Of a DNA stretch of 64,000 nucleotides, positions 1 to 64,000 are shown piece after piece. The position numbers and the translations under genes were made by a program. How positions within the stretch are numbered: position 1 is the stretch's first letter; every line of letters starts with the position of its first letter. Source of the DNA: Rhizobiales bacterium Y(2018) (GTDB lineage: Bacteria > Pseudomonadota > Alphaproteobacteria > Rhizobiales > Aestuariivirgaceae); the NCBI GenBank assembly GCA_005502925.1, contig SCPD01000004.1, positions 124,001 through 188,000 on the forward strand. Direction: 5' to 3'. The notes beneath the pieces were generated by a model, which saw only the letters and a program-made list of their open reading frames with translations, did not search any database and was not told the origin of the DNA.

Positions 1-974
1 GCGAAGCGGTCGAGGCTTCTGAGTGTCGCCGAAAGATCATTGCGCCAGATATTCCGGCCATTCACGACGCCGAGCGACAGCGTGAGATCGGACCGGGCCT
101 TGCCGAGCACGATATCCGCCTGCTCGGGCGCGGCGCAGAGATCGACATGGAGACCTGCGACCGGCAGCTTGAACGCAAGATCGGCATTGTCGCCCAAAGC
201 GCCGAAATAGGTGGTGAGCAAAAGCTTGAGGCCCGGCACCTCGCGCGCCAGCGTCTCATAGACAGTCTTGAAGGCGGCCTTGGCGGCAGGCGACAGATCG
301 AGCACCAGCGCCGGCTCGTCGATCTGCACCCAGGAGGCGCCGGCGCCGGCGAGCTTGCGCAAGATTTCCACATAGACGGGGAGAAGTCCCGGCAGCAGCG
401 ACAGAGGCTCGGCGCGGCCGTCCTTGACCTTGGCGAGGAGGAGATAGGTCACGGGCCCGATGAGGACCGGGCGCGTCTCGACGCCGAGCGCCTTGGCTTC
501 CAGGAAATCATCGAGAGGCTTGGTGGTGGTGAGTGCGAAGGCCTGATCGCTCGCCAGCTCCGGCACCATATAGTGGTAATTGGTGTCGAACCATTTGGTC
601 ATTTCGAGCGCCGGCACGCCCGTCGTCTCATGCTGATGGCCATGCGCGCAGGTTCTGGCCTCGCCACTGCCGCGCGCCATGGCGAAATAGAGATCGAGCG
701 GAACGCCGGAAGCCGGGCGCTCATAGATCTTCGGAATGGCGCCCACCAGCGCGCTCATATCGAGCATCTGGTCATAAAGCGAGAAGTCGTTGCTCGGTAT
801 GTGATCGAGGCCGCTCTTCTGCTGCAGCAACCAGTTCTCCTTGCGAAGATTCGTGGCCGTGCCGAGAAGCGCTTCAGCCGGACTCTTGCCGGCCCAGTAG
901 CTTTCAAGCGCGACTTTCAGCTCGCGCCGACGGCCGATACGCGGGAAGCCGAGATTGGCGGTTGTGATGGACAT
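1..974 (-). CDS. metE: Cobalamin-independent methionine synthase, N-terminal part (cut by window start)
   Basis: The visible first 324 residues match the N-terminal half of MetE, which transfers the methyl group of 5-methyltetrahydropteroyl-triglutamate to homocysteine without B12. The start MSITTANLGFPRIGRRRELK is typical of the family, as is the stretch around WVQIDEPALV. The catalytic zinc-site half lies beyond the window. The ATG at 974-972 is preceded by GGAGAAC at good spacing. A cobalamin riboswitch lies about 240 bases upstream on the same strand, so the gene should be switched off when B12 is plentiful and MetH can work. Identification is by recognised sequence; the gene runs off the left edge. 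Confidence 0.96.
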   Translation of the reverse strand, partial: MSITTANLGFPRIGRRRELKVALESYWAGKSPAEALLGTATNLRKENWLLQQKSGLDHIPSNDFSLYDQMLDMSALVGAIPKIYERPASGVPLDLYFAMARGSGEARTCAHGHQHETTGVPALEMTKWFDTNYHYMVPELASDQAFALTTTKPLDDFLEAKALGVETRPVLIGPVTYLLLAKVKDGRAEPLSLLPGLLPVYVEILRKLAGAGASWVQIDEPALVLDLSPAAKAAFKTVYETLAREVPGLKLLLTTYFGALGDNADLAFKLPVAGLHVDLCAAPEQADIVLGKARSDLTLSLGVVNGRNIWRNDLSATLRSLDRF

Positions 975-1216
975 GAGTTCTCCTGTTCCGGAAAGCACAA
1001 GGCTCCAGATTTTTTCATTGGTGGTGAAGGTGAAGTGCTGAGGCGCGTCAGGGCGGACCGCGATTGCGGTCGTATCGATCGCGGATACTGGAGCTCGTCT
1101 CGAAGATCATGGCGCACCTCGCTGATAAGCGGCGGCCAATGGAAGAAGCATGCGAGGCGGACCTATACCGGCACCAACCTGCAACACGCGCTCCCCTGGG
1201 ACACCCCGCCCTAGAA
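975..1216 (-). promoter_or_regulatory. metE leader between riboswitch and start codon
   Basis: This is 242 bases of untranslated leader between the aptamer and the metE start. It contains a perfect stem GACCGC-GATT-GCGGTC at 1056-1071 without a U-run, so it is not an obvious intrinsic terminator. The expression platform is therefore unresolved: it could act through Rho or through a structure reaching the metE ribosome binding site. Several open frames cross the region on both strands, but none resembles a protein. Confidence 0.4.
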
Positions 1217-1457
1217 CGTCTTCGTCACGGCAGGTCTCCTGGCTCGCGGGTCTAAACCTCGATCCCCCTTCCCGGCTTGCGGCCAGTGGATTCCGGATCG
1301 GGCTCGCCGCTTACAGTTGCGGGGGCAGCCGCGGCTTTGATCCCATCTTGGGCGTTTCCTTATCGCCAAAGTCGAACAACTTTGGCGGGAAGCACCGTGG
1401 ATCGCACCGCATTCCCTTTTTCGCCTCAGGCAAAAACCTGAGGACCGTGACAAGACG
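1217..1457 (-). promoter_or_regulatory. Cobalamin riboswitch upstream of metE
   Basis: Read on the minus strand, it has all landmarks of the adenosylcobalamin aptamer. The core CTGCCCCCGCAACTGTAAGC lies around 1308-1328. A CCACTGG...GGGAAGG element lies around 1268-1286. The B12 box AGCCAGGAGACCTGCC lies around 1230-1245. The closing P1 stem pairs plus-strand positions 1445-1457 with 1217-1230 almost perfectly. Orientation and position assign it to metE, a classic B12-repressed target in organisms that also have MetH. Confidence 0.95.
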
Positions 1458-1492
1458 ATCATCTCTCAGCCCGTCTCTCATGTCAACAACAT

Positions 1493-1508
1493 ATAAAGAT
1501 ATTCTTAT
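1493..1508. promoter_or_regulatory. AT-rich palindrome between metE and nrdA, candidate operator
   Basis: ATAAAGATATTCTTAT agrees with its own reverse complement at 12 of 16 positions and lies just outside the 5' end of the metE riboswitch, where the metE promoter is expected. It resembles the AAAGATAT-type palindromes I associate with ArsR-family regulators of methionine and SAM-cycle genes (SahR-like), but I recall that consensus only loosely. It could equally be a promoter element. Confidence 0.3.
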
Positions 1509-1533
1509 GTCTACATATGTCGGAGAAACTTTG

Positions 1534-1580
1534 CGACAATATATTGACGAGATGGGGCGACACACCACAATATACAGCCA
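1534..1580 (+). promoter_or_regulatory. Pair of NrdR-like boxes before nrdAB
   Basis: The first core, CAATATATTG at 1537-1546, is a perfect palindrome and matches the centre of the NrdR box. The second, CAATATACAG at 1568-1577, matches at 8 of 10 positions. Their centres are 31 bases apart, the three-helical-turn spacing usual for NrdR box pairs in ribonucleotide reductase promoters. The outer three bases of each box fit the consensus poorly. The pair ends where the riboswitch begins, so transcriptional repression by NrdR and riboswitch control would act one after the other. Confidence 0.6.
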
Positions 1581-1757
1581 TCACTGGTCTCCAGGAGTGA
1601 TTCTGGAGCTAAGAGGGAATCCGGTGCGAATCCGGGACTGCCCCCGCAACTGTTAGCGGCGAGTTGTTTGCGTTGTCGGTCACTGATGCGAGTTGCGCAT
1701 TGGGAAGGCCAGCAAACGACGTCGACCCGCGAGTCAGGAGACCTGCCCGTGATGTCT
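1576..1757 (+). promoter_or_regulatory. Cobalamin riboswitch upstream of nrdAB
   Basis: The aptamer shows GGGAATCCGGTGCGAATCC, then GGACTGCCCCCGCAACTGTT around 1635-1654, GTCACTGATG near 1678, TTGGGAAGG near 1700 and the B12 box GAGTCAGGAGACCTGCCC at 1730-1747. P1 pairs CATCAC near 1579 with GTGATG near 1749. The 3' segment is nearly the same as that of the divergent metE riboswitch, so one may be a copy of the other. The downstream genes encode an oxygen-dependent, B12-independent class I reductase, and B12 should repress them. Confidence 0.95.
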
Positions 1758-1848
1758 TTATCGTCCTCGGGCGGGGTGCTCCGAAGGTTCGCTTGCGCCC
1801 CGGTCGTTCCACGTGCCGGATTCCTGCGTCTGCGCTCCCTTGGCCCTG

Positions 1849-1872
1849 GCCCCCAACTTCTAGGGGTTAGCC
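1849..1872 (+). promoter_or_regulatory. Hairpin sequestering the nrdA ribosome binding site
   Basis: CCCC at 1851-1854 can pair with GGGG at 1863-1866, enlarged by GGC/GCC at the base. GGGG is the only Shine-Dalgarno-like stretch before the ATG at 1874. Such a masking hairpin downstream of a cobalamin aptamer would let the riboswitch control translation initiation. Base pairing is seen by eye only; no folding energy was computed. Confidence 0.5.
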
Positions 1873-1873
1873 A

Positions 1874-4732
1874 ATGTCTCTCATTCAAATCACCGATCGC
1901 CCGGAAGGCCGCGTCCTGCCTTTACCGTCGCGATCCAAGGAAGCCGCCGGCATGCTGGCCTTCCGCATCATCCGCCGCAACGCGTCGGTCTCGACCTTCG
2001 ATCCGGCCAAGATCGCCATCGCGATGACCAAGGCCTTTCTCGCCGTCGAAGGTTCGAGCGCCGCCGCCTCGCGCCGCGTTCATGAGATCGTCCGTGAGCT
2101 GACCGATCAGGTGACGGCGGCCCTGACGCGCCGCAGTGATTCCGACCGCGCCATGCCGATCGAGGAGATCCAGGACCAGGTCGAGCTCGCGCTGATGCGC
2201 GGCGGCCACCATAAGGTCGCCCGCGCCTATGTGCTCTATCGCGAGGAACGGGCACGGCTGCGCGCGGCGGAGAAGCCGGCGAGCCCCGCCGCCCCCGCAC
2301 TGCGGATCAAGTCGCCCTCAGGCCTCGACCGCGCGCTGGACGAAAACCGGCTTGCGGACCTGATCGCCAGCTCTTGCGCCGGGCTGGCCGGTGTCGAAGC
2401 CTTAGCCATTCTCGTTGAGACGAAACGCAACCTCTATGACGGGATGAGCGAGGACGAACTGGCGCTCGCCCAGATCATGGCGGCGCGCACCCTGATCGAG
2501 ACCGAGCCCAATTACGCCTATGCCAGCGCCCGCCTGCTGCTCGACAAATTGCGCGCCGAGGCCTTGAGCTTTCTGAGCGGTCATCCCGATCACGCGGATC
2601 AGGCCCAGATGGCCGAGCGCTACCACGCTTACTTCGCCGACTATATCGACCGCGGCATCGCGGCCGGCCTTCTCGATCCCGAGCTCAAGCGTTTCGATCT
2701 CGACCGGCTTGGCCGGGCGCTCAAGCCCGAGGCCGATTTCAATTTCCAATATCTCGGCCTGCAGACGCTTTATGACCGCTATTTCCTGCATGAGGGCGGC
2801 GTACGCTTCGAGCTGCCGCAAGCCTTCTTCATGCGCGTCGCCATGGGTGTGGCCTTGCGCGAGGTCGACCGCGAGGCGCGTGCCATCGAATTCTACGAGG
2901 TGCTGTCCGCCTTCGACGTGATGTGCTCGACGCCGACCCTGTTCAATGCCGGCACCTTGCGGCCGCAGCTCTCCTCCTGCTTCCTCACCACGGTGCCTGA
3001 CGATCTCGACGGCATCTTCAAGTCGGTGAAGGACAATGCGCTGCTCGCCAAATATTCGGGCGGCCTCGGCAATGACTGGACCCGGGTGCGGGGCCTCGGC
3101 GCCCATATCAAGGGCACCAACGGCAAGTCGCAGGGCGTCGTGCCGTTCCTGAAAGTCGCCAATGACACGGCCATCGCCGTCAACCAGGGCGGCAAGCGCA
3201 AGGGCGCCGTCTGCGCCTATCTCGAGACCTGGCATACCGACATCGAGGAATTCCTCGATCTGCGCAAGAACACCGGCGACGACCGCCGCCGCACCCATGA
3301 CATGAACACCGCCAACTGGGTGCCGGACCTGTTCATGCAGCGCGTCGAGGCCGACGGCTCCTGGACGCTGTTCTCGCCCGACGAGGTGCCGGATCTTCAC
3401 GACCTGACGGGCGCTGCCTTCGCCGCCGCCTATGAAGCCTATGAGGCCCAAGCCGCGGCGGGACGCATCAAGGTCTTCAAGCAGATGCGCGCACTCGATC
3501 TGTGGCGGCGCATGCTGACCATGCTGTTCGAAACCGGCCATCCCTGGATCACCTTCAAGGACCCGTGCAACCTGCGCTCACCGCAGCAGCATGCGGGCGT
3601 CATCCACTCGTCCAATCTGTGCACCGAGATCACCCTCAACACTTCCGACAAGGAGGTCGCGGTCTGCAATCTCGCCTCGATCAATCTCGCCAATCACGTG
3701 ACCGCCGAGGGCATCGATCACGAGCACCTGACTCGCAGCGTCACCGTGGCGCTGCGCATGCTCGACAATGTGATCGACGTGAACTTCTACACCATCCCTG
3801 AGGCGCGGTTCTCCAATCTGCGCCATCGCCCCGTCGGGCTTGGCCTCATGGGCTTCCAGGACGCGCTTTATCGCCAGCGTATTCCTTACGCCTCCGAGGC
3901 GGCCATCCGCTTCGCCGATGAAAGCATGGAGGCGATCTCCCATGCCGCCATCGGGGCCTCGAGCGATCTCGCTTCCGAACGCGGCCGCTATCCGAGCTAT
4001 GAGGGCTCGTTGTGGAGCCAGGGCATCCTGCCGCTCGATTCGATCGAGATCCTGAGCCGCGCGCGTGGCAAGCTCGATCTCGACCGCTCCTCGCGCCTCG
4101 ACTGGGCGTCCTTGCGTGAGCGGGTGCTGCAGCAGGGCATGCGCAATTCCAATGTCATGGCCATCGCCCCCACCGCCACCATCTCCAATATCTGCGGCGT
4201 CAGCCAGTCGATCGAGCCCGCCTATCAGAATCTCTACGTCAAATCGAACATGTCGGGCGACTTCACCATCGCCAATGCCGATCTGGTGCATGATCTGAAA
4301 GCCCGGGGCCTCTGGGACGAGGTGATGATCAGCGACCTCAAATATTTCGACGGCAGCCTCGGCGGCATCGACCGGGTGCCGGACGATCTCAAGGCGCTCT
4401 ACGCCACCGCCTTCGAGATCGATACGAGCTTCCTGATCGAGGCGGCGGCACGCCGGCAGAAATGGATCGACCAGGCGCAGTCGCTCAATCTCTATATCGC
4501 CAATCCCTCCGGCAAGAAGCTCGATGCGCTCTACAGGCTCGCCTGGAACCGGGGGCTCAAGACCACCTACTATTTGCGCTCGCTGAGCGCCACCCATGTC
4601 GAGAAGTCGACGCTGAAAGGAACCGACGGCAAGCTCAATGCCGTTTCCGTCGGCGCCGCCGCCGAACCGATCGAGCTCGCCGTGCCGCTCCTCTGCCCGA
4701 TCGACGATCCCACTTGCGAAGCCTGCCAATAA
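1874..4732 (+). CDS. nrdA: Class I ribonucleoside-diphosphate reductase, alpha subunit
   Basis: This 952-residue large subunit reduces ribonucleoside diphosphates using a radical supplied by NrdB. Residues about 25-125 form an ATP-cone, the allosteric activity site. The active-site triad is visible in NLCTE (Asn581, Cys583, Glu585). The redox cysteine pair is Cys369 (SSCFL) and Cys598 (AVCNL). The C-terminal tail [12 protein letters not shown] carries the cysteines that re-reduce the active site. Near residue 760, [11 protein letters not shown] is the usual class I signature. The gene starts just after the masking hairpin and is followed 17 bases later by nrdB. Regulation by B12 riboswitch and probably NrdR is inferred from the leader. 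Confidence 0.96.
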
Positions 4733-4749
4733 ACCTGGAGTACAAGAAC

Positions 4750-5895
4750 ATGAACACCCTCGACTGGTCGGAACCGACCGCCGCCGATGTCAGCCGCCGT
4801 CTGCATCCCGCTTTCGATAAGACGCCCAAGTCCGCGATCACTGACGCGACCGGGCTCGGCACCATCAACCGCTCAGGCGGACGGGTACGCGTCGACGACA
4901 AGGCGATGATCAACTGCCGCGCCGACGTCAACCAGCTGCTGCCGCTCAAATACCGTTGGGCCTGGGAGAAATATCTCTCGGGCTGCAACAATCACTGGAT
5001 GCCGACCGAAGTGTCGATGCAGGCCGATATCGCGCTGTGGAAGTCGAAGGATGGTCTGACCGATCATGAGCGCCGCGCGGTGAAGCGCAATCTCGGCTTC
5101 TTCGCCGCATCCGAGTCTCTGGTGGCGAACAACATCGTGCTCGCCATCTACCGCCATCTCACCAATCCCGAATGCCGGCAATATCTGCTGCGCCAGGCCT
5201 TCGAGGAGGCGGTGCACACCCATACGTTCCAATATATCGTCGAAAGCCTGGGTCTCGACGAGGGCGAGCTCTTCAACATGTATCGCGAAGTGCCCTCGAT
5301 CACCGACAAGGCGGCCTGGGCCTTGAAGCACACGCAGAATCTCGACGACCCCGGCTTCTCCACCGGAACGCCGGACAAGGACCGCGCCTTCCTGCGCGAT
5401 CTCGTCGCCTTCTATGTCGTCTTCGAGGGCATGTGGTTCTATACCGGCTTTGCGCAGATCCTCTCGCTCGGGCGGCGCAACAAGATGGTCGGCATCGCCG
5501 AGCAGTATCAGTACATCCTGCGCGACGAATCCATCCATCTGAATTTCGGCATCGACGTCATCAACCAGATACGCGTCGAGAACCCGCATCTGTGGAGTGC
5601 CGCCTTCCAGGACGAGATCCGCCAGATGCTGCGCGAGGCGGCCGAGCTCGAAAGCGCCTATGCCAAGGATACGATGCCGCGCGGCTTCCTCGGCCTGAAT
5701 GCCGGCCTGTGCGAGACATACATGCATTTCATCGCCAACCGCCGCTGCGCGCAGCTGGGTCTCGCACCGGTCTTCGCCGAGACGGAGAACCCCTTCCCCT
5801 GGATGTCGGAGGCGATGGACCTCAAGAAGGAGAAGAACTTCTTCGAGACCAGGGTGATCGAATACCAGAATGGCGGCGCGCTCGCCTGGGATTGA
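4750..5895 (+). CDS. nrdB: Class I ribonucleotide reductase, beta subunit with Phe at the radical position (class Ic-like)
   Basis: This 381-residue ferritin-fold subunit has metal ligands that line up with the Chlamydia trachomatis class Ic protein at a constant offset of 33: Glu122, Glu153, His156, Glu226, Glu260, His263. The radical-tyrosine position (E-x2-H-x3-Y in E. coli) reads EAVHTHTF, so Phe160 replaces Tyr. The first ligand is Glu rather than the Asp of E. coli. Tyr162 corresponds to Chlamydia Tyr129. Both substitutions mark enzymes that store the oxidising equivalent in a Mn/Fe centre instead of a tyrosyl radical. The family call is firm; metal content is inferred. It forms an operon with nrdA. 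Confidence 0.94.
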
Positions 5896-5968
5896 GCGCC
5901 CGTGTCTCAGGTCCGCGACGGAATGTCGGTTTTGAGACCGACCCGCCGCCACCTCTATGCTTGAGTAT

Positions 5969-6157
5969 CTTTGTTCAAGGTGCCGGCCCGAGCGATCGGG
6001 CCGGATAATTGGGAAGCCGGTGTGAAACCGGCACTGCCCCCGCAACGGTAAGGTAGCGCAACCCGCGGCAATGGCCACTGGATGATCCATCCGGGAAGGC
6101 GCCGCGGCGATCCGCAAGGATCCGCTGCCAAGTCCGGAAACCAGCCAGGAACATAAG
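5969..6157 (+). promoter_or_regulatory. Cobalamin riboswitch upstream of the Rieske demethylase genes
   Basis: The leader contains GGGAAGCCGGTGTGAAACC, then CACTGCCCCCGCAACGGTAA at 6032-6051, GGCCACTGG near 6073, CCGGGAAGGCG near 6091, and the B12 box AAGTCCGGAAACCAGCC near 6130-6146. CTTTGTTC at 5969-5976 can close P1 with GAACATAAG at 6149-6157. The 92 bases between aptamer and start hold GGCTGC/GCAGCC inverted segments and a CTCCTCC stretch that could take part in the expression platform. No other gene starts nearby, so it must act on the oxygenase operon. Confidence 0.94.
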
Positions 6158-6249
6158 TCGATGGGCTGCGGCGGGCGGTCAGACGGTGAAGGCCGCGCTT
6201 TCCAAGAAGCGACGGCAGCCGGCTCTCCTCCATCTCACTTCATCGATCG

Positions 6250-7521
6250 ATGCAACTCAAGCAGCGGGTCGATGCGATGATGAACAAACGAATGGATATG
6301 CTGTCAAGGCTCGAAGGCCGGCAGCCCGAGATGAGCCTCCCCCGGGAATTCTATGTCGATCCGGATTATTTCCAGATCGACCTCGACGAGATCTGGTACC
6401 GCGAATGGCTGTTCGCCGGCCATGAATGCGAGGTGGCGAAGCCCGGCAGCTATTTCACGCTCGATGTCGGCGCCTATTCCGTCATCGTGACCAGAGCGCG
6501 CGACGGCCGGATCCGCGCTTTGCACAACAGCTGCCGTCATCGCGGCTCGCGCGTCTGCACCGCCGCCAAGGGCACCGCCGCGCGTCTCGTCTGCCCCTAT
6601 CACCAATGGACCTATGAGCTCGACGGCCGCCTGATGTTCGCGCGCGACATGGGGCCAGGCTTCAAGACCGAGCAATATGGCCTGAAGCCCGTCCATTGCA
6701 AGACGGTCGGCGGCTATGTCTTCATCTGCCTGGCCGATGAAGCGCCCGATTTCGAGACCTTCCGCACCGTCGCTTTGCCCTATATGGCACCGCATCATCT
6801 GGGGCGAACCAAGGTCGCTTGCGAAACGACCATCATCGAGAAGGGTAACTGGAAGCTCGTCTGGGAAAACAACCGTGAATGTTATCACTGCTCCGCCAAT
6901 CATCCCGAGCTCTGCCGCACTTTCCCCGAACGGCCGACACTGACCGGTGTCGACGGCGCCGACAGCGATCCCGAGATCCAGGCGCATTGGCAACGCTGCG
7001 AGGCAGCCGGTCTCCCCAGCCGCTTTGAGATCAGCGGTGATGGCCAGTACCGCACCATGCGGGTGCCGCTCCTGCGCGACACGACGAGCTTCACCTTGAC
7101 CGGCAAGCCCGCGGTCAAGCGCCCGCTCGGCGGCATCGCCACCGAACGCATCGGATCGATGCTGCTCTATCATTATCCGACGACCTGGAACCATCTGCTC
7201 GGCGACCATGCGACGACCTTCCGGGTGCTGCCGCTCGGACCGAAGGAGACCCAGGTCACCACCAAATGGCTGGTGCATGAGGAGGCCGTCGAAGGCGTCG
7301 ACTATGACGTCACCGAGCTGACCCATGTATGGAACCAGACCAACGACCAGGATCGCCGCATCGTCGAGGAGAATCAGCGCGGTATCAATTCGCCGGCCTA
7401 TGAGCCGGGGCCTTATGCACCCGACCATGAAAGCGGCGTCGTCCAGTTCGTCGACTGGTATTGCAATGCTTTGGCGCCGCGCCTGAAAGGCGGTGGCGTC
7501 AGGCTGAGCCGTGTCGCGTGA
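6250..7521 (+). CDS. gbcA: Rieske non-heme iron oxygenase, glycine betaine demethylase type (GbcA-like)
   Basis: This 423-residue oxygenase has a Rieske [2Fe-2S] site formed by Cys95-x-His97 and Cys115-x2-His118. The mononuclear iron region is NNRECYHCSANHPE, with His213 and His218 as ligands. That stretch is characteristic of the glycine betaine/stachydrine demethylase group. Such enzymes hydroxylate an N-methyl group, releasing formaldehyde; GbcA turns betaine into dimethylglycine. The start is uncertain: ATG 6250, ATG 6277/6280 or the later ATGs at 6292 and 6298 are possible, and none has a strong Shine-Dalgarno. It partners with the overlapping reductase gene. Substrate is inferred; no dimethylglycine or sarcosine genes follow in the window. 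Confidence 0.85.
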   Translation: MQLKQRVDAMMNKRMDMLSRLEGRQPEMSLPREFYVDPDYFQIDLDEIWYREWLFAGHECEVAKPGSYFTLDVGAYSVIVTRARDGRIRALHNSCRHRGSRVCTAAKGTAARLVCPYHQWTYELDGRLMFARDMGPGFKTEQYGLKPVHCKTVGGYVFICLADEAPDFETFRTVALPYMAPHHLGRTKVACETTIIEKGNWKLVWENNRECYHCSANHPELCRTFPERPTLTGVDGADSDPEIQAHWQRCEAAGLPSRFEISGDGQYRTMRVPLLRDTTSFTLTGKPAVKRPLGGIATERIGSMLLYHYPTTWNHLLGDHATTFRVLPLGPKETQVTTKWLVHEEAVEGVDYDVTELTHVWNQTNDQDRRIVEENQRGINSPAYEPGPYAPDHESGVVQFVDWYCNALAPRLKGGGVRLSRVA

Positions 7522-8560
7522 GACGGCGATGGACATGTCGCCCAGGAACGACCGCACGCAGCTCCTGATCTGCCTGTCGGCCATAACGGAAGCGCCGGGG
7601 GTGAAGACTTTCACCTTCGAGACCGCGGAACACCACTGGTTTCGCTACGCACCAGGCCAGTTCATGACCTTCGAGCTGCCCGAGGCCGGTCCGGATGTGC
7701 TGCGCAGCTACACGCTGTCCTCCGCACCATCGCGGCCTTTCACCGTATCGGTGACCGTGAAGGCGCAAGCCGAGAGCATCGGCAGCCGCTGGATGCTCGA
7801 CCATCTGAAGCCCGGCATGCGGCTCAAAGCGCATGGACCAGCGGGAGCGTTTACACTCCTGCACCACCCGGCGGAAAAATATCTGTTCATCTCGGCCGGC
7901 TCCGGCATAACGCCCATGATGTCGATGACGCGCTGGCTCTATGACGAGAGCCGCGCCGCCGATATCGCCTTCATCCACGCGGCGCGGTCTCCTGGCGATA
8001 TCATCTTCCGGGACGAGGTCGAATGGATGGCCGGCCGCATGCAGCCTTTCCGCCTCGCCTGGGTCGTCGAGGATCCCTCGTCGCGCTTCTGGCCGGGTTT
8101 TCGCGGACGGATTTCGGCCAGCCTTCTGGCGGAAATGGCGCCCGACTTCCGTGACCGTGAAATCTTCTGCTGCGGCCCCGAACCCTTCATGGCGGCGATC
8201 CACGCCATTCTCACACATGCCGGCTTCGACATGCGGCATTATCACGAGGAGAGCTTTCACCCGGCAGCCTTGGAAGTCCTGATCGCCTCGCCGGCCGAGA
8301 CGTCTCGGCTGGTCTTCGCGCAAGCCGGTGTCGAGCACGACTGCCGGCCCGGCGAGACGGTCCTGATGGCGGCGAAGAGCATCGGCATCAACATTCCGAG
8401 CGCCTGCCAGTCCGGTCTATGCGGCACCTGCCGGCTGCGCTGCCTCGAAGGCCAGGTGGACATGCAGCACAATGGCGGCATTCTCGATGAGGAGATCGCC
8501 GAGGGCTACATCCTGGCGTGCTGTTCGACGCCCAAGGGCCGGGTTGTCATTGAGGGGTAA
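7511..8560 (+). CDS. gbcB: Oxygenase reductase component with FAD, NAD and plant-type [2Fe-2S] domains (GbcB-like)
   Basis: This 349-residue protein passes electrons from NAD(P)H to the Rieske oxygenase. An FAD-binding domain (RSYTLSS near residue 60) is followed by a nucleotide-binding domain (FISAGSGITPM near 125, CCGPEPFM near 220). The C-terminal ferredoxin domain has CQSGLCGTC and a last Cys near CCSTP. This order matches GbcB. The GTG at 7511 overlaps the end of the oxygenase gene; ATG 7529 is an equally reasonable start just after the stop. Tight coupling with the oxygenase and the shared riboswitch indicate one operon. Confidence 0.86.
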   Translation: MSRETAMDMSPRNDRTQLLICLSAITEAPGVKTFTFETAEHHWFRYAPGQFMTFELPEAGPDVLRSYTLSSAPSRPFTVSVTVKAQAESIGSRWMLDHLKPGMRLKAHGPAGAFTLLHHPAEKYLFISAGSGITPMMSMTRWLYDESRAADIAFIHAARSPGDIIFRDEVEWMAGRMQPFRLAWVVEDPSSRFWPGFRGRISASLLAEMAPDFRDREIFCCGPEPFMAAIHAILTHAGFDMRHYHEESFHPAALEVLIASPAETSRLVFAQAGVEHDCRPGETVLMAAKSIGINIPSACQSGLCGTCRLRCLEGQVDMQHNGGILDEEIAEGYILACCSTPKGRVVIEG

Positions 8561-8688
8561 TCCGGTTTCCGCGCCGGCCGCTCTTGCAACGCGGAGCAGA
8601 TAGACAGCGTTTTGCTAAAGCTGAGGTTGCGCAAAAAGACCTCGCCTCAACCACCTTGCCGCGCCGCAAGTATTATTCTTCACGCGCC

Positions 8689-8713
8689 GGAACCTTTATT
8701 GATCACCGACGTT
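8689..8713 (+). promoter_or_regulatory. EcfG-type (general stress response) promoter
   Basis: GGAAC at 8689-8693 and CGTT at 8710-8713 are separated by exactly 16 bases, matching the consensus used by the alphaproteobacterial sigma factor EcfG/RpoE2. It lies 118 bases upstream of the response regulator start, in an intergenic stretch (8561-8830) with no other gene. A two-part motif this short can arise by chance, but its position and orientation are right. Confidence 0.6.
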
Positions 8714-8830
8714 GGGATTTGCGGCGAAGCAGGGGGCAAGGCTCTGCTTTTGCTTGCCTATCTAGCTCAGGCAAAGATTGAACTGCGTCACCAAAACAAG
8801 ATTTCAATAGATGTCGTAGGGGAGATCACG

Positions 8831-9196
8831 ATGGGGTTGGAAGGGGTGCGCGTCCTTGTCGTCGAGGACGAGGTCCTGGTTGCCATGTCGGTGGAGGACA
8901 TGCTCGCAGACCTGGGCTGCGCCGTGGCGGGAAGCGCCTGCAGCCTGACTGAAGCGCTGGTCAAGGTGCAGGCGGGGGGCTTTGACCTTGCACTTCTAGA
9001 CGTCAACTTGCGCGGCGAAAAGGTCTTCCCCGTCGCCGATGCCTTGTCCAACCAAGGCATACCTTTTGCCTTTGCTAGTGGTTATGGAGCGGCAGACGTA
9101 CCAGAGCCCTTCCGTTCCAGGCCGGTCGTGTCAAAACCCTTTCTCATCGAAGAGCTGTCCGCCGCGCTTTCCTCCGCACTCGCCAGGCCGGCATAG
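8831..9196 (+). CDS. Single-domain response regulator
   Basis: This 121-residue protein consists only of a receiver domain. The acidic pair Glu12-Asp13 (VVEDE) and phosphoacceptor Asp57 (ALLDVNLRG) are present, as is the conserved Lys near residue 103 (VVSKPF). There is no output domain, so it probably acts by protein contact or as a phosphate sink, as many small receivers next to hybrid kinases do. The ATG at 8831 follows GGGGAGATC; the open frame extends upstream to 8612, but that part has no homology and no ribosome binding site. It lies 46 bases before a large hybrid kinase and behind an EcfG-type promoter. Confidence 0.85.
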   Translation: MGLEGVRVLVVEDEVLVAMSVEDMLADLGCAVAGSACSLTEALVKVQAGGFDLALLDVNLRGEKVFPVADALSNQGIPFAFASGYGAADVPEPFRSRPVVSKPFLIEELSAALSSALARPA

Positions 9197-9242
9197 CGAC
9201 CCGTTCACGAATTGCACCCATCACAGGCACGGCCCAACGATC

Positions 9243-13763
<4,521 letters not shown>

Positions 13764-13775
13764 CAGGCTGGAAAG

Positions 13776-14996
13776 TCAGCTCGCCCCCGGCAGCCAGAGA
13801 TAGGGCGGCGCCGTCTGGTTGACGGCATAGTCACCGACCACACGTTCCTTGTAGATCGCCGGATTGTGCGAGGAGACGGTGCGGGCATTGCGCCAATGGC
13901 GATCGAGGCTCACCGAGGTGCTGGTGGCCGAAGCCGCCAGCGCATTGAAGATATTGGCGGTCGCATCGAGGACGAGCTTCGAGACGATGATCTGTCCTTC
14001 GGCGGCCTCGATCTCGGCGGCGAGATTGGCGGCCGTCACCTCTTCCTCGCCGCCCTCGATCGCCGTTTCATAGGCATGCTGCAGGGCTGCTGCGACACGT
14101 TGCGTGATGGCGCCTGACGCATAGGCGCTCGCATGCGCCTGGCCGACCACTTGCAGCACTTGCGGGTCCTGGCGCGGCACCCGCGCCGTCGCATGGGTGA
14201 AGGTGCGCGTGCGGCGCGCCACCTGCTCCGACACTTCATCCGCCGCGGCCCGGGCGATGCCGGTCAAGGTGGCGAGATGAACGGTCTGATAGAAGGCCGC
14301 CTGGTATTTGAAACGGTCGTCGCCCGTCTGCACATGGTCGAAGGGCAGCTCGATATTTTCATAGATCGAGGTGCCGCTGCCGGTGAGCTTCTGGCCGAAG
14401 CCGTTCCAGTCGTCGCGCTGGGTGAGGCCCGGCGCCGAGGTCGGCACCGCCGCGACGATGACCTTGTCCTCAGGCCCCGTGCCGACAAGCTCGATCCAGT
14501 CGGCGAAGAGCGAGCCGGTGCTGTAGTACTTTTCGCCATTGACGACCCAGCCGCCATTGAGCCGCTTGATGGTCGTGGCGAAGGTCCCGGCCTTGGCGCC
14601 GCCCCGCTCGGTGAAGCCGCCGCCGAAAATGTCGCCTGCGGCGAACCGGGCGAACCATGCTTTACGGCGCTGTGCATCGCGCGACGCCAGCACATCCTCG
14701 ACCGCGCCGTAATGCGCCCGCAGAATCTGGGTGAAGTTGGAATCGGCGGCGGCGAGCTCGGTCAGCAATTCGAACAATTCCGGCAGGCTCGCGCCATAGC
14801 CGCCATTGGCTTCCGGCACGCGCAAGGCGCCGAAACGCGCCTCCTTCAGCCAGCCGATCTCCTCGAAGGGCAGCTTGCGCTCGATCTCGCGGGCGACGGC
14901 GCCTTCGGCGATCCGCGCGAAGAGGGGGCGGAATTTCTGGGCGAGTTCTTCATAACGTCTGGAAGGGCCCCTGCCCCAGGCATTGACGGTCGTCAT
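13776..14996 (-). CDS. FMNH2-dependent monooxygenase of the DszC/SfnB/MsuC family (acyl-CoA dehydrogenase fold)
   Basis: This 406-residue protein has an acyl-CoA dehydrogenase fold. The motifs NGEKYYSTGSLFADW and DDWNGFGQKLTGSGT mark the DszC/SfnB/MsuC group, which oxygenates organosulfur compounds (dibenzothiophene to sulfone, or methanesulfinate to methanesulfonate) with reduced flavin from a separate reductase. It is the last gene of a leftward operon whose other members are a DszA-like enzyme, SfnG and a Liv-type importer. It is the most divergent of the three family members here. Its 3' end stops 12 bases from the convergent kinase gene. Exact substrate is unknown. Confidence 0.8.
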   Translation of the reverse strand: MTTVNAWGRGPSRRYEELAQKFRPLFARIAEGAVAREIERKLPFEEIGWLKEARFGALRVPEANGGYGASLPELFELLTELAAADSNFTQILRAHYGAVEDVLASRDAQRRKAWFARFAAGDIFGGGFTERGGAKAGTFATTIKRLNGGWVVNGEKYYSTGSLFADWIELVGTGPEDKVIVAAVPTSAPGLTQRDDWNGFGQKLTGSGTSIYENIELPFDHVQTGDDRFKYQAAFYQTVHLATLTGIARAAADEVSEQVARRTRTFTHATARVPRQDPQVLQVVGQAHASAYASGAITQRVAAALQHAYETAIEGGEEEVTAANLAAEIEAAEGQIIVSKLVLDATANIFNALAASATSTSVSLDRHWRNARTVSSHNPAIYKERVVGDYAVNQTAPPYLWLPGAS

Positions 14997-15027
14997 ATTC
15001 GTACTTCACTCCGATGATGAGCAGGCT

Positions 15028-15807
15028 TCAGTGCCGCGTCGGCTTTGCAGCCGCGGCACTTCCCCCGCCCAGATAGATGTTCTTGATTTCGTCGCGCCGG
15101 GCGAGCTCGGACGCCGCCCCCGAGGCCACCACGCGCCCCGTCTCCAGCACATAGGCGTGATCGGCATAACGCAGCGCCAGATTGGCATTCTGCTCGGCGA
15201 GCAGGAAGCTGACGCCGCTGTCGCGATTGAGCTGGCGGACGATCTCGAAGATCTCCTCGACGATGAGCGGTGCCAGCCCCATGGACGGCTCATCGAGCAG
15301 CACCAAAGTCGGGCGCGTCATCAGCGCCCGGCCGATCGCCACCATCTGCTGCTCGCCGCCCGAGGTGAGCCCGGCGCGCGATTGCCGGCGGGTCTTCAGC
15401 CGCGGAAACCAGGCATAGATGCGTTCGAGATCATCGGCGATGCGAAGCTTGGACAGACCCCGCACATAGGCGCCGGTGATGAGATTCTGCTCGACGGTCA
15501 ATTGAGGAAATACATGCCGGCCCTCCAGCACCTGCACCAGCCCGTCGGAGACGAGGGCGGACGGATCACGCCCGAGAATATCCCGGCCGCGCCAGCGTAT
15601 CGTGCCCTGGCTCACCTGGCCGCGCTCGGCGCGGATCAGATTGGAGATCGCCTTGAGCGTCGTCGATTTTCCGGCGCCATTGGCGCCGAGAAGAGCGACG
15701 ACCCCGCCTTCGCCGAGCGTCAGCGAGACGCCGCGCAACGCCAGGATCGCCTGGCCGTAGACAGCTTCGACATTCTCGACGACGAGAAACGGTTCGGGCG
15801 CGCTCAT
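15028..15807 (-). CDS. livF: ABC transporter ATPase, branched-chain amino acid type (LivF family)
   Basis: This 259-residue ATPase has Walker A GANGAGKST, signature LTSGGEQQM and Walker B LVLLDEPSMGL, all intact. The compact LivF form fits, with EGRHVFPQLTVEQNL in the helical domain. It works with LivG, LivH, LivM and the periplasmic binding protein encoded in the same operon. Its start overlaps the end of the SfnG-like gene by 4 bases (ATGA), implying translational coupling. The location among sulfur monooxygenases suggests the importer carries an organosulfur compound rather than leucine. Confidence 0.9.
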   Translation of the reverse strand: MSAPEPFLVVENVEAVYGQAILALRGVSLTLGEGGVVALLGANGAGKSTTLKAISNLIRAERGQVSQGTIRWRGRDILGRDPSALVSDGLVQVLEGRHVFPQLTVEQNLITGAYVRGLSKLRIADDLERIYAWFPRLKTRRQSRAGLTSGGEQQMVAIGRALMTRPTLVLLDEPSMGLAPLIVEEIFEIVRQLNRDSGVSFLLAEQNANLALRYADHAYVLETGRVVASGAASELARRDEIKNIYLGGGSAAAAKPTRH

Positions 15808-16871
15808 GCCGCCTTCTCCGTGCCGACAGGATCGCTCAGAAGCGGAATGACGTCGCGCCCGAAGGCCGGCAGCTCGTCGGTGAAATGCAGAAAGGCGGTC
15901 AGGATCATGTCGACGCCCACCGCCTCATATTCGCGGATGCGCCGGGCGATCTGCTCTGGCGGGCCGAAGAGACGCGTCTTGAAGCCGTCATTGGGCTGGA
16001 CGAGATTGGCATAATCGGAATCGACCCACATGCCGATCCGGTCGCGTGTCGACGTGCCGGCTTCCTTAACCTGATCGCCGAAGGCTTTGACGATTTCGGG
16101 GTCGGCATGGGCGACGATCGCCTCGAGCTGATCGAGCGCCTCTTTCTCCGTGTCACGCTGGATGACGAAGCCATTGAGGCCGAATTTCACGGTGCGCCCA
16201 GCCTTGGCCGCCAAGCCACGCACTTCCTCGATTTGCGCCTGGACATTCTCGACGCTGTTGCCATTGAGGAAATACCAGTCGGAATGATGCGCCGCCATGC
16301 GCCGCGCCGCTTTCGAATTGCCGCCCTGGAATATCTCAGGGTAAGGCGCCGAGACCGGCGGCGGCCTGAGCCAGCCGCCATTGATGCGGTAGAAGTCGCC
16401 GCTGAAGGTGAAAGGATCCTGCGTCCACAGGCCTTTGAGCACCTGGATGAACTCTTCCGAGCGGCGATAGCGTTCGTCATGCTCGAGCCAGGGCTCGCCG
16501 AAGATGCGGAATTCGTCACGGAACCAGCCGCTCAATATGTTGATGGCGAAGCGGCCTTTAGAATAGACATCGATCGTGGCGCCCATCTTGGCGACCATGG
16601 CCGGGTGCCAGAAGCCGGTGTGAATGGCCGAGATCAGCTTGAGCTTCTTGGTCTGGGCCGCGAGGATGGCGGTGCAGGTGATCGCCTCCTGCTGCAGCTC
16701 CCAGCCGTGGCTGGCGATGAAGCGTGCCGGCGCCAGGCCATATTCGAAGCCGAGTTCCTCAGCCTGCTGCGCCAGCCTGGCATTGTAATCGAGGCTCCAG
16801 TCGGTGCGCTGCGGCAGGTTGCTGATGACGAAACCACCGCTGCCGAGCGGCATCCAATATCCAAATCTCAC
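15804..16871 (-). CDS. sfnG: Dimethylsulfone monooxygenase-like flavin enzyme (SfnG)
   Basis: This 355-residue bacterial-luciferase-fold enzyme closely resembles SfnG. Shared landmarks are NLPQRTDWSLDYN near the start, SGWFRDEFRIFGEPWLEHDE in the middle, EIFQGGNSKAARRMAA, and NDGFKTRLFG near the end. SfnG uses FMNH2 and O2 to convert dimethylsulfone to methanesulfinate and formaldehyde. Reduced flavin could come from the reductases at 23713 or 31844. The gene is embedded between the binding-protein and ATPase genes of the Liv-type importer. A strong hairpin lies just upstream, after the binding-protein gene. Confidence 0.85.
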   Translation of the reverse strand: MRFGYWMPLGSGGFVISNLPQRTDWSLDYNARLAQQAEELGFEYGLAPARFIASHGWELQQEAITCTAILAAQTKKLKLISAIHTGFWHPAMVAKMGATIDVYSKGRFAINILSGWFRDEFRIFGEPWLEHDERYRRSEEFIQVLKGLWTQDPFTFSGDFYRINGGWLRPPPVSAPYPEIFQGGNSKAARRMAAHHSDWYFLNGNSVENVQAQIEEVRGLAAKAGRTVKFGLNGFVIQRDTEKEALDQLEAIVAHADPEIVKAFGDQVKEAGTSTRDRIGMWVDSDYANLVQPNDGFKTRLFGPPEQIARRIREYEAVGVDMILTAFLHFTDELPAFGRDVIPLLSDPVGTEKAA

Positions 16872-16900
16872 TGGCTTGCTCCCGTAATCGAAAGAGAAGA

Positions 16901-16930
16901 AGCCGGCCGCCCCGCAAGGGACGGCCGGCT
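16901..16930 (-). terminator. Strong hairpin between binding-protein gene and sfnG
   Basis: The 13-base arms at 16901-16913 and 16918-16930 pair almost completely around a 4-base loop, and on the minus strand are followed by a U-rich run (TTCTTCTCTTT). It lies directly after the livK-like stop codon, inside an operon. It probably acts as a partial terminator or a 3' mRNA stabiliser that keeps binding protein in excess over the genes downstream. Confidence 0.7.
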
Positions 16931-16937
16931 CGCCTGT

Positions 16938-18287
16938 TCAGTTGCTGACATCCGGGCGCGGCGTGATGCCCTTTTCCTTGGCATAGGCGGCGGCGCGCTC
17001 ATAGATGAGCGGCAGCAGCAATTCGCGGTCGGATCTCACCCAGCCATTGCTGACGATGTTCCACTTCTCGCCGTCCCACTGGAGGATCTTACCGGCGCCG
17101 CCGCCTTCATGATCCTTGATCGACAGCTCGAGCGGCTGCACCAGCCCGTCGGCGCCGATCTCCTTCAGCCGCGCTTCGTCAAGCTTCAGATTCTCGAGGC
17201 CCCATTGCGCTTCCTCGCCGGTGACCGGGCGGTTGCCGAATTTCGACTGCGCCTTGCGGATCGCCTCGACCGAGATGATCGCTTCGATGACACCCGAATT
17301 GTAATAGACCGAGCCGAAGCTCTTCGGGTCCTTGAGGTCGCTCAGGCCTTTGTCGACGATATTGGCCTTGAGCTTCTTCAGGATCTCGAAATCGGCGCCG
17401 GCCGGGAACGGCGTCACCGCCTTGTAGCCCTTGCCGACGGCACCGGCCGGACGGACATCCTCTTCGGAGCCCGACCAGATACCGCCGATGATGTGATCGA
17501 CCGGGAAGCCGGTCTTGGCCGCCGTCTTGATGGCCACCGGCGTCATCACGCCCCAGCCGCGCAGGAAGACATAGTCAGGCTTGAGCTGGCGGATCTTCGC
17601 CCATTGCGCCGACTGCTCATTGCCGGGATGCGGCACCGGGATCTGGATATTCTCGAAGCCATAGGTCTTGGCGAGGAAGTCGAGCGGGACCTGGGTCTCT
17701 TTACCGTAGGGACTGTCGTGATAGACGGTCGCGATCTTGAGACCCTTGAGCTTCTCCTTGCCGCCCTCGATCTCGGCGATGTGGTTGATCACCGAAGAGG
17801 CTTCCGACCAGAAGCTGAACAGCACCGGGAAGGAATAGGGGAAGACGCGGCCGTCGATCGACTCGGTACGGCCATAGGCGATGGTGATCTGCGGGATCTT
17901 GTCGGCCACCGTCTTTTCGGTGAGCGCCTTGGAGATCGGATCGCCATGCGGCAGGAAGATCGGCACCGGCGAGCCGTCCTTGCCGGCCTTGACCCGCTCA
18001 TAGCATTCCACACCCTTCTCGACTTCCCATTCGGTCTCGCATTCGTCCCAGAACAGCTTGACGCCGTTGATGCCGCCTTCGACCTCGTTGATGTAACGGA
18101 AATAGTCGATCTCGCCGGCCCACACCGGAATGCCACTCGATGCATAGGCGCCGACCCGGAAGGTGGCGAGCGGGAAATATTGCTGCTTGGCCTCTTCGGC
18201 GGCGGCCGAGAAGACCGACGGGACGGCCGCCAGTGCGAGGGCCGCGAAAGCGAGGCCGCGCAAGGCTTTCTTCAATCTACTGGACAT
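16938..18287 (-). CDS. Periplasmic substrate-binding protein, branched-chain amino acid type
   Basis: This 449-residue type I periplasmic binding protein begins with a signal peptide (MSSRLKKALRG, then a hydrophobic stretch ending near SAAAEE). The body resembles LivK-like proteins annotated for diverse amides, aromatics and organosulfur compounds. The ATG at 18287 is preceded by GGAGAAC; an in-frame upstream start at 18353 has no such site. It heads the distal part of the Liv-type importer operon. The ligand is unknown; context points to a sulfone, sulfonate or thioether. Confidence 0.88.
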   Translation of the reverse strand: MSSRLKKALRGLAFAALALAAVPSVFSAAAEEAKQQYFPLATFRVGAYASSGIPVWAGEIDYFRYINEVEGGINGVKLFWDECETEWEVEKGVECYERVKAGKDGSPVPIFLPHGDPISKALTEKTVADKIPQITIAYGRTESIDGRVFPYSFPVLFSFWSEASSVINHIAEIEGGKEKLKGLKIATVYHDSPYGKETQVPLDFLAKTYGFENIQIPVPHPGNEQSAQWAKIRQLKPDYVFLRGWGVMTPVAIKTAAKTGFPVDHIIGGIWSGSEEDVRPAGAVGKGYKAVTPFPAGADFEILKKLKANIVDKGLSDLKDPKSFGSVYYNSGVIEAIISVEAIRKAQSKFGNRPVTGEEAQWGLENLKLDEARLKEIGADGLVQPLELSIKDHEGGGAGKILQWDGEKWNIVSNGWVRSDRELLLPLIYERAAAYAKEKGITPRPDVSN

Positions 18288-18312
18288 TCGAGTTCTCCAT
18301 GATGAAAGGGGT

Positions 18313-19377
18313 TCAGGATTTGAGCGGCCACAGAGCGAGGCGCCGGCGCGCACGAAGCAGGAGCGCGTAAAGCCCGTTCGGCTCCTTGATCAGGAAATAG
18401 ACGATCAGAGCGCCGAACAGGATCTTCTGCAGGTTTTCCGACTGGCCCGCATCGATGGCGCCGGCGAACAGGTTCGCCGAGACATTGCTGATCAGGATCG
18501 GGACGAGGATGACGAAGGCCGAGCCAATGAAGGCGCCGGCGATCGATCCCATGCCGCCGATAATGATGATGAACAGCACGGTGAAGGAGCGGTCGAGGTC
18601 GAAGGAGCGGGCATCGACGGTGCCGAGATAGGCGAAGGCCCAGAGCGCCCCGGCAATGGCGATGATGAAGGAGGAGATCGCAAAGGAGGCGAGCTTGTTG
18701 AAGGCGATGGGAATGCCGGCGACCGCCGCGGCGGTATCCATGTCGCGGATCGCCATCCAGTTGCGTCCGACCTGGCTCGTCACCAAGTTCCAAGCGAGCC
18801 AGGTCAGGATCACGACACTGGTCAAGGTGAGAAGATAGCGCCCGAGGGGCGTCGAGAGGTCGGCCCCCAGAAACACGAGCTTCGGCGCCGAGATCGAGCC
18901 CGATGTCGTATAGTTGGAGAACCAGCCATATTGGTTGAAGAGCCAGGGCAGGAAGAACTGCGCGGCAAGCGTCGAGGCCGTCAGATAGAAGCCTTTTATC
19001 CTGAGGCTCGGCAACCCGAAGATGACGCCCGCCAGCGCGCCGAACAGGCCGCCGATCACGAGGCTCACAGGCAGTGGCAGATCCGGCAGGCGCAGCAGCA
19101 CATTATAGGTGGCAAAGGCGCCGACCGACATGAAGGCGCCGGTGCCGAGCGAGGCCTGTCCGGCATAACCGGTCAGAAGATTGAGGCCGAGACCGGCCAG
19201 CGCCATGATCAGAAACGGAATCAGAATGGCGTTGAACCAATAGTCATGCACCACGAAGCCCAGCGCATAAAATGCAGCGACGAGGCCGGCGATGGCCAAG
19301 GGCCCGGCCCGCCAGCGCCGCAGCACGTCGGGATGTTCGACGGTTTGGGTCGGCGCAGGAGCGGCGAGCGCGGTCAT
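18313..19377 (-). CDS. livM: ABC transporter permease, LivM family
   Basis: This 354-residue integral membrane protein has about nine hydrophobic segments. Recognisable LivM stretches include GLNLLTGYAGQASLGTGAFM and the cytoplasmic loop RDMDTAAAVAGI, which contacts the ATPase. It pairs with LivH to form the membrane channel of the importer. It lies 4 bases after livH and 25 bases before the binding-protein gene, so the operon order is livG-livH-livM-livK-sfnG-livF. Confidence 0.9.
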   Translation of the reverse strand: MTALAAPAPTQTVEHPDVLRRWRAGPLAIAGLVAAFYALGFVVHDYWFNAILIPFLIMALAGLGLNLLTGYAGQASLGTGAFMSVGAFATYNVLLRLPDLPLPVSLVIGGLFGALAGVIFGLPSLRIKGFYLTASTLAAQFFLPWLFNQYGWFSNYTTSGSISAPKLVFLGADLSTPLGRYLLTLTSVVILTWLAWNLVTSQVGRNWMAIRDMDTAAAVAGIPIAFNKLASFAISSFIIAIAGALWAFAYLGTVDARSFDLDRSFTVLFIIIIGGMGSIAGAFIGSAFVILVPILISNVSANLFAGAIDAGQSENLQKILFGALIVYFLIKEPNGLYALLLRARRRLALWPLKS

Positions 19378-19381
19378 GGCG

Positions 19382-20263
19382 TCATACCCTTTCGATGGCG
19401 CGGTCGCCGAACAGGCCGGCCGGCCGGATCAGCAGGAAGGCGAGCGCCACGACATAGGCGAACCATGTCGACACCGAGCCGCCGAGAAGATCGCCGAGAT
19501 AGATTTCGGCAAGGCTTTCGCTGGCGCCGATCAGCAGACCGCCGACAATCGCGCCGCCGATCGAGGTGAAGCCGCCGATGATGAGGACGGGCAGAGCCTT
19601 CAGCACCACCAGGGTCAGTGAGAACTGAACGCCCTGCCGCGCTCCCCACAACAGGCCCGCCACCAGCGCGACGAGCCCGGCCACACCCCACACGATCCGC
19701 CACAGAGTGGGCAATCGGATCCCGATCGACTGCGCGGCGAGCGGATCATCGGCAATCGCCCGCAACGAGATGCCGATACGGGTGAAGTTGAAGAACAAGG
19801 ACAGCGATATGACCAGCGCGCCGGCGGTCACCGCCGCGAGGAGATCGAACTGGCTGACCAGGATCGGGCCGACCTCGATCGGAATATCGTCGATGCCGAG
19901 ATTGAGCTCATGGACGCTGGCGCCCATGAACAGCTGCGCCAGGCCTTCGATCACGAAGGACAGCCCGAGCGTCGCCATGAACAGAGTAAGGTCCGACTGG
20001 CCGATCAGGGCGCGCAGCACGAAACGTTCGATGGCGATGGCGCCCGCCACCATGACGACCAGGGTGACGAGGAGCGCCGGCACGAAGCCCCAGCCCGCTT
20101 CGCGCAAGGTGACGAAAGCGAGGGCCGCGAACAGGACCATCGATCCTTGCGCGAAATTGAAGATGCCGGAGGCCTTGTAGATGAGGACGAAGCCGATCGC
20201 GACCAGCGAATACATGACGCCCGCCAGAAGGCCACCGACCAGGGTTTCGAGGAAGAAGCTCAT
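19382..20263 (-). CDS. livH: ABC transporter permease, LivH family
   Basis: This 293-residue permease has about eight membrane segments. The N-terminal GLLAGVMYSLVAIGFVLIYK and NFAQGSM are typical LivH, and RAIADDPLAAQSIGI is the ATPase-coupling loop. It forms the inner-membrane pore with LivM. The livG stop lies 10 bases upstream. Nothing in the sequence reveals the substrate. Confidence 0.9.
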   Translation of the reverse strand: MSFFLETLVGGLLAGVMYSLVAIGFVLIYKASGIFNFAQGSMVLFAALAFVTLREAGWGFVPALLVTLVVMVAGAIAIERFVLRALIGQSDLTLFMATLGLSFVIEGLAQLFMGASVHELNLGIDDIPIEVGPILVSQFDLLAAVTAGALVISLSLFFNFTRIGISLRAIADDPLAAQSIGIRLPTLWRIVWGVAGLVALVAGLLWGARQGVQFSLTLVVLKALPVLIIGGFTSIGGAIVGGLLIGASESLAEIYLGDLLGGSVSTWFAYVVALAFLLIRPAGLFGDRAIERV

Positions 20264-20273
20264 GGGGCGGTCC

Positions 20274-21044
20274 TCAATGCACGGTGCCGAGATAGGCGGC
20301 GATCACATCGGGATTGTCGCGCACCTCTTGCGGGGTGCCGTCGCCGATCTTGCGCCCGTAATCGAGCACGACGACATGGTCCGACAGGCCCATCACCACG
20401 CCGATATCGTGCTCGATCAGCACGATGGTCGTCTTGAGGTCGCGATTGACGTCGAGGATGAAGCGGCTGATCTCCTGCTTCTCGTCGTGATTCATGCCGG
20501 CCATCGGTTCATCGAGCAGCAGCAAGCGGGGCCTGGAGACGAGCGCGCGCGCCAGCTCGACGCGTTTCTGCAAGCCATAGGGCAGCTGGCCGACGATCCA
20601 GTCGCGATAGGCCTCGATTTCCAGAAAGGCGATCGTGTCTTCGGCGAGCTCGCGGAAATGGCGGTTTTCGGATGCCGAGCGGCCGACCCGGAATGTATGC
20701 TCGAGGAGGCTCGCGCGCGCTTTGCGGGTGAGGCCGGCCAGCACATTGTCGAGCACCGTCAGCCGCTTGAACAACGCATTGTTCTGGAAGGTGCGGCCGA
20801 TGCCGAGACGCGCCGCAAGCCGCGGGCGCGGCCGGCGCAAGGCCTTGCCGGCAAAGGTCAGCTCGCCTCGATCGCTGCGATAGACGCCGTTGATAACATT
20901 CAGAAGCGAGCTCTTGCCGGCGCCGTTCGGTCCGATCAGCGCGCAGATCTCGCCATCGGCGACATCGAAGGAGATGGCGGTGAGCGCCTTGATGCCCTTG
21001 AACGACAGGGACACGTCGCGGATCGAAAGCAGAGCCTCGCTCAT
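20274..21044 (-). CDS. livG: ABC transporter ATPase, branched-chain amino acid type (LivG family)
   Basis: This 256-residue ATPase has Walker A GPNGAGKSS, signature-region YGLQKRVELARAL and Walker B LLLLDEPMAGM. The signature LSGGQ is replaced by LPYGLQ, a variant common in LivG subunits. The long insert between Walker A and the signature is LivG-typical. The open frame extends upstream to 21500, but the recognisable protein begins at the ATG at 21044, which overlaps the end of the preceding gene by 4 bases. It pairs with LivF to drive import. Confidence 0.9.
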   Translation of the reverse strand: MSEALLSIRDVSLSFKGIKALTAISFDVADGEICALIGPNGAGKSSLLNVINGVYRSDRGELTFAGKALRRPRPRLAARLGIGRTFQNNALFKRLTVLDNVLAGLTRKARASLLEHTFRVGRSASENRHFRELAEDTIAFLEIEAYRDWIVGQLPYGLQKRVELARALVSRPRLLLLDEPMAGMNHDEKQEISRFILDVNRDLKTTIVLIEHDIGVVMGLSDHVVVLDYGRKIGDGTPQEVRDNPDVIAAYLGTVH

Positions 21045-22078
21045 CGCGCCGCCGCCACCGCGACAAGCCGCTCGCGCGGATAGGTTTTGGGCGGCGTCGA
21101 CACCACGACGCGTGCCGGCTGGACCGGTTGTCCGAGATTGTCGAAAGCGAGACCAAGCCCGCCGAACAATTGCGGTGAGCTGGTCTCCGCCGGTGCGGTG
21201 ATGGCGATGAGGCGCCGGAAGCCCAGACGGTTGCGCAGAAGAGCGCGCGTCAGCGCGAACCACGGTGCCGCCGCTCCTTTCAGCGCACCGCCGACGAGCC
21301 ATCCCGACAGGGATTTGTGGGCCGGCAGGCGCTCGCGGATCGCGGCATCGTTCTGATGCAGGCGGGGCCCCGAGGCGATCCATCTTTGTGGCGCGATCTC
21401 GCGCCGGTCGCGCGTAGCAGCGGCGAGCAGCTCGGGCAGAGCGAGCGGCTCGCCCGAGGAGACCCAGTGATCGAGAACGATATCGAGACCGTCCGACCAC
21501 TCGGTCGATTCCTCGACCCAGGTCACCGGTAATTTCGTGTCCGTCGGCTTTCTGTCGACGGATTTCGCCCAGCCGAAGGGCCTGCCCAGCATTTTCAGAA
21601 GCGGCAAGGTCACGATGCCGTGGCGCGGCGGCTGGCTGTCGGGTGTCGCATGATCGAAGACGATCGGCACCTCGCGGCGATTGCGCGTCGCTTCACTCCA
21701 TTCCTCGACCGTCTCGCGGCCCTGCCCGATCACTAGGCTGATGGTGGGATCCGCCACGACGCGGTCGAGCTCTTCAGGCGATGCCGAAAGCGGCACGGCC
21801 ACGATATCCGCTCCCACCGCACGAATGGCGGCGCCGGAGAGCAGTAGGCGCGCGGTGATCTCGCCGTCGATGGCGACACGGCTGCCTTCGCTGACGCCCA
21901 GATGGCGGAGCCCGCCGGCCAGACGGTCGATTTCCTCGAGCACATCGGCCCAGCGCCTGACCACCCACACGCCGCGCCTCTTATGCAGCAGAGCGGGCTG
22001 TCCGGCATTACGCCGCGCGGTGGCGATCAGGCGGTCGAGGAAGGAAATATCTTGCGAGAGCGCATGGGAACTTGGCAT
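21041..22078 (-). CDS. Shortened AMP-binding (acyl-CoA synthetase-like) protein lacking the ATP-binding core
   Basis: This 345-residue protein begins like a long-chain acyl-CoA synthetase (PALLHKRRGVWVVRRWADV, then an N-terminal AMP-binding subdomain to about residue 210). I see no P-loop of the SSGTTGxPKG type, no YGxTE motif and no C-terminal lid domain, and it is about half the usual 600-650 residues. Residues about 255-320 still resemble the later part of the large domain, so an internal deletion plus C-terminal loss is likely. Full-length relatives commonly sit in Liv-type importer operons. Here the reading frame is intact and coupled to livG, so it may keep a non-enzymatic role or be decaying. 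Confidence 0.6.
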   Translation of the reverse strand: MPSSHALSQDISFLDRLIATARRNAGQPALLHKRRGVWVVRRWADVLEEIDRLAGGLRHLGVSEGSRVAIDGEITARLLLSGAAIRAVGADIVAVPLSASPEELDRVVADPTISLVIGQGRETVEEWSEATRNRREVPIVFDHATPDSQPPRHGIVTLPLLKMLGRPFGWAKSVDRKPTDTKLPVTWVEESTEWSDGLDIVLDHWVSSGEPLALPELLAAATRDRREIAPQRWIASGPRLHQNDAAIRERLPAHKSLSGWLVGGALKGAAAPWFALTRALLRNRLGFRRLIAITAPAETSSPQLFGGLGLAFDNLGQPVQPARVVVSTPPKTYPRERLVAVAAAR

Positions 22079-22087
22079 GGCTTTGCC

Positions 22088-23521
22088 TCAGACGGTTTCG
22101 GGAATACGGGAGGCGGCGCTCTTGGGCGCCAGCCGGGCGGCGGCTTCGCGGCGCTTGACCGCCTCGATGTCGCGATATTGCGCGGCCGGATGCGGCGCCT
22201 GGAGATAAGGGCCTTCGCCGAAGAGCTTGTCGCGCAGCGTCCCGGGCCGGTAGGCCGTGGGATAGACGCCGCGCCGCTGCAATTCAGGGACGATAAATTC
22301 GACGATGTCCTCGAAGCTCTCGGGCGTCACCGCATAAGCGAGATTGAAGCCGTCGACATCGGTGTCATCGACCCATTGCTGCAATATGTCGGCGATCGTC
22401 GCGGGCGAGCCGACAAAGGCCGGGCCCAGGCCACCAATTCCACCGAATTGCGCCAGCTCGTCGATCGACCAGGCCTTGTCGCCATGCGCCAGATGCTCGA
22501 CCATGGAGATGATCGCATTCGTCTCGACCTTCTTGACGAGATCGGTCGGCGCATATTGGCCGAAGTCGATGCCGCTCCAGCCCGACATGAAGACCAGCGA
22601 GCCGTCATAGGAGACATATTTCTTGTACTCCTCGAACTTCGCCTGCGCCTTGGCGTCGGTCTCGGCGGTGATGATGGTGGCGAGCGTATAGACATAAAGC
22701 TTGCGCGGATCGCGCCCCGCTTTGATGGCGCGCTGGCGGATGTCTGAGACATAGGCCTTGAGCACCGGCTTGGTGGGTGCGGCGACGAAAACGCATTCAG
22801 CATGGCTGGCGGCGAAATCCTTGCCGGGCCCCGAGGCGCCCGCCTGGTAGATCACCGGGGTGCGCTGCGGCGACGGCTCGGTCAGCTGATAGCCGGGAAC
22901 GTCGAAATATTTTCCCTTATGGCCGATCTCATGGACCTTCTCAGGGTGGGTGAAGATGCGCTTGGCGCCGTCGCGCACCACGGCCCCTTCCTCCCAGCTG
23001 CCTTCGAGCAGCTTGTAGAGCACTTCGACATATTCGGAGGCCACCTCATAACGGTTGTCGTGACGGCGAAGACCGCCCTCGCCGATATTCTTGGCGCCAC
23101 TTTCGAGATAGGAGGTCACGATGTTCCAGCCGACCCGGCCCTTGCTGTGATGGTCGGCGGTCGCGATGCGGCGCGCGAATGTATAGGGATGCTCGAAGGA
23201 GGTCGATGCGGTGATGCCGATGCCCAGATGCTCGGTGGCGAGCGCTATGGGGGCCGCGAGCTGCAGCGGATCATTGACTGGAATCTGCGCCGCCTGCTGG
23301 ATCGCGTGATAGTTCGATCCCTTGTAGACGTCGTAGTAACCGATCACATCGGCGATGAAGATGCCGTCGAACACGCCCTTCTCCAGCGTGCGCGCCAGAT
23401 CCTGCCAGTAATCGAGATCCTTGTATTTCCACGACCGGTCGCGCGGATGCGCCCACAGGCCGGGCGACTGATGGCCGACGCAGTTCATGTCGAAGGCGTT
23501 GAAGCGGATCTGGCGGGTCAT
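22088..23521 (-). CDS. FMNH2-dependent monooxygenase of the DszA/NtaA/SnaA family
   Basis: This 477-residue luciferase-fold enzyme has the long form typical of DszA, NtaA and SnaA. Landmarks are FNAFDMNCVGHQSPGLW near the start, HPYTFARRIATADH, GRVGWNIVTSY and VIYQAGASGPGKDFAA. DszA opens dibenzothiophene sulfone; relatives act on nitrilotriacetate and other compounds. Context favours a sulfone or related C-S substrate. It is the first gene of the leftward operon ending at 13776. The ATG at 23521 fits the family better than the in-frame 23560. It is divergent from the flavin reductase gene that could supply FMNH2. Confidence 0.82.
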   Translation of the reverse strand: MTRQIRFNAFDMNCVGHQSPGLWAHPRDRSWKYKDLDYWQDLARTLEKGVFDGIFIADVIGYYDVYKGSNYHAIQQAAQIPVNDPLQLAAPIALATEHLGIGITASTSFEHPYTFARRIATADHHSKGRVGWNIVTSYLESGAKNIGEGGLRRHDNRYEVASEYVEVLYKLLEGSWEEGAVVRDGAKRIFTHPEKVHEIGHKGKYFDVPGYQLTEPSPQRTPVIYQAGASGPGKDFAASHAECVFVAAPTKPVLKAYVSDIRQRAIKAGRDPRKLYVYTLATIITAETDAKAQAKFEEYKKYVSYDGSLVFMSGWSGIDFGQYAPTDLVKKVETNAIISMVEHLAHGDKAWSIDELAQFGGIGGLGPAFVGSPATIADILQQWVDDTDVDGFNLAYAVTPESFEDIVEFIVPELQRRGVYPTAYRPGTLRDKLFGEGPYLQAPHPAAQYRDIEAVKRREAAARLAPKSAASRIPETV

Positions 23522-23712
23522 TGGGCAAACACTCCGGCAAACACTCGGATGGGAGCGCATTTGCTAGACCGCTCCCGCAGTGCACAACAATTGAGAATTG
23601 CTAAAGGAGCGGACAAACAAAACTGAGACCCGGGATCGACGGCGATGAACTAGTCTCCCCGCATCGAACGCGCCGGCCACGCGACCGCGCGCGCAAGGGA
23701 ACAGAGCAGATC
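23522..23712. promoter_or_regulatory. Divergent control region of the two organosulfur operons
   Basis: This 191-base region lies between the leftward DszA-like operon and the rightward flavin reductase operon. It contains the perfect inverted repeat CAATT-GAG-AATTG at 23588-23600, flanked by CCGCTCC near 23570 and GGAGCGG near 23606, themselves inverted. A direct repeat CAAACACTC occurs near 23525 and 23537. A single regulator bound at the centre could control both operons; LysR-type sites often look like this. No promoter could be assigned with confidence. Confidence 0.4.
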
Positions 23713-24225
23713 ATGACCATTGCCGTGAAGTCGCCGCAGGATTTCACCCATCATCCCACGACGCTGCGCGATGCGATGCGCCATCTTGCCGGCAGCGTCA
23801 GCGTGATCACCGCCGGCACCGGCGCGGACCGCACCGGCCTGACCGTCACCTCGGCGATTTCGCTCTCTATCGAGCCGCCGACGATGATCGTCTGCGTCAA
23901 TCGTGGCGCGTCCTCCTGGCCGGTCATCCAGAAATACCGCCATTTCTGCGTGAATATCCTGGGCGACACGCATCGCGACGTTGCGGAACGTTTTTCCGGC
24001 CGCGGCGGCATCAAGGGACCAGCCCGTTATGACGGCGCCGCCTGGAACACGCTCGTCACGGAAGCTTCCGTGCTCGAGGACGCCGTCGCCGCGATCGATT
24101 GCGCGGTGGAGGAATTCATCGAGCGCCACAGCCACGCGATCGTCATCGGCGCGGTCAAGGCCATCACCGTCAGGGGCGGCGCACCGCTGGTCTATGGCGG
24201 CGGTCGTTATGGCGGATTCATTTGA
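23713..24225 (+). CDS. NAD(P)H:flavin reductase, HpaC/DszD type
   Basis: This 170-residue split-barrel reductase has LAGSVSVITA near residue 28, TGLTVTSAISLSIEPP in the middle and PLVYGGGRYGGF at the end, the usual layout of the small component of two-component flavin monooxygenases. It would reduce FMN with NAD(P)H and release FMNH2 for the SfnG-, DszA-, SsuD- and DszC-like enzymes around it. It is first in a three-gene operon, 14 bases before the next gene. Confidence 0.9.
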   Translation: MTIAVKSPQDFTHHPTTLRDAMRHLAGSVSVITAGTGADRTGLTVTSAISLSIEPPTMIVCVNRGASSWPVIQKYRHFCVNILGDTHRDVAERFSGRGGIKGPARYDGAAWNTLVTEASVLEDAVAAIDCAVEEFIERHSHAIVIGAVKAITVRGGAPLVYGGGRYGGFI

Positions 24226-24239
24226 GGAGCATCGACCGC

Positions 24240-25478
24240 ATGACCGTACAACCCGCCAAAGCCGTCGCCGCCTTTCCCGTTCCGAAACCCCGCGACAAGC
24301 CTGCCTACATCATCCGCTCCGACAGCGAGGCGCTCGAGATCGCTCATGAGGTTGCAGCGATTCTCGCGGAGGGCGCTGCCGAGCGCGACCGCGAACGCAA
24401 GCTTCCCTATACCGAGATGGATCTTCTCTCCGATCGGGGGCTTCTCGCCATCACCGTGCCAAAGGAATTCGGCGGCGCCGGCGTCGCCACCGGCACGCTG
24501 GCCGCGGTGATCGCCATCATTTCCGCCGCCGACGGCTCGATCGGGCAGATCCCGCAGAATCACTTCTTCATGCTGGAAGGACTGCGGCTGCAGGGATCGC
24601 CCGAGCAGAAGCAGTTCTTCTACAAGGCCGTGCTGGCGGGCGAGCGGCTTGGCAATGCGCTCTCTGAAGTCGGCACGAAGACGGCACAGGATCACACGAC
24701 CCGCATCACCCGCGACGGCGATGGATTCCGTCTGAACGGCCGGAAATTTTATTCCACCGGCGCCCTCTTCGCCCACTGGATCGCTGTCATCGCGAATAAT
24801 GACGACGGCAAAAGCACCCTCGCCATCGTGCCGCGCGAGACCGAAGGCGTCACGATCATCGACGACTGGTCGGGCTTCGGCCAGCGCACCACCGGATCCG
24901 GCACGACCATTCTCGACAATGTCGCCGTCCATCCCTTTTCCATCATTCCCTTCCATCTTCTCTTCGAGACGCCCTCGTCGATGGGTCCGCATGCCCAGAT
25001 CATGCATGCCGCCGTCGATCAGGGCATTGCGCGCGGCGCCTTTGCCGAGGCCGTGCGTTTCGTGCGCCAATATACGCGGCCCTGGAAGGAAAGCGGCCTC
25101 GAGCACGGCTATGAGGACCCGCATATCATCTCCGATATCGGTGAGGTAAAGATCAGGCTCGACGCCGCCGACGCGCTCCTCGGCCGCGCCGCGCGTTTCG
25201 TCGACGAGGCCACCGCCAACCCGACCGCCGAAACCGTCGCCGCCGCTTCGATCGCCGTGGCGTCGGCCAAGGTCGCGGCCACCGAAGTGTCGCTTCTCGC
25301 CGGCAGCAAGCTCATCGAGCTCGGCGGCTCGCGCTCGACGCTCGCCGAATTCAATCTCGACCGCTACTGGCGCAATGCCCGCACCCATACGGTGCATGAC
25401 CCGGTGCGCTGGAAATACCGCGTCATCGGCAATTACTGGCTCAACGGCATCAATCCGCCGCGCCACGGCGCCATCTGA
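24240..25478 (+). CDS. SfnB/DszC-family flavin monooxygenase
   Basis: This 412-residue acyl-CoA dehydrogenase-fold protein has [15 protein letters not shown] and [15 protein letters not shown], the diagnostic region of the SfnB/DszC/MsuC group. Members use reduced flavin to oxidise sulfur centres; MsuC converts methanesulfinate to methanesulfonate. The ATG at 24240 follows TGAGGAG; the open frame extends to 24099 inside the reductase gene. Its neighbour SsuD could take methanesulfonate on to sulfite, making a plausible two-step pair. It resembles the protein at 26694 far more than that at 13776. Confidence 0.82.
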
Positions 25479-25488
25479 AAGCAAGATC

Positions 25489-26682
25489 ATGACAGCCAAG
25501 CTCGACCTTCCCCCTTCGGCGCAGGCCGCCGATATCCTCTGGTTCCTGCCGACCCATGGCGACGGCCGTTATCTCGGCAGCGAGATCGGCGCCCGCCATG
25601 TGTCGCTCTCCTATCTGAGCCAGATCGCCCGCGCCGCCGATGAACTCGGCTATTATGGCGTGCTCCTGCCGACGGGGCGTTCCTGCGAGGATTCCTGGGT
25701 CATCGCCTCCGCCATGGTGCCGCTCACCCAGCGCCTGCGTTATCTCGTGGCGGTTCGGCCCGGCATGACCGAGCCGGCTTTCGCCGCGCGGATGGCGGCG
25801 ACGCTCGACCGCCTGTCCAACGGACGCCTGCTCATCAATGTGGTGACGGGCGGCGATCCCCTGGAGCTCAAGGGCGACGGCGTCTTTCTCGACCATGATG
25901 AGCGCTATGAGGTGACGGACGAGTTCCTCACCGTCTGGCGCCGCCTGCTGCAGGGCGAGGATGTCACCTTCACCGGCAAGCACCTGAAGATCGAGAACGG
26001 CAAGCTCCTCTATCCGCCCGAGCAGAAGCCCTATCCACCCCTCTATTTCGGCGGGTCCTCGGACGCCGGCAACCAGGTGGCCGCCAATCACGTCGATGTC
26101 TATCTGACCTGGGGCGAGCCGCCGCAGGACGTCGCCAAGAAGCTCGCCAAGGCCAAGGCCCATGCGGCGGCCAGAGGGCGCAGCTTCTCCTATGGCATCC
26201 GCCTGCATGTCATCGTGCGCGAGACCTCGGCCGAGGCCTGGAAAGCCGCCGACGATCTGATTTCCAAGCTCGATGACGAGACGATCGCCACCGCTCAAAA
26301 GGCTTTCGCGCGCTTCGACTCGGTCGGCCAGCAGCGCATGTCGCAGCTCCATGGCGGGCGGCGCGACAAGCTCGAAGTGAGCCCCAATCTTTGGGCCGGC
26401 GTGGGCCTGGTGCGGGGCGGCGCCGGCACGGCGCTGGTCGGCAATCCGGACGAGGTCGCAGCCCGGATCAAGGGCTATATGGCGCTCGGCATCGACCGCT
26501 TCATCCTCTCGGGCTATCCGCATCTCGAGGAATGCTACCGCTTCGCCGAGCTGGTTTTCCCCAAGCTGCCTCTGAAAGCCACCACCGGCAATGATCTGGG
26601 CCCAGCCCGCAATGCCGGACCGTTCGGCGAGGTGATCGCCAATGTCGCGGCTCCCTCGCAGCGGCGCAGCGCGGCCGGCTGA
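25489..26682 (+). CDS. ssuD: Alkanesulfonate monooxygenase (SsuD/MsuD family)
   Basis: This 397-residue luciferase-fold enzyme matches SsuD throughout: [15 protein letters not shown] near residue 16, [57 protein letters not shown]. It cleaves alkanesulfonates to the aldehyde and sulfite using FMNH2 and O2. The ATG at 25489 is 10 bases after the preceding stop. Methanesulfonate (MsuD-like) or longer alkanesulfonates are both possible substrates; the neighbouring SfnG and SfnB/MsuC genes favour the methyl compound. No ssuABC importer genes are adjacent. Confidence 0.92.
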
Positions 26683-26693
26683 CGTCGGCCGTT

Positions 26694-27959
26694 TCAAATC
26701 CAGGAATGCAGGGGCGGCTTGACACCGTTCAGATAGAACTGCCCGATCGCGTGATATTTCCACCGCACCGGATCATGCAGCGTATGGGTGCGGGCATCGC
26801 GCCAGATACGGTCGAGATTGTGCCGGCCGAGCGTCGAGCGGGTGCCGGCAAGCTCGAACAGCTTGTTGGCGGCGAGGATGGCGATGTCGGTGCTCAGCAC
26901 CTTGGCTTCGGCAACGGCGATCTTGGCGAGCGCGATCATCTCCTCGGTGGTCTCCGCGATTGTGGCGTCGAGCTGCCGCCCGGCTCGCTCAAGCAAGGCC
27001 TCAGCCGCATGAAGGCGAATCTTGAGATCACCGATCGCGGCGATCGTATAGGGATCCTCAAACGCATGTTCGCGACCGCTGTCGATCCAGGGCCTGGCTT
27101 TCGTACGCACGAAGTCGATGGCGAGCGCAATGGCGCCCCGGCCGATGCCGGCGTCTATGGCGGCATGGATGAGCTGGCTCTGCGGCCCGACCGCGCTTTG
27201 CTGCTCATAGACGATATGTGCCGGCAGCACCCGCTCGGCCGGAATATGGACATTGTCGAGCGTGACCGTACCGCTCGCCGTGGTGCGCTGGCCGAAGGCC
27301 GACCAGTCATTGACGACGGTGAGGCCTTTGCTTTCCCGATCGGCGATGGCGACGACCACGTGATTGTCCTCATCGAGCGCCACGATCGGCACCAGATGCG
27401 CGAAGAGCGCACCGGTCGAATAGAATTTCCGGCCGGACACGCTGTAGCCGGCGCTCGTCTTGACGATACGCGTCTCGAAGGTCTCGACATTCTTGCCGTG
27501 GAACTCGGAGAAGGCATTGCCGAGCCGCAAGCCCGACAGGATAGCGCCGAACAGCTCGCGTTTCTGCACCTCGCTGCCGGTCGAGCGGATGACGTCGACA
27601 ATTTCGAAGTGATTCTGTGGAATCTGCGCGATCGAGGCGTCGGCCGCCGCGAGGATGACGAAAACCTTGGCCAGCATCGCCTGCGACACCTGGGCGCCGC
27701 CATAGGTTTTGGGCACGGTGATGCCCCACAGGCCGCTTTGCGAGAAAAGATCGAGCTCCTCGATCGGCAAGCGACGCTCGCGATCGCGCTCGCCCGCCTC
27801 CTCGGCGAAGCGCACCGCGAGCTTTTCGGCAATATCGATCGCCTCCTCATCGCTTCTGATGCGATGCGCCGGCACGGCCGGGCGCGGCGCCGCGGCGGCC
27901 TCCTCCCCGGCGAAGACCGGGGCGACGGTGGCGAGTGGCTCGGAATGGACGAGTTTCAT
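26694..27959 (-). CDS. SfnB/DszC-family flavin monooxygenase
   Basis: This 421-residue acyl-CoA dehydrogenase-fold protein shows [15 protein letters not shown] and NDWSAFGQRTTASGT, closely paralleling the protein at 24240. The C-terminal [20 protein letters not shown] is shared with it almost word for word, so the two are recent paralogs. It lies on the opposite strand, downstream of metNIQ and separated from metQ by a palindromic element. The start at 27959 fits the family; the open frame continues upstream into that repeat. It may oxidise a compound imported by the MetNIQ-type system. Confidence 0.82.
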   Translation of the reverse strand: MKLVHSEPLATVAPVFAGEEAAAAPRPAVPAHRIRSDEEAIDIAEKLAVRFAEEAGERDRERRLPIEELDLFSQSGLWGITVPKTYGGAQVSQAMLAKVFVILAAADASIAQIPQNHFEIVDVIRSTGSEVQKRELFGAILSGLRLGNAFSEFHGKNVETFETRIVKTSAGYSVSGRKFYSTGALFAHLVPIVALDEDNHVVVAIADRESKGLTVVNDWSAFGQRTTASGTVTLDNVHIPAERVLPAHIVYEQQSAVGPQSQLIHAAIDAGIGRGAIALAIDFVRTKARPWIDSGREHAFEDPYTIAAIGDLKIRLHAAEALLERAGRQLDATIAETTEEMIALAKIAVAEAKVLSTDIAILAANKLFELAGTRSTLGRHNLDRIWRDARTHTLHDPVRWKYHAIGQFYLNGVKPPLHSWI

Positions 27960-28004
27960 GTGAGGATACCTCGATGATCTATGAGCGAGCTCTCTCCGGC
28001 TTTC

Positions 28005-28131
28005 CCTTCTCCCGCTTGAGGGAGAAGGTGGCCGAAGGCCGGATGAGGGTGTCCTTCGTCCAGCATGTATTGAGCCAACACCCTCACCCGCCCTGTCGGG
28101 CACCCTCTCCCGCAAGCGGGAGAGGGGGAAA
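28005..28131. repeat. Paired inverted intergenic palindromic element (rhizobial REP-like)
   Basis: Two head-to-head copies of a GC-rich palindrome are present. The left copy contains CTTCTCCCGCTTGAGGGAGA and a GGCCGAAGGCC stem. The right copy contains CACCCTCTCCCGCAAGCGGG and a CCCTGTCGGG segment. Each ends in GGTG/CACC and GATGAGGGTG or CACCCTCACC, and about 25 bases lie between them. This is the common CCTCTCCCGC family of dispersed elements in Hyphomicrobiales genomes. It sits between metQ and the downstream monooxygenase gene and would form a long hairpin in that mRNA. Confidence 0.8.
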
Positions 28132-28160
28132 ACTTGGATATGGCTTGCCTGTTCAAGATC

Positions 28161-28979
28161 TCAGAACGCCGGATAGATCTGGCCCTGGTAGCGCGTCTTG
28201 ATGAACTCGCGCGTCGCGTCGCTGTTGAGCGCCTTGGCGAGGATGGCGATCTCCGGCCGGTCCTTGTCCTCAGGCCGCGTGACCAGATATTCGCCCCAGA
28301 TATTCTTGCCGTCCTGGCCGCGATCGATGAACAGCGACTTGTTCACGTCGAGCTTGGCTTCGAGCACATAATTGCCGTTGAGCGCGGCGAGCTCCACTTG
28401 TGACAGCGCGCGCGGCAGCATCGCCGATTCGAGCTCGATGATCTTGAGATGCTTCGGATTGTCGATGATGTCCTTCTGCGTCGGCAGCGGATCTTCCGGC
28501 GTTTCGAGATCAGGCTTGCCATTAAGCTTGATGAGCCCGACCTTCTGCAGCAGCAGAAGCCCGCGTCCGCCATTGACCGGGTCGTTGGGGATCGCAACCG
28601 TCGCCCCTTCGGCGATCTGGTCGACGGCGCTGATCTTCGTCGAATAGGCGACGAAAGGCTCGACATGCACCGGCACGATCGGCACGAGATTAGTGCCACG
28701 CTCGCGATTATAGTCGTTGAGGAAAGGCCGGTACTGGAAGTAATTCGCGTCGAGCTGCTTGGAGACGAGCTGAACATTGGGCTGGATGTAATCCGAGAAC
28801 ACCTTGATCTCGAGATCGAGGCCTTCCTTGGCGACGATCGGCTTCACGAATTCCAGGATCTCGGCATGGGGAACCGCAGTGGCGCCGACAACGAGCTTCT
28901 CGGCGGCCTGGGCCTGCACCACGCCGAACAGAAGTGCGGCTGTGACGGTGGTGGCGATGGTCTTGAACAGTTTCATCAT
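28161..28979 (-). CDS. metQ: MetQ/NlpA-family substrate-binding protein
   Basis: This 272-residue periplasmic protein has an N-terminal signal (MMKLFKTIATT, cleavage probably after AQA near residue 26) without a lipobox cysteine. GATAVPHAEILEFVKPI, the QLDANYFQYRPFLNDYN region and AIPNDPVNGGRGLLLLQ are diagnostic of MetQ. The family binds methionine and related sulfur compounds. It belongs to a metN-metI-metQ operon read leftward. In this neighbourhood it may import methionine, its sulfoxide or another thioether. Confidence 0.92.
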   Translation of the reverse strand: MMKLFKTIATTVTAALLFGVVQAQAAEKLVVGATAVPHAEILEFVKPIVAKEGLDLEIKVFSDYIQPNVQLVSKQLDANYFQYRPFLNDYNRERGTNLVPIVPVHVEPFVAYSTKISAVDQIAEGATVAIPNDPVNGGRGLLLLQKVGLIKLNGKPDLETPEDPLPTQKDIIDNPKHLKIIELESAMLPRALSQVELAALNGNYVLEAKLDVNKSLFIDRGQDGKNIWGEYLVTRPEDKDRPEIAILAKALNSDATREFIKTRYQGQIYPAF

Positions 28980-28999
28980 GTCCTCTCGGCGTGAAGTTG

Positions 29000-29668
29000 T
29001 CATTTGCGGGAAAAATGCGCGACGAGCCGGTTGCCCGACGCCTGCAGAAGCTGGACGAGCAGGATGAGGATGACGACCGTCACCACCATCACCTCGGTCT
29101 GGAATCTCTGATAGCCGTAGCGGATGGCAAGATCGCCGATGCCGCCACCGCCGATGGCGCCCGACATCGCGGTATAATCGACGAGCACGATCGATGTGAC
29201 GGTCACCGCGGCAATGAGGCCGGGCAGCGCTTCCGGCAGGAGAGCGCGGAAGACGATCTGGAAGGTCGAGCCGCCCATGGCCTGTGAGGCCTCGATGATG
29301 CCACGATCGACCTCGCGCAGCGCCGCCTCGACCAGGCGCGCGAAGAAGGGCGCGGTGCCGAAGACCAGAGGCGGAATGACGCCGCGGACACCGAGCGAGG
29401 TGCCGGTCAGCAGCACCGTCACCGGCATCAACACGATCAACAGGATGATAAATGGAACCGAGCGCAGTATGTTGAGGAGGAAGGACAGGATCCCGTAGAA
29501 GACGGGCTGCTGCAGCATCTGCTGGCGGCCGGTGAGGAACAGGAGGATGCCGAGCGGCAAGCCGAACAGGATGGTGAAGCCGAGCGCGCCGCCGAGCATC
29601 GACAACGTGTCGATGGCGGCGATCCCGATATCTCCCCAATCGATGGCGTCAAAGGACATCACCGTCAC
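29000..29668 (-). CDS. metI: Methionine-type ABC transporter permease
   Basis: This 222-residue permease has five to six membrane segments and the EAA-type loop QAMGGSTFQIVFRALLPEALP, which couples to MetN. Length and sequence (SVPFIILLIVLMPVTVLLTG) match MetI. The 3' end of metN overlaps its start by 4 bases and metQ follows 20 bases later. Confidence 0.92.
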   Translation of the reverse strand: MTVMSFDAIDWGDIGIAAIDTLSMLGGALGFTILFGLPLGILLFLTGRQQMLQQPVFYGILSFLLNILRSVPFIILLIVLMPVTVLLTGTSLGVRGVIPPLVFGTAPFFARLVEAALREVDRGIIEASQAMGGSTFQIVFRALLPEALPGLIAAVTVTSIVLVDYTAMSGAIGGGGIGDLAIRYGYQRFQTEVMVVTVVILILLVQLLQASGNRLVAHFSRK

Positions 29669-30708
29669 CCATTGACCGCACGCGGGGCGACACTCAACGC
29701 GCCGTCGCTCAGCCTTTCGGCGACGACACCTGAAGCCTGCAGCCGGTTGACCGCGCCGAAGGCGCTGCCGCCGACCAGAGCCACCGTCAGCTGCGCGAAA
29801 GGCAGATTCCTTATATGGCCGACGCGGCCGGCCAGGATGCTGTAATCCACGCCGAATTCGCGCGCCGCGGCGCCGAGGATCGGCCTTTGCGTATCCTCGC
29901 CGAGGAAGGTGAAGCGGTAGACGGGACCGGGAGCGCGCGACAGATCGATGCGGTTTTCAGCTTCATCGCCTTCCGACTCGCGCACGAGTCTCAGCGTCGC
30001 GGGATGGCGCGGATGCAGAAAGACCTCTTCAACGGCACCCTTCTCGACGATGCGGCCGCCATCGAGGACGGCGACCCGGTCGCAGATGCGGCGCACCACA
30101 TCCATCTCATGGGTTATGAGAATGATGGTGATGCCGATGTCACGATTGATCTCGGACAGCAGGCGAAGCACCGATTGCGTGGTCTGCGGATCGAGCGCGC
30201 TGGTCGCTTCGTCGCTGAGCAGGATCTTCGGCCTGCCGGCCAGCGCACGGGCGATGCCGACCCGCTGCTTCTGGCCGCCCGACAGCTGGCGCGGATATTT
30301 ATGCGCATGATCGAGAAGCCCAACCCGTTCCAGCAGTTCCGCGACCCTGGCTTTGATCTGCGGGCGCGCAAGCTCACCCGCGAGCTCGAGCGGAAAGGCG
30401 ATATTCTGGGCGACGGTCTTGGCATTGAGCAGGTTGAAATGTTGGAACACCATGCCGATGTCGCGGCGCAGCGCCCTGAGTTCCTTGCCGCTTGCGGCGG
30501 CCGTTGCCCGGCCATCCACCCGGATTTCACCGCTGCTCGGGCTTTCGAGCAGATTGATGAGACGGACAAGGGTCGACTTGCCGGCGCCCGACGCGCCGAT
30601 GATGCCGAATATCTCACCCTTGACGATATCGAGATCGATATCGGCCAATGCGCGCACATTCCGTTCCGCAGCCGGATAGGCCTTGGAGATATTTCTGAGA
30701 CTGATCAT
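29665..30708 (-). CDS. metN: Methionine-type ABC transporter ATPase
   Basis: This 347-residue ATPase has Walker A GASGAGKST, signature LSGGQKQRV, Walker B ILLSDEATSALD and a C-terminal NIL-type regulatory domain (about residues 265-340), as in MetN, where methionine binding inhibits transport. The open frame extends to 31077, but MISLRNISKAYP at 30708 is the family start. It heads the metNIQ operon. Downstream on the same strand is an organosulfur monooxygenase gene. Confidence 0.92.
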   Translation of the reverse strand: MISLRNISKAYPAAERNVRALADIDLDIVKGEIFGIIGASGAGKSTLVRLINLLESPSSGEIRVDGRATAAASGKELRALRRDIGMVFQHFNLLNAKTVAQNIAFPLELAGELARPQIKARVAELLERVGLLDHAHKYPRQLSGGQKQRVGIARALAGRPKILLSDEATSALDPQTTQSVLRLLSEINRDIGITIILITHEMDVVRRICDRVAVLDGGRIVEKGAVEEVFLHPRHPATLRLVRESEGDEAENRIDLSRAPGPVYRFTFLGEDTQRPILGAAAREFGVDYSILAGRVGHIRNLPFAQLTVALVGGSAFGAVNRLQASGVVAERLSDGALSVAPRAVNG

Positions 30709-30775
30709 CCGGCCTCTGTCATATCGGCGGGCGACCGGAGGGAGGAGTGAGCAATATTTGGCGGGAAAGTTAGTT

Positions 30776-31735
30776 TTATTCGACCCGTGCAGCCTCGCGC
30801 CGGATCCAGCCGATGAACGCCTTGATCCCGCTTTCCGTGAGACGGTCCTTGCGGCAGAGGAGCCAGAAGCCGTTCGGATCGACGAGACTGGTGGCGAAAG
30901 GCTGTATGAGACGGCCGGCCGCGATATCGGCTGCGACCAATATGCGGGGCGCCAGGGCGATGCCGCGCCCGGCGATCGCCGCCTCGATCGACAGATGCGT
31001 GGTGCTGAAGAAAGGTCCGGTAAGCGCCTTGCGCAAGCCCGCATCCACCGGGACTCCGGCGGCCTTGAACCAGGCATTCCAGTCGGCCGACGGAGGATCG
31101 CGATTGGCCGGTGTCTTCGGCGGCGCGGTGCGGATCAGCATGTGGCGGGCAAGATCGGCTGGCGGGCGTGTGGCGAACTTGCGGGCGATAGGCTTGCCGC
31201 AGACGGCGATGACCTCCGTCTCCGGCCACAGGAGCTCCGCATGAATGCCCTTTTCCGGCCTGGCCGGCCCATAGCGCAAGGCGATATCGACCGTCTTGTC
31301 GCCTTTGAGATCGGCCAACGCTTCGTCGGCGATGATTCTGAGGCCGATACGCGGATACCTTTCCTGAAAGCCATGGAGCCGCGGCGTCAGCCATTTGCCG
31401 GCGAGCGACGGCACGACGCTGATGGCGAGGTCATGCGCAGTGCCGGCATGTCCTTCGACCTGCAACCGGTCGATGGTGCGCGCCAGACCGCTGAAGGCCT
31501 TCTGCGTCTCGCGCGCCAGAATCCTGCCCGCCGGCGTGAGCTTAAGCGCGCGGTGCAGGCGCTCGAACAGCCGGCTGCCGAGATGCTCCTCCAGCCGCTT
31601 GATCTGATGACTGATCGCGGTCGGCGTCACCGACAGCTCGCGCGCGGCGGCCTGGAAGCTGCCGAGCCGCGAGGCCGCCTCGAAGCTCCTGAGCGCTGTC
31701 CAGGGCAGGTGAGCGATGGAATGGGCATCGGTCAT
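30776..31735 (-). CDS. LysR-family transcriptional regulator (GcvA-like)
   Basis: This 319-residue protein has an N-terminal winged helix-turn-helix (LPWTALRSFEAASRLGSFQ, ISHQIKRLEEHLG) and a LysR co-inducer-binding domain. The sequence is of the GcvA/AmpR subgroup. It lies upstream of metNIQ on the same strand and is divergent from the FMN reductase gene, so it may control either or both. Starts at 31735 and 31759 are both possible; I prefer 31735 because the domain begins shortly after it. Sulfur limitation is a plausible signal given the neighbours, but no co-inducer can be read from sequence. Confidence 0.85.
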   Translation of the reverse strand: MTDAHSIAHLPWTALRSFEAASRLGSFQAAARELSVTPTAISHQIKRLEEHLGSRLFERLHRALKLTPAGRILARETQKAFSGLARTIDRLQVEGHAGTAHDLAISVVPSLAGKWLTPRLHGFQERYPRIGLRIIADEALADLKGDKTVDIALRYGPARPEKGIHAELLWPETEVIAVCGKPIARKFATRPPADLARHMLIRTAPPKTPANRDPPSADWNAWFKAAGVPVDAGLRKALTGPFFSTTHLSIEAAIAGRGIALAPRILVAADIAAGRLIQPFATSLVDPNGFWLLCRKDRLTESGIKAFIGWIRREAARVE

Positions 31736-31843
31736 GCTCTTCAGATGAATTGATTTCATGCGAAGATCAAGAGATGTCATTTGCGCCGCCCCCGGTGCCG
31801 CCGCATGGTTCATTTCATCGTCCATCGCACCCGGAGAAATCCC

Positions 31844-32401
31844 TTGGCATCCCGCCATTTCACTTTCGTGCTGTCGAGCGCCCGCCGCGACGGCAATACC
31901 GAGCTTCTGGCGCGGAAAGCGGCCGAGCATCTGCCTGCCGGCAGCGCGCTCGAATGGCTCAATCTGATCGACCTGCCGGTCCCGCCCTTCGAGGACATCC
32001 GTCACTCGGTCGGCGTCTATCCCGAGCCTCAGGGCAATGAGCGCGTGCTGTTCGACGCCACCTTGAAGGCCACCGATCTCGTCTTCGTCACACCACTCTA
32101 CTGGTACAGCGTGCCGGCAAGCGCCAAGCTCTATCTCGATTACTGGAGCGGCTGGCTGCGCGTGAAGGGCGCCGACTTCAAGGCCCGCATGGCCGGCAAA
32201 ACGATGTGGGGCGTGTCAGTGCTGTCGGACGAGGACCCGAAACGCGCCGATCCGCTCGTCGGCACGCTCGCCATCACCGCCGATTACCTAGCCATGAAAT
32301 TCGGCGGCGTCCTGCTCGGCTACGGCAATCGCCCCGATGACGTGCTGAACGATCAGGACGCTTTGACGCGCGCCCGGACATTTTTCCAATCTGCGGTTTG
32401 A
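31844..32401 (+). CDS. NAD(P)H-dependent FMN reductase/flavodoxin-fold oxidoreductase
   Basis: This protein of about 185 residues has the flavodoxin-like FMN fold: VLSSARRDGNTELLARKAAE binds the FMN phosphate, and FVTPLYWYSVPASAKLYLDY is the second flavin loop. The family includes quinone and azo reductases and flavin reductases. The best ribosome binding site, GGAGAAA, precedes a TTG at 31844; ATG at 31805 and 31781 are alternatives without such a site. It may supply FMNH2 to the island or act in redox defence. It is divergent from the LysR gene. Confidence 0.75.
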   Translation: MASRHFTFVLSSARRDGNTELLARKAAEHLPAGSALEWLNLIDLPVPPFEDIRHSVGVYPEPQGNERVLFDATLKATDLVFVTPLYWYSVPASAKLYLDYWSGWLRVKGADFKARMAGKTMWGVSVLSDEDPKRADPLVGTLAITADYLAMKFGGVLLGYGNRPDDVLNDQDALTRARTFFQSAV

Positions 32402-32506
32402 AGGCTTTCCCCGCAGCGAACGGCATGTGATCAAAAGTCACTCGACGCGCTCCGTTCGCCTCGCCAGACCAATAGCCCGAACAAATGACTATCCGGGGGA
32501 AATGTC

Positions 32507-33811
32507 ATGGCAGAGGCGAGCGTCGCGGGACAGGTTGTGATCGGCACCAGGGAGCGCGCCAAGGTGGCGCTGTCCTGTTTCCTGGGGTCGGCCATCGAGT
32601 GGTACGACTTCATGCTCTATGGCTTCCTGGCCCCGCTCGTCTTCGACAAGCTGTTCTTCCCCAATGCCGACCCGCTGGTCGGCACCATCGCAGTGCTCGG
32701 CATTTTCGCGATCGGTTTCGTCGCCCGGCCTTTGGGCGGCCTGTTCTTCGGCCATTTCGGCGACCGCCTCGGCCGCAAGCCGGTCATGGCCGCCACCTTG
32801 ATCCTGATGGGCCTGTCCACGACCGCCATCGGCCTCTTGCCCACATATGAGAGCTTAGGGCTCGGCGCCGCAATCCTGCTGCTCGCCTTACGCTTCCTGC
32901 AGGGCTTCGCGCTCGGCGGTGAATCGACCGGCGCCCCGGTGCTGATGCTGGAATCGGCGCCCGACGGCAAACGCGGCTTCTTCGCCTCGATCGCCCAATC
33001 CGGCAATTTCGCCGGCGTGGTGCTGGCGACGCTCGCCGTCTCCGTCGTGGCGGCCCTTCCCACTGATGTCCTGCTCGGCTGGGCGTGGCGCGTGCCGTTC
33101 CTGCTCAGCGTGGTGCTGGTAGGCCTCGGCTTCTTCGTGCGCCGCAAGGTGGAGGAATCGCCGGTGTTCCAGGCGGCGCGTCCCGCCCCTGCCCGCGTGC
33201 CGCTGCTCGAGGTGCTGGCGAAATATAAGCGCCCGGCTTTGCTCGTCTTCTGCTGCGCGCTCGCCGAATCGGGTGTCTTCTATCTCACCTCCATCTTCGG
33301 CCTTTCCTATGGCGTGAAGACACTCGGCATCGACAAGGCGGTGCTGCTGCAAGGCGTGCTCATCGGCAATGTCATCGCCATCGCCATGGTGCCGATCTTC
33401 GGCGCGCTGTCCGATCGCATCGGCAGGCGCTGGGTGCTGGGCACCGGCTTCGTGCTGGCGGGGCTCTATGTCGCTTTCCTGTTCTTCCCGCTGCTCGAGA
33501 CCAGGGAGACGCTTGCCATCGTCCTTGCCATGGCCATTCCGGGCGCCCTCATCCAGCCAATGCATATCGGTACGACCTCGAGCTTCTACCCTGAGCTGTT
33601 TCCCGATACGCGGGTGCGGTTCAGCGGCGTCTCGCTGGGCCGCCAGTTCGGCACGATCTTCGGCGGCGGGCTGATGCCGGTCGTCGCCGCGAGCCTCCTC
33701 GCTTGGAGCGGCGGCGATCTTCTTCCCGTTCTGCTCTATTTCAGCGTCGTCTCGGTCATCGCCGTCACCGCCGTGATCCTCGCCGAGGAAACCCGCCAGC
33801 GCGCCATCTGA
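32507..33811 (+). CDS. MFS transporter, metabolite:H+ symporter family
   Basis: This 434-residue protein has 12 predicted membrane segments. The N-terminal GSAIEWYDFMLYGFLAPLVF, ARPLGGLFFGHFGDRLGRK and LRFLQGFALGGESTGAPV are signatures of the MHS (ShiA/ProP/KgtP) subfamily of proton symporters for organic acids, shikimate or betaine. Start at 32507 follows CCGGGGGA. It lies just before the LacI-type regulator and on the same strand, so it may be unrelated to the downstream phosphatase operon. Substrate is unknown. Confidence 0.88.
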   Translation: MAEASVAGQVVIGTRERAKVALSCFLGSAIEWYDFMLYGFLAPLVFDKLFFPNADPLVGTIAVLGIFAIGFVARPLGGLFFGHFGDRLGRKPVMAATLILMGLSTTAIGLLPTYESLGLGAAILLLALRFLQGFALGGESTGAPVLMLESAPDGKRGFFASIAQSGNFAGVVLATLAVSVVAALPTDVLLGWAWRVPFLLSVVLVGLGFFVRRKVEESPVFQAARPAPARVPLLEVLAKYKRPALLVFCCALAESGVFYLTSIFGLSYGVKTLGIDKAVLLQGVLIGNVIAIAMVPIFGALSDRIGRRWVLGTGFVLAGLYVAFLFFPLLETRETLAIVLAMAIPGALIQPMHIGTTSSFYPELFPDTRVRFSGVSLGRQFGTIFGGGLMPVVAASLLAWSGGDLLPVLLYFSVVSVIAVTAVILAEETRQRAI

Positions 33812-33828
33812 AATCATCCTTGCCAAGC

Positions 33829-33854
33829 GTGCAAAATATTGCACACTTGTGCAA
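33829..33854. promoter_or_regulatory. Triple half-site operator overlapping the lacI-type gene start
   Basis: GTGCAA (33829-33834), TTGCAC (33839-33844) and GTGCAA (33849-33854) are spaced by 4 bases each, making two overlapping perfect palindromes. The last base is the A of the ATG at 33854. The same TTGCAC-N4-GTGCAA palindrome recurs before the transporter operon at 44306. This strongly suggests the binding site of the LacI-type protein encoded here, with autorepression. Confidence 0.75.
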
Positions 33855-34858
33855 TGGTTCAGAACAAGGCCTTTGTCAGCGCCCAACAGGTCGCCGAGCT
33901 CGCCGGCGTGTCGCGCTCCGCCGTGTCGCGTACCTTCACCGAAGGCGCGAGCGTCTCGGAAGCGACCCGCAAGAAGGTTCTGCACGCCGCCGAGACGCTC
34001 GGTTATCACGTCAATCATCTGGCGCGCAGCCTGATCAATGAAAAAAGCGGCATCGTCTGCCTGATCGGCGCCGACATCAGCACGCCCTATCAGGGCCGCA
34101 TCGTCGAGACGATGACGCGGCGGCTGCAGGCCATCAACCGCGTCGCCATGATCATCAACACCTCGAGCACCAGCGAAAGCGTCGAGGCCGCCTTGCGCCA
34201 GACCTTGAACTATCGCGCCGAGGCCACCATCGTGCTCTCCGGCAAGCCGCCCGCCTCGCTCATCCGGACCTGCGTCAATAGCGGCCAGCATGTCATCCTG
34301 ATCAACCGCGACGATCCGGTGAGCGGACCGACCAGCATCACCCTCGACAATCAAGGTGCGGCGCGCGAGGCTTTCCACATGCTGAAACGCGCCGGCTGCC
34401 GCAATTTCGCGGTGATCTCGTCGGAAGCCGGCACGCCGAGCCTCGTCGGGCGCGAGACGGCTTTCGTCAAAGCCGCCAAGGATGCGGGCTTCGCCGCCTC
34501 CGCCATACGGCACGGGCCGACCGCCTATGCCTCGGGCTATGAAGCGGGCCGCCTCGTTCTGGCGCGTCATGACCGGCCCGATGGCGTCTTCTGCGTGACC
34601 GATCTCATGGCCTGCGGTTTCATGGATGCGGCGCGCACCGAATTCGCCCTCGCCATCCCGGAGAATCTCTGCGTCGTCGGCTTCGACGACATCGACCAGG
34701 CGAGTTGGGCCTCCTACAATCTGACCACCTTTCGCCAGCCGATCGAGCAGATCGCCGATCATGCGGTGGCGCTGCTGAGCGCCGACGAGCCCGAGGCCCG
34801 AAGCCCTATCGCCTTTCAGGCGCCGCCGGTCTGGCGGCGTTCGGTTCGGCCACGGTGA
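33854..34858 (+). CDS. LacI-family transcriptional regulator
   Basis: This 334-residue repressor-type protein has a LacI helix-turn-helix (QQVAELAGVSRSAVSRTFTE) and a hinge helix (HVNHLARSLI), followed by a periplasmic-binding-protein-like effector domain (DDPVSGPTSITLDNQGAAR, VVGFDDIDQASWASYNLTT). It should bind a small sugar-like or phosphorylated effector. The ATG at 33854 sits inside its presumed operator and has no Shine-Dalgarno, so translation may be leaderless; a TTG at 33839 is less likely. Its 3' end overlaps the convergent phosphoesterase gene by 43 bases. Shared palindromes link it to the operon at 34816-44218. Confidence 0.9.
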   Translation: MVQNKAFVSAQQVAELAGVSRSAVSRTFTEGASVSEATRKKVLHAAETLGYHVNHLARSLINEKSGIVCLIGADISTPYQGRIVETMTRRLQAINRVAMIINTSSTSESVEAALRQTLNYRAEATIVLSGKPPASLIRTCVNSGQHVILINRDDPVSGPTSITLDNQGAAREAFHMLKRAGCRNFAVISSEAGTPSLVGRETAFVKAAKDAGFAASAIRHGPTAYASGYEAGRLVLARHDRPDGVFCVTDLMACGFMDAARTEFALAIPENLCVVGFDDIDQASWASYNLTTFRQPIEQIADHAVALLSADEPEARSPIAFQAPPVWRRSVRPR

Positions 34859-36501
34859 CGCGACAGATCCTCGACCGCGCCGTCGCGCAGGTCGATCGTG
34901 AAATCGGCTGACGGATTGCCGTCGAGTCCGGCACCCATGAGGCGCATGAATTTCGCCAGTTGCGCCTGCAGGCTGTTCGGCAGCCAGGATCTGTCCGCCT
35001 GATAACGCCGGACCAGCGCCCGATAACGTGCGATGCGCTCGGGCGAAATGAAATCCAGCGCCAGGTTATTGGCCTTGCGCAGCCGGTACCAGTCGGTGAT
35101 CATGTCGAGCAAGGTCAGCTGGTCGTCCGGAACACGCGGCCCGATCTCTTCCGCCAGCAAAGATCTCGGATCGCCGGCGATCCGGTCGAGCTCGGCGAGG
35201 CTGAGCATCGGCGCCAGACGCGCCAGATCGGCTGGCCATTCCTTGGGCAGATAACGCTCGCGCACCAGAAGCGCCAGATGACGGTCGAGAAAGTCCGCGT
35301 GATCCGCCGCGCCCGTCAGACCTTCGCAATCTGCTTCCGCGCGGTAGAACGGAAAGGCGACGTCATAGCCAGGAACATCGTCGATCCGCACCGTCTCGAC
35401 TGCAAGTCTCTCCGCCTCGATATCCACCAGCTTATAGGCCGGTGGAAAAGCGACCATGGACGGCACCGCGACATTCACGAGGAATTCGTCACTGTCATGG
35501 AAGACTGCCGTGTGATTGACATGCAGATGGCCGCCGAAATGAACCTTGATGCCGGTTGCCGCCGCCGTTTCGGCGACGGCCCGGACCGGCACCCGGCGCA
35601 ATGAATCACTCATGCCGAACAATGCCATTTCATCGGCGAGCGCGCCGTTCGACGGGTTGATCATCGGATAATGCGAGAAAACGATCAGCTTTTTCTTCTG
35701 CTCACGGGCGCGGCGCGCGACATCGCTCATCCAGTCGAAAATGAAGGGCTTGTGGCGCAGCATCGCGTTCCAGCCGGCGCTGGTGCTGTCATGATAGCTC
35801 GCTTCCCGCGTGGGATCGAGGTCGCCATTACGTGGCTCGAACACATTGGCGTCGAGCGAAAGAACCCAGAGCCCGGCAACGGGCTCGACCAGATAGGAGG
35901 CATCGATCATATGCCGCTCGGTTGCGCCGTCGGCCGAGCGGATGACGAAGCCGCGTTTACCGAGATCGTCGTCGCTTCCGAAAGGGCTTTCCCAATAGAG
36001 ATCGGAAGCCTGCCGGAAGAAACCGAAGGACGCCATGTCGGCGAGCGCCTTTGCATAGCCGCTGCAATACATGTCCGCGGAGATGAAACGCGCGACCGAG
36101 TCGCCTTGCGGCACACCTTCATCACTGGTCACCAGCACATGGCTTCCGTCGCTGTTGAGGAAACGTCTACTCTGATGCCGGCCTTGAATGGCGTAGAGAT
36201 CGTGATTACCGGGCGTCGCCAGAAAACGCAAACCGTGGCGGCGCGTATAATCCTCGAGGAGTGCCGTGGTTCTCGCCATGGTGGCGCGCTGCCCGTCATC
36301 CGAGAGATCGCCGGCGATGATGACGAGCGCGATACCGCGCCGGACGATGTCGTCGAGCAACGCCCTCAGCGCCGGACCACTTTCATTGAAGACCCGCGTC
36401 GAGGCGATGCTGTCGGCGAAGCTGCGGAATGCCGGCCCTTCCAGGCCAGGCCAGGATGCGACATCGTGGAAATGCGGGTCGGCGATGACGGCGATTTTCA
36501 T
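34816..36501 (-). CDS. Calcineurin-like metallophosphoesterase
   Basis: This 561-residue protein has the dimetal phosphoesterase motifs in order: ADPHFHD near residue 7, IIAGDLSDDGQR near 63, GNHDLYA near 98, FSHYPM near 280 and GGHLHVNH near 325. These residues bind the two metals and activate water to hydrolyse phosphodiesters or monoesters. Length exceeds the minimal domain by about 200 C-terminal residues of unknown function. No signal peptide is visible, so it is likely cytoplasmic. It is the last gene of the transporter operon, one base after the preceding stop. Confidence 0.88.
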   Translation of the reverse strand: MKIAVIADPHFHDVASWPGLEGPAFRSFADSIASTRVFNESGPALRALLDDIVRRGIALVIIAGDLSDDGQRATMARTTALLEDYTRRHGLRFLATPGNHDLYAIQGRHQSRRFLNSDGSHVLVTSDEGVPQGDSVARFISADMYCSGYAKALADMASFGFFRQASDLYWESPFGSDDDLGKRGFVIRSADGATERHMIDASYLVEPVAGLWVLSLDANVFEPRNGDLDPTREASYHDSTSAGWNAMLRHKPFIFDWMSDVARRAREQKKKLIVFSHYPMINPSNGALADEMALFGMSDSLRRVPVRAVAETAAATGIKVHFGGHLHVNHTAVFHDSDEFLVNVAVPSMVAFPPAYKLVDIEAERLAVETVRIDDVPGYDVAFPFYRAEADCEGLTGAADHADFLDRHLALLVRERYLPKEWPADLARLAPMLSLAELDRIAGDPRSLLAEEIGPRVPDDQLTLLDMITDWYRLRKANNLALDFISPERIARYRALVRRYQADRSWLPNSLQAQLAKFMRLMGAGLDGNPSADFTIDLRDGAVEDLSRHRGRTERRQTGGA

Positions 36502-36502
36502 G

Positions 36503-37282
36503 TCATTCGAGCGCGATGCCGGTCGCCGCACTGATGCCGGCCGCTATGCCAGGTGCCGCGGCGAGCACCGCACCACCTTGCGTCAGGCCCTCCGGGTGAA
36601 GGAATGGCCCCACGAGACCACCCGCCTCCTTCACCAGCAACAGGCCGGCGAGACAATCCCAGGGATGCATATGCAGCTCGGCATAGGCATCCGAGCGGCC
36701 ATCGGCGACGAAAGCGAGGCCGAGTGCTCCAGAAGCGGCGCGCCGCACATTGGCGCCGCGCCGCAGGATCTCGGCCACCGCATTCAGGAAGAGCGAGTCG
36801 GGCCGGCGATTGGACCAGCCGAGCTCGACCGACGCCGCATCGAAGCTCGTCGTAGCCGCGACGGTGATCGGCGCGCCATTGCGCGTGGCGCCTTGGCCGC
36901 GTTGCGCGAAATAAAGCTCATCGACGCTCGGATTATAGATGGCGCCGATTTCGGTCGCGCCGTTGCTGACGAACGCAATGGATATGCAGAAATGCGGTAT
37001 GCCGCGCGCGAAATTCGCGGTGCCGTCGATCGGATCGAGCACCCAGCAATCGGGCCTGATCACGCCGCCGGTCTCCTCGCCGAGGAACCCGTCTTCGGGA
37101 AAGGCTTCGGCAAGACGCGCCTTGAAATGTGCCTCCACCGCCATGTCGGTTTCGGTGAGGAAATCCTGCGGCCCTTTCATGCCGAAGCCCGGTGCGCGGC
37201 GGGCAAAGCCGTCACGGGCAATGGCGCCGGCGCTGAGCGCCACGTCACGGCAGAAATCGGCGCGTCGGTCGAGATCGATCAT
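36503..37282 (-). CDS. Inositol monophosphatase-family phosphatase (second copy)
   Basis: This 259-residue enzyme has the Mg-dependent phosphatase motifs GEETGG (near residue 68), DPIDGTANFARG (near 82) and HPWDCLAGLLLVKEAGG (near 205). The metal-binding Glu and Asp residues are intact. It belongs to the SuhB/HisN/CysQ superfamily, whose members release phosphate from inositol phosphates, histidinol phosphate, fructose bisphosphate or PAP. Its start overlaps the end of the preceding paralog by 4 bases. Together the two copies may form a heteromer or act on successive intermediates. Confidence 0.88.
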   Translation of the reverse strand: MIDLDRRADFCRDVALSAGAIARDGFARRAPGFGMKGPQDFLTETDMAVEAHFKARLAEAFPEDGFLGEETGGVIRPDCWVLDPIDGTANFARGIPHFCISIAFVSNGATEIGAIYNPSVDELYFAQRGQGATRNGAPITVAATTSFDAASVELGWSNRRPDSLFLNAVAEILRRGANVRRAASGALGLAFVADGRSDAYAELHMHPWDCLAGLLLVKEAGGLVGPFLHPEGLTQGGAVLAAAPGIAAGISAATGIALE

Positions 37283-38112
37283 GCCGGCACCACCGCGTCG
37301 ATGTCCCGCGCGATCCGCTGCAAGGTCGGGTAGTTTGCGCCAGCGCCCGTGGCGACATAGCCGGGACACAGAAAGTCCGGCGTGCCTTTCGCCGCCTTGC
37401 CGAGGCCGAGCGGCACATAACGTCCGCCGGCCTGGCGCAGGATGAGGATGCCCGCCGTCACGTCCCAGGCATTGACGCCGGTGCCCATGGCTGCATCCAT
37501 CCACCCGGCCGCGATATGGGCAAGGGCCAGCGCAGCACTTCCCGGCCGCCGGAGCGTCGAGAAATTCTCGACGAGATCGGCGAAGTTGGCGAGCGCCGCC
37601 TCGCGCCCGTCACGGCGGAAGTCACGCCCGACCGGGTAGCCGGTGATCAGCGTCGCCTGCTTCTCATCCGCGATCGCCCGCGAGCGCAATTTCTCGTCAT
37701 TGAGATAGGCGCCGGACAGGTCGCCCCGGAACAGGAGATTGGCCACCGGATCATAGATGGCGCCGGCGACGATCTCATCATCGATCACCGCGCCGACCGA
37801 AACGCACCAGAAAGCGAGGCCGCGCGCGAAATTCGATGTCCCGTCGATCGGATCGACATACCAGCGGATCCGGCCAGTGCCGCTCGTCCCCGCCTCCTCA
37901 CCGACCACCACCGAATCCGGCACTTCCGCGAGAATGAATTCGCGGATCGCCGCTTCCGACTGGCGGTCATATTGAGTGACCACGTCATGCAGGTCGCGCT
38001 TGTAATCGACTTCGATCGTCGAACGGAAGGCAGCGAGCAGCGGCTCACGCATCAATTGCGCCGCCCGGCAGGCGACATCGGCCAGGCGCTGGGATTGGGT
38101 GATGTCGATCAT
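37279..38112 (-). CDS. Inositol monophosphatase-family phosphatase (first copy)
   Basis: This 277-residue enzyme shows GEEAGTSG, DPIDGTSNFARG and NAWDVTAGILILRQAGG, the complete metal-site motifs of the inositol monophosphatase superfamily. It is a paralog of the next gene, clearly diverged, so not a recent tandem copy. The start overlaps the HAD gene end by 4 bases. The context (importer plus four phosphatases) makes an imported phosphorylated polyol or sugar the best guess; PAP or histidinol phosphate would not explain the neighbours. Confidence 0.88.
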   Translation of the reverse strand: MIDITQSQRLADVACRAAQLMREPLLAAFRSTIEVDYKRDLHDVVTQYDRQSEAAIREFILAEVPDSVVVGEEAGTSGTGRIRWYVDPIDGTSNFARGLAFWCVSVGAVIDDEIVAGAIYDPVANLLFRGDLSGAYLNDEKLRSRAIADEKQATLITGYPVGRDFRRDGREAALANFADLVENFSTLRRPGSAALALAHIAAGWMDAAMGTGVNAWDVTAGILILRQAGGRYVPLGLGKAAKGTPDFLCPGYVATGAGANYPTLQRIARDIDAVVPA

Positions 38113-38900
38113 GCTGCAATTCCACGCAATGCCGCCTTGAACAATTCCAGCAGACCCACGGGGTCGGCGACGACCGCATCGGGATGAAGCTTCAATTCGT
38201 AAGGCATTTTGTAGGTATCATTCGCTTCCATGAGAATGGCGCCGCCAATGCCGGCGCGCTGGCCGCACAGGACATCACGGTCGAAATTGTCGCCGACATA
38301 CCAGGCTTGCGCCGGATCGACGCCGAGCGCCCGCGTCGCCAGCAGGATCATTTCCGGATTGGGCTTGCGCACACGCACCTTGTCGCTGTGGATCTCGACC
38401 GCGAAGCGCCGGGTAAGTCCATGGGCTTCAAGATAGTCGAGATGCACCTGCCCCGACAGCGCATTGCTGACGATGCCGACCGGCACATTGGCTGCATCCG
38501 CCGCGTCGAGCAGATCGAGCAAGCCTCTTCTGATCTCACGATGGCTTTTCATATGGCCCATCTGCCGGCAGAGCTCCGCGGCATTCGCCACCACGACCTC
38601 GCGCGCTGCTCTAGGCCAGTCGCCGCCGACGAAATCGCCCCAGAATTCCTCATGCGTCAGCTCACGCGGCGCGAAAGGACGCGACATGGCGTCCTTCCAA
38701 TGCGAATCCGCCTTGGCCCCCGCTTTGATGTCATCGGCGATCTGCTCGACCACCGGCACCGCGATGCCCGCCTGATCGAGAAGGCCGCGCACATGTTCCG
38801 CGAGCTTCCGCTCCCAGCCGGGCTGATGCGAGGTCAGCACGATGACGCCTCCGAAATCGAGAAGCAAAGCGCGCGGTCGGACGAGATTTTTTACAGTCAC
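38109..38900 (-). CDS. HAD-superfamily hydrolase
   Basis: This 263-residue protein has HAD motif I as LLLDFGGVIV (the second acidic residue of DxD is replaced by Gly), motif II in GIVSNA, a Lys near KPNPEM and motif IV in YVGDNFDRD. Some HAD phosphatases have Gly in DFGGV and still hydrolyse phosphate esters; others in this form are haloacid dehalogenase-like. Given the operon, phosphatase activity is likely. A hairpin separates it from the upstream binding-protein gene. Confidence 0.82.
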   Translation of the reverse strand: MTVKNLVRPRALLLDFGGVIVLTSHQPGWERKLAEHVRGLLDQAGIAVPVVEQIADDIKAGAKADSHWKDAMSRPFAPRELTHEEFWGDFVGGDWPRAAREVVVANAAELCRQMGHMKSHREIRRGLLDLLDAADAANVPVGIVSNALSGQVHLDYLEAHGLTRRFAVEIHSDKVRVRKPNPEMILLATRALGVDPAQAWYVGDNFDRDVLCGQRAGIGGAILMEANDTYKMPYELKLHPDAVVADPVGLLELFKAALRGIAA

Positions 38901-38931
38901 CTTAGAGAAATCTCCTTATCAAAAATCAGGG

Positions 38932-38976
38932 AAGCCGGGATGGAAGCGGAGGACTATGCCTCTCCCACCCCGGCTT
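38932..38976 (-). terminator. Hairpin after the second binding-protein gene
   Basis: AAGCCGGGATGG near 38932-38943 pairs with CCACCCCGGCTT at 38965-38976, with inner GAGG/CCTC pairing. On the minus strand it is followed by CCCTGATTTTTG. It lies 10 bases after the stop of the second binding-protein gene within the operon, so it probably causes partial termination or protects the upstream mRNA, favouring binding proteins and transporter over the phosphatases. Confidence 0.65.
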
Positions 38977-38985
38977 GATGGCGCA

Positions 38986-40107
38986 TTATTTTTTGTAATT
39001 GACGCGCCACAGATCCTGCCAATCCTGACGCGTGTCCCAATCGGCGAGCGCCGAGGACGTGTCATATTGCTGCAGCTTGTCGAGCACCTTGCCAATGCCG
39101 GAGGGCTCGTCCGCCGGCAGCTTGATATCGGGATTGGTCGGCAGCTTGCCGTCCTTGACTTGCGGCGCGATGCCTTCCTCGGTCAGCACATAGTGGATGA
39201 ACAGCTTCGATGCATTGGGGCTTTTGGTCCCGCTGGCGATCAGGCCGAGCTTCACATAGGTCCAGCCCGGCCAGGGCGCCAGATCGGTGCAGAGCCCGAG
39301 CTTGTAGCCCTTGTCGGCATTGTCGCGGAACTTGGCCGAGCTCATCAGGCCGAAGAACGGCTCTTTCTGACCTGGCGCCCCGACCGCTTCCGAGATTGCA
39401 TCGTCGCTGTCGGCGATGAGCGGCGCATTGGCGGCGAAGCTCTTCACCCAGATCGCCATGGCGCTGTCCGACCCGGATTCGATCTCCTTGCCGAAATGGG
39501 CCTTATAGGCGGTCTTCATCTGGCCGTCGTCATGCATCGCGGTCTGATTGAACCAGTCCGTATAGGTGCCTTTCGACAGCGGATCATAGAAGGCGACCTT
39601 GCCTTTCCATTTAGCCTCGGTCAGCTCCCAGATGTTCTTCACCGGGCAGGCGCCATGGACCTCGGTGTTGTAAGCCCAGACGCTGGCATTGGTGGTGACA
39701 GCGAGCGGGTTCTGGAATTTCGCCGGGATCTTGGCTTCCATGTCGGGCGGCAGCCAGCTCTCGACGAACTTCTGCGGCAGAAGCTGCGCCAGTCCCGCCG
39801 GCGCGTCGCTGATCAGCACGACATCGCCTTTGACGTTCTTCGCCTGTCCTTCGCGGATGATCATTTCCAGCTGGCCGCTCGCCGACACCTTGATGCCCGT
39901 CGCCTGCACGCCGTATTTCTTGCTGAAATTCTCGGCCATCTCGACGATCTTGCCGGTGCTGTCATAGATGTTGATCGGCGCTTCCTTCTTCGCCGCCGCG
40001 ATCAGCGCCTCGAGATCGAACTCCTCGGCGCCTGCCGTGGCGGCTGGGATAACAAGAAACGCCGCCAGCGCGACCAGCAGAAGTCTCCCTTCACATGCTT
40101 GCTTCAT
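38986..40107 (-). CDS. Periplasmic substrate-binding protein, AfuA/ferric-type (second tandem copy)
   Basis: This 373-residue extracellular binding protein has a signal peptide (MKQACEGRLLLVALAAFLV, cleavage near AGAEE). It belongs to the AfuA/FbpA cluster. It is a paralog of the protein encoded just upstream: both share FDLEALIAAAKKEAPIN-type starts, IREGQAKNVKGDV, the NIWELTEAKWKGKV stretch and a common end (TRQDWQDLWRVNYKK or similar). In AfuA, an originally iron-annotated protein, the ligand is a hexose or heptose phosphate. The duplicate may bind a related but different ligand. Confidence 0.88.
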   Translation of the reverse strand: MKQACEGRLLLVALAAFLVIPAATAGAEEFDLEALIAAAKKEAPINIYDSTGKIVEMAENFSKKYGVQATGIKVSASGQLEMIIREGQAKNVKGDVVLISDAPAGLAQLLPQKFVESWLPPDMEAKIPAKFQNPLAVTTNASVWAYNTEVHGACPVKNIWELTEAKWKGKVAFYDPLSKGTYTDWFNQTAMHDDGQMKTAYKAHFGKEIESGSDSAMAIWVKSFAANAPLIADSDDAISEAVGAPGQKEPFFGLMSSAKFRDNADKGYKLGLCTDLAPWPGWTYVKLGLIASGTKSPNASKLFIHYVLTEEGIAPQVKDGKLPTNPDIKLPADEPSGIGKVLDKLQQYDTSSALADWDTRQDWQDLWRVNYKK

Positions 40108-40118
40108 GGTCTCCTCCC

Positions 40119-41231
40119 TTATTTTTTGTAATTGATGCGCCAGAGATCCTGCCAGTCCTGGCGGGCGTCCCAGTCACTGACGGCGCTCGCCGAGTCATAT
40201 GGGAAGATCTGATCCAGCACCTTGCCAATGCCCGACGGCTCGTCTTCGGGCAGCTTGGCATCGCTGTTGGTCGACATTTTGCCGTCATCGGCCTGCGGCG
40301 CGATGCCCTCTTCGGTCAGCAGATAATGGATGAAGAGCTTCGACGCATTGGGACTGTCGGTGCCTTTGGCGATGAAGCCGAGGCTCGGATAGAGCCAGCC
40401 GGCAAAGGGCTGCAGACCGGCGCACAGGCCGAGCTTGGCGCCGTCCTTGTTGTTGCGGAACTTGGCCGAGCTGACGAGCCCGACGAACTGCTCCTTCTGG
40501 TCGGGAGCGCCGACCGCCTGCGCCGCCGCCTCGTCGGCGTCGGTCAGAAGCGGGCCATTGGCGGCGAGTGCCTTCACCCAGGCGCCGGTCGCGCCATCCT
40601 CATCGGCCGGCATGTCCTTGCCGAAATGCGCCTTGTAGGCGGCCGCCACCTTGTCGTCGGCATGGCTCTTCAGTTGGTTGAACCAGTCGACATAAGACGC
40701 CTTGCCGAGCGGGTCCTGCATGGCCACCTTGCCCTTCCATTTCGGCTCGGTGAGCTCCCAGATATTCTTGACCGGGCATTCCTTGTTGAGCTCGGTATTG
40801 TAAGCCCACACATTCGCCTCGTTGGAGACGGTGAGTGGATTCTGATACCGCGCCGGGATCTTGTCGGCGAGATCGGGCGGCACCCAGCTCTCGACGAAGC
40901 CCTGCGGCACCAGCTGCGCCACGCCGGCCGGCACGTCGCTGATCTGGATGACGTCGCCCTGCACGTTCTTCGCCTGGCCTTCGCGGATCACCATTTCGAG
41001 CTGCGCGGCCGCATTGGCCTTGGTGCCGGTCGCCTGCACCCCATATTTCTTGGTGAACTTCTCGGCCTGCTTCACAATCTTGCCGGTGCTGGAATAGACA
41101 TTGATCGGCGGCTCCTTCTTGGCCGCGGCGACCAGCGCCTCAAGGTCGAATTTCTCCTCGGCCTGCGCCGGAACGCTCACGAGGGTCGATAAGGCGACTG
41201 CCGTCAACAAAAGTCTGACTTTGATCTTCAT
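40119..41231 (-). CDS. Periplasmic substrate-binding protein, AfuA/ferric-type (first tandem copy)
   Basis: This 370-residue protein has an N-terminal signal peptide (MKIKVRLLLTAVALSTLVSV, cleavage near AQAEE) and a type II periplasmic binding fold of the ferric/AfuA group. It lies between the ATPase gene and its tandem paralog, with gaps of 13 and 11 bases. The conserved tyrosine pair of true ferric-binding proteins is not evident to me, which agrees with an organic ligand, although that needs an alignment. It is the likely cognate receptor for the permease at 42383. Confidence 0.88.
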   Translation of the reverse strand: MKIKVRLLLTAVALSTLVSVPAQAEEKFDLEALVAAAKKEPPINVYSSTGKIVKQAEKFTKKYGVQATGTKANAAAQLEMVIREGQAKNVQGDVIQISDVPAGVAQLVPQGFVESWVPPDLADKIPARYQNPLTVSNEANVWAYNTELNKECPVKNIWELTEPKWKGKVAMQDPLGKASYVDWFNQLKSHADDKVAAAYKAHFGKDMPADEDGATGAWVKALAANGPLLTDADEAAAQAVGAPDQKEQFVGLVSSAKFRNNKDGAKLGLCAGLQPFAGWLYPSLGFIAKGTDSPNASKLFIHYLLTEEGIAPQADDGKMSTNSDAKLPEDEPSGIGKVLDQIFPYDSASAVSDWDARQDWQDLWRINYKK

Positions 41232-41244
41232 GGCTTCTCCTCCC

Positions 41245-42381
41245 TTATGAATTGAGTTTGCGCTCAGGCCTCAGCAGCCGGTCCGCCGCGTCGAGACGGT
41301 TGCCGGCCGCATCGAAGACATGCAGCGCCTTGGGCTTGGCCCAATAGGTGATCGCCTCGCCGACTTCAGCATCGGGCGGCTGATGGGTGATGAGGAACAG
41401 CTTCTCCGCCCCGCAAGTGAGCTCGATGATCCAGCTGCCGCCGGTCGGCAGGATGCCCGTCACTTGCGCCCCTCCCGACAGGACGCCCGCGGGCACGTCA
41501 TCGCCCTGGCGCGCGATGCGGATCGCCTCGGGCCTGAGGGCGATGGCCGATGCGGCGCCAAGCTCACCGCCATGTGGGCTCAGGAAGCGGTTGGCGTTTT
41601 GGGAGAGCACCGAGTTCTCCTGCCCGAGCTCCACGATATTGATCGGCGGATTGCCGACGAAGCGGGCCACGAAAAGATTGGCCGGCCGGTCATAGATGTC
41701 GTTGGGCGTGCCGACCTGCTGCAGCCTTCCGTCGCTCATCACGGCGATGGTGGTGGCGAGCGTCATCGCCTCCCATTGGTCATGCGTCACGAAGACGATC
41801 GTCGTCTTGAACTCCTGATGCAGGCGTTTGAGCTCGGCGCGCATTTCGAGCCGGAGCGCCGCATCGAGATTGGACAAGGGCTCATCGAGCAGCAGCACTT
41901 CGGGATTGACGGCGAGCATGCGGGCCAGCGCCACGCGCTGCTGCTGGCCGCCGGACAGCTGCGAGGGATAACGCGCGCGGTATTTCTCGATGCCGAGGGT
42001 CTTCATGACGCTCGTCACGCGGGCCTCGCGGTCGGATGGCGGCATGTTGCGCAGCCGGAGGCCGAAATCGATATTGCGCTCGATGGTCAGATGCGGCCAC
42101 AGCGCGTAGCTCTGGAAGACGAGACCCATCTGGCGCTTTTCCGGCGGCACGAAGACGCCTTGCGCGATCGAATCGACCACCCGCGGGCCGACCGTGATCT
42201 CGCCGGCGCTCAGATTCTCGAGCCCGGCGATCATGCGCAAGGTGGTCGTCTTGCCGCAGCCCGAGGGCCCGAGCAGGCACATGAATTCGCCATCGCCGAT
42301 TTCGAGATCGAGATCGGCCACCGCATTGGCGGCATTGCCACCATAGTTCTTTTCGACGCCGCTGAGATTGATCTTCGGCAT
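41245..42381 (-). CDS. ABC transporter ATPase, AfuC/PotA type
   Basis: This 378-residue ATPase has Walker A GPSGCGKTT, signature LSGGQQQRV, Walker B VLLLDEPLSNLD, the switch His in FVTHDQWEA and a C-terminal TOBE-like domain (about 290-370). This is the CUT1/ferric/spermidine importer class. The start at 42381 is one base after the permease stop. It powers the adjacent two-domain permease. The regulatory domain could allow inhibition by a cytosolic factor. Confidence 0.92.
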   Translation of the reverse strand: MPKINLSGVEKNYGGNAANAVADLDLEIGDGEFMCLLGPSGCGKTTTLRMIAGLENLSAGEITVGPRVVDSIAQGVFVPPEKRQMGLVFQSYALWPHLTIERNIDFGLRLRNMPPSDREARVTSVMKTLGIEKYRARYPSQLSGGQQQRVALARMLAVNPEVLLLDEPLSNLDAALRLEMRAELKRLHQEFKTTIVFVTHDQWEAMTLATTIAVMSDGRLQQVGTPNDIYDRPANLFVARFVGNPPINIVELGQENSVLSQNANRFLSPHGGELGAASAIALRPEAIRIARQGDDVPAGVLSGGAQVTGILPTGGSWIIELTCGAEKLFLITHQPPDAEVGEAITYWAKPKALHVFDAAGNRLDAADRLLRPERKLNS

Positions 42382-42382
42382 T

Positions 42383-44218
42383 TCAGCTTCCGAGTCCTTC
42401 CGCGAGATTGGTCCGGGTGAGTTTCTGACCGAGCAGCGCACCGAAATAAGCGAGCGCGGCGATGATCAGCACGACGGCATTGGCGGCCTGCGTGTAATTA
42501 TAGTCGACGAGGCGCAGCGAATAGGTGGTGAGCACATCGGTGCTCGGCACCGCCAGCACCACGAAGAGGCTCAACCCCTTGATGCCCGAGATGAAGGGCA
42601 GGAGGATGCCGGTGGTGAGCGATCCCTTCTGGATGGGCACGACGATCAGCATCATGCGGCGCAGCCATCCGGCGCCGGCGACCTGTGCCGCCTCCTCCGG
42701 CTCCTTGCCGAGCTGCATCATGGCACTGATGCCGGCGCGCGAGGCATAGGGCATCTGGTCGGCGATGAGCGCCAGCACCAGGATCAGCGTCGTGCCGTAA
42801 AGCGCCGGGATCGGCCCGCGCGGCACGGCGAAGAGCGAGAGATAGGCGGTGGCGAAGGCGATGCCCGGCACGAGATAAGGCAGGAAGGTGACCTGGCGCA
42901 GGAAGGTGGCGAGCGGCCGCACCGGCGTGCGCGCCACCACATAGCCGACGAGCAGGCCGAGCAGGCCTGAGACGATCGAGGCGGTACCGACGATGGTGAG
43001 GCTGTTCCAGGCGGCGTTCCACAATTCCGGGCTGAGCAATATGCCGGTGGTCAGCGCCACGGTCTTGAGATCGGTGCCGATCCAGTAATCGAGGGTGAAA
43101 TTGTCGAAGGTGAACTGCGCCGGCACCTTCATCACCGTCGACAGGAACAGAGTGGCGATCGGCAGGCCGACGCTGAACAGGAACATGAGCGCGGCGAACA
43201 GCGTCGCCGGCATCCGCCAGAGACCAAGCGGGCTCAAGCGGTTCATCGATCCCTTGGAGCCGACAGTGACGAAGCGGCGCGCCTCTTTCATCAGCCGCGC
43301 GTCGATGGTGATGGTGATGATGCCGATCAGCATGATGGCGCCGGCCAGCACAGCGCCCACGCCACTCTGGCGCGAGGCGATGTTGCGGTAGAGGGACGTC
43401 GCCAGCACGTCGAAATCGACCGGCAGGCCCAGTACATAAGGAACACCAAACTCACCGAGGCACTTGGCGAAGATCAGCACCATCGCCGACATCAAAGCTG
43501 GGCGCATCAGCGGCAGGATGATCTTGCGCGTCACCGTCAGGCGGCTCGCCCCCAGGATGCGCGCCGAATCTTCGAGCTGTGAATCGAAGCGGCGCAGCGC
43601 ATTGCCGAAGAGGAGAATGACGAAGGGCGAATAATGCAGCGCCAGGATGATGATCACCGGCACCTGGCCATAGGAGAGCCAGTCGGGCGGCGTGAAGCCG
43701 AGCGATTCCATCCAGCCTGACTGGCCGCCGACGGTGCGGTTCTTGAACAGGGTCGTCCAGGCGAGCGCGAAGGTCCAGGCCGGCAGCATGTAAGGCACGA
43801 TCAGCGCGGTGGCGAACCAGCGCCGGCCGAACATGTCGCTGCGGCTGAGAAGCCAGGCAAGCGTGCCGCCGACCAGCATCGACAGCACGATCGCGCCGAA
43901 AGCAACGGTCAGCGTGTTGCGAAGCGGCTCCCAGAACATGTCATGCGAGATGCGCGAGCTGAAGACGCGCTCGAGATAATAGGAAGTGAAGGCGCCGACA
44001 TCCTGCTTGATGCGGCGCTCATCGCCGAACTGAACCTGTACGGCGTCGACCAGCAGCGACAGGATCGGCACGATGATCAGATAAGCGAACAGCGCCGCCG
44101 CGAGAACACCGATGATGGTGGTCGGCTCGCGCAGGATGATCTTCAGCCGGTAACGCAGACGATGGAGACGCCCCCTCGCCGGTCGATCCAGGCCGGTCGC
44201 GCCCTGTTCGAGCGTCAT
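42383..44218 (-). CDS. ABC transporter permease, fused two-domain AfuB/FbpB type
   Basis: This 611-residue protein has two homologous permease halves (about 30-310 and 330-600), each with about six membrane segments and an EAA loop (ARILGASRLTVTRKIILPLM in the first half, AAQVAGAGWLRRMM in the second). One polypeptide therefore replaces the usual permease pair, as in AfuB and FbpB. The ATG at 44218 has an excellent GGGAGGAAG site. It is the first gene of the operon, 88 bases downstream of a palindrome shared with the lacI-type gene. Confidence 0.92.
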   Translation of the reverse strand: MTLEQGATGLDRPARGRLHRLRYRLKIILREPTTIIGVLAAALFAYLIIVPILSLLVDAVQVQFGDERRIKQDVGAFTSYYLERVFSSRISHDMFWEPLRNTLTVAFGAIVLSMLVGGTLAWLLSRSDMFGRRWFATALIVPYMLPAWTFALAWTTLFKNRTVGGQSGWMESLGFTPPDWLSYGQVPVIIILALHYSPFVILLFGNALRRFDSQLEDSARILGASRLTVTRKIILPLMRPALMSAMVLIFAKCLGEFGVPYVLGLPVDFDVLATSLYRNIASRQSGVGAVLAGAIMLIGIITITIDARLMKEARRFVTVGSKGSMNRLSPLGLWRMPATLFAALMFLFSVGLPIATLFLSTVMKVPAQFTFDNFTLDYWIGTDLKTVALTTGILLSPELWNAAWNSLTIVGTASIVSGLLGLLVGYVVARTPVRPLATFLRQVTFLPYLVPGIAFATAYLSLFAVPRGPIPALYGTTLILVLALIADQMPYASRAGISAMMQLGKEPEEAAQVAGAGWLRRMMLIVVPIQKGSLTTGILLPFISGIKGLSLFVVLAVPSTDVLTTYSLRLVDYNYTQAANAVVLIIAALAYFGALLGQKLTRTNLAEGLGS

Positions 44219-44305
44219 TCTTCCTCCCAAAAGGCGCCGGCCTCATGCTGATGACCTCGGCGCTGCCATCATCCTTTCATCGGAGCAGCCCTTCGTCAAT
44301 CATTT

Positions 44306-44377
44306 TTGCACAGGAGTGCAAAGCCATTATAAACACGCAGATTGATTGATTTGTGCAAATATTGCACAGGCGTGCAT
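44306..44377. promoter_or_regulatory. Operators for the LacI-type regulator before the transporter operon
   Basis: TTGCAC-AGGA-GTGCAA (44306-44321) is a perfect palindrome of the same form as at 33839. Further upstream GTGCAA (44353-44358), TTGCAC (44362-44367) and GTGCAT (44372-44377) repeat the three-half-site layout of the regulator gene, with spacers of 3 and 4 bases and one mismatch. The two clusters are about 50 bases apart, which would allow looping or cooperative binding over the promoter. AT-rich sequence between them may contain the promoter. Confidence 0.75.
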
Positions 44378-45487
44378 CTAGCGGAATTCGCGCCGGATAG
44401 CGTCTGTATGCGCGCCGAGCGCCGGCACCGTGGCCGTCGCGAGATCGGGATGCAAAGGCGGTGCCGCAAGCGAGAAGGTTCCGCCGGGCACTTCGCAGCT
44501 GACGCGCCGCAAGGCCGGATGCGCTGAAAGATCCGCCACGGTCGAGACGCGTCCCCAGGCGAGACCCGCCGCCGCCAGACGCGCGATCGCCTCGTCCACG
44601 GACCACGCCGCGAAGACCGGCACGATCTCACGGTCGAGCGCATCGCGATTTGTGAGCCGTGCCGTATTACTGGCGAAACGCGGATCATCGACGAGGTCCG
44701 GCCGGTTGAGGACACGCCGGCACAACCGCCCCCATTCATCGGCATTCTGGGCAACGATCACCACTTCGCCGTCGCGGCAGGCGAATGGCCGATAGGGATA
44801 GATCGCGGCATGGGCGAGCCCGTGCCGGAGCGTGGCGCGGCCGGCATAGTCATGATGCAGCAGCGGAACATTCATCCAGTCGGCCAGCCCGTCGAACATC
44901 GCCATTTCGATGGCCCTGCCCCGGTCGGTCCGCTCGCGCTCATAAAGCGCTTCGACGATCGCCGCATGGGCATTCATGCCCGTGGCGATATCCGCCGCCG
45001 ACACGCCGACCTTGGCCGGCGCATTCGGCGATCCGGTGACCGAGCATAGCCCGGACTCGGCCTGAACCAGGAGATCATAGGCGCGCAAATCCCCGCTTGG
45101 CGTATCCCGGCCATAACCGACGATGTCGAGGGCGATCAGCCGGGGAAAGCGGCGCGTGAGTTGCGGCGCGCCGAGCTCAAGCCGCTCGGCCGCGCCCGGC
45201 GCCAGATTCTGGACGAACACATCGGCCTTCCCGAGCATGGTCTCGACGAGACGTCGGTCGTCCGCTGCCTTGAGATCGAGCACGATGCTTTCCTTGCCGC
45301 GATTGAGCCAGGCGAAATACGCGCTCGTCCCATGCACGGCGGCATCATAATGCCGCGCCGTGTCGCCTTCCGGTCGTTCGATCTTGATGACGCGCGCCCC
45401 CGCATCGGCAAGCCGCGCCGTGCACATGGGTGCTGCGACCGCCTGCTCGATGGCGACCACGAGAAGACCGGCGAGCGGACGTGTCAT
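44378..45487 (-). CDS. CoA transferase, CaiB/BaiF (class III) family
   Basis: This 369-residue protein has family III CoA-transferase features: an N-terminal Rossmann part (MTRPLAGLLVVAIEQAVAAP, RVIKIERPEGD), the catalytic Asp in VSAADIATGMNA near residue 165 and RGRAIEMAMFD. It moves CoA between carboxylic acids. The start at 45487 overlaps nothing and lies 7 bases after the acyl-CoA dehydrogenase stop. It ends right beside the operator cluster of the next operon. In the amidase-pirin-dehydrogenase-transferase operon it could activate the acid released by the amidase. Confidence 0.86.
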   Translation of the reverse strand: MTRPLAGLLVVAIEQAVAAPMCTARLADAGARVIKIERPEGDTARHYDAAVHGTSAYFAWLNRGKESIVLDLKAADDRRLVETMLGKADVFVQNLAPGAAERLELGAPQLTRRFPRLIALDIVGYGRDTPSGDLRAYDLLVQAESGLCSVTGSPNAPAKVGVSAADIATGMNAHAAIVEALYERERTDRGRAIEMAMFDGLADWMNVPLLHHDYAGRATLRHGLAHAAIYPYRPFACRDGEVVIVAQNADEWGRLCRRVLNRPDLVDDPRFASNTARLTNRDALDREIVPVFAAWSVDEAIARLAAAGLAWGRVSTVADLSAHPALRRVSCEVPGGTFSLAAPPLHPDLATATVPALGAHTDAIRREFR

Positions 45488-45494
45488 CTGAGCC

Positions 45495-46652
45495 TCAATA
45501 GGAGCGCGGCAGGCCGAGCACATGCTCGGCGAGATAGCTCAGGATCATATTGGTCGAGATGGGGGCCACCTGATAGAGCCGCGTCTCGCGGAATTTCCGC
45601 TCGATATCGAAGTCTTCGGCAAAGCCGAAGCCGCCATGCGTCTGCAGGCAGACATTGGCCGCTTCCCAGGCCGCATCCGCCGCGAGCAGCTTCGCCATGT
45701 TCGCTTCCGCACCGCAGTCGCGTCCCACCTCGAACAACCGCGCCGCCTCGGCGACCATCAGCTCGGCGGCGCGCATCGCCGCATAGGCCTTGGCGATGGG
45801 AAACTGCACGCCTTGATTCTGCCCGATCGGCCGGCCGAAAACGGCGCGCTCGCTGGCATAGACGGTGGCCTTGGCAATGAACCATTTGGCGTCGCCGACA
45901 CATTCGGCGGCAATCAGGATACGCTCGGCATTCATGCCGGACAGGATGTAGCGGAAGCCCTTGCCCTCCTCGCCGATGAGATTGGCCGCCGGAATGCGCA
46001 AGGCGTCGAAGAATACTTCGGTGGTCGAATGGTTCATCATCGTGCGGATCGGCTGGACCGTCAGGCCATGCCCAAGCGCCGCCGCCATATCGACGAGGAA
46101 CACCGACAGCCCGTCGGTCCGCTTGGCCACCTCATCACGCGGCGTGGTGCGCGCCAGGAGCAGCATCAGATCCGAATGTTCGGCGCGCGATGTCCACACC
46201 TTCTGCCCGCTGACGACATAGGTGTCACCGTCGCGACGGGCGAAGGTGGTGATCGATGTCGTGTCGGTGCCGCTGCCGGGCTCGGTCACCCCGAAGGCTT
46301 GAAGGCGCAGCTCGCCCGATGCGATGAGCGGCAGATAGGTTTGTTTCTGCGCGTCGCTGCCATGCCGGAGCAGCGTGCCCATGATATACATCTGTGCATG
46401 GGCGGCGGCGCCATTGCAGCCATTGCGCTGCACTTCCTCGAGTATGGCGGCGGCGGCCGACAGCGAGAGCCCCGAGCCGCCATAGGCCTCCGGAATCAGC
46501 GCCGCGAGCCAGCCCGCCTCGGTCAGCGCCTGGACGAACTCGGTCGGATAATGCCGCTCGCGGTCGAGCGTGCGCCAATACTCACCGGGAAAGCGCCGGC
46601 ACAGCTTGCGGATCTCCTGGCGGATCTCGCCGTAGGTTTCGGTTTCCTCCAT
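45495..46652 (-). CDS. Acyl-CoA dehydrogenase
   Basis: This 385-residue enzyme has the FAD-binding region GVTEPGSGTDTTSI, the TSRAEHSDLMLLLART strand and a C-terminal QTHGGFGFAEDFDIERKFRE. It belongs to the acyl-CoA dehydrogenase superfamily that oxidises acyl-CoA to enoyl-CoA. The usual C-terminal EGTxE-type motif reads VAPISTNM, so the catalytic base must lie elsewhere. The ATG at 46652 overlaps no neighbour and follows pirin by 7 bases. Pairing with the CoA transferase suggests a short degradative branch. Confidence 0.86.
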   Translation of the reverse strand: MEETETYGEIRQEIRKLCRRFPGEYWRTLDRERHYPTEFVQALTEAGWLAALIPEAYGGSGLSLSAAAAILEEVQRNGCNGAAAHAQMYIMGTLLRHGSDAQKQTYLPLIASGELRLQAFGVTEPGSGTDTTSITTFARRDGDTYVVSGQKVWTSRAEHSDLMLLLARTTPRDEVAKRTDGLSVFLVDMAAALGHGLTVQPIRTMMNHSTTEVFFDALRIPAANLIGEEGKGFRYILSGMNAERILIAAECVGDAKWFIAKATVYASERAVFGRPIGQNQGVQFPIAKAYAAMRAAELMVAEAARLFEVGRDCGAEANMAKLLAADAAWEAANVCLQTHGGFGFAEDFDIERKFRETRLYQVAPISTNMILSYLAEHVLGLPRSY

Positions 46653-46659
46653 GAAGAGG

Positions 46660-47580
46660 TCACTTCTCCGGGAGCGGGATGAACTCCGTCTCGTCGGGCA
46701 CCGGCCCGAAGCGGCCGGTTTTCCAGTCCTCCTTCGCCGCCTCGATGCGTTCCTTGCGCGAGGAGACAAAGTTCCACCAGATATGGCGCGGCCCTTCCAT
46801 GGCCGTGCCGCCCAGAAACATCATGCGCGTCTTCGTTACCGCCTTGATGGTGATACGGTCGCCGGGACGGAAGATCAGCATTTGCGGGGCGGCGAATTTG
46901 TCGCCGGCGATATCGACCTCGCCATCGACCAGATAGATGGCGCGTTCCTCATAAGTGGCATCGAGCGGCACCGCGACGCCGGCCTCGGCCGTGACCTCGA
47001 CATAGAACCAGTCCGACACCATGCTGACGGCCGCCGTGGCGCCGAAAGCCGAGCCGGCGATGATGCGGGCCTTGAGCCCCGTATCCTCGACGACCGGCAG
47101 CGTCGCCGCGCCGAAATGCTGGAAGGACGGATCGATCTCCTCCTTGCCGGCGGGCAGCGCGATCCAGCTCTGAAGGCCGAGCATCTGCTGCCCGGTCGCA
47201 CGCTGCACTTCAGGCGTGCGCTCGGAATGGGCGATGCCGCGCCCGGCGGTCATCAGATTCATGGCGCCCGGCACGATCTCCTGGATATTGCCTTCGCTGT
47301 CGCGATGCAGGATCGAGCCGTCGAAGAGATAGGTGACGGTGGCGAGCCCGATATGGGGATGCGGCCTGACATCCATCCCGTGGCCGGCGATGAACTGCAC
47401 CGGCCCGAAATGATCGAAGAAGATGAAAGGCCCGACCATTTGCCGACGGCCATGCGGCAAAGCCCGCCTGACATTGAAGCCGTCGCCCAGGTCGCGCACG
47501 CGCGGCACGATGACGAGGTCGAGCGCATTGCATGATTTCACGTCGCCCAGAATGGGATCGCTTGTCGGAAGCCAGCTCAT
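46660..47580 (-). CDS. Pirin-family cupin protein
   Basis: This 306-residue bicupin has the pirin metal-site region DVRPHPHIGLATVTYLFDGS, HRDS and TAGRGIAHSERTPE in the N-terminal cupin, giving three histidines and a glutamate. Some pirins have quercetinase activity, others bind and modulate enzymes such as pyruvate dehydrogenase. Placement between amidase and acyl-CoA dehydrogenase does not indicate which. The reading frame is intact and co-directional. Confidence 0.88.
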   Translation of the reverse strand: MSWLPTSDPILGDVKSCNALDLVIVPRVRDLGDGFNVRRALPHGRRQMVGPFIFFDHFGPVQFIAGHGMDVRPHPHIGLATVTYLFDGSILHRDSEGNIQEIVPGAMNLMTAGRGIAHSERTPEVQRATGQQMLGLQSWIALPAGKEEIDPSFQHFGAATLPVVEDTGLKARIIAGSAFGATAAVSMVSDWFYVEVTAEAGVAVPLDATYEERAIYLVDGEVDIAGDKFAAPQMLIFRPGDRITIKAVTKTRMMFLGGTAMEGPRHIWWNFVSSRKERIEAAKEDWKTGRFGPVPDETEFIPLPEK

Positions 47581-47616
47581 GTCACTCTCCTCGTCACTAA
47601 CCGCTGTCCGAGTAGA

Positions 47617-49101
47617 CTAGGACAGTTTGCGTGCGCGGCAAATATCGTAAGTCTGCTCCCAGGGACGCAGGCGCTCGAACGCGGCGCTCACCGCCAGCAC
47701 ATCGGCATCGGCGTAGCGTTTACCAATGATCTGCATGCCGACCGGCATGCCCTTGGCGAGGCCGGCCGGGATCGACGCCGCCGGATTGCCGGTGAAGTTG
47801 ATCGGGAAAGTGAGGCACCAGCCGATGAGCCGGTTGACCTTCTCGCCTGCCACCGTCTCCGGCCCCAGCGTATTGCCGTCCTTGGCGTTGGTGACCGGCA
47901 GGCAGCCGAGCGTCGGCGAGATCAGAATGTCGTGATCGGCGAAGACATTCTGCACCGCGTCATAGATCTCGGTGCGCACGATCTGCGCCTCGTTGAGCGC
48001 CGCCGCGGTCATGTCCTTGTAACGATCGAACCAATAGAGATATTCGGGCGGCAGGTCGGCACGGTGTTTGCCGAGGAGATCGTAGCCCACCGCCTTCAGG
48101 CCGGCGACGCCGCTGACATTGAGCGGCATGATGATCTGGCACCAGAGATCGGACAGCTCCATATGCGAGCGTTTGATGCCGAGCTTGACGTCGGTGATGA
48201 CGGCGCCCGCCTCGCGCAGGGCCTCGACCGCCTTGCGTGTCGTTTCGGCGACTTCCGGATCGACCGGGAAGACATCGAAATGGGGGCTGTAGGCGATGCG
48301 CATGCCCTTGATCGGGCGATCGAGCGCGCCGAGGAAATCCACCGTCTCGTCGAGCGCATAAGGATCGCGCCGGTCGTAGCCGGCGAGCGCCGTCAGCGCC
48401 AAGGCGGCGTCCTTCACATTGCGCGTGATCGGGCCCTCGAAGATGAAGGGCGTCTCGGCCGAAAAAGCATTGGGCCGGTTCCACAAAGGCAGGCGGCCGA
48501 AAGCAGCCTTGTAGCCATAGACGCCGCACCAGGAGGCCGGGATGCGGATCGAGCCGCCGCCATCAGTGCCTTCCGCCAGCGGCAACAAGCCGTCGGCCAC
48601 CGCCGCGGCGCTGCCGCCCGACGAGCCGCCAGGATTTTTCGTCGTGTCGAAGGGATTGCCCGTCGGTCCGAACAGGTAATTGTCGGTGACGCCGCGAAAG
48701 CCCATGACCGGGCTGTTGGTCTTGCCGACGATGATGGCGCCGCCGCGCTGCTCGATACGTTCGGCGAAGGGACAGGTGAAAGGCGGCTTGAAGTCCTTGA
48801 GCGCCCGGATGCCGCCGAGCGTCGCCGGCCAGCCCGGCTTGAAATCGAATAGATCCTTGATCGCCACCGGCACGCCATGAAGGGGACCGAGCGTCTTGCC
48901 GTCCATCACCGCCTGCTCGGCCGCCTTGGCGGCCTTGCGGGCCTCTTCCGGCGCCAGATGCACCACCGCATTGAGGCTCGGATTGCGTGTCTCGATGCGT
49001 TTGATGAAATGGTCGACGACTTCGACCGGTGAAAGCTTCTTGGTCTTGATCGCCGCCGCGATGCTGCCCGCCGAAGCGTAAGAGAGATCGTCGCCCGCCA
49101 T
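47617..49101 (-). CDS. Amidase signature family hydrolase
   Basis: This 494-residue protein has the Ser-cisSer-Lys catalytic system: the Lys in VPVAIKDLFD near residue 78 and the serines in NPGGSSGGSAAAVADG, with TDGGGSIRIPASWCGVYG after it. It hydrolyses a carboxamide to acid and ammonia. GatA can be excluded because no gatB or gatC is adjacent. It is the first gene of the likely four-gene operon running to 44378. The 199 bases upstream (49102-49300) separate it from a divergent GST gene and show no other gene. Confidence 0.88.
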   Translation of the reverse strand: MAGDDLSYASAGSIAAAIKTKKLSPVEVVDHFIKRIETRNPSLNAVVHLAPEEARKAAKAAEQAVMDGKTLGPLHGVPVAIKDLFDFKPGWPATLGGIRALKDFKPPFTCPFAERIEQRGGAIIVGKTNSPVMGFRGVTDNYLFGPTGNPFDTTKNPGGSSGGSAAAVADGLLPLAEGTDGGGSIRIPASWCGVYGYKAAFGRLPLWNRPNAFSAETPFIFEGPITRNVKDAALALTALAGYDRRDPYALDETVDFLGALDRPIKGMRIAYSPHFDVFPVDPEVAETTRKAVEALREAGAVITDVKLGIKRSHMELSDLWCQIIMPLNVSGVAGLKAVGYDLLGKHRADLPPEYLYWFDRYKDMTAAALNEAQIVRTEIYDAVQNVFADHDILISPTLGCLPVTNAKDGNTLGPETVAGEKVNRLIGWCLTFPINFTGNPAASIPAGLAKGMPVGMQIIGKRYADADVLAVSAAFERLRPWEQTYDICRARKLS

Positions 49102-49300
49102 GGTTCCTCCGAATATTGGTTTAGGACTGCAATCTTAGCCGTTGCCGGTCATTTGACACCCAGCCTCCACGCATATCAGGCATACGTCCGGCCGGCTGGA
49201 AAGGGCTGGCTTTGGCCCACTCCGATACGTCATTTTTGGTGCTGTCGCGGTGCGCCGCATCCCCGCATTGTGACACGAGAAACGAAAAACGGACCAGGAA

Positions 49301-49993
49301 ATGATCGATCTTTACTATTGCGGCACGCCCAACGGTCTCAAGATGAAGCTGTTCTTCGAGGAGACGCAGCTTCCTCATCGCATCATCAAGGTCGATATCG
49401 GCAAGGGCGAGCAGTTCAAGCCGGACTTCCTCAGCATTTCGCCCAACAACAAGATCCCGGCTTTGGTCGACCACGCCCCCGTCGATGGCGGTGAGCCGAT
49501 CGCCCTGTTCGAATCGGGCGCCATGCTGCTTTATCTTGCCGACAAGATCGGCCGCTTCCTGCCGAAGGACCTCAGAGGCCGCAACGAAGTGATCAAATGG
49601 CTGTTCTGGCAGATGGGCGGGCTCGGCCCGATGGCCGGCCAGATCGGCCATTTCAATGTCTATGCGCCGGAGAAGATCCCATATGCGATCGAGCGTTATG
49701 CGCGCGAGACGACCCGGCTCTACAAGGTGCTGGACAGACAACTCGCCGACCGCGACTTCATCGCCGGCGACTATTCGATCGCCGACATGGCTTGCTATCC
49801 CTGGATCGTCCCGCATAAGGGCCATCTCCAGTCGCTCGACGATCATCCGCATCTCAAGCGCTGGTTTGAGACCATTGCGAGGCGCCCGGCGGTGATCAGG
49901 GCCTATGCCGGTATTCACGATTCCTATTCGTCGCCGAAACCGATCTCGGCGGCCGAGCGCAAGATTCTCTTCGGGACGCAAACCGCTTCATGA
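49301..49993 (+). CDS. Glutathione S-transferase, YfcG-like
   Basis: This 230-residue protein has an N-terminal thioredoxin-like domain (IDLYYCGTPNGLKMKLFFEE, SPNNKIPALVDH, LFESGAMLLYLAD) and an all-helical C-terminal domain (DYSIADMACYPWI). It matches the Nu-class YfcG group, which reduces disulfides such as GSSG-dependent mixed disulfides. Its stop overlaps the exporter start by 4 bases. It could serve glutathione-conjugate chemistry, which agrees with the C-S lyase system further right, but this is only context. Confidence 0.88.
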   Translation: MIDLYYCGTPNGLKMKLFFEETQLPHRIIKVDIGKGEQFKPDFLSISPNNKIPALVDHAPVDGGEPIALFESGAMLLYLADKIGRFLPKDLRGRNEVIKWLFWQMGGLGPMAGQIGHFNVYAPEKIPYAIERYARETTRLYKVLDRQLADRDFIAGDYSIADMACYPWIVPHKGHLQSLDDHPHLKRWFETIARRPAVIRAYAGIHDSYSSPKPISAAERKILFGTQTAS

Positions 49994-50907
49994 ACATCGA
50001 GACGCTGGCTTTGGAGAGAGCCGCAAGCCGCTCGCCGGTTCTGGCGCAGATGCTGCTCTGCTCGTTCCTTTGGGCCAATTCCTATCTGCTGATGAAGCTG
50101 ATCGGCGCCGATGTGGCACCGTTGCCGCTCACTGCCTTGCGCGGCCTGATGGGCGGCGGCCTCCTGGCGCTCTGGGTCATGTGGCGTGGCCAGCCTATCC
50201 TGCCCAAGGGGCGCGAATGGCGCGACTGGGCGGTGCTCGGTCTGCTGCAGGGCCTCATCCCCAATACGCTCACCGCCTATGCGCTGACCCAGATCGCCGC
50301 CGGCCTCACCTCCATGCTGCAGGCGACGGCGCCTTTGATGGTGGCGGTGCTCGCGCATTTCCTCTTCGCCGATGAGCGCCTCAGCCTCAGGCGTCTCTGC
50401 GGCGTGCTGGTCGGTTTCGCCGGCATGGCCGTCCTGATCGGCCCTTCGGGCGACAGCCTGCAATCGGGCAGTTTCTGGGGCGCACTGGCGATGATCGCCA
50501 CCGCAGTCAGCTATGCGCTCGGCTCCCTTTATGTGCGCTCCATACCCGTCGCTGAGCCGGCGCGCCTGGCGCTCGGCCAGCAGGCATTCTCCGGCATTCC
50601 GGCGACGCTCGCCGTTCTGGTGTTCTTCGGACCCCAGGCATTCGCCGCCGCGCCCGAGCATCTGCTCGCCCTTTCCACGCTCGGCATCTTCGCCACCGCG
50701 CTGCCGATCGTGCTGTTCATGAACATTCTGCGCCGCGCCGGCCCGACGCTCGGCTCGATGAACGGCTATCTGACACCGGCCTGGACCGTGCTGCTCGGCT
50801 TTCTCATCCTCGGTGAGACGACCAGCCTGCATGAAATTGCCGGCGGCGTCATCGTTCTGCTCGGCGTTCTGCTAGCCAATGAAAGGCGGCCCATCCGGCC
50901 GAAATGA
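49990..50907 (+). CDS. DMT-superfamily (EamA) exporter
   Basis: This 305-residue membrane protein has ten predicted segments arranged as two EamA repeats (LLCSFLWANSYLLMKLIGAD in the first; TPAWTVLLGFLILGE in the second). The family exports amino acids such as cysteine pathway intermediates, threonine or other small metabolites. It is translationally coupled to the GST gene. Its end lies 6 bases from the convergent peptidase gene. Confidence 0.86.
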   Translation: MNIETLALERAASRSPVLAQMLLCSFLWANSYLLMKLIGADVAPLPLTALRGLMGGGLLALWVMWRGQPILPKGREWRDWAVLGLLQGLIPNTLTAYALTQIAAGLTSMLQATAPLMVAVLAHFLFADERLSLRRLCGVLVGFAGMAVLIGPSGDSLQSGSFWGALAMIATAVSYALGSLYVRSIPVAEPARLALGQQAFSGIPATLAVLVFFGPQAFAAAPEHLLALSTLGIFATALPIVLFMNILRRAGPTLGSMNGYLTPAWTVLLGFLILGETTSLHEIAGGVIVLLGVLLANERRPIRPK

Positions 50908-50913
50908 GGGCGC

Positions 50914-52158
50914 TCACTTGCCCGGCATCACCAGGAGCGCGCGCGGCAGGCGGTTCATCGAAACCGGTCCCTCTCCGGTGATCAGGAACTGGTCTTCGAG
51001 ATTGTAGCTCGCCAGGCCTTCCACATAGAGCGGGATTTCATAGGCGAGCACCATGCCGGGCTCGATCTCGACCTCGCTGTCGGCGGCGATGAACGGCCAT
51101 TGCTCGGAGAACACCGAATAGCCGACGCCATGGCCGAAATGCCCGCGGCGATAGGAGGCAATGCCCTCGCGCGCCAGCCACTGCGTCGCCGCATCATGGA
51201 CTTGCGACAATTTCCTGCCGCGCCTCAATTGCGCCAGCCCCGCCTCGAAAGCGCGCTCGGCGATGGCGTGCAGCTCACGCTGATCGGCGCTGGGTGGGCC
51301 GAGCACGAAATTCCGCGACATATCGGACGCGTAGCCTCTCACCGTGCAGATCATATCTGCCTTGACCGGGTCGCCCATTTCCAAGGGCATGTCCGCTGCT
51401 TTAGCATTGGCGCCGACGGTGAGATATTCCGCGGTCGAAATCTGCACACCTCGGGCGCTGGCCATCTCTCTCGCACCTTCGCGATAGAGCGTAATGAGAT
51501 CGGCCTGCCGCATGCCCAGCCGCGCACCTTCCTTAAGACGCGTCATTCCGGCTTCCGAGAAAGCGAGGCCCTGCCGCAGAAGCTCGATCTCGCGCGCCGA
51601 CTTCACGGCACGCAGCCGTTCGAAGACCGGCGAGCCGTTGACGATTACGCAATCCGGCAGCGAGGCCCTGATCATCTCGAGATCAGCGGCGGGAATGAAA
51701 TCGAGATCGAAGCCGATCCGCGCGCGGCCGAGCCCATAGTCGGCCAGCAGCACTTTGAGCTGGGCCACCGAACGGGCAAGATCGAAGGTTGCCGGGCGCG
51801 TGAAGTCGGGGGCGCGGTTGAGCGCCCTGAGGCTGGCTTCTATGCGTGCACCGAGCGGCGCTGCCGCTCCGGCCTCGGGCAACCTGGCCGTCTCTATCCA
51901 GATCGGATGGGTCAGCACGCGGTTCGCAGGCGACATCGCCTGCGCCGCATTGAAATCGGCGATGATGACGCCGATCGGCAGGCTCGCATCGCGGCCGACG
52001 ACGGCGAAACCGGCGCCGGCGCGCCGGAACAGGCCGGCCGGTCCCATGGGCGCGCCGGTGGCGTAATGGAAGGATTCCGGCTCGCACAGGACCAGGGCAT
52101 CCATGCCCGCTCCCGCGAGCAGCCGCGTCGCACGTTCCCTGTCCACAAAACCGGTCAT
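50914..52158 (-). CDS. M24-family metallopeptidase (Xaa-Pro dipeptidase/ectoine hydrolase-like)
   Basis: This 414-residue protein has an N-terminal creatinase-like domain and a C-terminal pita-bread domain. The five metal ligands are all visible: Asp in KADMICTV, Asp in YASDMSRNF, His in GHGVGYSVF, Glu in AYEIPLYV and Glu in YNLEDQFL. So it is an active peptidase or amidohydrolase rather than a creatinase. It is last in the operon with a polar amino acid importer. An ectoine-hydrolase (DoeA/EutD) role was considered, but the rest of the ectoine genes are absent. The start at 52158 follows GGAGCATGACGTG; a TTG at 52182 is less likely. Confidence 0.84.
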   Translation of the reverse strand: MTGFVDRERATRLLAGAGMDALVLCEPESFHYATGAPMGPAGLFRRAGAGFAVVGRDASLPIGVIIADFNAAQAMSPANRVLTHPIWIETARLPEAGAAAPLGARIEASLRALNRAPDFTRPATFDLARSVAQLKVLLADYGLGRARIGFDLDFIPAADLEMIRASLPDCVIVNGSPVFERLRAVKSAREIELLRQGLAFSEAGMTRLKEGARLGMRQADLITLYREGAREMASARGVQISTAEYLTVGANAKAADMPLEMGDPVKADMICTVRGYASDMSRNFVLGPPSADQRELHAIAERAFEAGLAQLRRGRKLSQVHDAATQWLAREGIASYRRGHFGHGVGYSVFSEQWPFIAADSEVEIEPGMVLAYEIPLYVEGLASYNLEDQFLITGEGPVSMNRLPRALLVMPGK

Positions 52159-52201
52159 CACGTCATGCTCCGAAAGGATCAAAGTACAGACAATAGCAGC
52201 T

Positions 52202-52855
52202 TCACGCCCGCTTGCGCGTCGTATCGAGCCTTCTGACGACCAGCGAGCAGGGAATGCTGATCAGGAGGAAGATGACCGCGACCAGCGTATAAGGCTCGTT
52301 ATAGCGATAGGTCTTGCCGGCGACATCCTGCGCCGCCCCGAAGAGCTCGATGATCGTGATCGCCGCGAGAATAGGCGTCTCCTTGAACATGCCGATCAGA
52401 TAGTTGCCGAGCACCGGCAACACCGGCCTGATCGCCTGTGGTGCGACGACCAGCACCCATTTCTGCCAGAGATTGAGGCCCAGGGCATCAGCGGCTTCGA
52501 ACTGTCCGCTCGGAACGGCCCCGATGCCGGCGCGATAGATCTCGGCGGTGAAGGCGGAATAATGGATCGACAGGCCCAATATGCCCGCCGCCAGAGCAGC
52601 GATCGTGATGCCGAAACCCGGCAGCACGTAGAAGACGAAATAAAGCTGCACCAGGAGTGGCGTGTTGCGCACGACATAGACAAAGCCGCGGGCGAAGAGG
52701 CGCAAGACGAGCAGACGCGAGCGGTTGGCCGCGGCGACGACGGCGCCCCCGACCAGCGCCCCGGCAAAACCGCCGAAGGTCGCGATCACCGTCACCACCG
52801 CACCTTTGAGAAGGATCGGCAGGATGCCGAGCGCGAAGCCGACGTCAAACGGCAT
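52202..52855 (-). CDS. Polar amino acid ABC transporter permease (second)
   Basis: This 217-residue permease of the HisM/GlnP family has about five membrane segments. The EAA-type loop reads EAADALGLNLWQKWVLVVAP. It overlaps the preceding permease gene by 11 bases. With its partner it forms the membrane pore for an amino-acid-like substrate delivered by the binding protein at 53528. No ATPase gene lies in the operon. Confidence 0.9.
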   Translation of the reverse strand: MPFDVGFALGILPILLKGAVVTVIATFGGFAGALVGGAVVAAANRSRLLVLRLFARGFVYVVRNTPLLVQLYFVFYVLPGFGITIAALAAGILGLSIHYSAFTAEIYRAGIGAVPSGQFEAADALGLNLWQKWVLVVAPQAIRPVLPVLGNYLIGMFKETPILAAITIIELFGAAQDVAGKTYRYNEPYTLVAVIFLLISIPCSLVVRRLDTTRKRA

Positions 52856-53531
52856 TGGACTTCCCCTGCCGTGACCGGCTGGCCCATTTCTCCGCCCATG
52901 ACACGAAGAGATTGAGCGGCGTGTTGATGAGGAGATAGATCAAGAGGATGATCAGCCAGACCAGCGAGGTTTCGCCTGTCGCGGTGATGAGATTGTGCCC
53001 GGTCTGGGTGAGATCGGTGATGGTGATGAGTGAGACGAGCGCGGTCGCCTTGGCGATCTCGATGGCGAGATTGCCGAAGCTCGGCAGCATGATCATGAGG
53101 GCTTGCGGAAGGATGACGCGCGAGAAGGTGATCCAGCGCGGCAGCGACAGGCTCAAGGCCGCCTCGATCTGCCCTTTGCCAATGCTCTTGATGGCGGAGC
53201 GTACGATCTCGGATCCATAGGCGCCGAGATTGAGCCCGATCGCCAGGACCGCCGTCGCCTCGGCGCTGAGACGGACATCATGCAGCGGCAGGATGAAATA
53301 GAAAAAGAACAACTGCACGACGAGCGACGTGCCGCGGAAAATCTCGAGGAAGACCAGGGCCGCGACACGGATGGCGGATATGGCCGAAAGCCGGGCCGTT
53401 CCGACGACGAAGGCGACCAAAATCGCCGCGACGAGGGACATCGCGGCGATCTCGAGCGTGACCAGGGCACCCTGCGCGAGGAGCGGCAGGAGCGCCCCTG
53501 CCCTGGTCAAGACATCGACGACGTCCGTCAC
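52845..53531 (-). CDS. Polar amino acid ABC transporter permease (first)
   Basis: This 228-residue HisQ/GlnP-family permease has EIFRGTSLVVQLFFFYFILP near the first third and the loop EAALSLSLPRWITFSRVILP that meets the ATPase. It overlaps the binding-protein gene by 4 bases and the second permease by 11. Similarity to EhuC/EhuD-type ectoine permeases is possible but not decisive. Confidence 0.9.
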   Translation of the reverse strand: MTDVVDVLTRAGALLPLLAQGALVTLEIAAMSLVAAILVAFVVGTARLSAISAIRVAALVFLEIFRGTSLVVQLFFFYFILPLHDVRLSAEATAVLAIGLNLGAYGSEIVRSAIKSIGKGQIEAALSLSLPRWITFSRVILPQALMIMLPSFGNLAIEIAKATALVSLITITDLTQTGHNLITATGETSLVWLIILLIYLLINTPLNLFVSWAEKWASRSRQGKSNAV

Positions 53532-54400
53532 GTTCCGGCGCAGATCTTGTCGGCGGTGATGGCGAGGTCGGGCAGATCCTGTTCGACAAAGCCAAAAGGC
53601 TTCAGGATCTCGGCGAGCTTGCCCGAGCTGTGCAACGCGGCGATCTGCTCGTTGAGGGCGGTGATGAAATCCTTGTCCTCCTTGCGGAAGCCGAGCGACT
53701 GAAAGTTGAGCAGCGGTTTGCCGTCGGGGCCCTTGGCGATCGTGAAGGGCTCCACGCGCTCGACCTCGTTGCCGCCGTTCTTGGCGATGAGTTCGCCGAG
53801 CTCCAGAGCCGGATAGTAGATCGCATCGACGCGCCCGGCGCGCAGGCCCGCCATCGCCTCGACGTCGCGGGAGAACAGCACGATCCGGTCATCGGGAATG
53901 CCCGCCCGGTGCAGGTCTTCCACTTGCGCGGTGCCGACCTGACTGCCGATCTTGAGCGTCGGCGAGGCGGCGATATCCTCGAGCGAATGGATCTTGTTCG
54001 GATTGCCGGCGGGTGCGGCGAGGACCGTGGCGATCTGCGTCAGCGGATTGGTGAAGGCGATGCTTTCGCAGCGTTTGGGCGTCACATACATGCCGGCGCC
54101 GATGATGTCGAAACGGCTTGCCATGACGCCAGGCACCAGCGCCGAGAACTCGCTCACGCTCGCCTCGATCTCCGTGATGCCGAGCGGCGCCAAAGCGGCG
54201 CGCAGCACCTCGATGATGGCGCCCGTCAGCTTGCCGTCGACCTCGATATAGGCATAGGGCTTCTCATTGGCGAGACCGACGGTGATCTTGCCCGTCTCCT
54301 TGGCGGTTTCGAGCGTCGAGGCTGCCTCGGCCAGGGGAAGTGACGCGAACAGCGCCGTCACCAGTGCCGCATATTTCAAACGAGCCAGTTTGCCGGTCAT
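53528..54400 (-). CDS. Periplasmic binding protein, polar amino acid family (family 3)
   Basis: This 290-residue protein has a signal peptide (MTGKLARLKYAALVTALFA, cleavage near AEA) and a family 3 solute-binding fold: VGLANEKPYAYIEVDGKLTG, FDIIGAGMYVTPKRCESIAF and LKIGSQVGTAQVED. The region resembles ectoine-binding EhuB as well as general amino acid receptors. A C-terminal CAGT tail is also EhuB-like. The operon's racemase, M24 peptidase and divergent C-S lyase make a modified amino acid the most likely ligand. Confidence 0.88.
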   Translation of the reverse strand: MTGKLARLKYAALVTALFASLPLAEAASTLETAKETGKITVGLANEKPYAYIEVDGKLTGAIIEVLRAALAPLGITEIEASVSEFSALVPGVMASRFDIIGAGMYVTPKRCESIAFTNPLTQIATVLAAPAGNPNKIHSLEDIAASPTLKIGSQVGTAQVEDLHRAGIPDDRIVLFSRDVEAMAGLRAGRVDAIYYPALELGELIAKNGGNEVERVEPFTIAKGPDGKPLLNFQSLGFRKEDKDFITALNEQIAALHSSGKLAEILKPFGFVEQDLPDLAITADKICAGT

Positions 54401-55125
54401 GCCGTTTCCTCCTTATGTTTTAAAGGAAGCCCGCCCCCCAACGCGAAGTCCATGGCGGCCTTGGAATGGAGCCAGGTCGTGTCGAATACGGGAATATCGA
54501 AATCATCCTGCCCGATCAGCATGGTGATCTCGGTGCAGCCGAGGATCACGCCGTCGGCGCCCTGCTCACGCAGCCGCGCCACCTCGGCGACATATTGGCG
54601 TTTGGACTCCGGCCTGACGACGCCTTCGCACAACTCCTCATAAATGATGCGATGGATCGCCAGGCGTGCCGTCTCCTCCGGGATGATGGTTTGGAGGCCG
54701 TGCGCCGCCTGCAGCCGGCCGCGATAGAAATCGCGCTCCATGGTGAAGCGGGTGGCGAGCAAGGCCGGATGGCGCGACGGCGACTGCCGGATGGCGGAGG
54801 CCGTCGCATCGGCAATGTGAATGAGCGGGATCGCGACGGCCGCCTCGATGCGCTCGGCCAGGAGATGCATGGTATTGGTGCACAGAACCAGCGCCGCGGC
54901 GCCCGCTCTTTCGAGGTCACGCGCCGCCTCGACGAGAATATCGGCAAGGCCATCCCAGTCACCGCTATGTTGCCTTTCCGCTACAACGGCGAAGTCGAGC
55001 GAGCGCAGGATGAGATCGGTCGAATGGAGATCGCCCAACTGCTGGCGCGCGATCTCGTTCATATGCCGATAATAGATCGCCGTGCTTTGCCAGCTCATTC
55101 CACCGATCAGACCAAGCTTCTGCAT
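54397..55125 (-). CDS. Aspartate/glutamate racemase-family protein
   Basis: This 242-residue protein has both catalytic cysteines of the cofactor-independent racemase family: LCTNTMHLL near residue 79 and LGCTEITML near 189. The opening KLGLIGGMSWQSTAIYY is typical of the YgeA/RacD group, which interconverts L- and D-forms of several amino acids. The ATG at 55125 has an AGAGGAG site. It is first in the operon, overlapping the binding-protein gene by 4 bases, and is divergent from the MocR-type regulator. Confidence 0.88.
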   Translation of the reverse strand: MQKLGLIGGMSWQSTAIYYRHMNEIARQQLGDLHSTDLILRSLDFAVVAERQHSGDWDGLADILVEAARDLERAGAAALVLCTNTMHLLAERIEAAVAIPLIHIADATASAIRQSPSRHPALLATRFTMERDFYRGRLQAAHGLQTIIPEETARLAIHRIIYEELCEGVVRPESKRQYVAEVARLREQGADGVILGCTEITMLIGQDDFDIPVFDTTWLHSKAAMDFALGGGLPLKHKEETA

Positions 55126-55202
55126 GAAAACTCCTCTTTCCGGCACCGTAGAGCTTGGTCACGCCACCAAACAATGTTATTGATTGAGTGATACTTCAAA
55201 GA

Positions 55203-55219
55203 ATTGCATGGCATACAAT
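55203..55219. promoter_or_regulatory. Palindrome overlapping the mocR-type start codon
   Basis: ATTGCAT-GGC-ATACAAT is an inverted repeat with one mismatch, and its right arm includes the A and T of the ATG at 55218. It lies in the 92-base divergent region between the racemase operon and the regulator gene. MocR-family regulators commonly bind such ATTGTAT-like elements, so autoregulation plus control of the importer is a reasonable inference. Confidence 0.45.
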
Positions 55220-56579
55220 GTGGACGCCGAAGCTTCAGCCCTCGTCGGGGCCCAAATACGCCGCCCTGGCGCAGGCCATCGCCCAGGCGGTGCGCGCCGG
55301 CGAGTTATTGCCGGGCACCCGCCTGCCGCCGCGCCGCACCGTTGCCCGTCGCCTCAAGATGAATCTCTCCACGGTGTCGAAGGCCTATGACCTTGCCGCC
55401 GAGATGGGCGTCGTCGCGGGCGAGGTCGGCCGCGGCACGTTCGTGCGCATGTCATCGGTTCCCGAGCGTATCCCCTGGCCGAAGACCGGTGGCGCCGGCG
55501 CGCTCGATCTGAGCTCCAACTTCCCGTTCCCGTCGGTGGCGCGCGAAGAGCTGAGCCAGGCCTTCACGGCGCTCGAATCCCTGCCCTTCTCCGCCGACCT
55601 GCTGCGTTATCATCCGAGCAGCGCGCATCCCGCCCATCTCGCCGCCGGCGCCGCCTGGATGAGGTCTCTGGGTGTCGAGGCCGCTGCCGAGCGCGTGTTG
55701 ATGACGTCGGGCGCCATCCATGGTGTCTTCGTGTCGCTGCTCGCCGTCGCGCGTCCGGGTGATCTGGTGCTGCTCGAGGAGCTGACCTCTCCCGCCGTAA
55801 TCGGCGCCTGCCGCACCCTTGGCCTGCGCGTCATCGCCTTGCCGCTCGACCAGCACGGCGTCCGCGCCGAGGCCCTGGAAGCGATCGCCGCACGCGAACG
55901 CCCGAAAGCGATGGTCCTCGTCCCCAATCTGCAGAACCCGACACTCGGCATCCTGCCGGAAGACCGCCGCCGGCAGATTGCCGAGATCGCGCGCAAGCAC
56001 AATCTGATCATCATCGAGGATGACGTTTACGGGCCCCTTCTCAAGCCAGCGGAACGGCCCGCCCCCCTCGCGGCCTTCGCGCCCGAGCGCACCTGCTTCT
56101 GCACCAGTCTGTCGAAATCCGTGGCGCCGGGCTTGCGTGTCGGCTTCCTCCTGGTGCCGCCGTCGCTGCGCGCCGATACGTTGAACGCCATCCGGGTCTC
56201 GACCTGGATGACCTCGCCATTGCTGGGCCAGATCGCCGCCAACTGGATACTTGACGGAACGGCGAAGAAGCTTGTCGAGCGGCAGCGCACGATCACGCTG
56301 CGGCGCCAGACCATCGCCCGCCGCATCCTCAACGGTTTCGACATCATCACCCATGATGCCGGCCTTCATCTGCTCCTCCGCCTGCCCGAGCCGTGGCGGT
56401 CCGAGCAGTTCTCCACCCATATGCAGCAGCAAGGCGTGGCGGTGCTGCCGAGCTCCGAAATGTCGGCCGATCCCAGCGGCCGGCAGAATCTCGTTCGCCT
56501 CAGCCTCTGTACGGTCGACACCGAGGAAGCGCTCCAGTCGGCGCTCGCCAGTTGCCGGACCGTTCTTCTCGGCGGCTGA
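55218..56579 (+). CDS. MocR-type (GntR-HTH plus aminotransferase domain) regulator
   Basis: This 453-residue protein has a GntR winged helix (KYAALAQAIAQAVRAGELLP, LKMNLSTVSKAYDLA) at about residues 10-75, fused to a fold-type I aminotransferase domain. The PLP lysine is in CTSLSKSVAPGLRVGF. NLQNPTLGILPEDRR and IIEDDVYGPLL are also conserved. MocR regulators sense PLP or a PLP-amino acid adduct. It is divergent from the importer operon and 31 bases before the C-S lyase gene, so it most likely controls both. ATG 55218 is chosen over 55188. Confidence 0.9.
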   Translation: MWTPKLQPSSGPKYAALAQAIAQAVRAGELLPGTRLPPRRTVARRLKMNLSTVSKAYDLAAEMGVVAGEVGRGTFVRMSSVPERIPWPKTGGAGALDLSSNFPFPSVAREELSQAFTALESLPFSADLLRYHPSSAHPAHLAAGAAWMRSLGVEAAAERVLMTSGAIHGVFVSLLAVARPGDLVLLEELTSPAVIGACRTLGLRVIALPLDQHGVRAEALEAIAARERPKAMVLVPNLQNPTLGILPEDRRRQIAEIARKHNLIIIEDDVYGPLLKPAERPAPLAAFAPERTCFCTSLSKSVAPGLRVGFLLVPPSLRADTLNAIRVSTWMTSPLLGQIAANWILDGTAKKLVERQRTITLRRQTIARRILNGFDIITHDAGLHLLLRLPEPWRSEQFSTHMQQQGVAVLPSSEMSADPSGRQNLVRLSLCTVDTEEALQSALASCRTVLLGG

Positions 56580-56610
56580 GCCAATCCAAATCCCTTCAAT
56601 CGGAAACATC

Positions 56611-57798
56611 ATGGCAAACGACGCATTTCACCTGAACGGCATCTCGGTCGCAACGCTGCTCGAGCGCCAGAGCCTCAAATGGCGGCGATATGAGCCGGAT
56701 GTCATTCCGCTCTGGGTAGCCGACATGGATTTTCCCGTTGCCCCGTGCGTGCAGCGCGTGATGGAGACGTCCACCGCCAAAGGCGATTATGGCTATGCGC
56801 TGCGCGACGGCGACCAGCCTGCCATGGCGGCCAGCAAGGCGTTTGCCTGCCGCATGGAGCAGAAATTCGGCTGGCGCGTCGACCCGGCCGACACGCTCGT
56901 CATCAACGATCTCGTGCAGGCTCTGTTTGCCTCCGTGATCGCCTTCACCGATCCAGGCGATGCCGTCGCCATGCAGACGCCGATCTACCCGCCCTTTCGC
57001 GATGCCGTTTGCGACACCGGCCGGCGCATCGTCGCCAATCCGATGCCAGATGACGGCCGGCGTTTTGTCATCGATGCCAAAGATCTTGCCGAACGACTGG
57101 ACGGCAATGTGAAGCTGCTCTTCCTGTGCAATCCACATAATCCGACCGGCCGGGTGCTCGAGCGTGCGGAGCTGGAGAAGCTCGCGCAGCTGGCGGCCGA
57201 GAAGGATCTCATCGTCATTTCGGACGAGATCCACAGCGATATCATCTTCGACGGCCGCCGCCATATTCCCTTTGCCAGCATCTCAGACGAAGCTGCGTCG
57301 CGCACCGTGACGCTCACCTCCGCCACCAAGAGCTACGGCTTTGCGGGCTTGCGCTGCGGCGTCGTCCATTTCGGCTCGAAATCCCTGAAGCAGCGCTTCG
57401 AGGCGCGCATCCATCCGCGGCTCCTGGGCACGCCCGGCGTCACCGGCATCGATGCGACGGTGGCGGCCTGGACGAGCGGCGAGCCGTGGTTTGCCGGCGC
57501 GCTGGATCATCTCCAGTCGAATCGCGACGAGCTCATCGCCACGATCGGGCGCGACCTGCCCGAGGTGAAAGTCCGCTCACCCGAAGCAACCTATCTCGCC
57601 TGGCTCGATTTCTCCGCCCTCGATCTAACCGAAACGCCTTACGACTTCTTCCTGAACAAGGCGCGTGTCGCGCTGAGCCCCGGCGCCGCCTTCGATCCGG
57701 CCTGCGAGCGCTTCGCGCGGCTGAATTTCGCGACGACGCGGCCGATCCTCGCCGAAGCGCTGGCGCGCATGGTGCGCGCGGTGCGCGGCCGGAGCTAG
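56611..57798 (+). CDS. patB: PatB/MalY-family PLP-dependent C-S beta-lyase
   Basis: This 395-residue fold-type I enzyme matches PatB/MalY: LWVADMDFPVAPCVQRVME near residue 35, GDYGYALRDGD, CNPHNPTGRVL, ISDEIHSDIIFDG and the PLP lysine in SATKSYGFAGLRCG. These enzymes cleave the C-S bond of cystathionine or other S-substituted cysteines to thiol, pyruvate and ammonia. The ATG at 56611 is just after the regulator gene. It is the biochemical hint that the neighbouring importer brings in a sulfur amino acid conjugate. A plain class I aminotransferase cannot be fully excluded. Confidence 0.88.
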   Translation: MANDAFHLNGISVATLLERQSLKWRRYEPDVIPLWVADMDFPVAPCVQRVMETSTAKGDYGYALRDGDQPAMAASKAFACRMEQKFGWRVDPADTLVINDLVQALFASVIAFTDPGDAVAMQTPIYPPFRDAVCDTGRRIVANPMPDDGRRFVIDAKDLAERLDGNVKLLFLCNPHNPTGRVLERAELEKLAQLAAEKDLIVISDEIHSDIIFDGRRHIPFASISDEAASRTVTLTSATKSYGFAGLRCGVVHFGSKSLKQRFEARIHPRLLGTPGVTGIDATVAAWTSGEPWFAGALDHLQSNRDELIATIGRDLPEVKVRSPEATYLAWLDFSALDLTETPYDFFLNKARVALSPGAAFDPACERFARLNFATTRPILAEALARMVRAVRGRS

Positions 57799-58133
57799 TG
57801 CTGCCGCGGGAAGCCGTGCCGATCGGACAGGAGCGCCAGAATGCGCTCGATGTCACTTGCAAATCGCTTGCCGTTGGCCACGGGGAGATCGGCCGGCGCA
57901 TCGCCGGACAGGATGAGCACCGGCAGGCTTTGATGGTCCTCGCCGATCTCGGCGATCACCTGCCGGCGCGGACGCGGGAAAGCGACGCGCTCGACATCAA
58001 GCTGCGCCGCAAGCTCCGGAAAGCTCCGCAGCAAGCCCTCGACCCGATTGCAGGACGGGCAGACGAAGCGTTGTCCGGGCCTTTCCGCATCGCTGAAACC
58101 CGGTTCGATCAGATAAAGCTTGTCGCGCGCCAT
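57795..58133 (-). CDS. DUF3088 family protein, CxxC-containing
   Basis: This 112-residue protein belongs to the DUF3088 group: MARDKLYLIEPGFSD at the start, RFVCPSCNRVEGLLRSFPEL in the middle and ENQSLP-like DHQSLPVLIL later. The CPSC motif and thioredoxin-like layout suggest a redox or metal-binding role, but the function is not known. Its start at 58133 has a GGGAG site; an in-frame 58217 lacks one. The 3' end overlaps the convergent patB end by 4 bases. Confidence 0.8.
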   Translation of the reverse strand: MARDKLYLIEPGFSDAERPGQRFVCPSCNRVEGLLRSFPELAAQLDVERVAFPRPRRQVIAEIGEDHQSLPVLILSGDAPADLPVANGKRFASDIERILALLSDRHGFPRQH

Positions 58134-58230
58134 GATATCTCCCATCATTTTCCGATGTGCCGCAGAATAGGAAGTCGGACCAAGCGCTGACAAGGCGAAT
58201 GCGGGGCATTCTTTCAAAAGAAATGTATGG

Positions 58231-59502
58231 TCAGTCCTCGCCGCCGGTGATGAGCCGGGCGCCGCGCGCGAAGGAGAAATAGGCGACCACCCAGTCGAGG
58301 AAGACGATGATCCGGTTGCGGAAGCCGATCAGGAACCAGATATGGGCGAAGCACCACACGACCCAGGCGAAGAAGCCGGAAAGCCGGAAGCTGCCGAAAT
58401 CAGCGACAGCCGATTTGCGCCCGATCGTCGCCAGATTCCCGTAGTTGCGATATTTGAACGGCCCGACCGGCCGGTGCTCGATCTGGGCGATGATAGCGCG
58501 AGCGGCATAATAGCCCATCTGCTTGGCGGCGGGCGCGATGCCCGGCGCGACCACGCCATTTCCGTCGGTCACCGTCGCGGTGTCACCGATCACGAAGATA
58601 TTTTCCGCGCCGGCCGGGTGCAGCATCGCATCAACGACGACGCGGCCGGCGCGATCGCTGTCGGCCTTGAGCCATTTGGCGGCCGGTGACGCCGTGACGC
58701 CCGCCGCCCAGATGATTGTACCGGCGCCGATCCGGCTGCCATCCTTGAGATCGATACCCTTCGCATCGACGCCGGTGACGGCGGTCCCGGTGCTGACCGT
58801 GACACCGAGCCGCGCCAGCTGTTCGGCCGCCGATTGCGAGAGGCTCTCTGGAAAGGCGGTCAGGACTCTCGGGCCAGCCTCGATGAGGATGATCCGGCTT
58901 TCGGTCGGATCGATATGGCGGAAATCACGCCGCAAGGTGCGGTGCGCGAGCTCGGCGATGGCGCCGGCCATCTCGACGCCGGTCGGTCCCCCACCGACGA
59001 CGATGAAAGTCAGCAGCCGGCGACGCTCCGCGTCGTCTTCCGCCGTCTCCGCTTTTTCGAAAGCCGTGAGGATGCGGCGGCGGATCTCGGTCGCCTCATC
59101 GATCTTCTTGAGGCCGGGGGCGAATTCCTCCCATTGATCATTGCCGAAATAGGCATGCCGGGCGCCGGTGGCGACGATCAGATAGTCGAAGGATATCCTG
59201 CGCGTCGCGGTCACCACTTCGTGCTGTACCGGATCGATATCGACGACCTTGTCCATGAGGACGGTGACATTCTTCTGCCGCGCCACGATCCGCCGGATGG
59301 GCGAAGCGATCTGCGCCGGCGAAAGGCCGGCGGTTGCCACCTGGTAGAGCAGCGGCTGGAACAGATGATAATTGCGCCGGTCGAGCAAAATCACATCGAC
59401 GGGCTCCTTGCGGAGCGTCATGGCCGCCGTCAGCCCGCCGAAGCCGGCGCCGATGATGACGACCCGAGGCCGTTTCGAGGAATCGGGATTGTCGCTCAAC
59501 AC
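58231..59502 (-). CDS. ndh: Type II NADH:quinone dehydrogenase
   Basis: This 423-residue flavoprotein has two dinucleotide-binding motifs (VVIIGAGFGGLTAAM at the start for FAD, VVGGGPTGVEMAG near residue 168 for NADH) and an FAD-binding FVIGDTATV region. The C-terminal hydrophobic stretch FFAWVVWCFAHIWFLIGF anchors it to the membrane. It transfers electrons from NADH to quinone without pumping protons. It is monocistronic, with 66 bases to the MoaD-like gene upstream. Confidence 0.93.
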   Translation of the reverse strand: MLSDNPDSSKRPRVVIIGAGFGGLTAAMTLRKEPVDVILLDRRNYHLFQPLLYQVATAGLSPAQIASPIRRIVARQKNVTVLMDKVVDIDPVQHEVVTATRRISFDYLIVATGARHAYFGNDQWEEFAPGLKKIDEATEIRRRILTAFEKAETAEDDAERRRLLTFIVVGGGPTGVEMAGAIAELAHRTLRRDFRHIDPTESRIILIEAGPRVLTAFPESLSQSAAEQLARLGVTVSTGTAVTGVDAKGIDLKDGSRIGAGTIIWAAGVTASPAAKWLKADSDRAGRVVVDAMLHPAGAENIFVIGDTATVTDGNGVVAPGIAPAAKQMGYYAARAIIAQIEHRPVGPFKYRNYGNLATIGRKSAVADFGSFRLSGFFAWVVWCFAHIWFLIGFRNRIIVFLDWVVAYFSFARGARLITGGED

Positions 59503-59569
59503 TCCACCTTCTCGCTATTTGCGCGAGAGAGAATGAGCGATCGGCTGCGGCTAAGCAACCGGCAAGGGA

Positions 59570-59815
59570 TTACCCACCGGCAATGCGCGGCAGGAGATAG
59601 ACTTCGGCATTTTCCGGGATCCGTTCATCCCATGAATCCCGGAAGATGCGTCCATTGATGGAAACGGCGATGCCGCGTTTGATATGGGGCTCGAGACCGG
59701 GATATTCGGTCTCGAGCTTATTGAACAAACTGCGGATATTGCCGGCTTCGACCTCGACGGCCTCCGTGCCTCCGGCGGCCGCCCTGAGCGACCCCCAGAG
59801 CACGACTTTGACCAT
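59570..59815 (-). CDS. MoaD/ThiS-family sulfur carrier protein
   Basis: This 81-residue ubiquitin-fold protein ends in GG (LLPRIAGG), the mark of MoaD-type carriers whose C-terminus is thiocarboxylated to deliver sulfur for molybdopterin. Its start shares one base with the stop of the molybdenum hydroxylase large subunit gene (TGATG). No moaE, moeB or moaA lies next to it. It may supply cofactor for this enzyme or have another partner. Confidence 0.85.
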   Translation of the reverse strand: MVKVVLWGSLRAAAGGTEAVEVEAGNIRSLFNKLETEYPGLEPHIKRGIAVSINGRIFRDSWDERIPENAEVYLLPRIAGG

Positions 59816-62094
59816 CAGGCGGCCTTCGCCTTCGCTTTGGCCTGGTCGTCGAGCGCTTTCAGGATGCGCGGCGGCGACATCGGGATATGCGTCATGCGCA
59901 CGCCCGCGGCGTTGGAGACGGCATTGGCGATCGCGGCCAAGGGCGGAACGATCGATGTTTCGCCCACGCCACGCACACCATAGGGGTGGTTCGGATTGGG
60001 GATTTCCAGAATGACCGTGTCGATCATCGGCAGGTCCGAGCAGACCGGAATGCGATAATCGAGATAGCCGGCATTCTGCAGCCGCCCGTCCTTGCCATAG
60101 ACATACTCCTCGTTGAGCGCCCAGCCGATGCCTTGCGCGGCACCGCCCTGATACTGGCCCTCGACATAGGACGGATGGATCGCCTTGCCGGCATCCTGGA
60201 TCACCGTGTAGCGGATGATCTTGGTGGCGCCGGTTTCCGGATCGAGCTCGACGTCGCAGATATGAGTGGCGAAGCTGACACCCGCGCCGTCGGCCACGAA
60301 CTCATTGTGGCCGGCGATCGGACCGCCGGTATTCGCGGCGGCCGCCGCGATCTCCTTGAGCGACAGCGGCGGGAAGTTGCCGGCATTGGCGCCGGCGGGC
60401 TTCGCATGGCCGTCTTCCCAGGTAACCGCGTCTTCCGGGATATCCCACATCTTGGCGGCGCGCTGGATGAGCACCTTCTTGGCATTGCGCGCGGCGATCA
60501 CCGTGTTCATGCCGGAAGAGAAGGTCACGCGGCTGCCGTCGCTCATATCGTTGTGGCCGAGCGAGCTCGTATCCGCCACGACGCAGCGCACATTCTCATA
60601 AGGCACGCCGAGCTCTTCGGCGGCGATGAGCGCCATGGAGGCGCGCGAACCGCCGACATCGATCGTGCCGACCGATACGTTGACCGAGCCGTCAGGCGTG
60701 ACATTCAGTGACGTGGACGTCTGGCCGCCGAAATTGAACCAGAAGCCGCAGGCCATGCCGCGTCCTTGATTCTTCTTGAGCGGCGCCTTCATATGCGGGT
60801 GGTTCTTCGCCGCTTCGAGCGTCGGGCCGATGCCGATCGGACCATAGGTCGGGCCGTAGGAGGATTTGGTGCCCTCCTTGGCGGCGTTCTTGATGCGGAA
60901 CGCGACCGCATCCATGCCGATCTTATGGGCGAGCTCGTCGACGACGCTTTCGACCGCGAAGGCGGCCATCGGCGCCGACGGTGCCCGATAGGCGGCGACC
61001 TTCGGCCGGTTGACCACGACTTCATAGCCGACCGTCTTCACGTTCTTGAGGTCGTAGCAGGCATAGGAGGTCATGGCGCCGAGCTCGGCCCACATGCCGA
61101 GGAACGGACCGCCCTGATAGCGCAACGTCGCGGTGGCCGCGGTGATGCGGCCGTCCTTGGTGGCGCCGATCTTGACGTCGATCGAGGTCGAACTCGTCGG
61201 ACCCGAGGCCTTGAAGACCTCGTCGCGGGTCATGACCAGCTTGACCGGCCGGTTGGCCTTGCGCGACAGCGCGAGCGCCAGAGGCTCGGCCCAGACATGG
61301 GTCTTGCCGCCGAAGCCGCCGCCGATCTCCGACGCCGTCACGCGCAGCTTCGCGGCATCGAGGCCGAGAAGCGTGGCGCAGGTATTGCGATAGACGAAGT
61401 GGCCTTGCGTGCACACCCACATCTCACCCTGGCCGTCGGACCCGAGATTGGCGAGGCAGGCATGCGGCTCGATATAGCCCTGGTGCGTCTGCTCGGTCTT
61501 GAAGCTGCGCTCGACGATGACATCGGCTTCCTTGAAGCCCTGCTCGACATCGCCATGGCCGAATTCGGTCCGCTTGGCGACGTTGGAGGCCTTCGTCGGC
61601 TTGGGTTCGACGCCGTCGGTGAACATTTTCGAATGCAGCACCGGGGCGCCGGGCTTCACCGCCTCATCGACATCGGTCACATGCGGGAGGACCTTGTATT
61701 CGACATTGATGAGCTTGAGCGCTTTGCGCGCCGTCGCGGCATCGACCGCGGCGACGGCGGCCACCGCGTGGCCGTCATAGAGCGCCTTCCCGCGCGCCAT
61801 GCAGTTGACCAGGATGTCGTACATCCCGGCATCGCCATTGGTGAGATCGGGCAGATCGGCGCTGGTGATGACCGCCTTCACGCCGGGAAGCTTCTCGGCT
61901 TTCGACGTGTCGATCTTGACGATCTTGGCATGGGCATGCGGCGAGCGCAGCACGCGGCCGACGAGCTGGCCCGGCGCGGAAACGTCGGCGCCGTAACGGG
62001 CGCGGCCCGTCACCTTGTCGAGGCCGTCGGGACGCAGCGGACGGGTACCGACGACTTTGAACTTCTGGCCGGTAAAGTTGGTGTCATAAGCCAT
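59815..62094 (-). CDS. Molybdenum hydroxylase large subunit, xanthine dehydrogenase/CoxL family
   Basis: This 759-residue protein binds the molybdopterin cofactor: GGGFGGKTHVWAE (near residue 258), the Mo-loop AYRAPSAPMAAF (near 370) and the catalytic Glu in GVGETSIVPPLA near the C-terminus. The loop is not the AYxCSFR of form I CO dehydrogenase and differs from AYRGAGR of form II enzymes, so the substrate is unknown, probably an N-heterocycle or aldehyde. It follows the FAD and Fe-S subunit genes in the order medium-small-large, with moaD-like last. Confidence 0.9.
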   Translation of the reverse strand: MAYDTNFTGQKFKVVGTRPLRPDGLDKVTGRARYGADVSAPGQLVGRVLRSPHAHAKIVKIDTSKAEKLPGVKAVITSADLPDLTNGDAGMYDILVNCMARGKALYDGHAVAAVAAVDAATARKALKLINVEYKVLPHVTDVDEAVKPGAPVLHSKMFTDGVEPKPTKASNVAKRTEFGHGDVEQGFKEADVIVERSFKTEQTHQGYIEPHACLANLGSDGQGEMWVCTQGHFVYRNTCATLLGLDAAKLRVTASEIGGGFGGKTHVWAEPLALALSRKANRPVKLVMTRDEVFKASGPTSSTSIDVKIGATKDGRITAATATLRYQGGPFLGMWAELGAMTSYACYDLKNVKTVGYEVVVNRPKVAAYRAPSAPMAAFAVESVVDELAHKIGMDAVAFRIKNAAKEGTKSSYGPTYGPIGIGPTLEAAKNHPHMKAPLKKNQGRGMACGFWFNFGGQTSTSLNVTPDGSVNVSVGTIDVGGSRASMALIAAEELGVPYENVRCVVADTSSLGHNDMSDGSRVTFSSGMNTVIAARNAKKVLIQRAAKMWDIPEDAVTWEDGHAKPAGANAGNFPPLSLKEIAAAAANTGGPIAGHNEFVADGAGVSFATHICDVELDPETGATKIIRYTVIQDAGKAIHPSYVEGQYQGGAAQGIGWALNEEYVYGKDGRLQNAGYLDYRIPVCSDLPMIDTVILEIPNPNHPYGVRGVGETSIVPPLAAIANAVSNAAGVRMTHIPMSPPRILKALDDQAKAKAKAA

Positions 62095-62097
62095 GGA

Positions 62098-62574
62098 TCA
62101 GGCTCCTCTCATCTCACGGGCGGCGTCCTGCACGGCGCGCACGATCTTGTCATAGCCGGTGCAACGGCAAAGATTGCCGGCGAGTCCGAAGCGGATTTCC
62201 TCTTCGGTCGGGTTGGCATTTTTCTTGAGGAGTGCGCGCGCCGCGATCAGGAAACCGGGCGTGCAGATGCCGCACTGGAGAGCGGCATGCTCGATGAACT
62301 TGCGCTGCAGCGGGTGCAGCTTGTCGCCATCCGCCATGCCCTCGATGGTCTCGATCTTGCGGCCTTCCACTTCGGCGCCGAGAACGAGGCAGGAGCAGAC
62401 GAGCTCGCCATCGACGGTGACGCTGCAAGCGCCGCAATCGCCGGTGCCGCAGCCTTCCTTGGCGCCGGTGAGGCCGAGACGGTTGCGCAGCACATCGAGC
62501 AGCGGCTCATCCGGATCGCAGACGAATTCGGCCGGATCGCCGTTGACGGTGGTGGATACGTGAACGCCAGCCAT
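62098..62574 (-). CDS. Molybdenum hydroxylase [2Fe-2S] subunit (CoxS-like)
   Basis: This 158-residue small subunit carries two [2Fe-2S] clusters. The plant-type cluster is in EGCGTGDCGACSV with a distant Cys in CSCLVLG. The second cluster is in QCGICTPGFLI and GNLCRCTGY. All eight cysteines are present. It passes electrons from the molybdenum centre to FAD. The ATG at 62574 is right after the medium-subunit stop (1-base gap). Confidence 0.94.
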   Translation of the reverse strand: MAGVHVSTTVNGDPAEFVCDPDEPLLDVLRNRLGLTGAKEGCGTGDCGACSVTVDGELVCSCLVLGAEVEGRKIETIEGMADGDKLHPLQRKFIEHAALQCGICTPGFLIAARALLKKNANPTEEEIRFGLAGNLCRCTGYDKIVRAVQDAAREMRGA

Positions 62575-62575
62575 A

Positions 62576-63433
62576 TTATTTGCCTCCTGCGCGCTGATAC
62601 GCGATTTTTGCAGCCCGCTTTGCCAGCACGCCTGCGACTTTGGTTCTGAATTCGATGGTGCCGCGCTTGTCGTCGATCGGCGAGCAGGCGGCCGAGCACG
62701 CGGCGGCGAGCTTGTCGAGCGCCGCATCGTCGAGCTTGCTGCCGATGATCGCCTTGGCGGCGGGCGCCACGAGCAGCACGGTCGGCGCGACCGCGCCAAG
62801 CGCCACACGGGCTTCCTTGACCACGCCCTTGGCGTCGAGCACGAGGCTGACGCCGGCCGACACCACCGCGATGTCCATTTCGGAACGCGGGATGAAGCGC
62901 AGATAGGCGTCACCGGCGCGCGCCGGACGCTTCGGCAGCAGCAGTGATTCGACGATCTCGCCCTTGGCGAGGCTGGTGCGGCCCGGTCCCGTCGCGATCT
63001 TCTCGACCGGAACGGTGCGCTTCTTCTTGGGGCCGACGATCACGGCATGGGCGCCTGCGGCGACCAGCGCCGGCACGCTGTCGGCGGCGGGCGAGGCGTT
63101 GCAGAGATTGCCCACCATGGTGCAGCGGCCCTGCACCTGCTTGGAGCCGATGAGGTTGGCCGCTTCGACGACTCCGGGCCAGGCCTTCTTGACGACGCTG
63201 GCGCCGAGCTCATTGCCCGATACCGCGGCGCCGACCTGGAAGCCGGAGGCTGTCTTCTTGATTTCGCGCATGGCCGGAATGCGCTTGATGTCGACGATGA
63301 GATCAGGTTCGACAAAACCACCCTTCAGGCGGACGAGGAGATCGGTTCCTCCCGCAAGGATGGCTGACTTGCCTTTTTCTTTCGTGAGGAGGGTAACCGC
63401 GGCCTTGGTCGAGCTGGGTGCTTCGTATCGCAT
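62576..63433 (-). CDS. Molybdenum hydroxylase FAD-binding medium subunit (CoxM-like)
   Basis: This 285-residue protein has the two FAD-binding stretches of the CoxM/XdhB family, AILAGGTDLLVRLKGG near residue 25 and TMVGNLCNASPAADSVPAL near 105. It accepts electrons from the Fe-S subunit. It is the first gene of the operon medium-small-large-moaD read leftward. The 373 bases upstream must contain the promoter. Confidence 0.93.
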   Translation of the reverse strand: MRYEAPSSTKAAVTLLTKEKGKSAILAGGTDLLVRLKGGFVEPDLIVDIKRIPAMREIKKTASGFQVGAAVSGNELGASVVKKAWPGVVEAANLIGSKQVQGRCTMVGNLCNASPAADSVPALVAAGAHAVIVGPKKKRTVPVEKIATGPGRTSLAKGEIVESLLLPKRPARAGDAYLRFIPRSEMDIAVVSAGVSLVLDAKGVVKEARVALGAVAPTVLLVAPAAKAIIGSKLDDAALDKLAAACSAACSPIDDKRGTIEFRTKVAGVLAKRAAKIAYQRAGGK

Positions 63434-63806
63434 AAATCCTATCCACCTGGGTTGCTTGCGTGCGGATCACGCTGGAACGTTCAGGGCTTGGAGAAAGCAC
63501 CGCCCCATTCCGAAGCGCGATTGTCATCCACCAGCCCCTTGGCCGTCAATACAAGCCGGCGAAGATTGCGTGTGGTGAGACTTTTCGTCCGCCGGATACG
63601 CTGCAAGAATGCACTACGACATGTCATTGCTGCATCACGTACCCGGTTTTCTTACGACATTGTCGGATGAAAGCGAGCGATCAGTTTGAACGGCTCCGCT
63701 ACCGCCTCGAAGTCTGCATCTTCCGTGAAGGTTTCACTGATTCTCGCTTGTTTTTATATTTTATACAATGTACAAATCTGAAAAACTGAGCCTTACGAGC
63801 TAAGTC
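63434..63806. promoter_or_regulatory. Divergent intergenic region with a GntR-like palindrome
   Basis: This 373-base region separates the molybdenum hydroxylase operon from the proline racemase family gene. Open frames exist, but none looks like a protein. The sequence TTATAC-AAT-GTACAA at 63761-63775 is an inverted repeat with one mismatch, lying 32 bases before the racemase start in AT-rich DNA, and resembles GntR-family operators. Two TACGACAT repeats lie near 63615 and 63652. No riboswitch or terminator is visible. Confidence 0.4.
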
Positions 63807-64000
63807 ATGGCAAAATCTACATTTTTCTGTATCGACGGGCATACTTGCGGCAATCCCGTCCGCGTGGTTACGGGCGGCAGCGTGCCGCAGCTCGCCGGCG
63901 CCACCATGTTCGAGCGCCGTCAGGATTTTCTGAAGCGCCACGACTGGATCCGCACCGGACTGATGTTCGAGCCGCGCGGCCATGACATGATGTCGGGCTC
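63807..64000 (+). CDS. Proline racemase/4-hydroxyproline epimerase family protein (cut by window end)
   Basis: Only the first 64 codons are visible. The opening [19 protein letters not shown], then [19 protein letters not shown], is diagnostic of the proline racemase superfamily, which includes 4-hydroxyproline 2-epimerase and trans-3-hydroxyproline dehydratase. The catalytic cysteines lie beyond the window, so the exact activity cannot be judged. GntR-type regulation would fit hydroxyproline catabolism and the palindrome upstream. Confidence 0.88.

Follow-up and report, generated by a model that had tools for sequence, protein, structure and literature searches.

The locus described here places three cobalamin riboswitches in front of metE, nrdAB and a gene pair resembling gbcAB, and the question that it raises is why the third target, a Rieske oxygenase operon, should share the control of the other two. 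'Isozymes of B12-dependent enzymes' form a class in B12-riboswitch regulation (main-text passages of PMC3766115), and metE is described as an isozyme of a B12-dependent enzyme (main-text passages of PMC2211319). A first-pass annotation of this DNA had suggested that the oxygenase is likewise either a substitute for, or a feeder of, B12 metabolism. The results given below make it likely, in our view, that a B12-repressed GbcAB-type N-demethylase replaces the MttB/MtgC route when cobalamin is scarce.

Cobalamin riboswitches of the cluster

The window (the whole stretch of DNA analysed, 64,000 nucleotides, C32:124001-188000 of the 7.1 Mb genome G000) was scanned on both strands against Rfam using cmscan. 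Three matches to any Rfam family were found at gathering level, each of them to RF00174 (cut-off 31.5 bits) and each full length (model positions 1-189). The elements and the genes that they face are:

1..974, minus strand: metE, 5' part, B12-independent methionine synthase (Pfam Meth_synt_1, 389 bits)
1212..1464, minus strand: cobalamin riboswitch aptamer facing metE (RF00174, 122.1 bits)
1568..1764, plus strand: cobalamin riboswitch aptamer facing nrdAB (RF00174, 134.1 bits, E 1.5e-33)
1874..4732, plus strand: nrdA, class I ribonucleotide reductase alpha subunit (NF005544, 1657 bits, cut-off 965)
4750..5895, plus strand: nrdB, class I ribonucleotide reductase beta subunit (NF005550, 675 bits, cut-off 309)
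5961..6163, plus strand: cobalamin riboswitch aptamer facing the Rieske N-demethylase operon (RF00174, 116.0 bits; gbc sequence subtype)
6250..7521, plus strand: gbcA-like Rieske oxygenase of the quaternary-amine N-demethylase type, 423 amino acids (Pfam Rieske and Ring_hydroxyl_A; NF058607 GbcA)
7511..8560, plus strand: gbcB-like reductase with FAD, NAD and 2Fe-2S domains (Pfam; NF058606 GbcB, 372 bits, cut-off 500)

The three riboswitches and their targets were thus as the first-pass annotation had described them. The CCGCAAC motif, the CACTG element and the B12 box are visible in all three aptamers, and the third, whose covariance-model score had been singled out for checking, lay 84 bits above the cut-off and not below it.

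The whole genome contains seven RF00174 matches, the following four being outside the window:

C32:120860-121055, plus strand: fourth cobalamin riboswitch, upstream of a second Rieske oxygenase (RF00174, 107.2 bits)
CbiX/BtuF-like region (region read by eye): RF00174 element outside the cluster
CbtA gene: RF00174 element outside the cluster
nitroreductase-family gene, read as BluB: RF00174 element outside the cluster

The fourth riboswitch ends 2.9 kb to the left of the window, beyond the far end of metE, the open reading frame of which extends past the left edge of the window (seen in L019). The cluster therefore comprises four riboswitches in approximately 9 kb, two of the four being on Rieske genes.

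B12-dependent counterparts in the same genome

A search of G000 with PF02867 returned NrdA and two class II NrdJ-type reductases (at C11:672395, with an open frame of 1254 amino acids, and at C33:164242), both above the TIGR02504 cut-off on the stretch given, in agreement with the earlier proposal of a low-B12 regulon in which NrdAB stands in for NrdJ. The companion proposal that MetE substitutes for MetH was not borne out in G000, and MetH was rejected as the partner of MetE there, no MetH-sized match to PF02310 or PF02574 being present. PF02310 matched an MtgC-like corrinoid protein, the gene of which adjoins a DUF1638 gene, and three further proteins in open frames of 583, 691 and 806 amino acids, while PF02574 matched three genes with frames of 338-379 amino acids. 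One of these three (C18:32606) scores 463 bits on NF005718 (cut-off 338), which identifies it as a betaine-homocysteine methyltransferase, and is 57% identical to the S. medicae gene taken as mtgE; this MtgE orthologue is on the same contig as the MtgC-like gene. Because an MtgC-like protein and an MtgE orthologue are present and a MetH-sized match is not, metE is more likely to be the back-up of a methionine synthase divided between MtgC and MtgE than of MetH.

Seven proteins of the MttB family (PF06253) were detected in G000. The MttB protein at L024:7810-9372 is 71-73% identical to an mtgC-adjacent MttB gene in four of the five other genomes fetched (such a gene was seen in L202, L203, L204 and L206, and none in L205). 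About 4.7 kb from this MttB, the MtgB orthologue of G000, is a protein of 820 amino acids with DAO, FAO_M and GCV_T domains, the domain make-up of dimethylglycine/sarcosine dehydrogenases, and it may function as one of these. MtgD was not found in the stretches of G000 that were searched. Neither methionine synthesis nor glycine betaine demethylation can do without MtgC and MtgD in Ruegeria pomeroyi (sections of PMC12478193 consulted), and by extension MetE and GbcAB would back up both jobs of one corrinoid protein.

Identity of the Rieske oxygenase operon

The Rieske protein of the window passed both Pfam cut-offs (Rieske, 58.4 bits against 20.3; Ring_hydroxyl_A, 132.1 bits against 24.9). The best NCBIfam matches of the oxygenase and the reductase were GbcA and GbcB, both below the equivalog cut-offs (524.7 bits against a curated cut-off of 670 for the oxygenase on NF058607), so the name gbcAB given in the first-pass annotation holds at the level of the family and is used provisionally here, as gbcAB-like. 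The solved chains closest to the Rieske protein are 3n0q, which is identical to the protein encoded by a gene of Ruegeria sp. TM1040, and 4qup and 3vca, both of which we take to be the stachydrine demethylase Stc2. A Stc2-type homologue in S. meliloti RCAM1750 (L230), adjoining genes labelled stc4 and stc3, scored 498 on the GbcA model; since this is close to the 525 of the window protein, and both are below 670, the model leaves the substrate unsettled. The family matches tentatively point to glycine betaine or a close quaternary amine as the probable substrate.

Distribution of the riboswitch on gbcA homologues

Contigs were scanned with an alignment of six homologues, and the best 80 of 586 confirmed candidates (61-69% identical) were examined. 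A mismatch-tolerant motif scan located a riboswitch upstream of the gbcA homologue in 50 of these best 80 loci. A profile built from 60 switches detected none in the other 30; the same profile recovered all seven RF00174 matches of G000, including that of bluB, the sole one outside the training set, and the possibility that switches had been overlooked in the 30 loci was therefore rejected. Among nearer relatives, the orthologue has RF00174 upstream in G003, G007 and G023 and lacks it in G033 and G057. A total of 124 plasmid records carried a match, and of 11 regions fetched RF00174 was upstream in seven, from Sinorhizobium (two), Shinella, Phaeobacter, Tritonibacter, Cereibacter and Ruegeria sp. 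TM1040, and was not upstream in the remaining four (Paracoccus versutus, Agrobacterium tumefaciens 1D1609, Sagittula stellata and the Stc2-type locus). The TM1040 element (109.7 bits) precedes the 3n0q gene itself. The switch persists at gbcA identities as low as 56-57% and occurs also on Rhodobacterales replicons. One of the loci (L080, JAHREI010000004.1) is titled Bacillus subtilis SK6B4, yet its gbcA gene hardly differs from the one in Pseudochrobactrum; it is probably a mislabelled or contaminated assembly.

In the Rhizobiaceae the neighbours of gbcA are common to 10-13 switch loci and 19 switchless loci, and this sameness with and without the switch implies loss or gain of the switch at a single place. 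The tandem arrangement of the window, switch-nrdA followed by switch-gbcA, is repeated at four further loci (L053, L068, L069 and L078), with nrdA 75-76% identical to that of the window. In two genomes the switch and gbcA adjoin mtgC in divergent orientation (G328, mtgC at C31:180535 on the plus strand and switch at C31:180059 on the minus strand; G447, mtgC at C3:300664 on the minus strand and switch at C3:301713 on the plus strand). The L201 neighbourhood includes a DUF1638-like gene, a pterin-binding (MtgD-like) gene and a RACo-type corrinoid activator, with a formate-tetrahydrofolate ligase gene adjoining gbcB. The mtgC gene of L200 is known from the MtgC genome search, the simple gene caller having missed it.

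A sequence subtype and its probable expression platform

The following features of the third riboswitch and its leader were distinguished:

6131-6146, plus strand: subtype box AGTCCGGAAACCAGCC
6164..6180, plus strand: P13-like hairpin, putative expression platform (arms 6164-6169 and 6175-6180, loop GGCGG)
6215..6220, plus strand: GCAGCC, a candidate alternative pairing partner for the 5' hairpin arm (6164-6169)

All 50 gbcA switches terminate in CGGAAACCAGCC, while 12 other switches of those loci carry GGAGACC (13 non-gbcA motif matches were obtained, of which L076, with six mismatches, was dropped as a chance match). Within G000 the variant box is confined to the two Rieske switches. Judged by these boxes, the gbcA switches are a sequence subtype of the cobalamin riboswitch. 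A strict pattern gave 26 matches in 397 genomes, with none for a backward-pattern control, and 25 of the 26 precede a gbcA-like or second-type Rieske gene. The exception is L156 (G126), where a canonical riboswitch is divergent from the gbc-type match and a metal-binding-type periplasmic protein (identified by eye) is encoded further on. It was also considered whether the gbc-type elements make up a sensor subtype of their own that reads another form of the cofactor, for example methylcobalamin (which MtgC would carry) and not adenosylcobalamin. Such a sensor would explain why these elements, with their constant box CGGAAACCAGCC and CAACGGT core, depart from the switches on metE, nrdA and transport genes in those genomes; we regard it as unlikely.

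Of 83 leaders (80 with the feature; 78 distinct segments), nearly all, that of the window included, have after the box a stem of at least five pairs closing a GGYGG or GGGYG loop, and 0.7% of mononucleotide shuffles form such a hairpin. The stems are of 26 distinct kinds, and at five of the six pairs both sides vary. A conserved hairpin directly after the aptamer fits P13-L13. In the two Mesorhizobium-type leaders that were looked at (L070 and L057), the minimum-energy fold has a hairpin across the ribosome site and the start codon, and this predicted coverage suggests translational repression. On such a model, B12 would turn the operon off through P13 and sequestration of the ribosome site, and pairing of GCAGCC with the hairpin arm may provide the competing on-state.

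Co-distribution of the switch with MtgC and MttB

Fifty of the 80 loci (25 with and 25 without the switch) were taken for comparison, corresponding to 23 switch and 25 switchless genomes (one locus was left out and two share one genome). MtgC (at least 399 bits, 78-87% identity) was found in all 23 switch genomes compared to one of the 25 switchless genomes (Fisher's test, 1.6e-12, a value that ignores kinship). The other 24 switchless genomes had only matches of 30-33% identity within open frames of 1255-1282 amino acids, the size of MetH. PF06253 (MttB) was present in exactly the 24 of the 48 genomes that were MtgC-positive. RF00174 was found somewhere in every one of the 48 genomes, switch and switchless alike, and MetH-sized matches (18/23 switch and 24/25 switchless genomes) did not split the groups. 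The one MtgC-positive switchless genome (G105, locus L113) is a Rhodospirillales metagenome-assembled genome with five MttB genes and a switchless gbcA homologue, and is an exception to the rule.

The comparison was extended to 397 genomes sampled evenly from the order, in which a gbcA homologue (E at or below 1e-140) was present in 46 and MtgC (E at or below 1e-60) in 126. The strict gbc-type pattern occurred in 23 of the 397 genomes, all of them gbcA-positive. The upstream stretch of the 23 gbcA-positive, pattern-negative genomes was then scanned by cmscan (upstream sequence being about 500 bases in G373 and about 1450 in G153), which added G368 and G432 and gave 25 switch and 21 switchless genomes among the 46; the strict pattern, having missed these two, was rejected as a sole census. 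MtgC was present in 23 of the 25 switch genomes compared to eight of the 21 switchless genomes (Fisher's test, 1.3e-4, uncorrected for kinship), and the two switch genomes in which MtgC was missed are 64% and 74% complete.

The switch label changes four times on one gbcA tree and eight times on the other. Five independent pairs differing in the switch were available, in which MtgC differed in the same way in 2.8, in the opposite way in 0.1 and not at all in 2.1 (averages); in seven independent pairs differing in MtgC, the switch differed in the same way in 3.2, in the opposite way in 0.0 and not at all in 3.8. With contrasts as few as these, sign tests are unable to reach 0.05. Among the eight MtgC-positive switchless genomes, the homologues of G033 and G293 group with the Stc2-type protein on the gbcA tree, while those of G312, G359, G413 and G436 lie in a clade without the switch. 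Second copies from G328 and G447 fall in this clade as well, the other copy in each of these two genomes having the switch. The remaining two, G265 and G347, belong to neither group and are exceptions. A gbcA homologue at E 1e-140 or better was present in only 31 of the 126 MtgC-positive genomes of the order sample, from which it follows that a GbcAB back-up is not general among them.

Proposed role of the third riboswitch and alternatives

When cobalamin is plentiful, the third riboswitch would keep a B12-independent, oxygen-dependent N-demethylase off, and an MttB-family methyltransferase (MtgB) would demethylate substrates of this kind, with the corrinoid protein MtgC as the methyl acceptor. 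When cobalamin is low, the GbcAB-type enzyme would be made and would take over from this B12-dependent route. The gene trio would then be a low-B12 module in which MetE covers the methionine synthesis of MtgC/MtgE, NrdAB takes the place of NrdJ, and GbcAB that of MtgB/MtgC.

The same isozyme logic could apply to another substrate, the Rieske enzyme replacing an MttB-family methyltransferase for proline betaine, carnitine, gamma-butyrobetaine or some other compound. The Stc2 structures that make up two of the three closest solved chains (3vca and 4qup), the stc4- and stc3-labelled neighbours of the L230 homologue in S. meliloti, the seven MttB paralogues of G000 and a GbcA score below the cut-off are all in keeping with this, and it is a possibility of some weight, although a doubtful one: GbcA and GbcB are still the best family matches, the window protein falls outside the clade of the L230 protein, and the MtgB orthologue of G000 has the 820 amino acid DAO and GCV_T protein close by. 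The feeder role, the other half of the first-pass suggestion, would have the oxygenase made at low B12 so as to give one-carbon units (formaldehyde) to MetE or other synthesis, replacing no particular B12 enzyme. Here the control and neighbourhood common to the oxygenase and metE, and the formate-tetrahydrofolate ligase next to gbcB in L201, have to be set against the co-distribution. Because the presence of the switch follows MtgC and MttB, with MetH-sized matches in both groups, we hold a feeder role to be quite improbable and favour the substitute half of the suggestion, the enzyme replaced being the MttB/MtgC demethylase.

Shared ancestry or joint transfer might in principle account for the association, the switch-gbcA cassette and the mtg genes having been kept together historically with no regulatory meaning, and the small number of independent contrasts, too few for the sign tests, leaves room for it. 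Retention of the switch at gbcA identities down to 56-57% and on Rhodobacterales replicons, its absence at the syntenic locus in genomes that are without mtg genes, and the conservation of the platform hairpin with compensatory changes nevertheless make this very improbable.

Relation to known systems

Replacement of a corrinoid-dependent demethylase by the GbcAB-type enzyme would place the third riboswitch beside the known metE/MetH and nrdAB/NrdJ switches, with which it has the riboswitch family, the gene cluster and the logic in common. It differs from them in pairing a Rieske oxygenase with a multi-protein corrinoid methyltransferase, a pair not mentioned in the main-text passages of PMC3766115 and PMC2211319 consulted. 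GbcAB is the glycine betaine monooxygenase of Pseudomonas and Chromohalobacter (as cited in the sections of PMC12478193 consulted) and, like the window pair, consists of a Rieske oxygenase and a reductase. It is the best NCBIfam match of both window proteins, the likeness being one of family model, below both equivalog cut-offs. The B12-dependent partner system is MtgBCDE of Ruegeria pomeroyi (sections of PMC12478193), of which MtgC-, MtgE- and MttB-type genes are present in G000. In those sections of PMC12478193 the word 'riboswitch' occurs only in a reference title on glycine riboswitches, and GbcAB is presented as a distinct system found in other bacteria. The 3n0q gene of Ruegeria sp. TM1040 is behind RF00174, like the oxygenase gene of the window. 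The Stc2-type locus of S. meliloti RCAM1750 is unlike it: the 6.2 kb fetched contain no match to RF00174, and a LysR gene adjoins.

The logic of B12 repression of a B12-independent isozyme is accordingly known, while the Rieske/corrinoid demethylase pair looks new: it was not recognised in the portions of the open-access literature consulted. In many rhizobia and some roseobacters a cobalamin riboswitch precedes an oxygen-dependent demethylase of the betaine type, and those rhizobia with the switched demethylase that were tested have, in addition, a B12-dependent system that apparently serves the same end. Should the pair prove real, the supply of cobalamin would decide the fate of the methyl group, which would either be released as formaldehyde or enter folate and methionine by way of methyl-cobalamin, and the logic of metE and nrdAB would be extended to a catabolic pathway. 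The solved but unassigned structure 3n0q would also gain a regulatory context, and why one cell keeps both enzymes is directly testable in genetically tractable rhizobia.

A second Rieske gene and other observations

The second Rieske oxygenase of the cluster (G000:C32:120860-122381 with the fourth riboswitch; L005 and L048) is 34% identical to that of the window. Homologues 71-75% identical are present on rhizobial plasmids (9 of 17 records), adjoining metE in Shinella sp. WSC3-e and nrdHIEF in S. zoogloeoides. RF00174 was upstream in the same sense in none of the seven regions fetched from the 17 records, and this second gene was rejected as a general member of the regulon. The switch on the second-type Rieske gene was seen only in G000 and G003. 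A third Rieske oxygenase of G000 (L006:172-1407, minus strand, contig C11) is divergent from the CbtA riboswitch, the aptamer of which faces away from it. On a plasmid of Leisingera caerulea, a match to RF02510 (PYLIS_3, the pyrrolysine insertion sequence of mttB) was found at L223:6304-6404 inside an annotated MttB-family gene, and this gene adjoins a second-type Rieske gene.
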